Origin: a virus
Strand: one strand, 5' to 3'
IMG/VR virus record: IMGVR_UViG_3300049893_000164
Location: 1 to 43,533 of that record
DNA length: 43,533 nt
In this document: positions 1-43,533 of the stretch, piece after piece
Layout: the number at the start of each line of letters is the position of its first letter
Numbering within the stretch: position 1 is the first letter of the stretch
The notes under the pieces: generated by a model
What the model was told of the DNA's origin: nothing
The model's database searches: none
Seen by the model: the letters and a program-made list of their open reading frames with translations, nothing else
Program-made: the position numbers and the translations under genes

Positions 1-107
1 CTTCTTGCCCAGCTTGTGGGGTCGTTGCGGCGGTCAAGTTTTAGGTCGTAGAAATAGACTACCCAACCTCCATAACCGGGTTGTATGCGAACTGTGCTGA
101 ATTTCAT
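1..107 (-). CDS. Truncated left-end copy of the 83-aa gene at 43249-43500
   Basis: The reading frame starts at the ATG at 107-105 and is identical to the first part of the complete gene at the right end for about 30 codons. Between the bases matching 43372 and 43410, 37 bases present at the right end are missing here, with a 2-base TG at the junction. The loss shifts the frame, so this copy would end in unrelated residues and then runs off the window. The start overlaps the stop of the next upstream gene (ATGA). It is either an assembly-end artefact or a deletion variant. The full-length gene at the other end should be taken as the real one. Confidence 0.6.
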   Translation of the reverse strand, partial: MKFSTVRIQPGYGGWVVYFYDLKLDRRNDPTSWAR

Positions 108-140
108 TTATTGTCCGCCTCCAGCGCTTCAATCAGTACG
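15..140. repeat. Terminal redundancy, left copy
   Basis: Bases 15-140 are identical to 43408-43533, the last 126 bases of the window. Bases 1-16 also match 43357-43372, so the left end carries a further 16 matching bases after a 37-base gap. Genes read cleanly across the join: the 45-aa gene at 104-241 continues into the gene at 43249-43500. This means the sequence is a circle, or a terminally redundant or circularly permuted molecule, cut at an arbitrary place. A true short direct terminal repeat of the T7 kind cannot be excluded from sequence alone. Confidence 0.85.
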
Positions 141-241
141 TCTATGTGATCCCTCAGTGCGATGAGTCCTTCTTTTGCCTCAGTGGTTTTGTCATCGAAT
201 AAGTCCAAGATTGCTTTCCATGCGCGTTCATAAGTGTTCAT
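104..241 (-). CDS. Small hypothetical protein, 45 aa
   Basis: A short open frame begins MNTYERAWKAIL and ends ALEADNK. The start has a good ribosome binding site (GGAGA followed by ACGAAG), and the stop TGA overlaps the ATG of the following gene. The leader resembles the AAGGAGAACGAA leader in front of the genes starting at 1865 and 2334. The product is charged and predicted mostly helical. No family is recognised. Its 3' part is repeated at 43497-43533 because of the end redundancy. Confidence 0.65.
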   Translation of the reverse strand: MNTYERAWKAILDLFDDKTTEAKEGLIALRDHIDVLIEALEADNK

Positions 242-252
242 CTTCGTTCTCC

Positions 253-513
253 TTACCACAGGTTATCCGGCAGCTTCACGCCGGTTACGATATAAACATC
301 AGCCAAAGTTTTGATCGCCTGCTCAATGTCATCTCGGCCTAGAAAATCCCAAAGCGGATGGCCGTCACCCATCTGGCGAACAGCGTAGATTATTTTCTGC
401 TCGAAACTCAGACTCGGACGCCCATCATTGCACGCGCGGCTAGCAACTTCATCAAGAGACTCTAGCGCCTCTTCCATCTTGCGATACACGTCTTTCAGTG
501 TTAGTTGATCCAT
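253..513 (-). CDS. Hypothetical protein, 86 aa
   Basis: Complete frame starting MDQLTLKDVYRKMEEALE. The N-terminal QLTLKD motif and the DNA encoding it are shared with the coiled-coil gene starting at 3091 (MQLTLKDACDL), which suggests a copied 5' end. The protein is acidic and helical with no recognisable catalytic motif. It is separated from the 45-aa gene below by 11 bases and from the next upstream gene by about 200 bases of gene-free DNA. Function unknown. Confidence 0.7.
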   Translation of the reverse strand: MDQLTLKDVYRKMEEALESLDEVASRACNDGRPSLSFEQKIIYAVRQMGDGHPLWDFLGRDDIEQAIKTLADVYIVTGVKLPDNLW

Positions 514-714
514 CTTTCATACCCTTTCAAGTTGTAAATGCGCGGTTACGATACTCCGGCGTTGGTGCCGTCTGAGCGCCCCCAGACCTTCAGCCCCGCT
601 ACGCAGAACTGCCAACCGATCAAGCTGTGCAGACGTTAGGCACCCAATCCAAGCTGTTATTCGAGGATGCCTCCTCTAGCCCACTGGCGGAACAACTTGG
701 AGCGCCGTGTCCTC
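514..714. other. Gene-free spacer, possible gene remnant
   Basis: About 200 bases without a convincing gene. On the minus strand an open frame of roughly 50 codons ends with TGA at 517-519 and contains the stretch TSAQLDRLAVLRSGAEGL, which looks protein-like. It has no ATG or GTG start, although GAGGAGG lies at its upstream edge. It may be the tail of a decayed gene. A small inverted repeat (GTCTG/CAGAC) lies in the same stretch. No promoter or terminator is evident. Confidence 0.35.
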
Positions 715-966
715 CTAGCGATCTGCAAGCGCCGTGCTCTCTCCTTTCCTGCATGCGTCTATCAGCGTGTCTATCGTGGCACGCAGCGCAGGCCACTCTT
801 CAACCTCTATGCAAATCTTGCATGCGTCGCCGCTCACGTGCTGGATGACCTCGACGAGCTCGCCACCTGACTCGTCGGTGATCCGCACTTCAGTTGCCAT
901 CTCCGAAAAGATTGGCTCGGTTTCGGGCAGTACGATCATAGATAACGTCCTTGTTATGTAGGTCAT
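715..966 (-). CDS. Hypothetical protein, 83 aa
   Basis: Frame starting at the ATG at 966, which overlaps the TGA of the preceding gene (ATGA). The motif AAGGA lies 9 bases upstream. An internal ATG 27 bases later also has AAGGA at 8 bases, so translation could begin at MIVLPETEP instead. The product contains a beta-rich middle (ATEVRITDESGGELVEVIQH) and ends LADR. No family recognised. It is part of a translationally coupled run of small accessory genes. Confidence 0.65.
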   Translation of the reverse strand: MTYITRTLSMIVLPETEPIFSEMATEVRITDESGGELVEVIQHVSGDACKICIEVEEWPALRATIDTLIDACRKGESTALADR

Positions 967-1160
967 TTCAACAATTCCTTACTGAAAATGTTACGCACTG
1001 CGGTAGCCTGCTCCGCAATCGTCTCCACCTGCTTCCTCCCTTCGCGCTCTCCAGCCTTGTATGCGGCTTGGCAAGCCGCCTCAACGTCGTATGGCCCTCT
1101 ACCATAGGCAAGCGCGGCCGTGAACACCTTGCTACGCTTCTTCCAGTCTGCAAAGCTCAT
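963..1160 (-). CDS. Hypothetical protein, 65 aa
   Basis: Frame beginning MSFADWKKRSKVF and ending FSKELLK. Its start overlaps the stop of the preceding gene by four bases, and its own stop overlaps the next start in the same way, so it sits in a coupled operon. The sequence includes AYKAGEREGRKQVE, a charged helix common in short phage accessory proteins. No known domain is visible. Confidence 0.65.
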   Translation of the reverse strand: MSFADWKKRSKVFTAALAYGRGPYDVEAACQAAYKAGEREGRKQVETIAEQATAVRNIFSKELLK

Positions 1161-1345
1161 CTCAACCCCTTCCTCGCTTCATCGCGCATACTTTCAATCA
1201 GACTTAACAAGTACGCCTTTGGCAATGGCTCCCCCAGTGGGGTACTCTCACTCCCCGCCCACATTTCATATATGGCGCGGCAGATACCACGAAGGCGCGA
1301 TATCTCGTCCAGTAGCAACACCTCCCTTGCGGTTCCAATATTCAT
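1157..1345 (-). CDS. Hypothetical protein, 62 aa
   Basis: Frame MNIGTAREVLLLDEISRLR to DEARKGLR. Start and stop each overlap the neighbouring genes by four bases (ATGA). The protein is mainly helical, with the short motif EPLPKAYLLSLIESM. No function can be assigned. It is probably co-translated with its neighbours. Confidence 0.65.
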   Translation of the reverse strand: MNIGTAREVLLLDEISRLRGICRAIYEMWAGSESTPLGEPLPKAYLLSLIESMRDEARKGLR

Positions 1346-1527
1346 CTCAATACCCCCGATCCACGTTGTTTATACCACTCAGCTACGTCCTCTTTGCGCT
1401 TCTCCCGCAGCATCTCAATTGAAAGGTCACGGTTCATGACTTCTAACTCCAAGATGCCGATCCGCGCTTCGAGATGTCGGCACTTGGTGCAGTCGCTCAG
1501 TCTGAATTTATCGTCGCGGTGGATCAT
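1342..1527 (-). CDS. Hypothetical protein with coiled-coil segment, 61 aa
   Basis: The start is placed at the ATG at 1527 (MIHRDDKFRLSDCTKC), because it overlaps the preceding stop and has AAGGAG five bases upstream. A longer frame to 1617 lies inside the preceding gene and is not needed. A single CxxC (SDCTKCRHLE) precedes a heptad-like helix (ARIGILELEVMNRDL). This may be a small metal-binding or helical adaptor protein. Function unknown. Confidence 0.6.
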   Translation of the reverse strand: MIHRDDKFRLSDCTKCRHLEARIGILELEVMNRDLSIEMLREKRKEDVAEWYKQRGSGVLR

Positions 1528-1865
1528 TCCATCTCCTTCCCAATCTCGGCCGCAGCGAGGACTATCGCTCGGCGCGTTGCTGCGTATGGGTCGCTGTCGT
1601 GTGGAGCTGTGCGCCACTCACCTTTCGGTATTTGCTTCGCGTGTGTCCTGTTCCAGTGGTTGTCTATTTCCAGTCTCATACCGAGTTTAACCGCCAGTCG
1701 CAGTGCATCGCCGTCGTCGACGAGGGGGTTCCATTCTTTCGCGGCTAAAACATTCTGCTCGGGGCGGAAACCTGTGACATCCCTCCATATCCCATATGGT
1801 ATCAATATAACTTTCATCCCGGCAGCCTTTGCCGCCAGTCTTAGCAGTGCTACGTCTTCGTCCAT
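1524..1865 (-). CDS. Phage hypothetical protein, DUF2591-like, 113 aa
   Basis: Begins MDEDVALLRLAAKAAG after an AAGGAG-ACGAA leader. The C-terminal half carries WNPLVDDGDALRLAVKL and a terminal AATRRAIVLAAAEIGKEM. This arrangement recurs in a widespread family of phage accessory proteins of unknown function (the assignment to DUF2591 is from memory and needs a profile search). It is probably cytoplasmic and non-structural. The neighbouring genes are similarly small accessory proteins. Confidence 0.7.
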   Translation of the reverse strand: MDEDVALLRLAAKAAGMKVILIPYGIWRDVTGFRPEQNVLAAKEWNPLVDDGDALRLAVKLGMRLEIDNHWNRTHAKQIPKGEWRTAPHDSDPYAATRRAIVLAAAEIGKEME

Positions 1866-1877
1866 TTCGTTCTCCTT

Positions 1878-2111
1878 TCATTCAATTCCATACTGCACTT
1901 TGATTCGATCAACAACCCACGTCAGCGGGCAGTGATCCAGCAGCCACTTATCCGCAACCTCTGGCAGATTCGTGATAGGCCTGTCGTTGTCGTTGCTGTA
2001 GCCATCGCGCTCGTAAAAATACTTCACGTACTGCGGGGCGTTGTCGGCCGTCCAGTTGTAGAACTCGTCATACTGTTCCGTTGTTCCGTAAATCTTATCG
2101 ATTGCAGCCAT
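1878..2111 (-). CDS. Hypothetical protein, 77 aa
   Basis: The start is chosen at the ATG at 2111 (MAAIDKIYGTTEQY), which has GGAG six bases upstream. An ATG four codons earlier (2123) lacks a binding site and overlaps the stop region of the preceding gene. The protein is rich in Tyr and Asp (YVKYFYERDGYSNDNDR) and ends CPLTWVVDRIKVQYGIE, a pattern seen in phage proteins of unknown function. No catalytic motif. Confidence 0.65.
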   Translation of the reverse strand: MAAIDKIYGTTEQYDEFYNWTADNAPQYVKYFYERDGYSNDNDRPITNLPEVADKWLLDHCPLTWVVDRIKVQYGIE

Positions 2112-2112
2112 G

Positions 2113-2334
2113 TTATTCTCCATTGTTTAGTTTGTCATACGCTTCCATAGCTTCCTTCTCCTTCGTACCCATTGGCTCTCCACCCCAGTTCCACAGGATT
2201 GCCTCATGTTGTAACTCGATCAGGTCGAGGAGGGCGATGATGTGCTGTTTGTTGATCGTGGTTACAAACTCGATGCCGTCGAAGCGGATTACTTGCGTTG
2301 CTTCAGCCAGCTTTCTAAGTTTCTTCAGGTTCAT
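2113..2334 (-). CDS. Hypothetical protein, 73 aa
   Basis: Frame MNLKKLRKLAEATQV to YDKLNNGE with an AAGGAG-ACGAA leader identical in plan to the one before the gene at 1865. It overlaps the end of the coiled-coil gene by 20 bases. A short hydrophobic helix (HIIALLDLIEL) follows a beta-like segment. Such proteins are common in phage accessory regions, and the function is unknown. Confidence 0.65.
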   Translation of the reverse strand: MNLKKLRKLAEATQVIRFDGIEFVTTINKQHIIALLDLIELQHEAILWNWGGEPMGTKEKEAMEAYDKLNNGE

Positions 2335-3091
2335 TTCGTTCTCCTTTCATCACAGCGTCGATGGCGGATAGGCAATCTTCAGCCATTCGCACATTGACCC
2401 CCGCTCTATTTGCTCGTATGACAAGATCAGATAATGCTTCCCGCAACTGCTTCTCCCGCGACTGAAGTGCAATGTAATCCTTGTACGCATTGATCCGCTC
2501 AAGCGGCAAGTCATCTCGCTCAATCAGCATACGCGCAGCCAACACCCGGTTATCGTGGTTTGCTTTCCAGTGGTTGCAATCTGCCTCAAGCCCCATGAGA
2601 CGCAGCTTCAATTCCTCAGTTTCTTGGTTGTATTTTTTGCGCCAATAGTCTCGACTTTGTTGTACTGCTGCATAGTCCTCACGACATGATTTATTTACAC
2701 ACTCTTGATGGATTATCTCGATCTTCAAATCGTCGCACTCTCTCATCAATGTGGCATAGTCCTCACGATATGAGTCAATTACCCGCTCTCGATGAATCAC
2801 CCCGATCTTTAAGTCGTCGATCTTCTTCTCAAGCTCCGTGATACGTCGATTCGCCTCTCTCAAACTCTCCTGCGTAGCCTCAAGGACGTTCCAGTCGTAG
2901 CCAAGAACTTCTTCCATCTTGGCGATTCTGCTTTGATAGTCCTTCTCTTGGTCGCAGTCTGCGGCTAGTTGTATCCGGTAGCACTCCAGCCCTCGGTTTG
3001 CAGCTTCAAGCTCTTCCGTTAGCTTGATTACTTGTGCGCGGAGAGATTCAACATCTGCTAGGTCGCATGCGTCTTTAAGTGTTAGTTGCAT
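2315..3091 (-). CDS. Long coiled-coil protein, 258 aa
   Basis: The start is set at the ATG at 3091 (MQLTLKDACDLADVE) because GAGGAGG lies four bases upstream. The frame extends further upstream without a better site. Most of the protein (about residues 15-215) is a heptad-rich coiled coil. Two adjacent 28-residue segments are near copies of each other (DDLKIGVIHRERV... and DDLKIEIIHQECV...), matching an 84-base DNA duplication. No enzymatic motif. It may act as a scaffold or inhibitor, but there is no direct evidence. Confidence 0.75.
   Translation of the reverse strand: MQLTLKDACDLADVESLRAQVIKLTEELEAANRGLECYRIQLAADCDQEKDYQSRIAKMEEVLGYDWNVLEATQESLREANRRITELEKKIDDLKIGVIHRERVIDSYREDYATLMRECDDLKIEIIHQECVNKSCREDYAAVQQSRDYWRKKYNQETEELKLRLMGLEADCNHWKANHDNRVLAARMLIERDDLPLERINAYKDYIALQSREKQLREALSDLVIRANRAGVNVRMAEDCLSAIDAVMKGERNEPEET
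2671..2838. repeat. 84-base in-frame tandem duplication
   Basis: The 19-base stretch beginning CATAGTCCTCACGA recurs 84 bases apart (2671 and 2755), and the intervening sequence also aligns with scattered differences. The unit equals 28 codons of the coiled-coil gene, so the duplication preserves the reading frame and lengthens the coil by four heptads. Confidence 0.8.
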
Positions 3092-3137
3092 GATGCCTCC
3101 TCGCCATACATTTACATCCGATTCCGTCACTCATGAT

Positions 3138-3347
3138 TCACTCCCCTACCATAGCGTTAATACCAATTAGATCGTCTTGTGGCATAGCCTCAGAAAACAT
3201 AGAATCAAAGTCTTTCAGAACCCTATATCTAATGGTTTCATCTTTAAGAAGTGTGTTGATAAACGCATCAAGATCGACACCAAACTTCCCTTGAGTACCA
3301 AAACGTCTAACAACCAAATATTTAAGTGCGGCGGTTTGTACGCTCAC
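3138..3347 (-). CDS. Hypothetical protein, 69 aa, GTG start
   Basis: The start is placed at the GTG at 3347, which overlaps the preceding stop (GTGA) and has AAGGAG six bases upstream. An ATG at 3380 is inside the preceding gene. The product begins MSVQTAALKYLVVRRFGTQG and ends GINAMVGE. It is a small helical protein with no recognised domain. Confidence 0.6.
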   Translation of the reverse strand: MSVQTAALKYLVVRRFGTQGKFGVDLDAFINTLLKDETIRYRVLKDFDSMFSEAMPQDDLIGINAMVGE

Positions 3348-3577
3348 GATCCACTCCTTGCTCGTATGGCTGCTGCACAATCTCTAGGGGCAATCATGTC
3401 TGAATCCCACTCCTCCACTAACTTGGCACACGCCTCCCTCTCCATTGCTGCAATGAGGTTGGCGAAGGTTTCAAGTTCCCTAACCGTGTCTTGTCGCCAA
3501 GGGTTTGAATCCAGCAGTTCAACTTCTTCTAGTATTCCCGCTTGCGTTGCTAGTTGGATAATTTCGTCGCGCGTCAT
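3344..3577 (-). CDS. Phage accessory protein of the MTRDEII family, 77 aa
   Basis: Begins MTRDEIIQLATQAGILE and contains TFANLIAAMEREACAKL followed by CAAAIRARSGS. This layout is widespread in phages that infect Burkholderiales and relatives, function unknown. A paralogue with the same first ten residues lies at 3792-4130. The start overlaps the stop of the amber-interrupted gene (ATGA), so the pair was probably co-translated. Confidence 0.75.
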   Translation of the reverse strand: MTRDEIIQLATQAGILEEVELLDSNPWRQDTVRELETFANLIAAMEREACAKLVEEWDSDMIAPRDCAAAIRARSGS

Positions 3578-3789
3578 AGTTGATCCTTTGTGTAGAGCGG
3601 GGTGTCTAACTGTGGGTACAGCGTCCCCCCTTTTGAGACCTCTCCTGTATCACAACACATCCAAGCAATCGGCTCCGGCTCTGGCCGTGCTAGATGCTCA
3701 CAGATGTCAGAGATATACTTCTACATTTGTTCCCATGTCATATCGTTGAGCGTAATACCTCGCTCAAGCAGGGTTCGCGTGGCGGTCAT
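3574..3789 (-). pseudogene. 71-codon gene interrupted by an in-frame amber codon
   Basis: Starting at the ATG at 3789 the frame reads 22 codons (MTATRTLLERGITLNDMTW...), then TAG at 3723-3721, then 48 more codons up to a TGA overlapping the next ATG. The part after the stop contains CEHLARPEPEPIAWM and PLYTKDQL. It resembles the gene at 4127-4402 (TTRRGLLER, REHLEKPEPE), so both halves belong to one family. A CAG-to-TAG change is the likely cause. Other genes in the genome, including the primase, end in TAG, so general recoding is unlikely. Confidence 0.7.
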
Positions 3790-3791
3790 GA

Positions 3792-4130
3792 TTATTCTTT
3801 CCAAACGTGATTGCATATATGACACTTGTGCATATAACCGTAGTTCCAATGTTGAAACGGTGCTGTACCACATTTAGGACATTTCATACATCCTCCACTT
3901 GATTCAGTTTGTCGTAGGTATTCCGGCAATTCTCTAACTTCTTCACGTAAACCCTGCATCGCCTTCGCGTTATCACCTATCCAGTGCGGATAGTCCTTGA
4001 CTACGTTTATGTAATGCTCAGTAATCAGGTTGGCGAAGGTGAGGAGTTCTTCATCCGCGAAGCATGTAAGCGTTTCAGTTCTCGACGCCTTGGCTTGCCT
4101 TGCTAGTTGGATAATTTCGTCGCGCGTCAT
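3792..4130 (-). CDS. MTRDEII-family protein with C-terminal zinc ribbon, 112 aa
   Basis: The first ten residues equal those of the gene at 3344-3577. The middle shares TFANLI. The end carries two Cys pairs (CPKCG and CHICN) separated by 16 residues, a classical zinc-ribbon arrangement followed by HVWKE. The start overlaps the preceding stop by four bases. The family is of unknown function; the zinc ribbon could bind nucleic acid or a protein partner. It forms part of a duplicated two-gene cassette. Confidence 0.75.
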   Translation of the reverse strand: MTRDEIIQLARQAKASRTETLTCFADEELLTFANLITEHYINVVKDYPHWIGDNAKAMQGLREEVRELPEYLRQTESSGGCMKCPKCGTAPFQHWNYGYMHKCHICNHVWKE

Positions 4131-4402
4131 TTCACTCTCCTGTATTCCACGTCGGTATCGTTGATCTTATCTCTACACCATGTTGCATCGTCAGGCAGGA
4201 ATTCACCTGAAGGGTCTTCCCCATCGGGATCAACCTGTAACCAGATAATGTCTGGTACTTGATGGAGATTCTCTGGCTCTGGTTTCTCTAGATGCTCACG
4301 GATGGAGAGGATTAACTCCTCCATATCTTTTTCGGTCGTCCATCTTCCTACACCGCGAACAACATCTACTGTTCGCTCTAATAGTCCTCGCCTAGTTGTC
4401 AT
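4127..4402 (-). CDS. Accessory protein, 91 aa, intact paralogue of the amber gene
   Basis: The start is the ATG at 4402, overlapping the preceding stop (ATGA). The longer frame to 4657 is only an unused extension over the lectin-like gene. The protein begins MTTRRGLLERTVDVVRGV and contains SIREHLEKPEPENL, then an acidic tail (DPDGEDPSGEF, RDKINDTDVEYRRVK). It is similar in plan to the interrupted gene at 3574-3789. Function unknown. Confidence 0.7.
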   Translation of the reverse strand: MTTRRGLLERTVDVVRGVGRWTTEKDMEELILSIREHLEKPEPENLHQVPDIIWLQVDPDGEDPSGEFLPDDATWCRDKINDTDVEYRRVK

Positions 4403-4671
4403 GCGTCCTCCACAAGACGGAACCCGACGTCGCCGCTGCGGTTTCCGGGCGTATTGCGGTTGCGGTTCTCCGCGCGCAGGCTGACCGGATCGTTGCCCCA
4501 AGAACCGCCGCGAAGCACACGATATTTCGGTTCTATGCCCTCGACAAGACGGAACCCGTAGTTGGGGTTCCGGTACGTCGAGCCGCCCCTGATGCGGTTG
4601 GCGGAGCGGGCGAACTGGGGATTGTTGACCCAGGAAGCACCGCGCAAAACGCGCCATTTAGTTGTGCTCAT
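4399..4671 (-). CDS. C-terminal part of FGE/C-type-lectin-like protein with two tandem repeats
   Basis: From the ATG at 4671 (MSTTKWRVLRGASW) the frame holds two copies of the conserved C-terminal motif of the FGE-sulfatase (SUMF1) fold: RVLRGASW...RSANR...GFRLVE and RVLRGGSW...RAENR...GFRLVE, each about 38 residues. The positions between the fixed residues are mostly codons ending in C (GTC, TTC, ATC, GGC, TAC, AGC, GAC). This is the pattern expected where AAC codons have been changed at their adenines, as in variable regions of diversity-generating retroelements. The N-terminal part of the domain lies in the other frame upstream (4658-5128). The two overlap by 14 bases. Confidence 0.7.
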   Translation of the reverse strand: MSTTKWRVLRGASWVNNPQFARSANRIRGGSTYRNPNYGFRLVEGIEPKYRVLRGGSWGNDPVSLRAENRNRNTPGNRSGDVGFRLVEDA

Positions 4672-5128
4672 CTTGGCACCACTCCCAAATGTGTCCGCGC
4701 ATGTCGTATAGACCAAAAGCGTTAGGTTTCTTCAGTCCGACAGGATGAGTCGTGCCGTCGCTGTTGCCCCAATGCCAAGCAACTTCATCGATATTGTCGG
4801 CATATTCAATATCCCCTCCGGCTTTGGCGCAATATTCCCACTCAGCCTCGGTGGGGAGGCGGAACTTCCGGCCAGTCTTGGCATTCAGCCGCTGGATGAA
4901 CTCATACACGATATCCTCCCAACTAACCTGCTCCACTGGATGAAAATCGCCCTTGAAGTAGCTTGGGTTCTCCCCCATGATTTCCACCCACTCGCGCTGA
5001 GTTACAGGAAACTTCCCCATGCGGATGTTCTTGCCGGGGATTTTCACCATCTCGAACATCGGCGCTTTCAGACGCTCGATTTCAGCGCCGAGTTCTGCGT
5101 ATTTTGCTTCAAGTTCTTGTAGGGTCAT
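4658..5128 (-). CDS. N-terminal part of FGE/C-type-lectin-like protein, frameshifted, 156 aa
   Basis: A short coiled coil (LEAKYAELGAEIERLK) is followed by a SUMF1/FGE-sulfatase domain: MVKIPG, FPVTQREWVEIMGENPS, RLPTEAEWEYCAKAGG, GLYDMRGHIWEWCQDEHN, then a stop. In the family the next segment is RVLRGGSW, which lies in the +1 frame just after the stop. Removing one T near the TAA would join them into one protein of about 245 residues. The catalytic cysteine segment of true formylglycine-generating enzymes is absent, so a binding rather than enzymatic role is likely. The frameshift may be a mutation, a sequencing error or recoding. Confidence 0.75.
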   Translation of the reverse strand: MTLQELEAKYAELGAEIERLKAPMFEMVKIPGKNIRMGKFPVTQREWVEIMGENPSYFKGDFHPVEQVSWEDIVYEFIQRLNAKTGRKFRLPTEAEWEYCAKAGGDIEYADNIDEVAWHWGNSDGTTHPVGLKKPNAFGLYDMRGHIWEWCQDEHN

Positions 5129-5129
5129 T

Positions 5130-5348
5130 TCACAGCCTCCCGGTCATGCGCATCCGCGCTTTCAGTTCAACACTCTCAAGGATCACCGCAACTACGTCGC
5201 GCGGAATCTTCTCACCCTTGACCTCGGCGAGCAGCAGCTTGATCTGGCGCACCGCATCGACTTGTCCCTCTGCGTGGTCGTGGGATCGGACAACCCCGAC
5301 GACGGCGGCTGGGAGGTTCTTGCTTCTCAGAAAAGGTATGTTCTTCAT
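5130..5348 (-). CDS. Hypothetical protein, 72 aa
   Basis: The start is placed at the ATG at 5348 (MKNIPFLRSKNLPAA), which overlaps the preceding stop. Upstream extension is inside the zinc-finger gene. The sequence includes VRSHDHAEGQVDAVRQIKLLLAEVKGEKIPRD, a helical pattern, and ends RMRMTGRL. No domain recognised. It is directly followed by the lectin-like gene. Confidence 0.6.
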   Translation of the reverse strand: MKNIPFLRSKNLPAAVVGVVRSHDHAEGQVDAVRQIKLLLAEVKGEKIPRDVVAVILESVELKARMRMTGRL

Positions 5349-5608
5349 TTCGATCCATTCACAATTCGGTCGTAAGCGCTCTTGCACTTCTGCGAGCAGT
5401 ACCTTGCAGTAGCCCCTCTGGCGATGAAAGGCGTACCACAGTAGCGGCACTTCTTGTCCCAGGTCTTAGTTGCGACGTGCTTCTGTATGGGCGGGGGCGC
5501 GATATTGCTGTTCGCCAGCAGCATGAACAGCCTCCACCCGTCAGCACCGCTCGCACGTTCGCGAGACTCACCCTGGGATGGAGTCCGTGCGGCGGGTGAC
5601 GGGTTCAT
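5345..5608 (-). CDS. Small zinc-finger protein, 87 aa
   Basis: After a low-complexity N-terminus the protein carries KKCRYCGTPF and ARYCSQKCKSAYDR. This is a CxxC...CxxxC treble-clef-like pair seen in many small phage and bacterial zinc proteins (the YCSxxC signature). It could bind DNA or a host protein. Its start and stop overlap the neighbouring genes (ATGA at both ends), placing it in the coupled accessory operon. Confidence 0.7.
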   Translation of the reverse strand: MNPSPAARTPSQGESRERASGADGWRLFMLLANSNIAPPPIQKHVATKTWDKKCRYCGTPFIARGATARYCSQKCKSAYDRIVNGSK

Positions 5609-5811
5609 GCGTACCTCCTATTTATCAGCATGTGCTGGAGCCTACGCTGGCAGTCGTAAAACCTGCACTCCGCGTCTGCGGCCATGTAGAGGTTGCCCTG
5701 CTGGCTGAACAGATATGAATCGACGTAGTGGCCCTTCATCTCGCACCACGTAAGGAAGTAGGCCAGCCAGAAACTAATCTCGTGAGCCGTCCAATTCAGC
5801 GCGCGTTTCAT
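5605..5811 (-). CDS. Hypothetical protein, 68 aa
   Basis: Frame MKRALNWTAHEISFWLAYF to LQHMLINRRYA. It is rich in aromatic residues and has three Cys, without a clear metal motif. The start overlaps the preceding stop by four bases. No family recognised. Confidence 0.65.
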   Translation of the reverse strand: MKRALNWTAHEISFWLAYFLTWCEMKGHYVDSYLFSQQGNLYMAADAECRFYDCQRRLQHMLINRRYA

Positions 5812-6017
5812 ATCCCATCCCCTTTTAGTTCGGCACGCTCCCGCAGGTAGCGCAGTTTGTTGTACCGCTGATGCAGACGCACCAAGACATCCTCACGTTT
5901 CTTACCTTGCTTCTCAAGCTCCAAGAGTTCAAGAACCTGATCCTCTCTGAAAGTGGAGAGCATGCTGTTCAAGGTGTGCCAGTTACTCAGTGACGCTTTA
6001 AGTATTTCGTTCATCAT
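5808..6017 (-). CDS. First gene of the accessory operon, helical protein, 69 aa
   Basis: Two adjacent ATGs at 6017 and 6014 follow GGAGA by four or seven bases. The protein (MMNEILKASLSNWHTL ... REDQVLELLELEKQGKKRED) is helical and highly charged. It is the first gene after the promoter at 6049-6076, so it is expected to be expressed early and strongly. Function unknown. Confidence 0.7.
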   Translation of the reverse strand: MMNEILKASLSNWHTLNSMLSTFREDQVLELLELEKQGKKREDVLVRLHQRYNKLRYLRERAELKGDGI

Positions 6018-6048
6018 TTGTTCTCCGTTTGTTTAACCTACAAGACAG

Positions 6049-6076
6049 ATTTTATTACCTCAAAATCTTTTGTCAA
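6049..6076 (-). promoter_or_regulatory. Sigma70-like promoter for the accessory operon
   Basis: On the minus strand a consensus -35 box TTGACA (6076-6071) is followed after 16 bases by TAAAAT (6054-6049). The interval between the helicase stop and the next gene is AT-rich, unlike the surrounding coding DNA. No gene overlaps it, and the first start codon lies about 30 bases downstream. It probably drives the small genes from 6017 down through the join to 42006. Confidence 0.75.
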
Positions 6077-6078
6077 TA

Positions 6079-7488
6079 CTATTTGAATTTATTTTTACGA
6101 TATTCTTTGATGGCGCTCTTGAGTGCGTTCTGAGTGTCGGCCTTGTCTGCGAGAGCGAGAGCCTGTGCCTGATCCAGTGTGTCAGCCGCCATGATGCGGT
6201 GACAGATGACAGGGACACCCTGCCCCTGGCGACGGATGCGTGCATTGAACTGCTCATACAAGTCGAGGCTCCAGTTCAGTCCGAACCAAACGAGGGTGTG
6301 TCCCTGCCGCTGAAGCCCATCCACGCCATGCCCCATGCTGGCGGGGTGGCCGATCATCAACTGGCACTTACTATTCGCCCACCGGTTCATCGCGTCGTTG
6401 AGTGATTTCTCAGACTTGCACTCTGTCAAGTTGATCGGGTCAAGATCAGCAAAGCGTTTCATGATCCTCTCAGCATCGCTCCGGTACGCATAGCTACACA
6501 GGATAGGCTGACCCTGTGCCTCCTCGATGATGTCTGCCAGAGCATCCAGCTTCTCGTCATGGATCGGCTCCCACAGCGGCATCCCTGGCACCGGATAAAC
6601 GGCACCATTAGCAAACTGGAGGCACTTATTGGTCAGCGATGCTTGGTTGAACATCTCGACCGTGGTACCGCTATCAAGTTGGAGGAAAAACTCTTTCTCC
6701 ATCAGGTCATACTGCGCTCGGATGTTCTCAGGCAGCTCGACCATCACATCATTCACGATCATGTCAGGCAGCGGGTTGTAGTCAGCAGCAGACATCTCAA
6801 GCGTGATGTCTGCAATAAGGTTCTTGATTCCGTCTAACGTGTCTCGATAAGGAATATCTTTTCTCGAATCTCCCGCCTTCTTATACCACTGAGTCATGAA
6901 TTTAGTCTTGGATGTACCCAGTCGATGGCCTTGATCGAGCACGAGATACTGACCATGCAAGTCTTTGTATCCGTTACTGGCGGGAGTACCAGTGAGTCCA
7001 GTGAGCCACTTGAAGTGAGGCAGAATCTTCTTGATGGAATTAACTCGTTGGGTACTGCTGTTCTTCATCTTGCTGATCTCGTCCCACACGATTCCGTCGA
7101 AGGGAAGCGGTTTGTCTTTGGACAGATAGTAGGTGTGCAGAGTCTCTGCGAGCCAGCCGAGGTTCTCATAATTCACCAGATAGATATTGGCTGGCTGCAT
7201 GAGTGCCCGTGTCCGTTGATCCCGAGTGCCTGTGACCATTGAGAACTTGAGACCCTGAGTATGCTGCCACTTGGTCGCCTCTTGCTTCCATACTAGGCGG
7301 CATACTCGTATCGGTGCGACGATGATAACGGCCTTGAGGTATCCGATTCGCAGCAGATACTCGACGCTGGTCAGAGTGATGGCGGTCTTCCCGAGTCCCA
7401 TATCCAACCAAAGAGCAGACTGCTGATGGGTGCATTGGAAATTGACCGCCTTCTGTTGATAGCCGTGGAGTTTGTCAAGCGTGAGCAT
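6079..7488 (-). CDS. SNF2-type DEAD/DEAH-box helicase
   Basis: A 469-residue superfamily 2 protein. Visible motifs, counted from the ATG at 7488: Walker A DMGLGKT (29-35), motif Ia IIVAPIRVC, Walker B WDEIS (about 135-139) where DEAH or DEGH is usual, and motif III LTGTPAS (165-171). The C-terminal domain has MGHGVDGLQ and the motif VI-like FNARIRRQGQ. Phages carry this type next to VRR-NUC and polymerase genes, and it probably remodels or unwinds DNA at replication forks or during recombination. A TTG one codon upstream (7491) is an alternative start. It overlaps the VRR-NUC gene by 14 bases. Confidence 0.9.
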   Translation of the reverse strand: MLTLDKLHGYQQKAVNFQCTHQQSALWLDMGLGKTAITLTSVEYLLRIGYLKAVIIVAPIRVCRLVWKQEATKWQHTQGLKFSMVTGTRDQRTRALMQPANIYLVNYENLGWLAETLHTYYLSKDKPLPFDGIVWDEISKMKNSSTQRVNSIKKILPHFKWLTGLTGTPASNGYKDLHGQYLVLDQGHRLGTSKTKFMTQWYKKAGDSRKDIPYRDTLDGIKNLIADITLEMSAADYNPLPDMIVNDVMVELPENIRAQYDLMEKEFFLQLDSGTTVEMFNQASLTNKCLQFANGAVYPVPGMPLWEPIHDEKLDALADIIEEAQGQPILCSYAYRSDAERIMKRFADLDPINLTECKSEKSLNDAMNRWANSKCQLMIGHPASMGHGVDGLQRQGHTLVWFGLNWSLDLYEQFNARIRRQGQGVPVICHRIMAADTLDQAQALALADKADTQNALKSAIKEYRKNKFK

Positions 7489-7750
7489 CAATCATCGCCT
7501 TTCCACTCTCCACTGAGTCGATCACATAGACAGTGCACCCCTGCTCCCGCAGCCGCTCGTGCTCCCTTGCCTGCATGGGTGTCGGCTTCTTCCCGAGTTG
7601 TTTGAACTCGACAAAGAGCATCCTGCCTCCTGGTGCGATGAAGATGCGATCAGGTACAAACGATCTGCTGGGACTGGTGAATTTGTAGTACAGGAATCTC
7701 AACGAACGGGCGTAGCGACACACTGCTGCCTCAATCTCTTTTTCTAACAC
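7475..7750 (-). CDS. VRR-NUC domain nuclease, 91 aa
   Basis: A stand-alone VRR-NUC domain of the PD-(D/E)XK superfamily. MLEKEIEAAVCRYAR at the start matches the N-terminal helix; the catalytic residues are visible as PD (33-34), E48-x-K50 in VEFKQLG, and the following Gln in TPMQ (60). Starts at GTG (7750) after GAGGATGA. It lies between the polymerase and the helicase and overlaps both, the usual phage arrangement. VRR-NUC proteins cut branched DNA such as Holliday junctions, so a role in resolving replication or recombination intermediates is likely. Confidence 0.9.
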   Translation of the reverse strand: MLEKEIEAAVCRYARSLRFLYYKFTSPSRSFVPDRIFIAPGGRMLFVEFKQLGKKPTPMQAREHERLREQGCTVYVIDSVESGKAMIDAHA

Positions 7751-9585
7751 TATCTCATCCTCAAAGTTATCTTCTCAATCTCACTCGCATAGTACGAGTA
7801 GTCGATGGGTAGTACAGCATCCTTCATGTCGTTGCAGACACAGACTGTCCATCCCTTCTCTACTGCGAACCTGCGCTCCTCTGTCTTACCCTTCAGTGGT
7901 GGCATGATCTTGGTCAGTGTCGCGCCACCCTTCGCCACATAGTAACGCGTGGTGTTCTGCTCCTGCCGCTCGTGTCCCTCGAAGCTAGTCACTAGGCGAC
8001 TGCCTCTCGGCACCTTGAGTCGTAGCATGAAGTCCATCTTGTCAGGCCAGTTCTCAAGAGTCTCAAGGATCGGTACGTCTTTGAGCAACACCATCTCTGC
8101 GATCTTGGGGATGACCAATGCTGACCCGTTCTGGTGCCACTCGATGTCGTACTCGTAGCAGCCTTTGCGTTTGACCCCTTTGGCGCTCTCTGCACAGTAG
8201 TTATTCACGTCCCGAATGAACATCCGTGTGTAACGCACATCCTCAAGCTGCATCCCTGTGACGCCTTGCCACCAATCACAGACCACTTTGACCTGATCCT
8301 CTTTGGATCGTTTCAAATATAAGCAAATCCCATCGGTATTACAAGACAAAATCTTCAGCCCCTCGATCTTCATCAGGTTCTCAGCCAGTAGGCACAAGAG
8401 AAGTTGCCCGTTCAAGGTGATGGACATGGTAAAGAGTGGGTCATAGAACACGGAGAACTTGTTGTTGCTGTCGCCATAAACCCCGTTGAGTGCGAGCTTG
8501 AGCATCGCGTTCTCTGCGGTGCCCTTCTTGTACCCGACTCGTCGCTCCTTGAGGTCTGCGTAAATCTCACAGAACTTCTCGCCCAAGTGTGCGGGTCTGA
8601 ACTTGTTATGGATGGCGAGGCTCGGGTAGTACGAGGTCACATCGAGGTCAAGGATATAGTTGTCATGGTCAGCCTCGATCACCTCGTTCTCAACGGAGCC
8701 ATGGATACCGCCGAGTCCGAAGACGAACGTGAAGCCATTGACTGTCGCAGTCACACCGTCAAAGACTCCCTTGGTCTCACGCACCACTTGCACCTTGAAC
8801 CAGTCGAGGATGCGCTGGAACTCAGGCTGCTCGAACTTGATCCACGGTAGGATCGCCTCCTCAAGCGCGATGGCAGGGCGCACAGTCTGCTTCGGCTTGC
8901 GTCCTGACTGACCGTACTCGTAACACTGGACTCCAGCCTTCTCAAGCTCCATGATGAAGAAGTTTTTACCTATCTTCGTGTCGTTATCGTTCATAAAGTC
9001 ACGGTCATACTTGGTGCTGAGTTCTTCACGGAACCGGATCATATCGAGTGACTTGTGATAGAACAACTTGGTGGCATGGACATCATGCGCGTTGTACTGG
9101 CGCAGCATGGCGATCTGTTCTCGGTTCAGGACTGTACCCACTGGGAACGGTAGGTCTTGCAGACTTTCCATCCTCATGTTGAACTCAAGCGCCTTGAGAC
9201 TCGTGGCGCGTGCGTGGTTGTCGAAGTGGTGGATCAGGTACAGGTCAATCTGCTCAATGTGACGATCTGACGGATAGACCATGTGTGCCCATCGGTTCTC
9301 GTCCTGAGAGAAGATGATCGCCTGTGCTTTGTCATAGAGCATCTTGGCACTGACATTGCCTCGCTGCTGGATGAACAGATGCGTCACAGGATAGTCGAAT
9401 CCGACATTGTTGAACCCGATCAACTTGGCTCTCTGCTGACTCAGCCACGCGAACCACTCCAGCAGTGCCACCGAGTCGTTCTTGAACTCGCTGATCTCGA
9501 AGCACCACTTGAGAGGGTAGTCCGCGTGCTCCGCTGACAGCGTGAAGCAGTTGGGGTATGTTTCAATGTCAAAGATGATATTCAT
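7750..9585 (-). CDS. Family B DNA polymerase
   Basis: A 611-residue replicative polymerase with 3'-5' exonuclease. Exo I FDIE (D6, E8), Exo II NNVGFD (59-64) and Exo III YNAHD (164-168) are complete. Polymerase motif A is DLDVTSYYPS (313-322), motif B KLALNGVYG (363-371) and motif C CNTDG (415-419). Motif C in most family B enzymes is DTDS; here the first Asp is Asn and the Ser is Gly. No terminal-protein-priming insertions are obvious, and priming is probably by the primase at 13781. The start overlaps the preceding stop (ATGA), and the TAG stop overlaps the VRR-NUC start. Confidence 0.93.
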   Translation of the reverse strand: MNIIFDIETYPNCFTLSAEHADYPLKWCFEISEFKNDSVALLEWFAWLSQQRAKLIGFNNVGFDYPVTHLFIQQRGNVSAKMLYDKAQAIIFSQDENRWAHMVYPSDRHIEQIDLYLIHHFDNHARATSLKALEFNMRMESLQDLPFPVGTVLNREQIAMLRQYNAHDVHATKLFYHKSLDMIRFREELSTKYDRDFMNDNDTKIGKNFFIMELEKAGVQCYEYGQSGRKPKQTVRPAIALEEAILPWIKFEQPEFQRILDWFKVQVVRETKGVFDGVTATVNGFTFVFGLGGIHGSVENEVIEADHDNYILDLDVTSYYPSLAIHNKFRPAHLGEKFCEIYADLKERRVGYKKGTAENAMLKLALNGVYGDSNNKFSVFYDPLFTMSITLNGQLLLCLLAENLMKIEGLKILSCNTDGICLYLKRSKEDQVKVVCDWWQGVTGMQLEDVRYTRMFIRDVNNYCAESAKGVKRKGCYEYDIEWHQNGSALVIPKIAEMVLLKDVPILETLENWPDKMDFMLRLKVPRGSRLVTSFEGHERQEQNTTRYYVAKGGATLTKIMPPLKGKTEERRFAVEKGWTVCVCNDMKDAVLPIDYSYYASEIEKITLRMR

Positions 9586-10037
9586 TTGACTCTGAGACTC
9601 CCACTGGCGTATCGCAAGTTGTTTTTCTTCATGGATATTCGAGTCTCAATACAGTTGTCCCTGACAATGTTATCAACAGTCGGAGTATTGCGAGACAGCT
9701 TCAACGCTCTTGAGAGTTTGCGATCAGCAGAAGATACATAGGCTTCAATCTGCACCTTGTTCTCAGAAGGTAGCAATATCCTATAGTTCCCATTGTCATT
9801 CTTGATATACATCCCTCGACCAAGAAGAACATTCCGAACATAGTCAATTGCCGCCATCTCCATGAGTGCCACAGAGTCAAGTTCTCGCTTCACTTGTTGG
9901 ATAGTCTTACCCTCGATTGAGGGCAGGGGCAGGTCAAGATGGTTGCGAACATCCTCTCCGAGAATCACTGCTCCATACTCCAGTTGCTTCTCGGAATCCA
10001 GTTTAGATAACAGGTCTTTACCGTCACGATTAGCCAT
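9582..10037 (-). CDS. Replication-block protein of unknown function, 151 aa
   Basis: The start is set at the ATG at 10037 (MANRDGKDLLSKLDSEK) with GAGGTG four bases upstream. It overlaps the preceding gene by eight bases. The longer frame to 10094 lies inside that gene. The protein is basic and helical (DRKLSRALKLSRN near residue 110). No domain is recognised. Its position directly before the polymerase, with an ATGA overlap, argues for a role in DNA replication or as a polymerase accessory factor (inference). Confidence 0.75.
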   Translation of the reverse strand: MANRDGKDLLSKLDSEKQLEYGAVILGEDVRNHLDLPLPSIEGKTIQQVKRELDSVALMEMAAIDYVRNVLLGRGMYIKNDNGNYRILLPSENKVQIEAYVSSADRKLSRALKLSRNTPTVDNIVRDNCIETRISMKKNNLRYASGSLRVK

Positions 10038-10626
10038 TTGACACCTCTGCTTCCGCACGACCGAACGTAGGACGAAAATCACCATAACCAACATACTTGG
10101 CGGTGCGAGTCACGATTGATCTGAGTCCTGTCAGATCAACCACGGTATCATCGAACTCGATAACAGTATCGAACTTCCATTTCTTGAAGATCGGGAAATC
10201 TTTTGCGACACGAATATTCTGCTGCGGGAGAATCTTACGATGGCGAAACATCGGGTTCATTACAACGTCGGTAATTGTCTTAACCTTATCCATCCCATCA
10301 TAATAGAGCTTCGCTTTATCGTCGGTCGCAAAGATACCGCCTCGCATCTTATCCTTCCCTACCTTAACGATACCGAAGGCGGCAGTGACAATCTGCTCAG
10401 TCAGCCAACGAGTCGGGACATAGACACCAATCTCACTGTCAAAATAAATCTTTGACTCCGTTTCAATGTTACCGAGTTCAATCAAGTCCTCCTCTGTTTT
10501 GGATTTCTTCGCCATGAGGGGTTTCTTCAATTTCGTGTAGCTATTGAATGGATCGACAGTCTGAGGATTGTTCTGGAGCAGATAGTTGATACCAGTGATG
10601 CTGATGTGGGCTTGTTGAATTGACAT
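10030..10626 (-). CDS. Conserved phage protein of the replication block, 198 aa
   Basis: Begins MSIQQAHISITGINYLLQNN after the repeated leader AAGGAGATTTACC. I recognise the pattern AHISITG...NNPQTVD...VPTRWL...GDFRPTFGR as recurring in phages, function unknown. The protein is beta-rich with a conserved C-terminal YVGYGDFRPTFG. It is the first gene after the repeat array at 10680-11155, so its mRNA probably carries the array in its leader. That makes it a candidate partner or regulated target of the array (inference). Confidence 0.8.
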   Translation of the reverse strand: MSIQQAHISITGINYLLQNNPQTVDPFNSYTKLKKPLMAKKSKTEEDLIELGNIETESKIYFDSEIGVYVPTRWLTEQIVTAAFGIVKVGKDKMRGGIFATDDKAKLYYDGMDKVKTITDVVMNPMFRHRKILPQQNIRVAKDFPIFKKWKFDTVIEFDDTVVDLTGLRSIVTRTAKYVGYGDFRPTFGRAEAEVSNG

Positions 10627-10679
10627 GGTAAATCTCCTTATTCAGTTAATAAAAGGTCGGGAGTATTCCCTTCCAGTTT

Positions 10680-10725
10680 GAGTCCTAAGTGACTCGGGAC
10701 GCACCCTCGTTAGAAGATGCGACCC
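10680..10725 (-). repeat. Double-hairpin linker after pentamer run A
   Basis: Hairpin 1 pairs the 10-mers at 10725-10716 and 10705-10696 with one U-U mismatch and one G.U. Hairpin 2 pairs GAGUC with GACUC (10695-10691 with 10684-10680). This is the last linker before the leader of the gene at 10626. Its sequence differs from the other linkers while keeping the same fold. Confidence 0.7.
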
Positions 10726-10786
10726 GCGTAACTTTGCGATGCGGTGCTTTACCCTGTACTGTGGTGCCCTGCACTGCGTTGCTCTT

Positions 10787-10836
10787 GAATCAACCTAAGT
10801 CGACTCGGGTAGGAGACTGTTACCAATTCCCTGACC
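10787..10836 (-). repeat. Double-hairpin linker between pentamer runs B and A
   Basis: Hairpin 1 has GGU/ACC and GGGA/UCUC helices (10836-10834 with 10810-10808; 10831-10828 with 10816-10813) separated by a 2x2 internal loop. Hairpin 2 pairs GAGUC with GAUUC (10806-10802 with 10791-10787), using a G.U where linkers A and C have G-C. Run A begins four bases after it. Confidence 0.65.
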
Positions 10837-10898
10837 GCGTTAACTTTGCCTTGTTTTGCTTTGCATTGCTGTGCGCTACAGTGCAGTGCATTGCACTT

Positions 10899-10942
10899 GA
10901 GTCTAGTGACTCGGACTATCCCCTGTCACCAAGAGATAATCC
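10899..10942 (-). repeat. Double-hairpin linker between pentamer runs C and B
   Basis: Hairpin 1 pairs GGAUUAUC with GAUAGUCC (10942-10935 with 10920-10913), eight pairs including one U.G. Hairpin 2 pairs GAGUC with GACUC around a four-base loop (10912-10908 with 10903-10899). The hairpin 1 sequence is unrelated to that of linkers B and D, so structure rather than sequence is kept. Confidence 0.7.
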
Positions 10943-11003
10943 GCGTAACTCTGCCGTGCCTTGCATTACTCTACAGTACCATACGTTGCTCCGCATTGCG
11001 TTT

Positions 11004-11053
11004 GAATCAACCTAAGTCGACTCGGGTAGGAGACTGTTGCCAATCCCCTGACC
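11004..11053 (-). repeat. Double-hairpin linker between pentamer runs D and C
   Basis: Near copy of linker B. Hairpin 1 uses GGU/ACC and a GGGG/UCUC helix with two G.U pairs. Hairpin 2 pairs GAGUC with GAUUC (11023-11019 with 11008-11004). The AAGTCGACTCGGGTAGGAG stretch (plus strand) is identical in linkers B and D. Confidence 0.65.
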
Positions 11054-11115
11054 GCGTTAACTTTTCTGTACCTTACGATACGCTGCCTTGTGATGCCGTT
11101 CCGTGCGTTGCCATT

Positions 11116-11155
11116 GATGGTTTCCCATCCCATAGTCGCCTGTCACACGACTATG
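11116..11155 (-). repeat. Leader double hairpin before pentamer run D
   Basis: A perfect 8-base-pair hairpin CATAGTCG/CGACTATG with a 9-base loop (11155-11131) starts eight bases after the stop of the DUF2815 gene. Next comes a GATGG/CCATC hairpin closed by a GAAA tetraloop (11129-11116). This reproduces the hairpin 1 plus hairpin 2 plan of the later linkers with different sequences. Run D again begins exactly four bases later. Confidence 0.75.
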
Positions 11156-11162
11156 AACTAGG

Positions 11163-11849
11163 TTAGCCGAGGAACGAAGGAACGCCGGGGATACCTGGGA
11201 ACGGAGCCGGGGCAGGAGCCACAGCACCGAACACAGGAGCGACTGGCATACCCACTGGTGCAGCACCGGCTACCGCGCCGAACATAGCTGACGCATCGAC
11301 AACACCTTCACCGAACGGCTCACCGTCAGCCGCAAACTGGACAGCTACCAGATCAGCACGAATACCGATACCTGTGTCGTTCTGTTGGAGCCACGGCTTC
11401 ACGACCGCGTTGATGTAGCACCCGCCATACATCTTGCGTGCGATCATCTGACACGCCATCGTGTTAGCAGGATCAGTGGGACGACCATCAGGTTGAATCA
11501 TCTGCGGCATGTTCTTGCTGCTTGCCGAGATATAGACCTTGCCGGCGTAACCCTTGCGAACTTGGAAGGTCTTGGAATCGACCTTCTCCTCACCAGTACC
11601 ATAGCATCGCTGCTTCCGGTTAGCCTGAATCTGCTGCATCGCGTTGCCAGCGTTCTCAAGCCACTTCGCTTGCGCCAGCTTCGCGTACTGCTGCATGAAC
11701 TGACCGAACGCGGGATCATTCGGCTCCAGCAACAGGTCGCAGTTGTAGGTGACACGCTTGTTACCTGTTACCTTGTCGGTCTGAGTCTGAGGTTCGGCAA
11801 GGTGGGGGAAGGAAAGACGGGCGCGGGTAATCATAATGAGGTCTGACAT
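11163..11849 (-). CDS. DUF2815 protein, ssDNA-binding-like, 228 aa
   Basis: The start is the ATG at 11849 (MSDLIMITRARLSFPHL) behind the leader GGAGATTTACC. The frame extends 19 codons further but without a binding site. RARLSFPHLAEPQ near the start, a central YISASSKNMPQMI and KMYGGCYINAVVKPW are typical of DUF2815. That family is usually found beside phage polymerases and thought to act like T7 gp2.5 (family knowledge). The last 40 residues are Gly/Pro/Ala-rich (GAVAPAPAPFPGIPG), resembling a flexible tail. Its stop lies eight bases before the hairpin array. Confidence 0.88.
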   Translation of the reverse strand: MSDLIMITRARLSFPHLAEPQTQTDKVTGNKRVTYNCDLLLEPNDPAFGQFMQQYAKLAQAKWLENAGNAMQQIQANRKQRCYGTGEEKVDSKTFQVRKGYAGKVYISASSKNMPQMIQPDGRPTDPANTMACQMIARKMYGGCYINAVVKPWLQQNDTGIGIRADLVAVQFAADGEPFGEGVVDASAMFGAVAGAAPVGMPVAPVFGAVAPAPAPFPGIPGVPSFLG

Positions 11850-11859
11850 GGTAAATCTC

Positions 11860-13101
11860 CTAAGAAAGAAAAGAAGGAAGAACAGGGCTAAACATAGATT
11901 CGGCACTTGCTACAGCAGGGCGAGGGTCGGACTCAGCGACTACCTGCAACGCACCTTCGGACTTCTTGATGTATTCTGAAGCCATGAGTTTGAGTTGTCG
12001 TTCGGTCAGCATGACCTTCTCACCCTTCTTCTCCCAAGAAACTTTCTCAGCCTGTGCCGGGCTGATGAGTTTGGTTTGAAACAGCGCGGCCTTGGGAATG
12101 CCGAACTTCTTGAGCTTCTCTGCCATCACAGCCTCGTCATAGACCCATGCTCGACTACCACGACCCCTGACAGTCTTGAGTCCTGAGATGTTGTTACCAG
12201 CCTTGATGCGGTTCAGCGCCTCCTCCTCGGCCTTCTCAAGCATCTGCCGGATCAACGGTGCAGCAAGGATGATCTCCTTCAACTGCTCGTCGGTCATGGT
12301 GGAAGGGTCTTTATCAGCCGCTTGTTGAGCCACGTCCAGATTGGCGAACTCGATGCCACTGGCCTTCATTGCGGACTCAGCACGAGCGGTACAGGCTCCA
12401 GCGTGAGCACAGTATTTGCACTGTGAGTCACCTGGGACGTAAGGCGCGTCCGGTTTATCGGTCGCATCAGCCTCGTCCTTGAGTTTGTCAGCGTTGGACA
12501 GAAACTCGATCACCGAAGTCTCATACGACGAGACTCCCGGCATCCCCTTTAGCCTGAGCTTCGGCTGGATAATGGTGAGCCTGATCGTCTTGAATCGACT
12601 GATCGATCCATCAACGTAGAACGGACTCAGGACACCGTAGCCATACTGCTCAAGCTGTGGGTTGTTCTCCGCACTGACCACGTTCATACCGTCCTTGTAG
12701 TCGATCAGCTCAATCCAGTCAGGCCCGATCAATGTGACATCCACTGTGCCACTCATGTCGTCCCTACCCAACAGCAGTTTGGGATCGACCTTGCGCTCAG
12801 ATAGTACCTGGACACCGTTGGTGGCTCTGCCCCAGATGTAGTCAAGTGCGAACTGCACTCGCTCCACGCGATCAGAATCCACCTTGAACTCGCCATCGTG
12901 ATCGGTCAGCACCATGCCTGAGTAACAGACGGCAGGCAGACCCTCCTTGAGCGCCTTCTCGATGACGGTGTGGGTATGCGTACCATCGGTGGCTGCTGCA
13001 CCAGAGGCCCGCTCAGGGTACTTAGCCTCCTCGCGCACACTGGCAGGACACTTGCCCCACCTGTGCCGCGCTGAAGGACTCAGCTTCGCGTGGTCGCTCA
13101 T
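11860..13101 (-). CDS. DUF2800 PD-(D/E)XK nuclease, 413 aa
   Basis: Begins MSDHAKLSPSARHRWGKCP, the typical start of DUF2800 proteins. The nuclease core is visible as GTVDV (D121) and ELIDYKDG (D134-Y-K136), the PD-(D/E)XK signature also found in Cas4/RecB-like exonucleases. Three Cys (228, 231, 237) in CKYCAHAGACTARA may join a metal or Fe-S site. Phages carry it together with DUF2815 and a polymerase, and it probably processes DNA ends for recombination or replication. The start overlaps the preceding stop (ATGA). The TAG stop is 10 bases before the DUF2815 start. Confidence 0.88.
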   Translation of the reverse strand: MSDHAKLSPSARHRWGKCPASVREEAKYPERASGAAATDGTHTHTVIEKALKEGLPAVCYSGMVLTDHDGEFKVDSDRVERVQFALDYIWGRATNGVQVLSERKVDPKLLLGRDDMSGTVDVTLIGPDWIELIDYKDGMNVVSAENNPQLEQYGYGVLSPFYVDGSISRFKTIRLTIIQPKLRLKGMPGVSSYETSVIEFLSNADKLKDEADATDKPDAPYVPGDSQCKYCAHAGACTARAESAMKASGIEFANLDVAQQAADKDPSTMTDEQLKEIILAAPLIRQMLEKAEEEALNRIKAGNNISGLKTVRGRGSRAWVYDEAVMAEKLKKFGIPKAALFQTKLISPAQAEKVSWEKKGEKVMLTERQLKLMASEYIKKSEGALQVVAESDPRPAVASAESMFSPVLPSFLS

Positions 13102-13508
13102 TTCAGTGCCTCAACTCCGGCGAACAGAGCAGGGTATTGATCTGCGCGGACATCATTGATATTCTGATGCCCGAGACCACCCAGCACCTCGGCAATCTTC
13201 GCACCCTTCTCCGGCCCCAAGGATTTGTACGCATCCATGACGTACTGGAGCATACCTTTCGCGTCGGTGAAGGGTGCCGTGACCGTAGTCACCTGGACAG
13301 GTGCTGCCGCTACGGGAGCAGCGGGGGTAGACGCAGGGGCAGCAGGTGCCACGGGTGCGGGTACAGGGGTCACAGGAGCGGGAGGGGCAGAAGGTATCGG
13401 GGTAACAGGAATGGTAACCGGCGCATGTTCAGCAGGTACGGTGCCAATTTTAACAGCGATGGTCTCAAGGGCAGCAGCAATACGGGACAGGTCTTTCTCA
13501 ATTGACAT
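13098..13508 (-). CDS. Two-domain protein with Pro/Ala linker, 136 aa
   Basis: The N-terminal helix MSIEKDLSRIAAALETIAVKI (about residues 1-22) is followed by a linker of roughly 50 residues composed almost only of Pro, Ala, Val and Thr. A C-terminal helical domain begins near FTDAKGMLQYVMDAYKSLG. It is preceded by the shared leader AAGGAGATTTACC. The layout is like proteins that tether two partners, perhaps within the replication machinery. No catalytic motif and no recognised family. Confidence 0.75.
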   Translation of the reverse strand: MSIEKDLSRIAAALETIAVKIGTVPAEHAPVTIPVTPIPSAPPAPVTPVPAPVAPAAPASTPAAPVAAAPVQVTTVTAPFTDAKGMLQYVMDAYKSLGPEKGAKIAEVLGGLGHQNINDVRADQYPALFAGVEALK

Positions 13509-13683
13509 GGTAAATCTCCTTTACAGGTGGTGGTGAAATGGTTACACGGTCATCAACAAACGCCTCAACAAGCTCACGCAACACAGCACTCATACCACCG
13601 TGCGGCAAAGCCTTCTTGGCGAACTTCCGATGCAGCGACACAGAGACTCGTACCGCCAGCATCAACTCAAGTCTTTTCTTCAT
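13498..13683 (-). CDS. Small possible ribbon-helix-helix protein, 61 aa
   Basis: MKKRLELMLAVRVSVSLHRKF begins with a basic strand-like segment. It continues with KKALPHGGMSAVLRELVEAFV, which fits the strand-helix-helix plan of CopG/Arc-type DNA-binding proteins. It is the first gene of the replication operon and faces the divergent primase gene across a promoter-bearing 97-base gap, an arrangement typical of autoregulators. The regulatory role is inference. It overlaps the next gene by 11 bases. Confidence 0.65.
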   Translation of the reverse strand: MKKRLELMLAVRVSVSLHRKFAKKALPHGGMSAVLRELVEAFVDDRVTISPPPVKEIYHVN

Positions 13684-13711
13684 AAGACACCTTTCAAATA
13701 ACGACTAGGTG

Positions 13712-13740
13712 TTGCAGATTATCGGATTCTGTTTTACACT
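13712..13740 (+). promoter_or_regulatory. Weak sigma70-like promoter for the primase gene
   Basis: TTGCAG (13712-13717) and TACACT (13735-13740) are 17 bases apart on the plus strand, overlapping the stronger minus-strand promoter. Two TTGTC motifs follow within 15 bases. The match is modest, but some promoter must serve the isolated primase gene, and this is the only plausible pair in the gap. Confidence 0.35.
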
Positions 13741-13746
13741 TGTCAA
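13718..13746 (-). promoter_or_regulatory. Sigma70-like promoter for the replication operon
   Basis: On the minus strand TTGACA (13746-13741) is followed after 17 bases by GATAAT (13723-13718). It lies upstream of the ribbon-helix-helix-like gene in the divergent intergenic region, and it has the same construction as the promoters at 6049-6076 and 17733-17760. Confidence 0.75.
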
Positions 13747-13780
13747 GCGGTTGTCGAAAATAATTTTCTAAGGAGAAGTG

Positions 13781-16291
13781 ATGTCAGCACTACCTGTATC
13801 AAATCTGCCCGTGTCTTTTGACCCCTACGTCAGACAAGGATGGGCATTAGTACCAATCCCACCCAACACCAAAGGGCCACGGCAAGTGGGGTGGAACAAG
13901 CGAGAAAACTGCGTCACTGACCCCAATCAAATCCCTCCAGGCTACGGTGTCGGTCTTGCCCATGCCTACTCAGGCACGATGGCACTGGACATAGATAACT
14001 GGGAGTCCGCAGCAGCAGACCTCGCGCTGCACGGCATAGACCTCCGTGCGCTCTACGATGCTCCTGATGCTGTGCAGATCAGTAGTGGGCGCGAGGGTCA
14101 CGGTAAGCTCTTGTACGCCATGCCCTTCGGTCTCGCGCTACCGAGCAAGAAGATCAAGCGGGGCAACATCACGAGTCTCGAACTCAGGTGCGCCACACTC
14201 AACGGTCTGACAGTACAAGATGTTATCCCACCATCGATCCATCCGATCACACAACGCCCGTACCAGTGGGCAGGCAAAGGTAACTGGCAACGCCTCCCAA
14301 CCATCCCCATCCCGCTCCTCGACTACTGGAACCAACTGCTCAAGCAGGACAGCGAGCGCATCATCAAGGCCACAGGCGAGGCTGACGCCTCGTGGGACGA
14401 GATCAAGGCGGCACTTTTCCACATTCCCGCGTCTATCAACCGTGACGACTGGATCAATATCGGCATGGCGCTGCACTACGCAGGAGCACAGACCAACCAG
14501 CTTGAGCACGCGCTGCTCTTGTGGGACGAGTGGTCGGCTCAGTCCATTGAGAAGTACAAGGGTCAGCAGGACATTCTCGCCTGCTGGCAGTCGTTCAAGG
14601 CCGACCCCAACGGGATCAAACTCGGCACCTTGTTCAAACTGGCCTATGAGCACGGCTATCAGCGGCCCATGCCTGATGTCTCCACCTTGTTCAGCGCCAT
14701 CGAGGTGGCCTCACCTGACCATCTTGTCGGCAACCTCGTGACACCTGCACCTGACCTCAACCTTGACCTGCTGCCGCCCACTCTGGCACGACGAGCCACG
14801 GAGTTGTCAGAGAGTATCGGCTCAGACCCCATCGTGTCGGTCCTAGCCGGTTACGGGGCAATCTGTGCGGCTGCTGACGCACGCATGCGTCTTGAGATCG
14901 CTCCAGGGTGGCAGGTGCCTCCAGTCTTGTGGCTCATGACCATAGGAGACCCTGCTGAAAAAAAGTCACCTGCCTCCAAGCCCATGTTCAGCATCCTTGA
15001 CACCCTTGAGAAAGAAGGTATGCAGAACTATGCTGCCGAGCTTCTCATGTGGGAGGCTCACGAGGCTGCCCATGCCTCCTCCAAGAAGGCGTTTAATCTC
15101 GCTGCTGCCGACCCCAACACCATCCTCACAGGGCAGCTTGACCACGGTGCTCTGCCTTCTGTGCATCCTCTGCCTCCCAAGCCTGTGACACCCCGCTTGA
15201 CCATTACCGACGTGACCTCACAGAAGATGGCACGCATGGTCTGCGAGCGTCCTCGTGGCCTCCTGTGCCACCTTGACGAGATGAAGTCCTGGGCCGACAA
15301 GCTCACGGACAAGTCATCGGGTGAGGACCGCTCATGCTGGACCACCTCCTACGAGGCAGGTGTGCATCGCATGGACCGAGTGGGCGATGGTAAGGGCGAG
15401 GGGTCTTACATCTCTGAGAACTTTGCCGTCGCCATCTACGGGAATATGCAGCCGACCGTCTTTAAGTCGAAGATGGTGGCACTCTCTGACGACGGGCTGC
15501 TGCAACGCTTCATCCCTGCGACCCTGCGCTCCCACTTCACCAAGGTTGGCGAGCCTATCCCTGATATGCTCACGAACCGGCTTGACTATGAGCAGATGAT
15601 CCGCACCATCTACTCTATCAACCCTATGACTTACCGACTCTCAAAACCCGCCTATGACGCATTCAGGGAGTTCCAGTTCTGGTATGAGAAAACAAAGACT
15701 GACGAGAGATTGCTGTCCAGTTCAGACCACTATATGCGATCTTACGGGAAGCTCGAAGGGACGTGCGGGAGATTGATTCTCTTGAATCATCTGGCGCTCA
15801 CCCCGTATCAGGTTGAGGTCTCCCTTGAGACCACTCAGAAGTCCATCGAGATCATCAAGAATTTCGTTGTTCCATCTCTGCGTCATGTGTTTGGCGAGGT
15901 GGCTGGTCTGACTGCTGATTCCTTGGAATACTGGCTGATCGAGCACATTATCCATGTGGCAGGTGAAATTGACTCGACCACTTTGAGCGAGTTACGTCGA
16001 TCTGCTAGGCGTCGCAAGGAACTCGAAGGGAAACCCGCATGGATCGCGGACCAGCTAGTTCGTGACGCGCTCACCCCATTACTGGACGCTGGATGGGTGG
16101 CTATCACTCGGGAAGATCGAAACTCCGTCCAGATCGCCATCAATCCGAGCCTTGCTACCCTGTTCACTGAGCGTCGTCGATCAATCCTACTTGCCAAACA
16201 GCGTAGGGCGGACCATCGGACACGGCTTGCCGGTGTTCCGCGTCAATTGGTCAAGGGATATAACCCTGACGTGCTTGACAATCTGTTATAG
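13781..16291 (+). CDS. Primase-polymerase/helicase fusion (AEP prim-pol plus DUF3987)
   Basis: An 836-residue protein; the ATG at 13781 has AAGGAG five bases upstream. The N-terminal 180 residues form a bifunctional primase/polymerase domain: GWALVPIPPNTKGP, the metal-binding LDID (69-72), SGREGHGK (102-109), then DVIPPSIHP. A PriCT-like segment follows (DEIKAALFHIP...WINIGMALH...WDEWS). The rest matches DUF3987, with an unusual Walker A GDPAEKKSP (about 389-397) and a Walker B LLCHLDEM (about 494-501). It should prime and possibly unwind DNA for the family B polymerase. It is the only replication gene on the plus strand and ends at a double-hairpin terminator. Confidence 0.88.
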   Translation: MSALPVSNLPVSFDPYVRQGWALVPIPPNTKGPRQVGWNKRENCVTDPNQIPPGYGVGLAHAYSGTMALDIDNWESAAADLALHGIDLRALYDAPDAVQISSGREGHGKLLYAMPFGLALPSKKIKRGNITSLELRCATLNGLTVQDVIPPSIHPITQRPYQWAGKGNWQRLPTIPIPLLDYWNQLLKQDSERIIKATGEADASWDEIKAALFHIPASINRDDWINIGMALHYAGAQTNQLEHALLLWDEWSAQSIEKYKGQQDILACWQSFKADPNGIKLGTLFKLAYEHGYQRPMPDVSTLFSAIEVASPDHLVGNLVTPAPDLNLDLLPPTLARRATELSESIGSDPIVSVLAGYGAICAAADARMRLEIAPGWQVPPVLWLMTIGDPAEKKSPASKPMFSILDTLEKEGMQNYAAELLMWEAHEAAHASSKKAFNLAAADPNTILTGQLDHGALPSVHPLPPKPVTPRLTITDVTSQKMARMVCERPRGLLCHLDEMKSWADKLTDKSSGEDRSCWTTSYEAGVHRMDRVGDGKGEGSYISENFAVAIYGNMQPTVFKSKMVALSDDGLLQRFIPATLRSHFTKVGEPIPDMLTNRLDYEQMIRTIYSINPMTYRLSKPAYDAFREFQFWYEKTKTDERLLSSSDHYMRSYGKLEGTCGRLILLNHLALTPYQVEVSLETTQKSIEIIKNFVVPSLRHVFGEVAGLTADSLEYWLIEHIIHVAGEIDSTTLSELRRSARRRKELEGKPAWIADQLVRDALTPLLDAGWVAITREDRNSVQIAINPSLATLFTERRRSILLAKQRRADHRTRLAGVPRQLVKGYNPDVLDNLL

Positions 16292-16316
16292 TTCGTTTCG
16301 CATCAATTCTCCCCCT

Positions 16317-16374
16317 GGCGAGTGCAATACTCGCCTTCTGCCACCCTGTGAGTATTCCAGGGTGGCGCTTTTTT
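16317..16374 (+). terminator. Double-hairpin rho-independent terminator after the primase
   Basis: A first hairpin GGCGAGT/ACTCGCC (16317-16335) is followed by a 9-base-pair hairpin GCCACCCTG/CAGGGTGGC (16340-16366) and a run of six T (16369-16374). It sits 26 bases after the primase stop and isolates that gene from the convergent block beyond. Confidence 0.9.
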
Positions 16375-16386
16375 ACCCTACAAATG

Positions 16387-16408
16387 AAAAACCCGGACTA
16401 TGCCGGGT
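16387..16408 (-). terminator. Rho-independent terminator for the convergent minus-strand block
   Basis: On the minus strand the stem ACCCGG/CCGGGT (16408-16403 with 16396-16391) has a six-base loop and is followed by TTTT (16390-16387). It lies just downstream of the gene at 16415-16675 and faces the plus-strand terminator 13 bases away. Confidence 0.8.
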
Positions 16409-16414
16409 CTTGGT

Positions 16415-16675
16415 CTATTCTCCTTTGGCTTTGTGGATAGCTGCGCGTAATTCGCGCTCCTCTGCCCAGAATTCCGGGTTATCAGCAATGCAGACCAAGG
16501 CCATTTCGCACGCGTGCAGCAGTTCAGGTGCGGCCGCTAACAGTCGGGCGAAATGTTGTTTAGTTTTGCCGCTTGCGGTAATTCCGTCGAACGGATCAAC
16601 GCAAACGGCGATTAGCGCTCGCGTCTCGGTCATTCTTACATTTACGCCAGTGGCGCACATAGTATCGGGCCTCAT
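16415..16675 (-). CDS. Hypothetical phage protein, 86 aa
   Basis: Frame MRPDTMCATGVNVRMTETR to HKAKGE with AAGGAG ten bases upstream. The C-terminal half (ARLLAAAPELLHACEMAL...ELRAAIHKAKGE) is a pattern repeatedly seen in short phage accessory proteins of unknown function. It is the last gene of a small convergent operon and ends just before a terminator. Confidence 0.7.
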   Translation of the reverse strand: MRPDTMCATGVNVRMTETRALIAVCVDPFDGITASGKTKQHFARLLAAAPELLHACEMALVCIADNPEFWAEERELRAAIHKAKGE

Positions 16676-16713
16676 TTTGTCTATTCTCCTTTGTTATCGG
16701 CTAACACAGCCGC

Positions 16714-16742
16714 CCATGCGCCCAGGCTATCTAGGCGCATGG
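16714..16742. promoter_or_regulatory. 9-base-pair inverted repeat between two small genes
   Basis: CCATGCGCC (16714-16722) and GGCGCATGG (16734-16742) are perfect inverted copies around an 11-base spacer, itself partly symmetrical. On the minus strand it lies between a 47-aa gene and the gene at 16675, with no T-run, so it is not an ordinary terminator. It may be an operator, an attenuator-like leader structure or an RNA stabiliser. Confidence 0.6.
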
Positions 16743-16751
16743 ACTGGGGTG

Positions 16752-16895
16752 CTAACGTGCTTTCCTGACCACTATTCGCGGATCGTAGCCGTCATGGTTT
16801 ATCAACCCATTGCGCACGTATTCCTTGTCACAATTCTTGTCATAAAACACGGTGTCAATAATCCTTCCGTTCAGATAAACATTCCACGCGATCAT
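16752..16895 (-). CDS. Small conserved phage protein, 47 aa
   Basis: Reads MIAWNVYLNGRIID ... INHDGYDPRIVVRKAR. I recognise the WNVYLNGxxIDTV...HDGYDP pattern from other phages, where it is a stand-alone protein of unknown function. GGGG lies upstream at a usable distance. It is too short for most gene callers, but the conserved pattern supports it being real. Confidence 0.75.
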   Translation of the reverse strand: MIAWNVYLNGRIIDTVFYDKNCDKEYVRNGLINHDGYDPRIVVRKAR

Positions 16896-16908
16896 TTTCT
16901 GCCCCTAG

Positions 16909-17316
16909 TCAATAGTCTTGCAACAATTCGCGCAGTTCATTCATCTGCACCCGAGTAAATACCTTCGCCAGCTTCTCGCCTATCTCACAACAAGCGCGAT
17001 AAGTATCAAACGCTTTAATCGAGTCGCTATCGTAACCATAGTCATCGCACCAATGCTTGAATGAAGAATAGAGCGCATTTGAGTCAGATACCAACGAATA
17101 AAGCACGCTCGCGGCAGTAGGTGCTACGGGTCTTCCGGTTTTCTTGTTGCGATTACCCAGTCCCATGAAATAATCAGTCTCGAATCCTGCAAACTTCACG
17201 CGCCATGCGTCGCATTGCCAGTCGTTATCTAGAACAGTCTCGCCAACGTAACGCGCTCCGAACGTGATGCCCCATTGTGGCAACAATGCGGCGATTTTGT
17301 TGTCTGTGTCATTCAT
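16909..17316 (-). CDS. Conserved phage protein, 135 aa
   Basis: Begins MNDTDNKIAALLPQWGITFGARY; contains WRVKFAGFETDYFMGLGNRNK and PTAASVLYSLVSDSNA. Similar proteins occur in accessory regions of many phages of Gram-negative hosts, function unknown. No membrane segment or catalytic motif is evident. It is the third gene of the convergent minus-strand operon. Confidence 0.75.
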   Translation of the reverse strand: MNDTDNKIAALLPQWGITFGARYVGETVLDNDWQCDAWRVKFAGFETDYFMGLGNRNKKTGRPVAPTAASVLYSLVSDSNALYSSFKHWCDDYGYDSDSIKAFDTYRACCEIGEKLAKVFTRVQMNELRELLQDY

Positions 17317-17330
17317 TTCTCTATTCCCCC

Positions 17331-17471
17331 TTAGATTGTCTCGATAAACTCAATAGTCGCGCCAACGTAGCGCGACCGAATAACGGCGACCGCTTGCCAT
17401 ACATTGACAGCCAGTAGCGTGATGTTTCGATCGATTCCATTTACTGCGATTGTTGCTAGGTATGTTCTCAT
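17331..17471 (-). CDS. Small hypothetical protein, 46 aa
   Basis: Frame MRTYLATIAVNGIDR ... RSRYVGATIEFIETI with AAGGAG eight bases upstream. A beta-alpha-beta-like pattern is suggested by alternating hydrophobic residues. It fills what would otherwise be a 170-base gap between two genes on the same strand. Confidence 0.7.
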   Translation of the reverse strand: MRTYLATIAVNGIDRNITLLAVNVWQAVAVIRSRYVGATIEFIETI

Positions 17472-17488
17472 GGTTGAAGCTCCTTTAG

Positions 17489-17686
17489 TTAGATGATGAA
17501 ATCAGGATGTGCAATAACGTCTGAATATAGTGGAGTCAAAATTACATCTTTAATGGCTTGAGCGCTTTTCTTGTTGGCGCAACGAATCGCGGCGGATACC
17601 GCTCGCGCAGCATATCCAGCATCAACAAAGCCCCGATTAAACAATGCCAGTGTTTGAGCCAAATCTGCTGTCTGTTTTTTGTTCAT
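17489..17686 (-). CDS. Hypothetical protein, 65 aa, first gene of the convergent operon
   Basis: The start is chosen at the ATG at 17686 (MNKKQTADLAQTLALFNRGF) because GGAG lies six bases upstream. A TTG four codons earlier overlaps that site. The protein contains VDAGYAARAVSAAIRCANK and ends IAHPDFII, a helical accessory protein of unknown function. It follows the promoter at 17733-17760. Confidence 0.7.
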   Translation of the reverse strand: MNKKQTADLAQTLALFNRGFVDAGYAARAVSAAIRCANKKSAQAIKDVILTPLYSDVIAHPDFII

Positions 17687-17732
17687 TTCATTCTCCAATT
17701 AGTCAAAAGGTTTTTGATTTACTACGCCTCGA

Positions 17733-17760
17733 ATTCTAGTGCCAGTTTTCCAATTGTCAA
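17733..17760 (-). promoter_or_regulatory. Sigma70-like promoter for the convergent operon
   Basis: On the minus strand TTGACA (17760-17755) is separated by 16 bases from TAGAAT (17738-17733). It stands at the edge of the iteron region, so binding of an initiator to the iterons could affect it. The start of the first gene is about 47 bases downstream. Confidence 0.75.
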
Positions 17761-18110
17761 GGACTATTTGTAAAAAGATGCAATTTTCACGATTTTGACC
17801 TGTGACAAACGGACACCCCCCCTTGTCACAGTTGTCACAATGTATAACAAAATACAATGAGCCTTTGTAAAAAAACGGGTTAAATCTGTCACGTCTGTCG
17901 CAAATGTGTCAATGAGTCTTTGTAAATCTGGGTAAGTTGTGACAAACGTCCTCGTGTTTTGGACATGGATTTTTCTAAAAACGACCCTGTGGATAACTTT
18001 TAACGTGGAAATAGTCAAAAAAAAATTTCTCCCACAAAAGGGCATTTGTCACACGGCGCAAATTGTCAAATGGTATTTGATTCTGAGCTTCATTCTGTCA
18101 CATTGTCACA
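17754..18110. repeat. Iteron cluster, probable replication origin
   Basis: Six exact copies of TTGTCACA in either orientation (17801, 17823, 17832, 17938, 18046, 18103) and about six near copies (for example 17754, 17886, 17895, 17905, 18063, 18095) lie within 360 AT-rich bases. A longer unit, CAATGAG-Y-CTTTGTAAA, also occurs twice about 46 bases apart. There is no convincing gene. Short repeats, a DnaA box and AT-rich DNA together are the usual make-up of an origin. The repeats could also be operators. Confidence 0.75.
17988..17996 (-). promoter_or_regulatory. Perfect DnaA box
   Basis: TGTGGATAA on the plus strand is the exact complement of the strong DnaA box TTATCCACA. It lies in the middle of the iteron cluster. 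A second near match (CTATCCACA, 8 of 9) occurs at 18545-18553, just at the terS start. Confidence 0.65.
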
Positions 18111-18342
18111 GGTGCCCAGAATCAAAGACTCTCTGACAAAAATCGCCTTGTTTCAATCCTAGCGACTGGTGTCCGAGCTTCCGTACTGGATAGCATCCTG
18201 GCTTGCGTATCGCCTCATGGTGCCGCGATCACTGCCCATCTGATACCTGAGTCCATCTTGATCGAGTCTCGGGCCTGTGACGCTCTCTTGTCGGTCGATG
18301 CGCCGTGCTGAGTCTCGCGTCGTGATGCGCTGCGTCGCGGAC

Positions 18343-18372
18343 GGGGGAGTACCGGGGGGAGGGGGGATCGGG
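18343..18372 (+). other. G-quadruplex motif
   Basis: Four G-runs of 5, 6, 6 and 3 bases are separated by 6, 1 and 3 bases, meeting the usual G3+N1-7 rule. No comparable run was noticed elsewhere in the window. It is located between the iterons and terS, where a folded strand could affect replication or terminase action. Confidence 0.65.
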
Positions 18373-18535
18373 ATTCGTGCGCGATTGTTTCCCCGGGGCA
18401 TAGCCGCCGCCGATTTTTGAAAATTTTTAGAATAGACTCACCTATACATAAACTCTTTGACCCTCTGACGCACCCTCCAACCCTGTTCCATCCGGCCTCG
18501 TAACTTAACACCTTGTTTCAATTATTTCTCCATTG

Positions 18536-18544
18536 TGATATAAA
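18536..18544 (+). promoter_or_regulatory. Extended -10 promoter for the late genes
   Basis: TGATATAAA combines the TG extension with a TATAAA box in an AT-rich tract. The -35 region is weak (TTTCAA at 17 bases). The expected RNA start is within a few bases of the terS ATG at 18553. No Shine-Dalgarno sequence precedes that ATG, so a leaderless message is possible. Confidence 0.5.
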
Positions 18545-18552
18545 CTATCCAC

Positions 18553-19086
18553 ATGGATACACAAATACCACAATGGTTAGCCCCTGTAGAAACGCGAGGC
18601 CGTTTGGTACAGGCTCCACAGCCACCTGTCCAACTCCCTGCACAACTGGATACCCGAACGCACCTCGACCTCACCTATGAGGCGATGTTCGAGACAACAC
18701 TGGACTACGTGCAGATGGGCAGGCCGTTGTCGCATATCGTGCGAGATGACCCGAGAGACATCAACTACGCTCATTATCTGAACTGGATTCACAAAGACCC
18801 AATCCGAAAGCAGAGGTATTACACCGCGCAGGAGATTGGTGCTGAGTCGGTTGCCGATGAGTTAATGCACATTGCCGATGCCACGGACTCACTGGAGGAC
18901 GTTGCACGATCAACGCTGCGGATCAATACACGCAAGTGGTTGCTGGGTGTGTGGAACAGGAAGAGGTTTGGTGAGACGAAGCAGTTGGAGGTGAATAACA
19001 CCACCACGATCAACATCAGAGATGAACTGGCGAACCGGGAGAAGCAGTTGATGAATGTGTTCGAGGGAGAGTTTGCGCGTGAGTGA
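18553..19086 (+). CDS. Terminase small subunit
   Basis: A 177-residue protein directly before the large subunit and overlapping it by eight bases. The central region (YEAMFETTLDYVQMGRPLSHIVRDD...YAHYLNWIHKDPIRKQRYYTAQEIG) has the helix-turn-helix plus TARE/EIGAE-type pattern of small terminases that recognise the packaging site. The DSLEDVARSTLRINTRKWLLG segment and W-N-RKRFG-KQ end are also typical. It binds DNA and presents it to TerL. No ribosome binding site is visible before its ATG. Confidence 0.85.
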   Translation: MDTQIPQWLAPVETRGRLVQAPQPPVQLPAQLDTRTHLDLTYEAMFETTLDYVQMGRPLSHIVRDDPRDINYAHYLNWIHKDPIRKQRYYTAQEIGAESVADELMHIADATDSLEDVARSTLRINTRKWLLGVWNRKRFGETKQLEVNNTTTINIRDELANREKQLMNVFEGEFARE

Positions 19087-20617
19087 GGTGCAGATCACAG
19101 AAGCACAGGCGCTGATACTTCAGCGAATGCTCAAGCCGGACTTCTATTTGTCGCCGTACAAGTTTGTGATGTGGGCGTACAAGTGGGGTGAGGGAGACTT
19201 GAAGGAGTTTGACGGGCCGCGTCGGTGGCAGCGCGAGATCATGGAGGAGGTCGAGGGGTACTTGAAGCAGGGTCTCCAGCAGAAGATGATCACTGGTACG
19301 CTGCCTGACTTCTTCAGGTTGGCGGTGGCGAGTGGGCGGGGGCCGGGGAAGTCGGCACTGGTGGGGATGCTGGCGCATTGGTTCATATCGACTCGGATCG
19401 GTGGTAGCACATGGGTAGCGGCCAACGGTGAGCCGCAGTTGCGCACCAAGACGTTTCCTGAGATTGCGAAGTGGGTAGCGCGGGGGATCAACGCGGAGTT
19501 CTTTGAGATCAACGCCACGTCGATACAACCGAAGAAGTGGTTCAAGGAGTACATCGAGAGTCCTGAGGGCTTGGGTAAGAACACCCGGTACTACTACGCC
19601 AACGGGCAGCTATGGAGCGCGGAGAACCCGGATGCGTTTGCGGGTGCTCATAACTTCGATGGCGAACTGGCGATCTTCGATGAGGCGAGCGGTATCCCTG
19701 ATGCGATCTGGACAGTTCAGGAGGGTGTCTTTACCGAGGACATCATAGATAGGTTCTGGTTCGCGTTCTCGAATCCACGGAGCAATCAGGGTGCGTTCTT
19801 CGACTGTTTCGACAAGAACAAGGAGTTGTGGCGCACCAAGCAGATTGATTCGAGAACAGTGGAGGGGATCAACCAGAGTACGTTCGAGAACATCATCAAG
19901 AAGCATGGGGTCGATAGTGACGCGGCGCGGATCGAGGTCTATGGTCAGTTTCCGAGTACGAGCGAGGATCAGTTCATATCGAGTCTGGTGGCGCGTGAGG
20001 CGCAGCAGAGAACAGTGGAGAATGACCCCGGTGCCGCGCTGATCATGGGCGTGGATATTGCGCGGTTCGGTGACGACAGTTCGGTGGTGCGGTTTCGGCA
20101 GGGTAGGGACGCGAGGAGCATACGACCAGTGCGGTGGCGCGGGGCATCACTGGTGGAGAGCGCGAACAAGATCGCGGCGCTGATCGACAAGTTCAAGCCG
20201 GATGCGGTGTGTATCGACCAGGGTATGGGTAGCGGGGTGATCGACATCTTGAGGAGCCGTCGGTACAAGGTGCATGAGGTGGCGTTCGGGTCTAAGTCGA
20301 GTTCGCCCGAGTGGGGGAACAAACGCGTGGAGATGTATGCTCTGATGCGCGACTGGTTGGTGGGTGCAGCGATTGACCTGTCTGAAGAGTTGTTCGAGGA
20401 CATCACCAAGGTCAGGTATCAGTACCAGGGGTCTGGGGACAAGATTATCCTGGAGTCCAAGGACGAGTTGAAGAAGCGGATCGGTCGGTCGCCTGATGAG
20501 GGGGATGCCCTGGCGCTGACCTTCGCGGTTCCCATCGCACGTCGGGATTTACGGGCGGCTATGCAGAACCGTAGGACTGTGGTAGCATCAGACATGGACT
20601 ATTCAATTTTTGCCTGA
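19079..20617 (+). CDS. Terminase large subunit
   Basis: A 512-residue packaging motor. The GTG at 19079 is preferred (GAGGGAG about 10 bases upstream, overlap with terS); an ATG at 19055 is an alternative. ATPase motifs: Walker A-like ASGRGPGKSA (84-93) and Walker B AIFDEAS (198-204). The nuclease domain starts near IMGVDIARFGDDSS (about 322-335), with a second acidic site CIDQGMGSG and the C-terminal PDEGDALALTF. It cuts and pumps DNA into the prohead through the portal. Confidence 0.93.
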   Translation: MSEVQITEAQALILQRMLKPDFYLSPYKFVMWAYKWGEGDLKEFDGPRRWQREIMEEVEGYLKQGLQQKMITGTLPDFFRLAVASGRGPGKSALVGMLAHWFISTRIGGSTWVAANGEPQLRTKTFPEIAKWVARGINAEFFEINATSIQPKKWFKEYIESPEGLGKNTRYYYANGQLWSAENPDAFAGAHNFDGELAIFDEASGIPDAIWTVQEGVFTEDIIDRFWFAFSNPRSNQGAFFDCFDKNKELWRTKQIDSRTVEGINQSTFENIIKKHGVDSDAARIEVYGQFPSTSEDQFISSLVAREAQQRTVENDPGAALIMGVDIARFGDDSSVVRFRQGRDARSIRPVRWRGASLVESANKIAALIDKFKPDAVCIDQGMGSGVIDILRSRRYKVHEVAFGSKSSSPEWGNKRVEMYALMRDWLVGAAIDLSEELFEDITKVRYQYQGSGDKIILESKDELKKRIGRSPDEGDALALTFAVPIARRDLRAAMQNRRTVVASDMDYSIFA

Positions 20618-20629
20618 AGGAGCAATGGT

Positions 20630-21007
20630 ATGGGCGGACGCGGTGGAGTGATCGGGACGATTCTTGGTGGCATCGCTGGTGCCGCATTGGGGCCGGTAGG
20701 GTTAGCAGCATCTACTGGTATGAGTGTGTTATCAGGCGCAGCGATGGGTAGTAGGGTCGGCGGGGTTGTTGATACCTTGACTAAGAAGAGCGGTGGGGGG
20801 GAAGGTAGTTCGTCTGCCCCTCCTGCCCCTCCTCCGCCGCCGACTCTGGCTGACCCTGGGGTACAGAAGGCTGAGAAGGAGGCGAGAGTTGCTGCGGCGA
20901 GCGCCAAGGGGCGTGCCTCCACGATGCTGATTACTCCGACTGCTGAGGGCACTGTCAGCAAAGAGGACGAGGTTAAGACCGCCAAGAAGTATTTGCTGGG
21001 GTCTTGA
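20630..21007 (+). CDS. Small glycine-rich virion-associated protein, 125 aa
   Basis: The N-terminal 55 residues are a Gly/Ala-rich hydrophobic segment (GVIGTILGGIAGAALGPVGLAAS), then a Pro-rich linker (APPAPPPPP), then a charged helix ending AKKYLLGS. Comparable small proteins stand between terminase and portal in related short-tailed phages and may be minor virion or membrane-active proteins. That assignment rests on position and composition only. Confidence 0.7.
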   Translation: MGGRGGVIGTILGGIAGAALGPVGLAASTGMSVLSGAAMGSRVGGVVDTLTKKSGGGEGSSSAPPAPPPPPTLADPGVQKAEKEARVAAASAKGRASTMLITPTAEGTVSKEDEVKTAKKYLLGS

Positions 21008-21010
21008 TCC

Positions 21011-22636
21011 GTGTACGGCGCTGACGATAAAGCTGGGGAACTTCTCAAGCGGTTCGAGAAGGTTCGCGGTGATAGGTACAACTGGGAGAGCCATTGGCAA
21101 GAAATTGCCGAGTTGGTTGTCCCGTCTGTGTGGGACTTGTTTCTGAACCAGGGGTATATCACTCCGGGTCAGAAGAAGAACGACAAGATATTCGACGCCA
21201 CTGCACCTGCCGCGCTGACGCGGTTCAAGTCAGTGATGGAGAGTATCCTGACACCACGGCAGCAGACATGGCACAAGTTGAAGGCCAGTGATCCGGTGCT
21301 GATGAAGGACAAGGACACGAAGCTGTGGTTCGAGGAGGTCAATAACCTCCTGTTCCAGTACCGCTACGCACCCAACGCCAATTATGCATCGCAGCAGTCC
21401 GAGATTTACGGGAGCTTGGGCGCGTTCGGCACAGGTTGCATGTTCGTGGATGGTATGGTTGGGCAGAAGGGGTTTCGCTACAAGGCGATCTTCTTGGGTG
21501 AGGTCTATTTCCTTGAGAACCACCAGGGGATAATCGACACGGTGTATCGTTGTTTCCGCATGTCGGCGCGGCAGATTGCTCAGAAGTTTGGTGAGAAGAC
21601 TCCTAAGAGCATTCAGGACAAGCTGAAGGAGAAACCTGATGAGGAATACGAGATCGTCCAATGTGTTCATCCTCGCGCAGATCGTGACCCTGTTCGCATT
21701 GACTATAAGGGGATGCCTTTCGAGTCGGTCTATATCTGCAAGGACACCAAGGACATCCTCGATGAGAGTGGATACCGAACGATGCCCTACATCGTTTCCC
21801 GGTACTCTACAATCCCCGGAGAGAACTACGGGCGCAGCCCCGCCATGGACGTACTCCCTGCTATTAAGACGCTCAATGAGGAGAAGAAGACCGTCTTGAA
21901 GCAAGGGCATCGGGTTGTTGATCCGGTACTACTGGCTTACGATGATGGTGTCTTGGACTCGTTCAGCCTGAAGCCGGGGGCGATCAACTATGGTGGCGTG
22001 TCTGCCGAAGGGCGTGCGCTGATCCAGGCGTTGCCAACAGGTAACTTGGCGGTCGCCAAGGACATGATGGAGGACGAGCGTAACGTTATCAATGATGCGT
22101 TCCTCATCACCCTGTTCCAGATTCTCGTTGAGACTCCGCAGATGACGGCCACCGAGGTCATGGAGCGTGCTCGTGAGAAGGCTGCACTGCTGGCCCCGAT
22201 CATGGGTCGTCAGCAGAGTGAGGCGCTTGGGCCGATGATCGAGCGCGAGATTGACATCCTCATGGAGCAGCGGTTGCTGCCGCCGCCTACGCCAGCGATG
22301 GTTGAGGCTGGTGGTGACTACAAGATCGAGTATGACTCGCCGTTGAGCCGGATGCAGAAGGCCGAGGCGTCTGCCGGTGGTCTGCGTATGTTCCAGTACG
22401 CGGGTGAGATTGCCGCCACGACGCAAGACCCGTCGCCACTTGACTGGTTCAACGTGGATGAGATGATGCCAGCACTGGCAGATGCTCAGGCCATGCCAGC
22501 CTCGTGGATACGCAGTCAGGACGAGGTTGATGCGATCCGTAAAGGTCGGCAGCAGCAGGCTGCGACTCAGCAGTTGATCGACGCGGCTCCTGCGATGGCG
22601 TCCATGATGAAACAGGGTGTGGGCGCTCCGTTATGA
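21011..22636 (+). CDS. Portal (head-tail connector) protein
   Basis: A 541-residue protein starting at GTG. It matches the T7-type head-tail connector family: N-terminal RFEKVRGDRYNWESHWQEIAEL, then DATAPAALTRFKSVMESILTPRQQTWH, and the central GRSPAMDVLPAIKTLNEEKK. Forms the dodecameric ring at one capsid vertex through which DNA passes. Overlaps the Bbp19-like gene by four bases. Confidence 0.93.
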   Translation: MYGADDKAGELLKRFEKVRGDRYNWESHWQEIAELVVPSVWDLFLNQGYITPGQKKNDKIFDATAPAALTRFKSVMESILTPRQQTWHKLKASDPVLMKDKDTKLWFEEVNNLLFQYRYAPNANYASQQSEIYGSLGAFGTGCMFVDGMVGQKGFRYKAIFLGEVYFLENHQGIIDTVYRCFRMSARQIAQKFGEKTPKSIQDKLKEKPDEEYEIVQCVHPRADRDPVRIDYKGMPFESVYICKDTKDILDESGYRTMPYIVSRYSTIPGENYGRSPAMDVLPAIKTLNEEKKTVLKQGHRVVDPVLLAYDDGVLDSFSLKPGAINYGGVSAEGRALIQALPTGNLAVAKDMMEDERNVINDAFLITLFQILVETPQMTATEVMERAREKAALLAPIMGRQQSEALGPMIEREIDILMEQRLLPPPTPAMVEAGGDYKIEYDSPLSRMQKAEASAGGLRMFQYAGEIAATTQDPSPLDWFNVDEMMPALADAQAMPASWIRSQDEVDAIRKGRQQQAATQQLIDAAPAMASMMKQGVGAPL

Positions 22637-22908
22637 CCGACGAGGTAGAACAGAAGGCTCGCAGTGTCTTGCAGCAGCGCAAGCGCGCCTATGCTCAGTC
22701 ATTCAGTGGCGTCAGTGGTGACGCTGTACTCAAAGATTTATCGCGGTTCTGTCGCGCCAATGAATCCTGTTTCCACCCTGACGCCAGGGTGCATGCGGTG
22801 ATGGAGGGTCGTCGGGAGGTTTGGTTGCGGATACTTGAGCACCTGAAACTGACCGAGGATCAATTGCTTCAAATCTACACTCACTCAAGAAAGGTAACAA
22901 ATGACTGA
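22633..22908 (+). CDS. Bbp19-like phage protein, 91 aa
   Basis: VLKDLSRFCRANESCFHPDARVHAVMEGRREVWLRI is the pattern of the Bbp19 family, named from Bordetella phage BPP-1 and found between portal and scaffold genes. Its exact role is unknown; position suggests head assembly. The start overlaps the portal stop (ATGA) and the end overlaps the scaffold start. Confidence 0.85.
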   Translation: MTDEVEQKARSVLQQRKRAYAQSFSGVSGDAVLKDLSRFCRANESCFHPDARVHAVMEGRREVWLRILEHLKLTEDQLLQIYTHSRKVTND

Positions 22909-23770
22909 CACCACTGGTGCCTCCGTATCTGGCGGGAACGGCGAAGCAGCACCGATCACTTCTTCCCCTGCACCCGGAACTGTTCCGACCACCAGCGAGC
23001 CTGCTGCTACATGGTACTCCGGGTTTGACCAAGAAACACTTGGATGGATGGAGAATCGAGGGCTGACCAAGATGGATCAGAACAAGGCACTGGAAGCCGC
23101 AATCAACGGTCATCGAAACGCCGAGAAGTACATGGGTGTTCCGGCCGACAAGCTGGCGCGCATCCCCGACTGGGAGAAGGCCGACAAGGTTGAACTCGAC
23201 CAGTTCTTCGGTAAGTTGGGTCGGCCATCGTCACCCAATGACTACAAGTTACCGTTGCCCGAAGGATCGAGTCCTGAGTTTGCCAAGGAAGCCTCGACAT
23301 GGTTCCATGAGGCTGGTTTGAACGAGCGGCAGGCGAACGCTGTTGTGACCAAGTGGAACGATTATGTTCAAAGTATTACTGTCAGGGAGACGGAAACAGC
23401 CCAATCCAAGTTCCAAGAGCAGGAGGCTTCACTCAAGCGGGAATGGGGTGCTGCGTTTGAGCAGGAGGTTGGGTTCGCCAAGAACGCCACCCGTGCTCTA
23501 GGTCTCAATGAACAACAAGTCAGTGCTCTTGAAAACGCTCTCGGTTTCGATGGTCTGCTCAAGATGATGAACAGTATTGGTAAGAAGACCGGTGAGGCCA
23601 AGTTCGTTACAGGTGAGTCCTCAACCAATGGGCCTATGACTCCAGCGCAGGCGAAGGCTCGTATCGATACTCTCCGTAACGACAAAGAGTGGGTCAATAA
23701 GTATCTCTCAGGTAATGTGGACGCTCGTGCTGAGATGGAGCGGTTGCATCAGTTCATGGTTGCCGCATGA
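22901..23770 (+). CDS. Capsid scaffolding protein
   Basis: 289 residues placed directly before the capsid gene. Disordered acidic N-terminus, a central region with WMENRGLTKMDQNKALEAA, NAEKYMGVPADKLARIPDW and GRPSSPNDYKLP, then charged helices and a basic/acidic C-terminus (RNDKEWVNKYLSGNVDARAEME). This arrangement is common to podovirus capsid assembly proteins that shape the prohead and leave before or during packaging. Confidence 0.85.
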   Translation: MTDTTGASVSGGNGEAAPITSSPAPGTVPTTSEPAATWYSGFDQETLGWMENRGLTKMDQNKALEAAINGHRNAEKYMGVPADKLARIPDWEKADKVELDQFFGKLGRPSSPNDYKLPLPEGSSPEFAKEASTWFHEAGLNERQANAVVTKWNDYVQSITVRETETAQSKFQEQEASLKREWGAAFEQEVGFAKNATRALGLNEQQVSALENALGFDGLLKMMNSIGKKTGEAKFVTGESSTNGPMTPAQAKARIDTLRNDKEWVNKYLSGNVDARAEMERLHQFMVAA

Positions 23771-23961
23771 TGGACGACCGAGAACTCGCCCTTGAGTGCC
23801 TGAAGATTGCTGCGGGACTTGTTAGTCCCACGGTGTCAGATCGAGTCGCGGCAGTTGCACAAACTCAAAAATTTCTATATGATAAGATCAACGAGGTAGT
23901 CAATGCGGACACGCCGAGGCGAGGAAGACCGCCGAAGTCCCGCGAAGAAGTAACCTCGTAA
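23767..23961 (+). CDS. Small protein with AT-hook-like tail, 64 aa
   Basis: The N-terminal helical part (DDRELALECLKIAAGLV) is followed by a basic end TPRRGRPPKSREEV. The core RGRPPK resembles an AT-hook, which binds the minor groove of AT-rich DNA. It overlaps the scaffold stop by four bases. It may be a minor head protein or DNA-binding factor; function not established. Confidence 0.7.
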   Translation: MMDDRELALECLKIAAGLVSPTVSDRVAAVAQTQKFLYDKINEVVNADTPRRGRPPKSREEVTS

Positions 23962-23977
23962 GCAGTAAAGCAGGCTC

Positions 23978-24048
23978 CTCCTATGAGGGTAACGCCGGGA
24001 ACGTATCCGCCTCAAAAGGGCTACGAACTTTTCGTTAACTCATAGGAG
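23978..24048 (+). promoter_or_regulatory. Structured 5' leader RNA of the capsid gene
   Basis: CTCCTATGAG (23978-23987) and CTCATAGGAG (24039-24048) are perfect inverted 10-mers, and the second contains the Shine-Dalgarno sequence TAGGAG of the capsid gene (ATG at 24055). An inner helix TAACG/CGTTA continues the stem after a small bulge. Two short hairpins inside the loop (GGA/TCC and CC/GG) suggest a three-way junction. Pairing would hide the ribosome binding site unless it is opened, so translational control or RNA processing of the capsid message is likely. Confidence 0.7.
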
Positions 24049-24054
24049 ACTATC

Positions 24055-24945
24055 ATGTCTGTGAATATCCCTACCCATTACGTCCAACAGTACAGCACGA
24101 ATATCGCGCTACTGTTGCAACAAAAAGGCTCTAAACTCCGTGGTGCTGTCACCACTGGCGCTCATGTCGGCAAGCAGGCATCGCCTGTTGATCAAATTGG
24201 TGCAATCGAGATGCAGGCTGTGTCGGGTCGTTTCAATCCGATGTCGCGTGTTGATGCCGCCACTGATCGTCGCTGGGTTTTCCCGAGTGACTTCGATCTG
24301 CCTCAACTGATCGACAATTTCGACAAGCTGCGCCTCATTACTGACCCGTCGTCGGCTTATGTGCAGAATGCGGTGATGGCTGCCGGTCGCCAGTTCGACA
24401 AGTTGATCTGCGCTGCCTTCACTGGTACTGCGAAGACGGGTGAAACCGGCTCGACTTCTACCAGCTTCACGGCTGCCAACGAGGTTGATGTTGCGACTGG
24501 TGGATCGAACTCGAAACTGAATGTCGCCAAGATCAAGGCCGTCAAGGAACTGATGATGGCGAATCATATCGACTTCGACACCGAAGAATGCTACATCGGC
24601 ATCACTGCCGCTGACCATGCTTCTCTGTTGAATGAGATTCAGATCATCAACATGGACTTCAACGCTCGTCCGGTTCTGGCTGACGGTAAGATTCAGCAGT
24701 TCCTCGGGTTCAACCTGATTCACTGTGAGCAGATTGAGACCAGTCTTGCTGGTACGAACGAGGTTACTCTGCCTGTGTGGTGCAAGTCGGGCATGTACCT
24801 CGGCATGTGGAACGACATTCAGAACTCGGTCTCGAAGCGTAACGATCTGCAAGGCGAACCCTGGCAGCTTTACACCATCATGACTGCCGGTGCGACCCGT
24901 CTTGAGGAAGACAAGGTCTACGCCATCGAGTCCTATCGCGCTTAA
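24055..24945 (+). CDS. Major capsid protein
   Basis: 296 residues, the usual size for HK97-fold capsid proteins of BPP-1-type short-tailed phages. MSVNIPTHYVQQYSTNIALLLQQKGSKL and FDLPQLIDNFDKLRLITDPSSAY are characteristic N-terminal features. The middle includes FTGTAKTGETGSTSTSF, and the end AGATRLEEDKVYAIESYRA. It lies after the scaffold and is preceded by a structured leader. Forms the icosahedral shell. Confidence 0.92.
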   Translation: MSVNIPTHYVQQYSTNIALLLQQKGSKLRGAVTTGAHVGKQASPVDQIGAIEMQAVSGRFNPMSRVDAATDRRWVFPSDFDLPQLIDNFDKLRLITDPSSAYVQNAVMAAGRQFDKLICAAFTGTAKTGETGSTSTSFTAANEVDVATGGSNSKLNVAKIKAVKELMMANHIDFDTEECYIGITAADHASLLNEIQIINMDFNARPVLADGKIQQFLGFNLIHCEQIETSLAGTNEVTLPVWCKSGMYLGMWNDIQNSVSKRNDLQGEPWQLYTIMTAGATRLEEDKVYAIESYRA

Positions 24946-24962
24946 TCTGAAGGAGATCAAAC

Positions 24963-25454
24963 ATGGCTGCTGAAAATCTGAAATCTGGCGTCATCACTAA
25001 TCGTGACGCTACTCCTGTTGTTCTGACTACTGCCAACCCCGGTCAAGTCTTCCGTTCCTACGGTAAGGTTGAGTGTGCTGGCGGCGATGCCGGTTCGACG
25101 TATCGCTTCTGTACTGTTCCTTCCAATGCTAAGATGGTTCGCGCTTTCTACTCGTGCGACGACCTTGGTACTGGTTTGACAATGAATGTCGGGTTGTATC
25201 AGACCACGGCTAACGGTGGTGCGGTCGCCGATGCTGACTTCTTCGCTTCTGCCCTGGACGTTGCTACGTCGGCGGTCGGCATTACGGAAATCACATTCGA
25301 GCGCGGGGCTACTCTGATCGATGAGATCGAGCAGCCCTTGTGGCAGCGCCTTGGTCTGTCGGCTGATTCTAACCGCGACTATGATGTGACTGCTGTATCG
25401 GCATCTGCTGCTGCTACGGGCACGATGGCTGTTTGGGTTGAGTATGTGATCTAA
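24963..25454 (+). CDS. Probable head decoration or structural protein, 163 aa
   Basis: Follows the capsid gene by 17 bases with AAGGAG at a good distance. A beta-rich sequence (SGVITNRDATPVVLTTANPG, FCTVPSNAKMVRAFYSCDD) with many Ala, Gly and Thr, and no enzymatic motif. Genes at this position in related phages often encode capsid decoration proteins. It ends at a strong hairpin. Confidence 0.65.
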   Translation: MAAENLKSGVITNRDATPVVLTTANPGQVFRSYGKVECAGGDAGSTYRFCTVPSNAKMVRAFYSCDDLGTGLTMNVGLYQTTANGGAVADADFFASALDVATSAVGITEITFERGATLIDEIEQPLWQRLGLSADSNRDYDVTAVSASAAATGTMAVWVEYVI

Positions 25455-25459
25455 GGATC

Positions 25460-25482
25460 AGGGGGCTTCGGCCCCCTCCTTT
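25460..25482 (+). terminator. Strong hairpin after the head genes
   Basis: AGGGGGC-TTCG-GCCCCCT is a perfect GC-rich stem closed by a UUCG tetraloop, followed only by CCTTTC. The T-run is weak, so it may reduce rather than stop transcription or protect the 3' end of the abundant capsid message. Confidence 0.7.
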
Positions 25483-25494
25483 CAGGAGATTCAG

Positions 25495-25689
25495 ATGGCT
25501 GATAAATTTTATTCGGTGGTTCTTGGTGAACAGATGACTCACATGGTTACGGAAGGTGGTTCGACTTCCGGTGAGGCCATTGAGTTGCGTGTCGCTGATA
25601 CAATCTACACGACCAAACTTAATGTGATCTTAGGTCTTGAGGCGATTGTGAATTACCTCAAAACCACTGAAACCAGTCCCATAGCGTAA
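25495..25689 (+). CDS. Small hypothetical protein, 64 aa
   Basis: Starts MADKFYSVVLGEQMTHMV after CAGGAGAT. Beta-rich, ending YLKTTETSPIA. It lies in the structural block between head and tail genes and so is probably a minor virion protein. No family recognised. Confidence 0.65.
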   Translation: MADKFYSVVLGEQMTHMVTEGGSTSGEAIELRVADTIYTTKLNVILGLEAIVNYLKTTETSPIA

Positions 25690-25699
25690 GGGGTCGATC

Positions 25700-26065
25700 A
25701 TGGCTGACGCTATTCGCGCTTTGGCAAGAACCGATCTCCCTGCTGCAATTCCGTCATGCCTTTTGTCATGGGCTGGATTGGATAGCGATGACTCGGGTGC
25801 TCCTGCTGACATGATTGACTTCCCGAGCATGACTGTTGCCGTCACCGGTACGTTCGGTTCTGGTGGTTCTGTAACCCTGCAAGGTTCCTTGGACGGGACG
25901 AACTACTTTGCTCTGACTGACGCTCAAGGTAATGCGATTACCAAGACGGCAGCGGGAATTGAAGAGGTCGTTGAAGCTCCTCGATATGTGCGCCCTTCGG
26001 TAACGGCGGGTGACGGCACTACTTCTCTCACTGTAACGATACTCTGCCGGAGGGTCATGCGATGA
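25700..26065 (+). CDS. Hypothetical structural protein, 121 aa
   Basis: MADAIRALARTDLPAAI at the start; then a beta-sandwich-like core: MTVAVTGTFGSGGSVTLQGSL, DGTNYFAL, RYVRPSVTAGDGTTSLTVTIL. This resembles small virion adornment domains. It overlaps the next gene by four bases. Role inferred from composition and location. Confidence 0.65.
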   Translation: MADAIRALARTDLPAAIPSCLLSWAGLDSDDSGAPADMIDFPSMTVAVTGTFGSGGSVTLQGSLDGTNYFALTDAQGNAITKTAAGIEEVVEAPRYVRPSVTAGDGTTSLTVTILCRRVMR

Positions 26066-26526
26066 GTATGTCTTATTCTCAAGCGGCTGATGAAGTCCGC
26101 AAAATCCTCAAAGGGTTTCGTGCTGTTGAGCAGGTGTCCGAGGCTCTTGAAAAGGTAGGTTCGTTGGAGAACGCCGCCAAGGAAGCTGAGAAGCGACTTG
26201 CTGATCTGAATGACCAATGTGATCGAGCGAGGGCTGCTGCGAACATGGCGTTGGTTGATGTTCAGGGTGCAAGGGACGAAGCGAAGCGGATTAAGACAGA
26301 AGCTATTGCCAAGGCTGATCAGAAGGTGTCGAAGGCGCAAGCTGACGCGCTGAATATTATCGAGAATGCAAAGGCTGAGGCGGTGGTGATCGAGACTGCG
26401 GTGACGACGTGGCAGGCCAACCTCTCTGATCTGAAGGATGCTTGCAAGTCGGCATCCGAGGAACTTGCCGCAATCGAAAAGAAGATCGCCGCAGCCAAGA
26501 AGCAAGTCGCAGCTATCCTCGGTTAA
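26062..26526 (+). CDS. Coiled-coil protein, 154 aa
   Basis: Almost entirely alpha-helical heptads from about residue 10 to the end (EALEKVGSLENAAKEAEKRLADL ... IEKKIAAAKKQVAAIL). The start overlaps the preceding stop (ATGA). In this position it may connect or chaperone the beta-rich protein that follows, but no homologue is recognised. Confidence 0.7.
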   Translation: MSMSYSQAADEVRKILKGFRAVEQVSEALEKVGSLENAAKEAEKRLADLNDQCDRARAAANMALVDVQGARDEAKRIKTEAIAKADQKVSKAQADALNIIENAKAEAVVIETAVTTWQANLSDLKDACKSASEELAAIEKKIAAAKKQVAAILG

Positions 26527-26532
26527 TTCGTC

Positions 26533-27816
26533 ATGGCAGATGGAGTTGTCCAACTGCATGACGACGGGCCGGGGAAGAAGGTCGATGCCGCTCTTCTGAC
26601 TGTTGGCGGACAGTCTGTCTATCGGCAGCGGGTTGAAGTCTATGCAGGCGAGCGCCTGTCAATGTCGCTCCCGAACATGGCGATGGACGCTGCGGGCCGG
26701 GTGCGAACCAGCAACCCGACCACCCTGTTCGACGGCAAGATTCTCGGCGCTGAAGATACGTTCAAGTGGGACACTAAGGGGACTGGGACTGCGGCCTTCG
26801 CGGCCAACATGATCACCATGTCCGTGACGGCTGGGCAGTATCTTGTCAGGCAGGCGAAGCACTGGAATCCGTATTTCTCCGGCAAGCCGCAGATGATCGA
26901 GACGACCTACATCAACTTCGCCAACGAGTCGAACGTGGTGAAGCGCGTCGGGTACTTCTCGTCGTCGGCCGTCGCCCCGTACTCCGCGACGCTTGATGGG
27001 ATGTGGCTTGAAGCGGACGGGACGACCTATCGCCTGATCTGTTCTAACAACGGGACTGAAACGCACAATATCCCTTGGACATCATGGGACAACTACTCGC
27101 TGATCAGCAGTTACGACTGGTCGAAGTTCTCGGTCAATGAAATCGACTTCTTGTGGCTTGGCGGGGCGGCATTGCGACTGTTTCTGGTGGTGAATGGGAG
27201 CTTCACCCTGATCCACACCATCACCAACCACGCAGGGACGCAGGATAAGCTGATCGTCCAATCCCCCAACCAACCGATTCGGTATGAGATTCGCAGCTCT
27301 ACAGGTGCTGGGTCAATGAAGGCCATTTGCTCGCAGGTTTCATCTGAAGGCACGACCTCTGAGGAGGGCGAGGAGCTGTCGGTTTATTCTGCTCCACTGG
27401 CGTGCAACACCGTGGGCACGATCTACGCCTTGAAGGGCGTTCGGAAGTCCGCGACGTACCGCAATATCCATGTGGATATTTCAGAGTTCGGGGCGTCGAT
27501 TGCCTCAGCCAGTACGGATTCAGGCGTTCTCCTGTTGATTCTCAACCCCACGCTGTCCGCCCCTCTGACCTGGGCTGCGAATAGCCGTATCGAGGAGGGC
27601 ACGGTAGGGGCTGGGCAGACCATCACCGCCGGGACAGGGCGAATCCTTGCTGCGCTCCCGATGAATGCAAGTGGGGCTGGGGCAACGAGTATCCAAGCTG
27701 GTCTAAAGTCGTTACCTATCGACATCGACAATACCGCCGGGCAGATTATTCTGGCGTACCAACCCACAACGGCAACACAGAACGTCACTGGCAATATCTC
27801 CGTAACGGAATACTGA
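26533..27816 (+). CDS. Large beta-rich virion protein, 427 aa
   Basis: Begins MADGVVQLHDDGPGKKVDAAL; no clear Shine-Dalgarno site precedes it. The middle has LPNMAMDAAGRVRTSNPTTL, a lectin/carbohydrate-binding-like stretch around WTSWDNYSLISSYDW, and a repetitive C-terminal domain. Proteins of this kind are found in the structural regions of short-tailed and marine phages, possibly as capsid-bound fibres. The base composition looks more GC-rich than the neighbours, which may mean separate acquisition. Confidence 0.65.
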   Translation: MADGVVQLHDDGPGKKVDAALLTVGGQSVYRQRVEVYAGERLSMSLPNMAMDAAGRVRTSNPTTLFDGKILGAEDTFKWDTKGTGTAAFAANMITMSVTAGQYLVRQAKHWNPYFSGKPQMIETTYINFANESNVVKRVGYFSSSAVAPYSATLDGMWLEADGTTYRLICSNNGTETHNIPWTSWDNYSLISSYDWSKFSVNEIDFLWLGGAALRLFLVVNGSFTLIHTITNHAGTQDKLIVQSPNQPIRYEIRSSTGAGSMKAICSQVSSEGTTSEEGEELSVYSAPLACNTVGTIYALKGVRKSATYRNIHVDISEFGASIASASTDSGVLLLILNPTLSAPLTWAANSRIEEGTVGAGQTITAGTGRILAALPMNASGAGATSIQAGLKSLPIDIDNTAGQIILAYQPTTATQNVTGNISVTEY

Positions 27817-27906
27817 CATGCTGCTTGTACTGTATCATCATATAATGTCAGGACTTAACCGCACAGGGAATGGCGGGAAGAGACGCAGACGTAAAAGGAG
27901 GTAGTA

Positions 27907-28479
27907 ATGTCGTCGTTTGTCGATATTTGCAATCGTGCGCTGCAAAAACTAGGTGCCGAACGCATCACTTCCTTAACTCAGGATAGCGTGAATGCTCGCG
28001 CCTGTAATCTGGCGTTTGAGCCTGTTCGAGATGCTGAGTTGCGTGCGCATCCTTGGAACTTCGCCATTACTCGTACCACCTTGGCGGAAGATGCCACGGC
28101 TCCAGAGTTCGGTTACACGGCACAATTTACTCTCCCTTCGGATTGCCTGCGACTGCTTCCTCCTGACCCTGCATCCAATATCACTGACTTGGATTGGCAG
28201 ATCGAGGGTAGGAAGATTCTGACCAATGAGGTAAGTTCGCTTGAGATTCGGTACATTAAGCGCGAGGAGGACAGTAACCAGTATGACTCACTCTTTACCG
28301 AAGCATTGGCTTGCGCTCTCGCAATGGAGTTGTGTGAAGAATTGACTCAGAGTAACACCAAGGCGCAGACAGTGCGTGAGGATTACAAGCGTGTCATGCG
28401 TGAAGCGAGGAAGCTCAACGCCTTTGAGAACATTTCGGCGGAGCAGCAGACCGATACTTGGCTGACGGTGCGTAACTGA
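27907..28479 (+). CDS. Tail tubular protein A (T7 gp11-like)
   Basis: 190 residues, GGAGGT leader. SSFVDICNRALQKLGAERITSL and RDAELRAHPWNFAITRTTLA are the standard N-terminal features; LFTEALACALAMELCEELTQS follows near residue 135. It joins the portal to the tail nozzle. Ends overlapping the gene for the gp12-like protein. Confidence 0.9.
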   Translation: MSSFVDICNRALQKLGAERITSLTQDSVNARACNLAFEPVRDAELRAHPWNFAITRTTLAEDATAPEFGYTAQFTLPSDCLRLLPPDPASNITDLDWQIEGRKILTNEVSSLEIRYIKREEDSNQYDSLFTEALACALAMELCEELTQSNTKAQTVREDYKRVMREARKLNAFENISAEQQTDTWLTVRN

Positions 28480-30731
28480 TGAAGGCGTCGGCGATCCAGG
28501 ACAGTTTCAACTCAGGGGAGTTTTCCCCGGTCACTGCTGCTCGTGTTCGGTTCGACAAGTACAAGAACGGTCTCGCAGTATGTGAGAACTTCATCCCAAT
28601 GGTACAGGGTGGTGTGACTCGGCGTACAGGGACGATGTTCGTGGCTGAGGTCAAGTCGAGTGCTGCCAAAACTCGTCTCGTTCCGTTCGAGTACAGTGTA
28701 ACTCAGTCGTATGTCTTGGAGTTCGGTAACAACTACATCCGAATCTTCAAGGATCGCGGTCAGGTAGTGCTGACGGCGACCAATATTACAGGGATCACCA
28801 AGGCTAACCCAGCGGTCGTGACCAGTAACGCTCACGGATACAGCAACGGAGACGAGGTGTTCATCTCTGGTGTCGCCGGGATGACCGAGGTGAATAGTCG
28901 GAACTTCAAGGTTGCTAACGTCGCTGCCAACACTTACGAGTTGCAGTCGATGTCAGGTACCAACATCAACAGCACCAACTACACAACCTACACGAGCGGT
29001 GGTACGGCCGAGAAGGTTTATACAGTCACGACGAGTTACACCACGGCTGACTTGTTTCAGTTGAAATTCACTCAAAGTGCCGATGTTCTTTACATCACTC
29101 ACCCGTCTTATGCTCCGAGAAAACTATCTCGGACGGGGCATACGTCATGGACACTCTCGACAATCAGCTTCCAAGATGGCCCTTACCTTCCGGTCAATAC
29201 ATCGGCGACCACTTTGACGCTTTCAGCGACATCTGGCAGCGTTACGGTGACGGCGAGTGCTTCTACATTTGCAAGTACGGACGTTGGACGTTTGATCCGC
29301 TTCAAGTCTGGTGGGACTACTTGGGGATGGTTGGAGATTACTGCATATACATCAGCGACCCAGGTTACGGCGACAGTGAATCGCAGTCCGAATGCGGCTA
29401 CCGCCTCAACTGACTGGCGACTTGGGGTGTGGTCTGTTACTACAGGCTACCCCGGATGTGTCATGTTCTATGAAGATCGTCTGTGTTTTGCCGGTGCAAC
29501 TGCGTATCCTCAGAGGATCGACGGATCGAACACAGGTGACTATGAGAACTTTGCTCCGAGTGACACTACTGGTACGATTGCTGACAACAACGCATTTGCT
29601 GTGACCCTCAACGCATCGGATGTCAATGTGATCCGATGGATGGTCGATGACGAGAAAGGTCTGCTTGTCGGGACAGTCGGTGGCGAATGGATCGTGCGTC
29701 CAAGCACTTTGCAGGAGGCTCTGTCGCCCACCAACGTAACGGCCAAGCGCAGTACCACCTATGGGACTGCGAACATCCAGGCAAAACGCACTGGTAAGGC
29801 GGCAATCTATGTCCAACGGGCCGGAAGAAAAGTCCGCGAACTCGCCTATGTGTTCGAGGTGGATGGTTTCAGAAGCCCGGATATGACCGTCATCTCGGAG
29901 CACATTACTGAGGGCGGTTTGGTCGAGTTCGATTACCAGCAGGAGCCCAGCTCAATTGTATGGTTTGTGCGATCCGATGGTGTGCTTGTTGGTATGACCT
30001 ACGAGCGAGATCAGGATGTGATCGGCTGGCATCGTCAAGTGTTTGGTGGTTCGTTCAGCACCGGTGACGCTGTGGTAGAGTCGGTGGCTGTTATCCCGAC
30101 ACCTGATGGTACGTCGGACGAGACATGGTTGATCATCAAGCGGACGATCAACGGTGAAACCAAGCGCTATGTCGAGTATATCACTCCGGCCTTCACCGGG
30201 GATGATACGACCACTGCTCACTTCGTCGATTGTGGGTTGGAGTATGATGGGTCTCCAGCAACGACGATCAGTGGTCTATGGCATCTGGAGGGGCAGACCG
30301 TACAGGTGCTCGCCGATGGTGCCACTCATCCAGATCGCACTGTCGCCAACGGTAGTGTTACTCTTGTCCGGTCGGCGTCACTGATCCATATTGGACTGCA
30401 ATACGAATCCAACCTGCAAACCCTACGGATTGAAGCAGGTTCTGCCGACGGTACGGCGCAAGGTAAGACCAAGCGAATCCACCGAGTAGCGATCAGGCTC
30501 TATGACACACTTGGGATGAAATTTGGGCCGGACGCCACCAATCTCGACACCCTCCCGTTCCGCACCTCGGCTGACTCTCTTGGCGATCCTCCTCCTATGT
30601 TCACGGGCGACAAAACGATGACATGGAATGGAGCCTATGATACATTGGGGCAAATTTACATTCGACAGGATCAACCACTTCCCTTCACTCTGTTGGGCAT
30701 CTTCCCACAGCTTCATACTCAAGATAGATGA
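28479..30731 (+). CDS. Tail tubular protein B-like nozzle protein (T7 gp12-like)
   Basis: 750 residues. The start MKASAIQDSFNSGEFSP and ENFIPMVQGGVTRRTGTMF are typical of podovirus tail tubular protein B homologues. Internal beta repeats include a Big/HYR-like segment (NPAVVTSNAHGYSNGDEVFISG), which is common in such proteins and may aid surface attachment. Forms the distal tail nozzle. It begins immediately after tail protein A (TGATG overlap). Confidence 0.88.
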   Translation: MKASAIQDSFNSGEFSPVTAARVRFDKYKNGLAVCENFIPMVQGGVTRRTGTMFVAEVKSSAAKTRLVPFEYSVTQSYVLEFGNNYIRIFKDRGQVVLTATNITGITKANPAVVTSNAHGYSNGDEVFISGVAGMTEVNSRNFKVANVAANTYELQSMSGTNINSTNYTTYTSGGTAEKVYTVTTSYTTADLFQLKFTQSADVLYITHPSYAPRKLSRTGHTSWTLSTISFQDGPYLPVNTSATTLTLSATSGSVTVTASASTFASTDVGRLIRFKSGGTTWGWLEITAYTSATQVTATVNRSPNAATASTDWRLGVWSVTTGYPGCVMFYEDRLCFAGATAYPQRIDGSNTGDYENFAPSDTTGTIADNNAFAVTLNASDVNVIRWMVDDEKGLLVGTVGGEWIVRPSTLQEALSPTNVTAKRSTTYGTANIQAKRTGKAAIYVQRAGRKVRELAYVFEVDGFRSPDMTVISEHITEGGLVEFDYQQEPSSIVWFVRSDGVLVGMTYERDQDVIGWHRQVFGGSFSTGDAVVESVAVIPTPDGTSDETWLIIKRTINGETKRYVEYITPAFTGDDTTTAHFVDCGLEYDGSPATTISGLWHLEGQTVQVLADGATHPDRTVANGSVTLVRSASLIHIGLQYESNLQTLRIEAGSADGTAQGKTKRIHRVAIRLYDTLGMKFGPDATNLDTLPFRTSADSLGDPPPMFTGDKTMTWNGAYDTLGQIYIRQDQPLPFTLLGIFPQLHTQDR

Positions 30732-31162
30732 TCATTGTGAGACCGTTCAAGAGCGAACATCTGATGACGATAAAGTTCCAACCGAGTCAAAAGCATCTGG
30801 AGAATTACGTCACGGAGGAGGTCGCCAAGTCTATAGAGACTGCCCCAGGGCAGGCTTATACGGTCTATGACGATGACGAGATTCTGGTAGTCGCTGGAGT
30901 CATTGATGTGGGTGAGGGGCGAGGGTACGCATGGTCTTACATTGCTGAGGCTGTTGGGAATCGGATGGTACAGGTGACGAGAGCAGTGAAGCGGTATCTG
31001 AGGATTGCGCCGTTTCGCAGGATTGAGATGTCGGTCGATTGTGATTTCTTGGAAGCGCACCGTTGGGCCAGGATGCTCGGGTTTTCGATGGAAGCAGAAC
31101 GGATGCGATCTTATGCTGCCGATGGGCGCGACTGTGCTCTCTACGCAATGGTAAAAGGGTAG
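30728..31162 (+). CDS. Acetyltransferase-like internal protein (T7 gp13-like, DUF2833)
   Basis: 144 residues, ATGA overlap with the nozzle gene. MIIVRPFKSEHLMTIKFQP and EILVVAGVIDVGEGRGYAW...HRWARMLGFSMEAERMR give a GNAT-like outline. In T7-like phages the gene at this position encodes internal virion protein A, needed for particle maturation. Catalytic activity is not shown. Confidence 0.75.
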   Translation: MIIVRPFKSEHLMTIKFQPSQKHLENYVTEEVAKSIETAPGQAYTVYDDDEILVVAGVIDVGEGRGYAWSYIAEAVGNRMVQVTRAVKRYLRIAPFRRIEMSVDCDFLEAHRWARMLGFSMEAERMRSYAADGRDCALYAMVKG

Positions 31163-31165
31163 ATC

Positions 31166-31663
31166 ATGGAAGCATTGATGGTTGCGGCAAATGTGTTTCA
31201 GGCCATAGGGGCGGTTCAGCAAGGACAGCGTGCGGCGGACGCTTCGCGCTACAACGCAGCATTGGCGCGTCAGAACGCTGACGCCAGTAGGGCGCAAGCT
31301 GCTGCCAACGCTGCCAAACAACAACGTGAGGCAGTGAAGAAGATTGGTCAGATGCGCGCCGGTTATGGGGCGTCGGGTGTGACCATTGAAGGATCAGCGA
31401 TGGATGTCATGGCTGAATCCGCTGCTACAGCAGAACTGGATCGACTCAATATCCTCTATGGTGGTGCCATCAAGGCTCATGGTCTTGAAGGGCAGGCACT
31501 ACTTGACGAGAGGCGTGCTGAGAACGCCATTGAGGAAAGTTACTACAAGGCCGGGACTTCGCTATTAATGGCGGGTGCTCACGGTTACAGAGGGATGGTG
31601 AATGACACCCAGGCTCCCGCCCCTGTTGATAATAGAGACAGAAAATTCGAGAGAATGGGATAG
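31166..31663 (+). CDS. Internal virion protein B-like (T7 gp14-like)
   Basis: 165 residues. The alpha-helical Ala/Gln-rich N-terminus (ANVFQAIGAVQQGQRAADASRYNAALARQ) and RAGYGASGVTIEGSAMDVMAESA are typical of podovirus core/ejection proteins of gp14 type. Probably ejected into the cell envelope at the start of infection. Confidence 0.75.
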   Translation: MEALMVAANVFQAIGAVQQGQRAADASRYNAALARQNADASRAQAAANAAKQQREAVKKIGQMRAGYGASGVTIEGSAMDVMAESAATAELDRLNILYGGAIKAHGLEGQALLDERRAENAIEESYYKAGTSLLMAGAHGYRGMVNDTQAPAPVDNRDRKFERMG

Positions 31664-31666
31664 ACC

Positions 31667-33925
31667 ATGCCGATCATTAAAGAATACATTCAGCAGTACA
31701 GTGTCGGTGGTGAGGTCGGTGGGCGTCGTGCTACTGCTGAGGACATGGGTGGCGGATTCGACTTCTCAGGTGCAGGTAAAGCACTTGGAGATGTAGCTGA
31801 ATTCATGCAAAAGCATCGCGAACAGCAAGAGGAGTCCGATGCTCAGATCAAGATCATGGAGTCGCGGAGTGTCCTGGATGAGCGGATTCGTCAGTTGCAG
31901 ACCAATGCGACCCCGGGTGTCCCGACTACTGAGTTGGTGCAAAAGGAGTTTGCTGAATATTACAAAGGTCTCCAGAGCAACTACAAGACTCCAGGTGCGC
32001 GGAAGTATGTGACGCTGCACGGTATGAGTATCACGCAGCAAGCCATGCAGGAGTCCATCCGGTTCGATGTGACCCTTGCCGCCAAGGATCGCAGCGAGAA
32101 GTACAGCAAGATCATCGAGTCGCAGGGGAACCGTGTCTTTGCTAACCCCGACTCCTATAAAGAGATCGTCGAAGGAAATAAGAGAGAAGTCGAACAAGGC
32201 GTTGGAATCTTCAAACCCATAGGCTACGAGTCGGCTATCGGTCGGCAGCAGTTCATGGAGGACATTGAGAAGAAGAACAAGCAGCTTGCAATCATGGCGG
32301 GGCAAGGTGCCATTGAGAGTAATGTTCTTCGGACTGACTTGTTATCCAAGATCAGAGGTGTGGATACAGCAGGTAAATCGCCCGAGGAGATAAAACAACT
32401 TCAAGTGCAATTGATTTCTGCTGCTGCGGAAGGGAGGGACATACCGTTCAACCTTGACCCGAAGAACGCTCCCGACTGGTGGAAAGACCTTGACGCTCCG
32501 CAGCGTGACAAATGGGTTAGGGAAGCCATACAACGACAGAAACAGGAAGAGTCTGTTACCAATGAGGTGTTGTCACGACGAGTCGATGACGCCATAGCGT
32601 TTGCCAAAGAGAAAGGGGCGATTCCTCGCGATGCGCCGAGAGCCGAGGAGATTGCTAATCCATTCCAGCGTGCCAACTATGTTGCCACGATGGATGCTGT
32701 CGCCAAGACTTCGTATCTCAAGAACGCTCCTATTGCCGACCAACAGGCGTACCTCAAGACTCTTGAACCTGTTGCCGGTGGTGAGCCGGGAATGTACGAG
32801 AAGCAGGTCGCGTTGCGTGACTATGCGGCGAAACAACTTGCGACGTGGAACAAACAACGCATGGACGACCCGATGGGTACGGCTCAAGCGTTCAAGTTTT
32901 CCACTACATCCTCAATTGTTCCGATTACGAACTTCGCTGATCCTGTTGAATTCACCAAGGGTGTGCAGGTGCGGGATGCTCAAGCCTCCGCAGTGTCGCA
33001 GTCTTATGGGACATCGTACAAACCACTGACAAACGGCGAGGCGGCTCAGGCGAGTGCTGAGATCAATCGCATGGATCGTACTTCACTGTCCAACTGGCTG
33101 ACTGCGACTCGTCGAGCATTACCCCAAGAGAAGTACATGGCGATGATGCAGCAGATTGCTCCGAATGACGGGGCGTTGTTGGCGGCATCCTCGATCAGTT
33201 ACAGTCCGTTCGGTGGCGACAAGGCTCGTCCGACCTCTGACAATATCCTCCGAGGTCGTGAGATCATCAACGCGAACCTCAGAGGTGAAGGGCAGCAGCA
33301 GGAGAAAGGTACTGTCCGAGGGTTGATCCCCAACAACGAGGAATTTGCCCGAGAGTTCTCAGCCTATATCCGCGACAAAGGCATCATTGGTGAGATACCT
33401 CAGAGTGCGATCAACCGATACATTGAGGCGAGTGCTGCTCATTATGTTGGTGTTGGTAAGGCTAACCCTGCTGCGAATCTTGAGTTCAGTGGTGATCTAA
33501 AAACCGAAAATAAGAAGGCGTTTCATGCTTCAATTGAGGCAGTGATGGGAACTCCCACCAAGATCGGGTCAAACGCTGTCATTCGACCATTTGGGATGGA
33601 CGAGGATCAGTTCCTCACTCGGACTCAGAGCATTGTGGCAGAGAAAACCAAGGCGTTCCAGTTCGATGAGAAGTCGAAACCGACTCAACTCCAGTGGGGG
33701 GAATACTCCCTGAGCATGGTGGATGGCGGGCGATACCAACTTGTTGTCGGCGGTCGGCCGAGGAACATCTTCGTGGATCAGAAGGAACTTGCGACTCCTC
33801 TCACCTCAGAATTGAGGACTTCGCCGCCAGATAGTCCTCGTCCGTCGTCCGCAAATGAGTTTGGAAACTTGGGGCTTGGTCGAACTGGGTACGAGGATTT
33901 CTCTAAAGGGTTCTTGAAACGATGA
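31667..33925 (+). CDS. Internal virion protein (T7 gp15-like position), 752 aa
   Basis: A long soluble helical protein lying between the gp14-like and the next internal protein. The N-terminal GGEVGGRRATAEDMGGGFDFSGAGKALGDVA is followed by repeated Gln/Lys-rich helices. Family membership cannot be read with certainty, but size and place match the ejection-machinery proteins that bridge the periplasm. Confidence 0.7.
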   Translation: MPIIKEYIQQYSVGGEVGGRRATAEDMGGGFDFSGAGKALGDVAEFMQKHREQQEESDAQIKIMESRSVLDERIRQLQTNATPGVPTTELVQKEFAEYYKGLQSNYKTPGARKYVTLHGMSITQQAMQESIRFDVTLAAKDRSEKYSKIIESQGNRVFANPDSYKEIVEGNKREVEQGVGIFKPIGYESAIGRQQFMEDIEKKNKQLAIMAGQGAIESNVLRTDLLSKIRGVDTAGKSPEEIKQLQVQLISAAAEGRDIPFNLDPKNAPDWWKDLDAPQRDKWVREAIQRQKQEESVTNEVLSRRVDDAIAFAKEKGAIPRDAPRAEEIANPFQRANYVATMDAVAKTSYLKNAPIADQQAYLKTLEPVAGGEPGMYEKQVALRDYAAKQLATWNKQRMDDPMGTAQAFKFSTTSSIVPITNFADPVEFTKGVQVRDAQASAVSQSYGTSYKPLTNGEAAQASAEINRMDRTSLSNWLTATRRALPQEKYMAMMQQIAPNDGALLAASSISYSPFGGDKARPTSDNILRGREIINANLRGEGQQQEKGTVRGLIPNNEEFAREFSAYIRDKGIIGEIPQSAINRYIEASAAHYVGVGKANPAANLEFSGDLKTENKKAFHASIEAVMGTPTKIGSNAVIRPFGMDEDQFLTRTQSIVAEKTKAFQFDEKSKPTQLQWGEYSLSMVDGGRYQLVVGGRPRNIFVDQKELATPLTSELRTSPPDSPRPSSANEFGNLGLGRTGYEDFSKGFLKR

Positions 33926-35238
33926 TCGACTTAATCACCAAGTCTGAAGTCGCACATCTCCAGCCGAGGACAGCGCCAGAGGAAGTCGGGATGTTCAAGG
34001 GTTTCGGTACTGCACTGGTGCAGGGGCCGGAGCATGGTATCGACGTAGCTCGTGCGTCACTAATCGAGGCTCTCGGGCCTCCGGTACAGGGGATGCTCGG
34101 CGCGGTCGGTATCGATGTCAAGGAGGTCATTGAGGACAACCGACAGATCGCTCGTCAATTTGTCCGTGACTCGCGCCCTGATCCATACCGCACAGGAGCC
34201 GCGTCGAACGTCGTCCATAGTCTCGGTGCGATCATCGCCGAGGCAGGGGTTGCAGCAGCCACAGGAGGCACTGTAGGGGCCGCTGTAGCTTTGGGTGGTA
34301 TGACTGCCTATGACAAGTATCAAGAGATGATTGACCAGGGTATAGACCCTGCTACTGCCACAATGGGTGCAGGAGTATCTGGTGTCACGATGGGAGTGGG
34401 TGCAGGACTCCCCGCGTTCATAGGCACCAAACTCGCTACTCAGATCGCCAGTGGTGTCGGTATCAACATGGGTCTCGGGATGGTGGAGCGCGGTGCTACC
34501 AGCAAAGCACTGGCTGACGCAGGGTATGAGGCGCAAGCTGCTAATCATCGAGTCTTTGACGGTGAGGCAATGGTCACTGAGGCGATCCTCGGTGCAGTGT
34601 TCCCTATCGGAGCAAGAGCCTTGTTCGGTAAGAAGCCGACTCAGACTGAGATCGACACGGCTCTTGAGTTGGAGAAGAAGAAGGCGATTGAGACTCGCGA
34701 CCCTGGTCTCCCTAAAGATGAGGCGCGCCTGACTGAGTTCGAGGAGGGGCAGATAGACGTTTCCATGCAACTCATGGAGGGTAAATCTGCTGCTGAGATC
34801 GTGACTCCGAAGGTGATTGACGATGTGCCGAACCCTGAGTTTGGTGCTGCTGTTCGCGCCACAGATGAAGCGATTGACGAGGTGGTGCTACAAGAGACAG
34901 GCAAGACCATCGAGCAACATCGGGTAGAACTGGAAGAAGTGAAGGCGACTCAGCAGGAGGTGAATGCTGAGATTCAGAAGCGTCTTGAAGAAGAACCTCC
35001 GAAGGAAGGTGAAGTACCGAAACCTCCTCCCGAAGAAGTCACTCCTGAGTCCATCGCCCGATCAGAGGCAATGCGAGTTATCGAGACCAATCCTGACATC
35101 AAAGTGGCTGCGGAGGACGGTACGATTGTCTCTGCCAAAGAGATGCTAGATCGTGCTGACTTGGAGGTGAAGCGCATCAACGAGGATGCTAAACTCCACG
35201 AGGTCGCCATTGCTTGCGCCATAAGTCTAGGAAGCTGA
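33922..35238 (+). CDS. Internal virion protein with Gly-rich hydrophobic region, 438 aa
   Basis: A hydrophobic Gly/Ala segment at about residues 100-200 (AGVAAATGGTVGAAVALGG, GAGVSGVTMGVGAGLPAF) suggests membrane insertion; the second half is an acidic coiled coil ending with a Pro-rich stretch. The start overlaps the preceding stop (ATGA). Probably part of the ejected channel, inferred from location. Confidence 0.7.
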   Translation: MIDLITKSEVAHLQPRTAPEEVGMFKGFGTALVQGPEHGIDVARASLIEALGPPVQGMLGAVGIDVKEVIEDNRQIARQFVRDSRPDPYRTGAASNVVHSLGAIIAEAGVAAATGGTVGAAVALGGMTAYDKYQEMIDQGIDPATATMGAGVSGVTMGVGAGLPAFIGTKLATQIASGVGINMGLGMVERGATSKALADAGYEAQAANHRVFDGEAMVTEAILGAVFPIGARALFGKKPTQTEIDTALELEKKKAIETRDPGLPKDEARLTEFEEGQIDVSMQLMEGKSAAEIVTPKVIDDVPNPEFGAAVRATDEAIDEVVLQETGKTIEQHRVELEEVKATQQEVNAEIQKRLEEEPPKEGEVPKPPPEEVTPESIARSEAMRVIETNPDIKVAAEDGTIVSAKEMLDRADLEVKRINEDAKLHEVAIACAISLGS

Positions 35239-35239
35239 T

Positions 35240-37723
35240 ATGAATCCACGCTGCGAAGCTGCCGTTACTGACGCTGCTGCCAAACTCGGTAGGGCGATCA
35301 CTCAAGGTGAGATGCGAGGGATCGAGCAAAAAGTTCGCGACACCATGAAGCAACTGGCGATCAAGGATCGTGCGGCCTTTGCATCCATGACTCCGGCGCA
35401 ACGCCTTGAGGAGACTGGCAAGCTGCTCGCTGAACAACTCAAGCACGACGCGATCAAGAAGGCGCAGAGAGCGGAGTTGCAGATTCTCGCAGAGCACAAG
35501 GCGAATCTTACTCTCGATGTCATGGTCGGAAAAGGTCATTCGGCCTTCGGCTCCATCATTCGGATGTTCGCATTCAACGCCGATAACCGTGGGAATATCC
35601 AGAGTCTTGAGAAGCGTGCTCAGACCATTGCTATGGGGTACAGTGAGCAACTGAGGAGTCTGTTTGACCTCGGGCGCGAGGGTACTCTTGGTGGGTTATT
35701 CACTAATCGAGAAGGCATTGATGCAGTAGTACGGGAGTCCTTGGGTGAGAACACAGGAAACGCGAAAGCTAGGCAAGCAGCGCAGGCGATCAAGACTGTC
35801 ACTGACTCTATTCTCGATCAAGTCAATGCTCTTGGTGGTGACATCGGGAAACTGAAAGGATGGCTCCCTCAGAAGATGGACATGTTCAGAGTGTGGGGGC
35901 CGACGTTCGTCATGGAAGGCGGGATACCGAAGCGGCTTGATTATTTCCAACGTAGAGACAGGTGGGTCAATGATGCAATGCAGCACATTGATCGCTCGAA
36001 ATACCCAGACCTAGACGGAAACCTGCTCGATGATGTGAAGATGCGAGAATTCTTAAATGAGTCTTATCAGACTCTCGTATCCGATGGTGCGTCCAAGAAT
36101 GCCTCAATGAAAGAGTTTGCCTCTACTATCGCCAATCGGAACAGGAATCACCGTGTCCTGCATTGGAAGAATGCAGACTCCTACTTGGCGATGATGGACA
36201 AGTATGGTGCTGGATCACTGCTCGACCAGATCAACAGTCATATCTCCAGCATGTCACGCGACATGGTGTTGATGGAGACCTTCGGGCCGAACTCTCTGCA
36301 CACTCTATCGAAGATGATGGACAGGGCTGTCAAGATTGACAGTGCTAGTGGGAAGTATGGTCTAGGAGAAGAACAAGCGAAGGCACAAACAATCGTCCGA
36401 TACTTCACAGGCAACTCCTCCAATGAGGAGAGCATGGCAATGAGGAAGTTCTTTCGCACACTCCACAATGTCAATATCTCCACGCTTCTCGGCTCCATCC
36501 TGTCCTCACAGTTGGCTGATAACGGTACTGCGATTGCCACGGCACGAGTACTGAACCTGTCAGTCAAGCAGTGGGGGCTGCACAAGATGGGGTTCTACGG
36601 TAGCAGGGAGATGAAGGGCTTTGCTCAGAGTTCAGGAGTGGCCTTCGACATGGCACTTGAGAGAACCCTTGAGTGGGCTGATGACATGAACAGTAACGGC
36701 TTCTGGGGAAAGATGGCGGCAACGACCATGAAACTCAGTGGGTCGAGTTTCTTTACTCAGATGCACCGTACCGCCTTCGCCACCTTCGTCTTGGATCAGA
36801 TTGGACAAAAGACTCGTCAGTTCGACTGGAACACTTTGTCTGCTGAAGATCGCGCCTTGCTCGAAGGTAAAGGATTCACTGAGACCGATTGGAAAATCCT
36901 GAAACTGGCAGAGGTGGATACCTCCTACGGAGGTACAGGTCTTGGTTCTGTCCAGGTGGGTGCTGTCGATCTCAGGGAAGTAAAGAATCTCCTTGGAACC
37001 AATAGCACCCAGAAAGCCGAAGCAGCACGACGCGAGGCATCTCTCAAGCTGACAGGTATGGCAATTGAAGAATCTGAGATGGCGGTACTCCAGCCGGGGA
37101 TGTTGGCAAAGGTGGAGATGGATCGCTTTCTCGGTGGGTCGAGTATCGGTAAGGCACTGCTCCAGTTCAAGTCGTTCCCGTGGGCCTATCTGCGCCAACA
37201 CATGATGCAGCGTGCGTCCATGAACGACGGACTTGCCAACAAGTTCCTCTATAACGCTCAACTCATTGGCATGACCAGTGTGCTCGGTGGTCTCGGGTTG
37301 TGGATGAACGACATCGCACAGGGTCGTGAACCGAGTGAGATCAACGCCAAGTTCGGACTCAAGGCCATGATTAAGGGTGGCGGGTTGTCTTTTGCGGGTG
37401 ACATCCTGGCGACGGACTGGGAGGGGCGCGACCCTCTCGAAAGTATCACAGGGCCGACCCTTGGTAAGATGGTGACGTTGGGTAAGATGGGACAGGAGGT
37501 TGTTCAAGCAGGCTTAGGACAGGATGACACCAAGGTTGCCAAGCGTTTCCTTGATACTGCCAAGGCTTTCACTCCGATGCAGAATCTTCTCTGGACGCGA
37601 GGTGTGCTGCATAACGTGATCCTCGATGACCTCAACGAGTACGCAAGTCCAGGGTACAAGGCTCGGATGCGGAACCTCGCAGAGAAGAACTATAAATCAA
37701 ACTACTGGTTGGGGTATCAATGA
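35240..37723 (+). CDS. Large internal virion protein, 827 aa
   Basis: Last and largest of the internal-protein genes, in the place of T7 gp16. The sequence is helical throughout. A long C-terminal region contains LQFKSFPWAYLRQHMMQRASM and a hydrophobic stretch (LIGMTSVLGGLGLWMNDIAQG) that could cross or touch a membrane. I do not see the N-terminal lytic transglycosylase motif of T7 gp16. Confidence 0.75.
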   Translation: MNPRCEAAVTDAAAKLGRAITQGEMRGIEQKVRDTMKQLAIKDRAAFASMTPAQRLEETGKLLAEQLKHDAIKKAQRAELQILAEHKANLTLDVMVGKGHSAFGSIIRMFAFNADNRGNIQSLEKRAQTIAMGYSEQLRSLFDLGREGTLGGLFTNREGIDAVVRESLGENTGNAKARQAAQAIKTVTDSILDQVNALGGDIGKLKGWLPQKMDMFRVWGPTFVMEGGIPKRLDYFQRRDRWVNDAMQHIDRSKYPDLDGNLLDDVKMREFLNESYQTLVSDGASKNASMKEFASTIANRNRNHRVLHWKNADSYLAMMDKYGAGSLLDQINSHISSMSRDMVLMETFGPNSLHTLSKMMDRAVKIDSASGKYGLGEEQAKAQTIVRYFTGNSSNEESMAMRKFFRTLHNVNISTLLGSILSSQLADNGTAIATARVLNLSVKQWGLHKMGFYGSREMKGFAQSSGVAFDMALERTLEWADDMNSNGFWGKMAATTMKLSGSSFFTQMHRTAFATFVLDQIGQKTRQFDWNTLSAEDRALLEGKGFTETDWKILKLAEVDTSYGGTGLGSVQVGAVDLREVKNLLGTNSTQKAEAARREASLKLTGMAIEESEMAVLQPGMLAKVEMDRFLGGSSIGKALLQFKSFPWAYLRQHMMQRASMNDGLANKFLYNAQLIGMTSVLGGLGLWMNDIAQGREPSEINAKFGLKAMIKGGGLSFAGDILATDWEGRDPLESITGPTLGKMVTLGKMGQEVVQAGLGQDDTKVAKRFLDTAKAFTPMQNLLWTRGVLHNVILDDLNEYASPGYKARMRNLAEKNYKSNYWLGYQ

Positions 37724-37773
37724 TTCCCAAGCCGTTCTCTTTTTGGTAATATGGTAGGACAGGAGGTAGCACC

Positions 37774-38736
37774 GTGACCATTAGTTCAACAACCAACCGA
37801 GTGGCATATACGGGCAATGGTGCGACTACCGCCTTTGCGTTCGGTTACAAGTTTCTCACCAACGCAGACCTGAAAGTATATCAGGCTGGAACTCTCAAGA
37901 CAATCACTACTCATTACACCGTGTCAGGTGCGGGTAATGATGCGGGGGGTACAGTAACCTTTCTCACGGCTCCGACGAACGGACAGTCTGTTGTCATCAT
38001 CCGAGACCCTGCGCTGACGCAAGGTACGGACTTGGTGGAGAACGACCCACTACCGGCTGAGACTCTTGAGGACGCACTGGACAAACTGACCATCATTGCT
38101 CAACGCCTTGATGATCGCCTAGATCGTGCGGTGATCCTGAGTGACACGGAGACTGCTGCGATCACCTTGACGCTGCCGTCACCTGTGGCGGGTTATTCAC
38201 TGGTATGGAATGCTACAGCAGACGGCCTGGATAACTCAGCCAGTGACACTGTTGCAGATGCAGCCGCAGCGGCGGCAAGTGCTGCTGCCGCTGCGGCAAG
38301 TGCTGCTGCCGCTGCGGCAAGTGCTGCTGCTGCGCTGAGTTCGGAGGTGAATGCTCAGACTGCTGAGACAAATGCTGAAACTGCCGAGACGAATGCGGAA
38401 CTTGCCGAGGCCAACGCAGTGACAGCGAGACTGGCGGCAGAGGTGGCACAGGCAGCGGCAGAACTTGCGAAAACTGCTGCTGAAACTGCCGAGACGAACG
38501 CTGAGACTGCTGAGACGAACGCTGAAACTGCTGAGACTAATGCGGCAGCGAGTGCAACGCTTGCTCAGAATTGGGCGGTATCGACCAATATCGTTGCCGC
38601 CACGGATTACTCGGCTAAGCAGTATGCAATTGACGCGGCGGCGTCTGCTGTTACAGCCGCAGGATTTACAAATGGCGATTACGGTCTGGTGACTGACGCC
38701 GTGGGAACAACCTCTGACTATGGGACAGTGCCATGA
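37774..38736 (+). CDS. Tail fibre with T7 gp17-like N-terminus, 320 aa
   Basis: GTG start with GGAGGT. The first 150 residues (NRVAYTGNGATTAFAFGYKF...QSVVIIRDPALTQGTDL...EDALDKLTIIAQRLDDRLDRAV) match the N-terminal domain that anchors T7-type fibres to the tail. Then a low-complexity Ala-rich coiled coil and seven-residue repeats of type AETAETN. No receptor-binding tip of its own; the next gene may supply it. Confidence 0.85.
   Translation: MTISSTTNRVAYTGNGATTAFAFGYKFLTNADLKVYQAGTLKTITTHYTVSGAGNDAGGTVTFLTAPTNGQSVVIIRDPALTQGTDLVENDPLPAETLEDALDKLTIIAQRLDDRLDRAVILSDTETAAITLTLPSPVAGYSLVWNATADGLDNSASDTVADAAAAAASAAAAAASAAAAAASAAAALSSEVNAQTAETNAETAETNAELAEANAVTARLAAEVAQAAAELAKTAAETAETNAETAETNAETAETNAAASATLAQNWAVSTNIVAATDYSAKQYAIDAAASAVTAAGFTNGDYGLVTDAVGTTSDYGTVP
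38272..38334. repeat. 21-base tandem repeat, three copies
   Basis: Units beginning GCGGCAAGTGCTGCTG start at 38272, 38293 and 38314, encoding AASAAAA. Such in-frame repeats lengthen the fibre shaft and can change copy number by slippage. Confidence 0.85.
38479..38541. repeat. 21-base tandem repeat encoding AETAETN, three copies
   Basis: Three adjacent 21-base units encode the heptad AETAETN within the coiled-coil shaft of the tail fibre. Further, more divergent copies lie upstream near 38360. Confidence 0.8.
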
Positions 38737-39836
38737 GTACACAAGTTCAACGCCGTCGCGGTACGACCGCACAACATGCAACCTTTACTGGCGCGGTTGG
38801 TGAGATAACTGTCGATACCGACAAGGATGTAGTAGTTGTCCATGATGGTACTACCGCAGGAGGACACCCTTCTGCCAAGACATCAGGCGCCAATACCTTC
38901 ACAGGGGATCAAACCTTTACGGGCGATGTGATCCTGACTGGTGCTGGCAAAGGTGTCGTCTTCGAGGGGACTACTGCCGATGCCAACGAAACCACCCTGA
39001 CCGCTGGCGAACCGACAGCAGATAGAACAATCAATACGCCTGACGCAAGCGGCGAACTCGTCGTAGCGCCATCGCTGCAAGCTCAAACCTATACAGCGTA
39101 CACCACTGGAGGATCATCTACAGCCTATACTCTCACACCAACGCCCGCACTAGCCGCATTGGCTGAAAATCAGGAGTTTGACGTAGAGTTTCACACTGCT
39201 GCTGGTGCAACTCCAACTCTTGCTATATCAGGACTAACTGCTAAGAGTCTGAAATATAGAGGCTCGGGAGGGACACTGACTGCTGTCACATCGACACAAA
39301 TACCTGCTGGCTGGCGGTCAAAAGTCACTTATGACGGTACTGATTACGTTGTTCGTGAAATACCGCCAACTGCTGCGGGCGGGGCCGGGAAGACTGTGCA
39401 GCGAGGATATGCAGAATATACGACTGCTGCTGCACTGTCGCCCACCATCCCAATTGACGACACAATTCCCCAAAACACAGAGGGAACTGAGATTATGACT
39501 GTATCTCTTGGGGCGTTATCTTCAGCAACCAATCGTGTGCGTGTGACATTTTTTGGGCACTGCGAAACAGTGACTGATTCTGAAATCGTTGTGGCGTTAT
39601 TTTGGGATTCTGTAGCCAATGCTATTCATGCAACTCCGCACTATGGGGCAAGCGCCCAGCAGTGTAATACGCTGGCGTTCTGTTTTGAACACGTCCCTGG
39701 AGATACCGCTGCTCACACATACAAGATTCGTGCAGGCTCCAGTAGCACCAATCTATGGTTTAACGCTGCCACAAGTTCACGGCTTATGGGCGGAGTATCC
39801 AGAGCAGCACTAATTGTTGAGGAGATTCAACCATGA
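38733..39836 (+). CDS. Receptor-binding fibre protein with Mtd-like N-terminus, 367 aa
   Basis: The start overlaps the fibre stop (ATGA). STQVQRRRGTTAQHATFTG followed by GEITVDTDKDVVVVHDGTTAGGHP is the trimerisation motif also found at the N-terminus of the BPP-1 major tropism determinant and many phage fibres. The C-terminal head domain (EIMTVSLGALSSATNRVRV...LMGGVSRAALIVEEI) is a beta-rich domain of many fibre tips. No C-type lectin variable region is present. Confidence 0.8.
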   Translation: MSTQVQRRRGTTAQHATFTGAVGEITVDTDKDVVVVHDGTTAGGHPSAKTSGANTFTGDQTFTGDVILTGAGKGVVFEGTTADANETTLTAGEPTADRTINTPDASGELVVAPSLQAQTYTAYTTGGSSTAYTLTPTPALAALAENQEFDVEFHTAAGATPTLAISGLTAKSLKYRGSGGTLTAVTSTQIPAGWRSKVTYDGTDYVVREIPPTAAGGAGKTVQRGYAEYTTAAALSPTIPIDDTIPQNTEGTEIMTVSLGALSSATNRVRVTFFGHCETVTDSEIVVALFWDSVANAIHATPHYGASAQQCNTLAFCFEHVPGDTAAHTYKIRAGSSSTNLWFNAATSSRLMGGVSRAALIVEEIQP

Positions 39837-40150
39837 GCTACACCATTATAAGCGCCAAATACGCTAACCCTGACAACACTGCGGTTATCTGCACTACGCA
39901 AGAAGCTGGAGATACACTGCTAAGTCTCCAAGATACAAATAATGCAGAGTTGGCAACAGCTTTTGCTACTTGGGGCGGGGCGGTGAGTGCTTTTGTCCAG
40001 ACTGACGCATATGAAATATGTACTGCGAAGCGGCAGCGGGCTTACGAGAAAGAGTCTGATCCGTTGTTTTTTCAAGAGCAGCGAGGCGATGTTCCAGGCG
40101 GGACTTGGGCTGCCAAAGTCGCTGAAATAAAAGCACGGTTTCCACGGTAG
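39833..40150 (+). CDS. Tail fibre accessory protein, 105 aa
   Basis: Overlaps the fibre stop by four bases. The C-terminal KRQRAYEKESDPLFFQEQRGD...WAAKVAEIKARFP pattern occurs in small proteins next to phage fibre genes, often as the last domain of a fibre or a chaperone. Probably made together with the fibre protein. Confidence 0.7.
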   Translation: MSYTIISAKYANPDNTAVICTTQEAGDTLLSLQDTNNAELATAFATWGGAVSAFVQTDAYEICTAKRQRAYEKESDPLFFQEQRGDVPGGTWAAKVAEIKARFPR

Positions 40151-40164
40151 ATAGAGGTGACGCT

Positions 40165-40500
40165 GTGATATGGGTATTGTGGAGCCTACTGGTAGTCTAT
40201 GCCCTATGGCCGCTGTACGTTTTCACTATGTCGATCCTTCGGGCGAGGCTGGATGGTCGAATGACAATCTGGGTTTGGCTCCTTGCGCTCCCCCTTGTCG
40301 TAGTTGCGGTCTGCTTGGACATTGTGCTGAACGCCGTAATCTGCACCCTGATCTTCTGGGAGTTCCCGAGGGAGCTAACCATCAGCCAGAGGTTGGAGAA
40401 GCTGATCCGTCGGGACGGGTGGAAGGGGTACGTAGCAGACTGGGTGGCGAGCGTCCTCCTTGACCCATTTGACCCATCTGGCATTCACATAAAGAGGTAA
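40165..40500 (+). CDS. Membrane protein of the lysis cassette, 111 aa
   Basis: GTG start with AGAGGTGA upstream. Two hydrophobic segments are visible: about residues 1-24 (IWVLWSLLVVYALWPLYVFTM) and 33-62 (MTIWVWLLALPLVVVAV onward), then a basic amphipathic end. It is a candidate holin or membrane-associated lysis protein, based on membrane segments and position. Confidence 0.65.
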   Translation: MIWVLWSLLVVYALWPLYVFTMSILRARLDGRMTIWVWLLALPLVVVAVCLDIVLNAVICTLIFWEFPRELTISQRLEKLIRRDGWKGYVADWVASVLLDPFDPSGIHIKR

Positions 40501-40502
40501 CT

Positions 40503-40877
40503 ATGGCTGCCCCACACGATTGCCCGATCCCCACAGGTCAAGCATGTCCGCACCTTGGAATCATCCAGACCCAAGAATCATCGATGCGCTTCATCCTTGA
40601 GCGGCTGAACGAGCTGAGGGATGACCTCCGTTCCGTCAAAACGGCAGTGGCGGTGATCACCAAGCTGGAGCAAGACCACTCATACGCCAAAGAGGCCATG
40701 TCCCGTGCATTCGACAGGATCGGCGCACTGGAGAAGCACCGCGAGGAGCACGAGGCGGTACTCCAGCAGGCCAAAGGCGCGAAGATCACGATCACCGTAC
40801 TTTGGGCGATCACCGGGACAACGGTCGGGGCGCTGGCGAGCGCCTTCGTCATGTACCTGTTGAGAAATGCGATATGA
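40503..40877 (+). CDS. XhlA-like membrane protein, probable holin component, 124 aa
   Basis: A soluble coiled coil (RFILERLNELRDDLRSVKTAVAV...) is followed by one C-terminal membrane segment (ITVLWAITGTTVGALASAF). This layout resembles the XhlA/hemolysin type of phage holin components. Its stop overlaps the start of the DUF5675 gene (ATGA). Confidence 0.7.
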   Translation: MAAPHDCPIPTGQACPHLGIIQTQESSMRFILERLNELRDDLRSVKTAVAVITKLEQDHSYAKEAMSRAFDRIGALEKHREEHEAVLQQAKGAKITITVLWAITGTTVGALASAFVMYLLRNAI

Positions 40878-41284
40878 AGATCACCGTACAGCGGGACATT
40901 TTCACCGACAAGAGCACAACGTCGAAGGTCTATGTCAATGACCGGTTTCAGTGCTACGGCCTTGAGGATAAAGACCGCAGAATCGAAGAGGGTGGGGAGA
41001 AGGTCTATGGGCAAACTGCTATTCCGCGCGGAACCTACAAGGTTATCATCGACTTCTCGCAGCGTTTTCAGCGCCCGCTTCCTCACATCTTGGATGTACC
41101 GGGCTTTACTGGAGTCCGAATCCACCCCGGAAACACTGCTGCCGACACGCACGGATGCCTCCTCGTCGGGGCGACCCGGAACAACGACGCGGTACTCAGT
41201 AGCAGGTTCGCGTTCGACCGGCTGATGGAACAGATTGAGAGCGCCTATGACCGGCGCGAAGAAATCACAATCGAGTACAAATGA
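40874..41284 (+). CDS. DUF5675 protein, candidate lysis enzyme, 136 aa
   Basis: The ATG at 40874 is used; upstream extension lies inside the previous gene. KVYVNDRFQCYGLEDKDR, YGQTAIPRGTYKVII and LDVPGFTGVRIHPGNTAADTHGCLLVG match DUF5675. The conserved H-x-G-N-x4-D-x2-G-C recalls the HxxG...GC active site of L,D-transpeptidase-like (YkuD) folds. No other endolysin is recognised in the window, and this gene sits among holin-type genes, so it may be the cell-wall enzyme (inference). Confidence 0.8.
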   Translation: MKITVQRDIFTDKSTTSKVYVNDRFQCYGLEDKDRRIEEGGEKVYGQTAIPRGTYKVIIDFSQRFQRPLPHILDVPGFTGVRIHPGNTAADTHGCLLVGATRNNDAVLSSRFAFDRLMEQIESAYDRREEITIEYK

Positions 41285-41394
41285 TGAACGCCCTACAGGT
41301 TATCGTCAATCAGTTGAAGGTGCTGTCGAAGTTGATCGACGCGGAGATTGAACGCCTGGAAAGGGCCATCGAGCATGTGGAGGACGATGAATGA
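41281..41394 (+). CDS. Small coiled-coil protein, 37 aa
   Basis: MMNALQVIVNQLKVLSKLID ... IEHVEDDE. Start overlaps the DUF5675 stop and the stop overlaps the next start (ATGA both times). A single amphipathic helix with heptads. It may assist lysis timing. Small, but the coupling and clean frame support it. Confidence 0.6.
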   Translation: MMNALQVIVNQLKVLSKLIDAEIERLERAIEHVEDDE

Positions 41395-41495
41395 ACGATA
41401 GTCAAAACGACGACCTACTCAGTGCTGCGGTGGCGATCCTGATTTTTACGGTATTCACGCTGACTGGCGTGATCTATTCGTACTTCAATGTTTAA
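41391..41495 (+). CDS. Single-span membrane peptide, 34 aa
   Basis: MNDSQNDDLLSAAVAILIFT VFTLTGVIYSYFNV: an acidic N-terminus followed by one membrane span of about 20 residues, the layout of small lysis regulators. Coupled to the preceding small gene. Confidence 0.6.
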   Translation: MNDSQNDDLLSAAVAILIFTVFTLTGVIYSYFNV

Positions 41496-41507
41496 CTGGA
41501 GGTGAAA

Positions 41508-42014
41508 ATGGAGTGGTTAGCGAAGCTCGCGCCCTTGTTAGGTACGGCCCTCGGTGGCCCGCTCGGCGGCGCTGCTGCCGGGTTCATTGCCGACAAGCTG
41601 GGGATGAGCGACAAGACGGTAGAGAGCGTCGCCAAGGTACTGGAGGGGAGCAAGCTAACATCTGATCAGGTCGTGGCAATGAAAGCCGCCGAGATCGAAT
41701 TTAAGCGGTTCTTGGAGACGAACAAGATCGACATCGCCGCGCTGGATGTGAAGAACACCCAGGGGGCAAGAGATATGTTCTCCGCCACGCGGTCGCTTAC
41801 GCCTTCGGTGCTGACATACCTAGTGACGATTGGATTCTTCGGGATACTGATCGCCATGATCGCAGACCCGAACATCCGCCCGTCTGAGGCTCTACTACTG
41901 TTGCTTGGCGCGTTGTCGGCCAGCTTCGGCGCTGCGATTAACTTCTGGCTGGGTTCGAGTCATAGTTCGGACAAGAAGTCAGTATTGCTGGCACAGTCGG
42001 ACGCGTCAAAGTAG
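41508..42014 (+). CDS. 3-TM-type holin, 168 aa
   Basis: The ATG at 41508 has GGAGG five bases upstream. N-terminal MEWLAKLAPLLGTALGGPLG, a charged middle (KLTSDQVVAMKAAEIEFKRF) and two C-terminal membrane segments (VLTYLVTIGFFGILIAMIA and EALLLLLGALSASFGAAINF) fit the widespread Holin_3TMs family. It makes holes in the inner membrane at the end of infection. Its end overlaps the convergent minus-strand gene by nine bases. Confidence 0.85.
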   Translation: MEWLAKLAPLLGTALGGPLGGAAAGFIADKLGMSDKTVESVAKVLEGSKLTSDQVVAMKAAEIEFKRFLETNKIDIAALDVKNTQGARDMFSATRSLTPSVLTYLVTIGFFGILIAMIADPNIRPSEALLLLLGALSASFGAAINFWLGSSHSSDKKSVLLAQSDASK

Positions 42015-42224
42015 CCCTTTCTCTTTCAAATACTCAGCATCCTGCGGGTACTCGCAGCCTTTGCACGCCCCGACCTTGTGCGGGTCGAAATCTGAGCGGC
42101 ACTCTTTGCTCATCGTGTCCTCGATGTACTTCGGCACTTGCGTAGGGTAGCCGTCCTCGGCGTACTGCGTTTCAATAATCCAGTACCCAGGGAGGCGCTT
42201 CTTGTTCATGCAGGCGGTGTTCAT
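42006..42224 (-). CDS. Hypothetical protein with several Cys, 72 aa
   Basis: The start is placed at the second ATG (42224), which overlaps the stop of the membrane-protein gene. The sequence includes RLPGYWIIETQYAEDGYPTQV, KECRSDFDPHKVGACKGCEYP. The cysteines (CRSD...CKGC) could bind a metal. It is the last gene of the minus-strand accessory operon. Confidence 0.65.
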   Translation of the reverse strand: MNTACMNKKRLPGYWIIETQYAEDGYPTQVPKYIEDTMSKECRSDFDPHKVGACKGCEYPQDAEYLKEKGLL

Positions 42225-42400
42225 GCGCATCGCGGGATCGCCCCAAGAGTAGCCATCGCCATCTCAATCACCAAATACCACGCGTATGGAGGGAAGCATA
42301 TTGCTAACGCAGCGCTCCAAACCCCCTTAGCCAATACTATCCCACTAAGCCACGACACGCATATAGTTAAAGTCAAAACCAGTTCAACGATATATTTCAT
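42221..42400 (-). CDS. Small inner-membrane protein, 59 aa
   Basis: MKYIVELVLTLTICVSWLSGIVLA followed by WSAALAICFPPYAWYLVIEMAM: two membrane spans. GGAG is eight bases upstream. I recognise SGIVLAKG-W and PYAWYLVVE as a pattern in other phages, function unknown. Stop overlaps the next gene's start. Confidence 0.7.
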   Translation of the reverse strand: MKYIVELVLTLTICVSWLSGIVLAKGVWSAALAICFPPYAWYLVIEMAMATLGAIPRCA

Positions 42401-42471
42401 TTACGCTTCTCCATATACGCCAATCTTCGCGCCTGACACGCATCACACTGGATCATGACCACTCCCGTCAT
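42397..42471 (-). CDS. 24-codon fragment resembling the end of the next zinc protein
   Basis: The frame MTGVVMIQCDACQARRLAYM to EKRK resembles the last 22 residues of the protein at 42643-42876 (VIRCDACQDRRLAYMKGQR), and the DNA repeats over about 42 bases. GGGAG precedes an internal ATG at 42456. It overlaps the end of the gene at 42443-42646 in another frame and stops at the start of the membrane-protein gene. It may be a remnant of a duplication or a functional micro-protein. Confidence 0.4.
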   Translation of the reverse strand: MTGVVMIQCDACQARRLAYMEKRK

Positions 42472-42646
42472 GACCTAATCGTGCCTGCTCGCGCTTCGCG
42501 TGCATCTCCAAAATGTACTTCATATCGCCAGCCAACCGCCGCGCGTGGCACGACGAGCACACCCTATTAATGAGACGTCCCATCCTCTCTCTGTCCGGTA
42601 CGGTTGCGGGTTTATCCCCGCAGATTTCGCACATCTTCTTTGTCAT
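42443..42646 (-). CDS. Zinc-ribbon protein, 67 aa
   Basis: The ATG at 42646 has AAAGGA five bases upstream and overlaps the preceding stop. MTKKMCEICGDKPATVPDR and INRVCSSCHARRL form a CxxC...CxxC ribbon. The family is common in phages; such proteins often bind nucleic acid, but the function is unknown. Confidence 0.7.
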   Translation of the reverse strand: MTKKMCEICGDKPATVPDRERMGRLINRVCSSCHARRLAGDMKYILEMHAKREQARLGHDGSGHDPV

Positions 42647-42876
42647 CTCTGTCCTTTCATATACGCCAACCTTCGATCCTGACACGCATCGCACCGGATT
42701 ACCGCGCCGCCTCTACCTCTGTAGTTCTCCGGGCGATACCGCTTCACCTCGGCCTCTGGCTTCGTCTGCTGGCACGACACGCAGAACGCCAGCCCTGTGG
42801 CTTCTCGGCACGCATCGGCAAAGCGACGGCGAGCCATACCCTGACGGGTTTCTGGGATACTCAGTTGGTCAGACAT
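42643..42876 (-). CDS. Zinc-ribbon protein, 77 aa
   Basis: The ATG at 42876 (MSDQLSIPETRQG) has GGGGGA four bases upstream; a longer frame to 42888 lacks this. FCVSCQQTKPEAEVKRYRPEN and RCDACQDRR provide a CxxC...CxxC ribbon. The end is partly repeated 245 bases away at 42413-42454. Confidence 0.7.
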   Translation of the reverse strand: MSDQLSIPETRQGMARRRFADACREATGLAFCVSCQQTKPEAEVKRYRPENYRGRGGAVIRCDACQDRRLAYMKGQR

Positions 42877-42888
42877 AGTGTCCCCCAA

Positions 42889-43092
42889 TCATTGATATGT
42901 TACGGATACAACCTCTGGCCGCGCTCCGGCAAATCGTTTCACGGCGATCTTTTCGGCGGCGCTGTGATTGTTCTTGCTATCACTTTGGATACTGACAGAC
43001 ATTGTGATCTGCTCGCGGAAGCCATCGACATTGGTAATCCACAGCTTTACGGAATATGTCTCAGTCGGCCCGCTACTATTGCGCCGTTTCAT
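42889..43092 (-). CDS. Hypothetical protein, 67 aa
   Basis: MKRRNSSGPTETYSVKLWIT ... GARPEVVSVTYQ. A basic N-terminus then beta-alpha-beta-like segments. It overlaps the preceding gene by 17 bases. No family recognised. Confidence 0.65.
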   Translation of the reverse strand: MKRRNSSGPTETYSVKLWITNVDGFREQITMSVSIQSDSKNNHSAAEKIAVKRFAGARPEVVSVTYQ

Positions 43093-43261
43093 CTTCGTCT
43101 TCCTTCAGGGTTACTTGGTTGTGATACCCGCACGCCAGCAGAAACGCGTTGAACGCGTCGATCATCTCGCTCATGTTCGCGGCGCGGGTGGTACTGAACT
43201 CGTGCTCGTGAACCCCTGAGTGCGGGATGTTTTCGAGCAGCTTCATAGTTAGCTTGTGCAT
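43076..43261 (-). CDS. Hypothetical protein, 61 aa
   Basis: The ATG at 43261 has AAGGAG five bases upstream; a second ATG at 43246 follows the upstream stop. HSGVHEHEFSTTRAANMSEM contains three His that could bind a metal, but this is not a known motif. Ends DEDETAQ. Confidence 0.65.
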   Translation of the reverse strand: MHKLTMKLLENIPHSGVHEHEFSTTRAANMSEMIDAFNAFLLACGYHNQVTLKEDEDETAQ

Positions 43262-43500
43262 TTCAACTCCTTCAGTTTGTTCAGGCTGCCAGTCAGCCGT
43301 GCAATTTCTTCTTCGTGCGCCTGCACCATCCGCGCCTGTAGCGCCTTAAAGGCTTTCTTCTTGCCCAGCTTGCACGGATAGTTATAGAACCCTGCCGGAT
43401 GCGGAACTGTGGGGTCGTTGCGGCGGTCAAGTTTTAGGTCGTAGAAATAGACTACCCAACCTCCATAACCGGGTTGTATGCGAACTGTGCTGAATTTCAT
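43249..43500 (-). CDS. Hypothetical protein, 83 aa, complete copy
   Basis: MKFSTVRIQPGYGGWVVYFY begins a beta-rich half, followed by GKKKAFKALQARMVQAHEEE, a basic then acidic helix. Its start overlaps the stop of the 45-aa gene that lies partly across the join. The left-end copy of this gene lacks 37 bases (corresponding to 43373-43409), so this version should be used. Confidence 0.75.
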   Translation of the reverse strand: MKFSTVRIQPGYGGWVVYFYDLKLDRRNDPTVPHPAGFYNYPCKLGKKKAFKALQARMVQAHEEEIARLTGSLNKLKELKCTS

Positions 43501-43533
43501 TTATTGTCCGCCTCCAGCGCTTCAATCAGTACG
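43408..43533. repeat. Terminal redundancy, right copy
   Basis: Identical to bases 15-140. Its last 37 bases repeat the 3' end of the 45-aa gene and lead straight into its remaining part at the left end, so the sequence closes as a circle of about 43.4 kb. Confidence 0.85.
43497..43533 (-). CDS. 3' part of the 45-aa gene, cut by the window end
   Basis: The last 12 codons of the gene described at 104-241, repeated because of the end overlap. The stop overlaps the ATG of the gene at 43249-43500. Confidence 0.65.
   Translation of the reverse strand, partial: VLIEALEADNK

What the first reader, a model, noticed from the sequence alone, without database searches (positions are those of the whole stretch)
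10680..11155. Array of four RNA units, each with exactly ten in-phase GYANN pentamers between double hairpins
Seen directly: on the operon strand, runs at 11111-11062, 10999-10950, 10894-10845 and 10782-10733 each divide without a gap into ten 5-mers. Over 40 pentamers position 1 is G in 36, position 2 is C (29), T (9) or A (2), position 3 is A in 39, and positions 4-5 vary (AC, CG, TC, AG, CT, GA, TG...). Each run starts exactly 4 nt after a hairpin, and those four bases always begin with AA. Counting the hairpin's last base gives an eleventh pentamer CAANN. Each run ends in GTTA(A)CGC. A period of five rules out coding. Known comparison: TRAP binds about 11 NAG triplets spaced by 2 nt, that is a 5-nt register, so a ring-shaped or filamentous RNA-binding protein reading three bases in five is one model (inference). 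The alternation of constant structured linker and variable run also recalls guide arrays, with two informative bases in five. I know of no described element with this design.
Basis: partly seen in the sequence, partly recalled or inferred. Interest (0 to 1): 0.95.

Follow-up and report, generated by a model that had tools for sequence, protein, structure and literature searches.

The report
VIPR guide-RNA array in a phage
A virus of bacteria carries four small guide RNAs built from five-letter units, next to the gene for a CRISPR-like protein that probably uses two letters of every five to find and silence the DNA of rival viruses; this kind of system (VIPR) was first described in a 2026 preprint, and this phage has a version with different fixed letters.

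Summary
In detail: four runs of ten in-phase GYANN pentamers on the operon strand (28-29 of 30 constant positions for three runs, 27 for the first; never above 23 in shuffles of the window), separated by paired hairpins. It is not unexplained. The 198-aa gene just downstream (10030-10626) is a full-length homologue of the solved 'SUSP1 Vipr protein' (PDB 36pp), its AlphaFold model is a Cas7/Csm3-like RAMP fold, and the next gene is a Vap1-like accessory. The locus is therefore a VIPR system (PMC13142463), in which GGY/NN guide RNAs (vrRNAs) pair with double-stranded DNA through the NN bases only, skipping one target base between dinucleotides. The array is four vrRNAs; the hairpin pairs are their tails, supported by strong covariation. 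In this clade the constant triplet is GYA, not GGY: 16 Viprs form a 100/99-supported clade, all with GYA arrays. Repeat number is not fixed at ten in relatives. The TRAP-ring reading is not supported; the 'guide array with two informative bases in five' is. I could not find targets of the four guides or test the skip rule for GYA guides. The preprint mentions 'a related consensus' in a supplement I could not read, so GYA may already be on record.

The parts
11062..11111 (-). vrRNA1 variable run, 10 GYANN pentamers; NN = AC CG CG TC AG GC TC AG CA AA
10950..10999 (-). vrRNA2 variable run; NN = AT GA AC TG CT GA AT AG CG GA
10845..10894 (-). vrRNA3 variable run; NN = AT CT CT GC CA AT AA AA AG AA
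10733..10782 (-). vrRNA4 variable run; NN = AC GT GG CC GT GG AA CC TC AA
11004..11061 (-). tail 1: GTTAACGC, hairpin A (11053-11025), hairpin B (11023-11004); then AAAC before run 2
10899..10949 (-). tail 2: GTTACGC, hairpin A (10942-10913), hairpin B (10912-10899); then AAGT before run 3
10787..10844 (-). tail 3: GTTAACGC, hairpin A (10836-10808), hairpin B (10806-10787); then AAGA before run 4
   Evidence: near-copy of tail 1; its own fold within the whole array
10680..10732 (-). tail 4: GTTACGC, hairpin A (10725-10696), hairpin B (10695-10680)
11116..11155 (-). leader: two hairpins (11155-11131 and 11130-11116) before AATG and run 1
10030..10626 (-). vipr gene, 198 aa, RAMP (Cas7-like) protein, phrog_4652
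9582..10037 (-). vap (Vap1-like accessory) gene, start ATG 10037, overlaps the vipr stop by 8 nt
11163..11906 (-). neighbour: Enc34/Gp2.5-like ssDNA-binding protein gene upstream in the same orientation

Best explanation
The region is the guide array of a phage-borne VIPR system. Four vrRNAs are transcribed on the operon strand, each with ten GYA/NN pentamers and a structured tail of two stacked hairpins. Copies of the RAMP protein Vipr (10030-10626) are thought to coat the run, one per pentamer: the GYA triplet is held by protein and the two NN bases are exposed. The 20 exposed bases pair with double-stranded DNA as NN x NN x NN ..., one target base skipped between dinucleotides, so a guide reads a 29-bp site, and binding blocks transcription of a gene of a rival phage, satellite or prophage. 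Vap1 (9582-10037) probably assists. Shown here: array, tails, Vipr homology and fold, vap homology, clade-wide linkage. Inferred from the preprint's work on SUSP1: transcription, Vipr binding, DNA pairing, the one-base skip, repression. Not shown: the targets.
For: Vipr matches PDB 36pp 'SUSP1 Vipr protein' over residues 7-196 at E 2e-14, 1e-67 as a profile. AlphaFold model pLDDT 91, pTM 0.84; Foldseek's listed top 50 are CRISPR effector entries, mostly Csm3/Cas7 chains (E 1e-5 to 5e-4, TM mostly 0.45-0.58). phrog_4652 holds both the window protein and the phage wV8 Vipr, and wV8 has GGTNN runs on both sides of its vipr. 29 of 120 IMG/VR stretches fetched only by a (GYANN)7 pattern also encode a Vipr. 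The window vap matches the vap beside 11 related viprs; that of Vibrio phage 1.266.O matches phrog_5926, the family of wV8's vap. Tail hairpins: 94% of cells paired, 12 of 16 pairs with two-sided changes, covariation score 0.70 against 0.23 shuffled (0/500); 43 G-U against 5 A-C cells, so this strand is the structured RNA.
Against: The constant triplet is GYA, not GGY. No target was found for any of the four guides, so the skip rule is untested for this clade. The SUSP1-clade pseudoknot in the tail was not looked for by a dedicated method. No expression data exist for this phage. Vap homology to SUSP1 Vap1 is weak and partly transitive.
Confidence: 0.9

Rival explanations
1. The runs are binding sites for a ring-shaped or filamentous RNA-binding protein of TRAP type, acting as a sponge or cis-regulator of the downstream gene, with no DNA target.
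For: A 5-nt register of conserved triplets with 2-nt spacers resembles TRAP sites; the array lies directly before the vipr start.
Against: The adjacent, linked protein has a Cas7-like RAMP fold and is a homologue of Vipr. No TRAP family match in the 10 proteins scanned with Pfam. Repeat number varies from about 9 to 29 in relatives, unlike a fixed ring. NN positions vary freely.
Confidence: 0.03
2. The repeats act as DNA: an origin, partition or recombination site with half-turn spaced GCA motifs, used by the ssDNA-binding protein and exonuclease encoded upstream.
For: The array lies among replication and recombination genes, and DNA could also form hairpins.
Against: Tail hairpins covary and prefer G-U over A-C 43 to 5, which marks the operon-strand RNA. 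In viral relatives the neighbours differ but vipr stays.
Confidence: 0.03
3. It is a VIPR array by descent, but in the GYA clade the RNP reads its target differently (RNA targets, or another skip length).
For: The constant triplet differs from the experimentally tested GGY. No one-base-skip target was found.
Against: Same protein family, same 5-nt register, same accessory gene family. Target searches were weak (exact-match scans, unknown host), so the negative result says little.
Confidence: 0.08

Closest known systems
VIPR, type II (Escherichia phage SUSP1 / P. fulva prophage; PMC13142463)
   Same: Phage-borne vipr RAMP gene; long intergenic ncRNA array beside it; tandem pentamers with a constant triplet and hypervariable NN; structured tail; vap1-family gene directly downstream of vipr.
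   Different: Constant triplet GYA instead of GGY; tail is two stacked hairpins (13-bp A plus B); in this window all four vrRNAs lie upstream of vipr; Vipr is 24-28% identical to the two SUSP1-like sequences aligned (wV8, L065).
VIPRs of Listonella phage phiHSIC and Vibrio phage 1.266.O
   Same: GCANN runs next to a vipr gene 46% identical to the window's, with a vap-like gene downstream.
   Different: The last run lacks a double-hairpin tail; vipr sits in a different genome context (among structural genes in phiHSIC).
Class 1 CRISPR-Cas (Cas7/Csm3 RAMP backbones with crRNA)
   Same: RAMP protein predicted to polymerise on a guide RNA and display bases for pairing; array of several guides.
   Different: No identical repeats with contiguous spacers, no Cas family found among the proteins scanned; guide information is non-contiguous.
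TRAP with 11 NAG triplets
   Same: Triplets in a 5-nt register.
   Different: Different protein fold; variable number of repeats; function as programmable guide.

Membership tests
VIPR | Vipr protein: RAMP homologue with RRM core and G-loop | tested here: met
   Full-length homology to PDB 36pp; Cas7/Csm3 fold matches; conserved G-rich GxGDxRPxxG segment
VIPR | vrRNA of 9-16 tandem pentamers with a constant triplet and hypervariable NN | tested here: met
   4 runs of 10; the triplet is GYA rather than GGY, which the preprint allows for as 'a related consensus' without giving it in the main text
VIPR | Conserved structured tail after the repeat tract | tested here: met
   Double hairpin, strong covariation
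VIPR | Pseudoknot in the tail (SUSP1 clade only) | not tested
   Only nested structures were computed
VIPR | vap accessory gene next to vipr | tested here: met
   Conserved Vap-like gene overlapping the vipr stop; link to phrog_5926 through Vibrio 1.266.O; hhalign to wV8 Vap E 4e-4, probability 36%; direct BLASTP none
VIPR | NN bases recognise dsDNA with a 1-nt skip | tested here: inconclusive
   No convincing target in IMG/VR or 369 genomes; codon-phase test had no power
VIPR | vrRNAs are expressed and co-purify with Vipr | not testable with these tools
   needs RNA-seq and pull-down
TRAP binding site | TRAP-family protein encoded nearby | tested here: not met
   No TRAP family match in the 10 proteins scanned with Pfam; adjacent protein is a RAMP
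TRAP binding site | Fixed number of triplets set by the ring | tested here: not met
   About 9 to 29 repeats in relatives
CRISPR array | Identical repeats with contiguous spacers and cas genes | tested here: not met
   Sequence of the units; no Cas family among the proteins scanned
Rfam families | Match to any known RNA family | tested here: not met
   cmscan of the window, none at gathering threshold

The most novel reading that the evidence does not exclude
The GYA/NN clade is a distinct VIPR subtype that reads DNA with a changed constant triplet and a double-hairpin tail. The constant triplet has switched between GGY and GYA more than once in Vipr evolution, so GGY and GYA systems could be orthogonal, and guides may be as long as 29 repeats.
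Probability: 0.4. Interest if true: 0.7.

Novelty: new member of a known kind. Interest (0 to 1): 0.6.

Why it matters
VIPR is proposed as a phage-borne RNA-guided system older than CRISPR, and the main text of the preprint shows targeting experiments only on GGY guides. This locus and its clade give an independent, sequence-only confirmation that such arrays travel with Vipr proteins, show a second constant triplet (GYA), map the tail by covariation, and supply compact systems (200-aa Vipr, about 100-nt guides) with which to ask which part of the triplet the protein reads.

Tried and rejected
Blastn of the array against phages: no match. Single-sequence Vipr scan of IMG/VR: none. Rfam: none. 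Targets of the four guides as NN with one skipped base: exact 16-base cores in IMG/VR gave 43, 4, 25 and 2 contigs (guides 1, 2, 3, 4) with no full-length match and no convergence on one gene. The best was vrRNA3, 20 of 20 bases (NN0-NN9) against a small ORF in L194/L213/L218, which is near chance given the number of hits. Three guides in 369 genomes of the class of L177's genome, up to 2 mismatches: 7, 2 and 0 genomes, not clearly above the reversed-pattern control; vrRNA3 was not run there. Guides of Vibrio phage 1.266.O: guide 3 hit over 120 contigs, but most are terminator-like T-runs, so rejected as a target. All guides against the first fetched loci with skips 0, 1, 2 and 4: nothing above background. 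A guide-only codon-phase test of the skip rule showed no signal above shuffles for GYA (35/200) or GGY (124/200), so it has no power. Promoter scan: three weak matches on 1.5 expected. TRAP-ring and DNA-site readings were weighed and set aside.

Full report
OBSERVATION. On the minus strand the four runs at 11111-11062, 10999-10950, 10894-10845 and 10782-10733 each divide into ten pentamers GYANN exactly as reported. They score 27, 29, 29 and 28 of 30 constant positions; the best 50-mer in 200 second-order Markov copies of the whole window, both strands, scored 23. The whole array folds as RNA with z -7.7. Rfam has no match in the window.

NEIGHBOURS. Reading along the operon: exonuclease (DUF2800), Enc34/Gp2.5-like ssDNA-binding protein, the array, a 198-aa gene of phrog_4652 (function unknown in PHROGs), a 151-aa gene that starts inside the 198-aa gene's end, then DNA polymerase.

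IDENTIFICATION. The 198-aa protein matches one solved structure by sequence, PDB 36pp 'SUSP1 Vipr protein', over residues 7-196 (E 2e-14 alone, 1e-67 as a profile of 15 sequences). Its AlphaFold model (pLDDT 91) has CRISPR effector entries, mostly Csm3/Cas7 chains, as its listed Foldseek top hits, so the RAMP fold is supported independently of the sequence match. The preprint on this system (PMC13142463) describes VIPR: vipr plus vap genes and vrRNAs made of 9-16 pentamers in which a GGY triplet alternates with a hypervariable NN, followed by a structured tail. There, the RNP binds dsDNA through the NN bases with one target base skipped between dinucleotides, represses transcription, and natural guides point at satellites and prophages.

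THE ARRAY IS A vrRNA ARRAY. A pattern scan of IMG/VR for (GYANN)7, which knows nothing of proteins, returned at least 120 contigs; 29 of the stretches also encode a Vipr homologue. Others include simple GCAGA- or GCACA-type microsatellites. In the Vipr loci nearest the window the layout repeats: runs, then a double hairpin, then a short AANN-like stretch and the next run. Vibrio phage 1.266.O and phage phiHSIC carry the same GCANN arrays beside their viprs. Phage wV8 (a SUSP1-type Vipr) has GGTNN runs beside its vipr and vap.

TAILS. Seventeen tails from the window and five related loci were aligned; the seven folded singly all form a 12-13-bp hairpin A directly followed by hairpin B. On that structure 94% of cells pair, 12 of 16 pairs show two-sided changes, and the covariation score is 0.70 against 0.23 in shuffles (0 of 500) and 0.22 or less when slid. 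Hairpin A has 43 G-U cells and 5 A-C cells, so the structured strand is the operon RNA. A U-G pair (alignment columns 17 and 28) is invariant. The tails were cut by eye at the same anchor, so some bias towards the structure is possible, but the effect is large.

ACCESSORY GENE. The window's downstream gene matches the gene in the same position in 11 related loci. That of Vibrio phage 1.266.O falls in phrog_5926 (E 2e-5), the family of the gene after vipr in wV8. Profile comparison to wV8 is weak (hhalign E 4e-4, probability 36%) and direct BLASTP finds nothing. I read it as Vap1-like, which would place the locus nearest type II; the type itself was not tested.

GYA CLADE. On a tree of 43 Viprs, 16 including the window form a clade (support 100/99), all with GYA arrays; SUSP1-type, actinobacterial and Methylobacterium Viprs have GGY arrays. 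A few deeper viral lineages also have GYA, and the tree needs five label changes, two forced by well-supported branches. Loci were partly found by a GYA search, so the balance of labels is biased. L005 was labelled by eye. Whether the preprint's 'related consensus' (fig.

TARGETS. Decoded with a one-base skip the guides are: 1 AC-CG-CG-TC-AG-GC-TC-AG-CA-AA; 2 AT-GA-AC-TG-CT-GA-AT-AG-CG-GA; 3 AT-CT-CT-GC-CA-AT-AA-AA-AG-AA; 4 AC-GT-GG-CC-GT-GG-AA-CC-TC-AA. Exact-core scans of IMG/VR (analysed in 36, 49) and mismatch-tolerant scans of guides 1, 2 and 4 in 369 genomes gave only chance-level hits. Two guides of Vibrio phage 1.266.O were also tried; one hit mostly terminators. A codon-phase test on guides alone had no power, failing also on GGY guides. 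The host is unknown, so this negative result is weak. In the window the first pentamer is always GCAAY and the last NN ends in A, which may mean the ends are not free guide positions (inference).

HOW IT WORKS (inference from the preprint plus this anatomy). The polycistronic RNA yields four vrRNAs; hairpins A and B mark the unit borders and may guide processing or cap the complex; Vipr copies line up on the pentamers; the NN bases read DNA of competing elements and block their genes; Vap1 assists.

VERDICT. It belongs to a class made public in April 2026; the window adds a member of a GYA/NN clade.

Noticed in passing
L085:142-1260: Eleven GYANN runs of 8-11 pentamers, mostly separated by only 4 nt (GCCA), with no Vipr found in the stretch held; L019 has GGCA linkers of the same kind beside a Vipr. 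Perhaps the 'staggered' arrays of the preprint.
   Followed up: partly
L052:11308-11800: Runs of 27, 29 and 20 pentamers beside a Vipr, longer than the 9-16 repeats reported for vrRNAs.
   Followed up: no
window tails, alignment A3 columns 17 and 28: An invariant U-G pair within hairpin A in all 17 tails, where most other pairs covary.
   Followed up: no
L129 (phage wV8) 4762-4819 and 6155-6212: Features annotated only as repeat 'DR_4' lie beside the GGTNN runs flanking vipr, so they are probably parts of the vrRNAs.
   Followed up: no
L127:5001-5585: In phage phiHSIC the vipr cassette lies on the opposite strand within a block of structural genes, like a moron.
   Followed up: no
window 4658-5128: Gene matching the FGE-sulfatase (formylglycine-generating enzyme-like) domain, E 3e-23, downstream of the replication genes.
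   Followed up: no
window 38272-38537: 21-bp tandem repeats (7 codons) within the ORF at 37774-38736, a heptad-like pattern.
   Followed up: no
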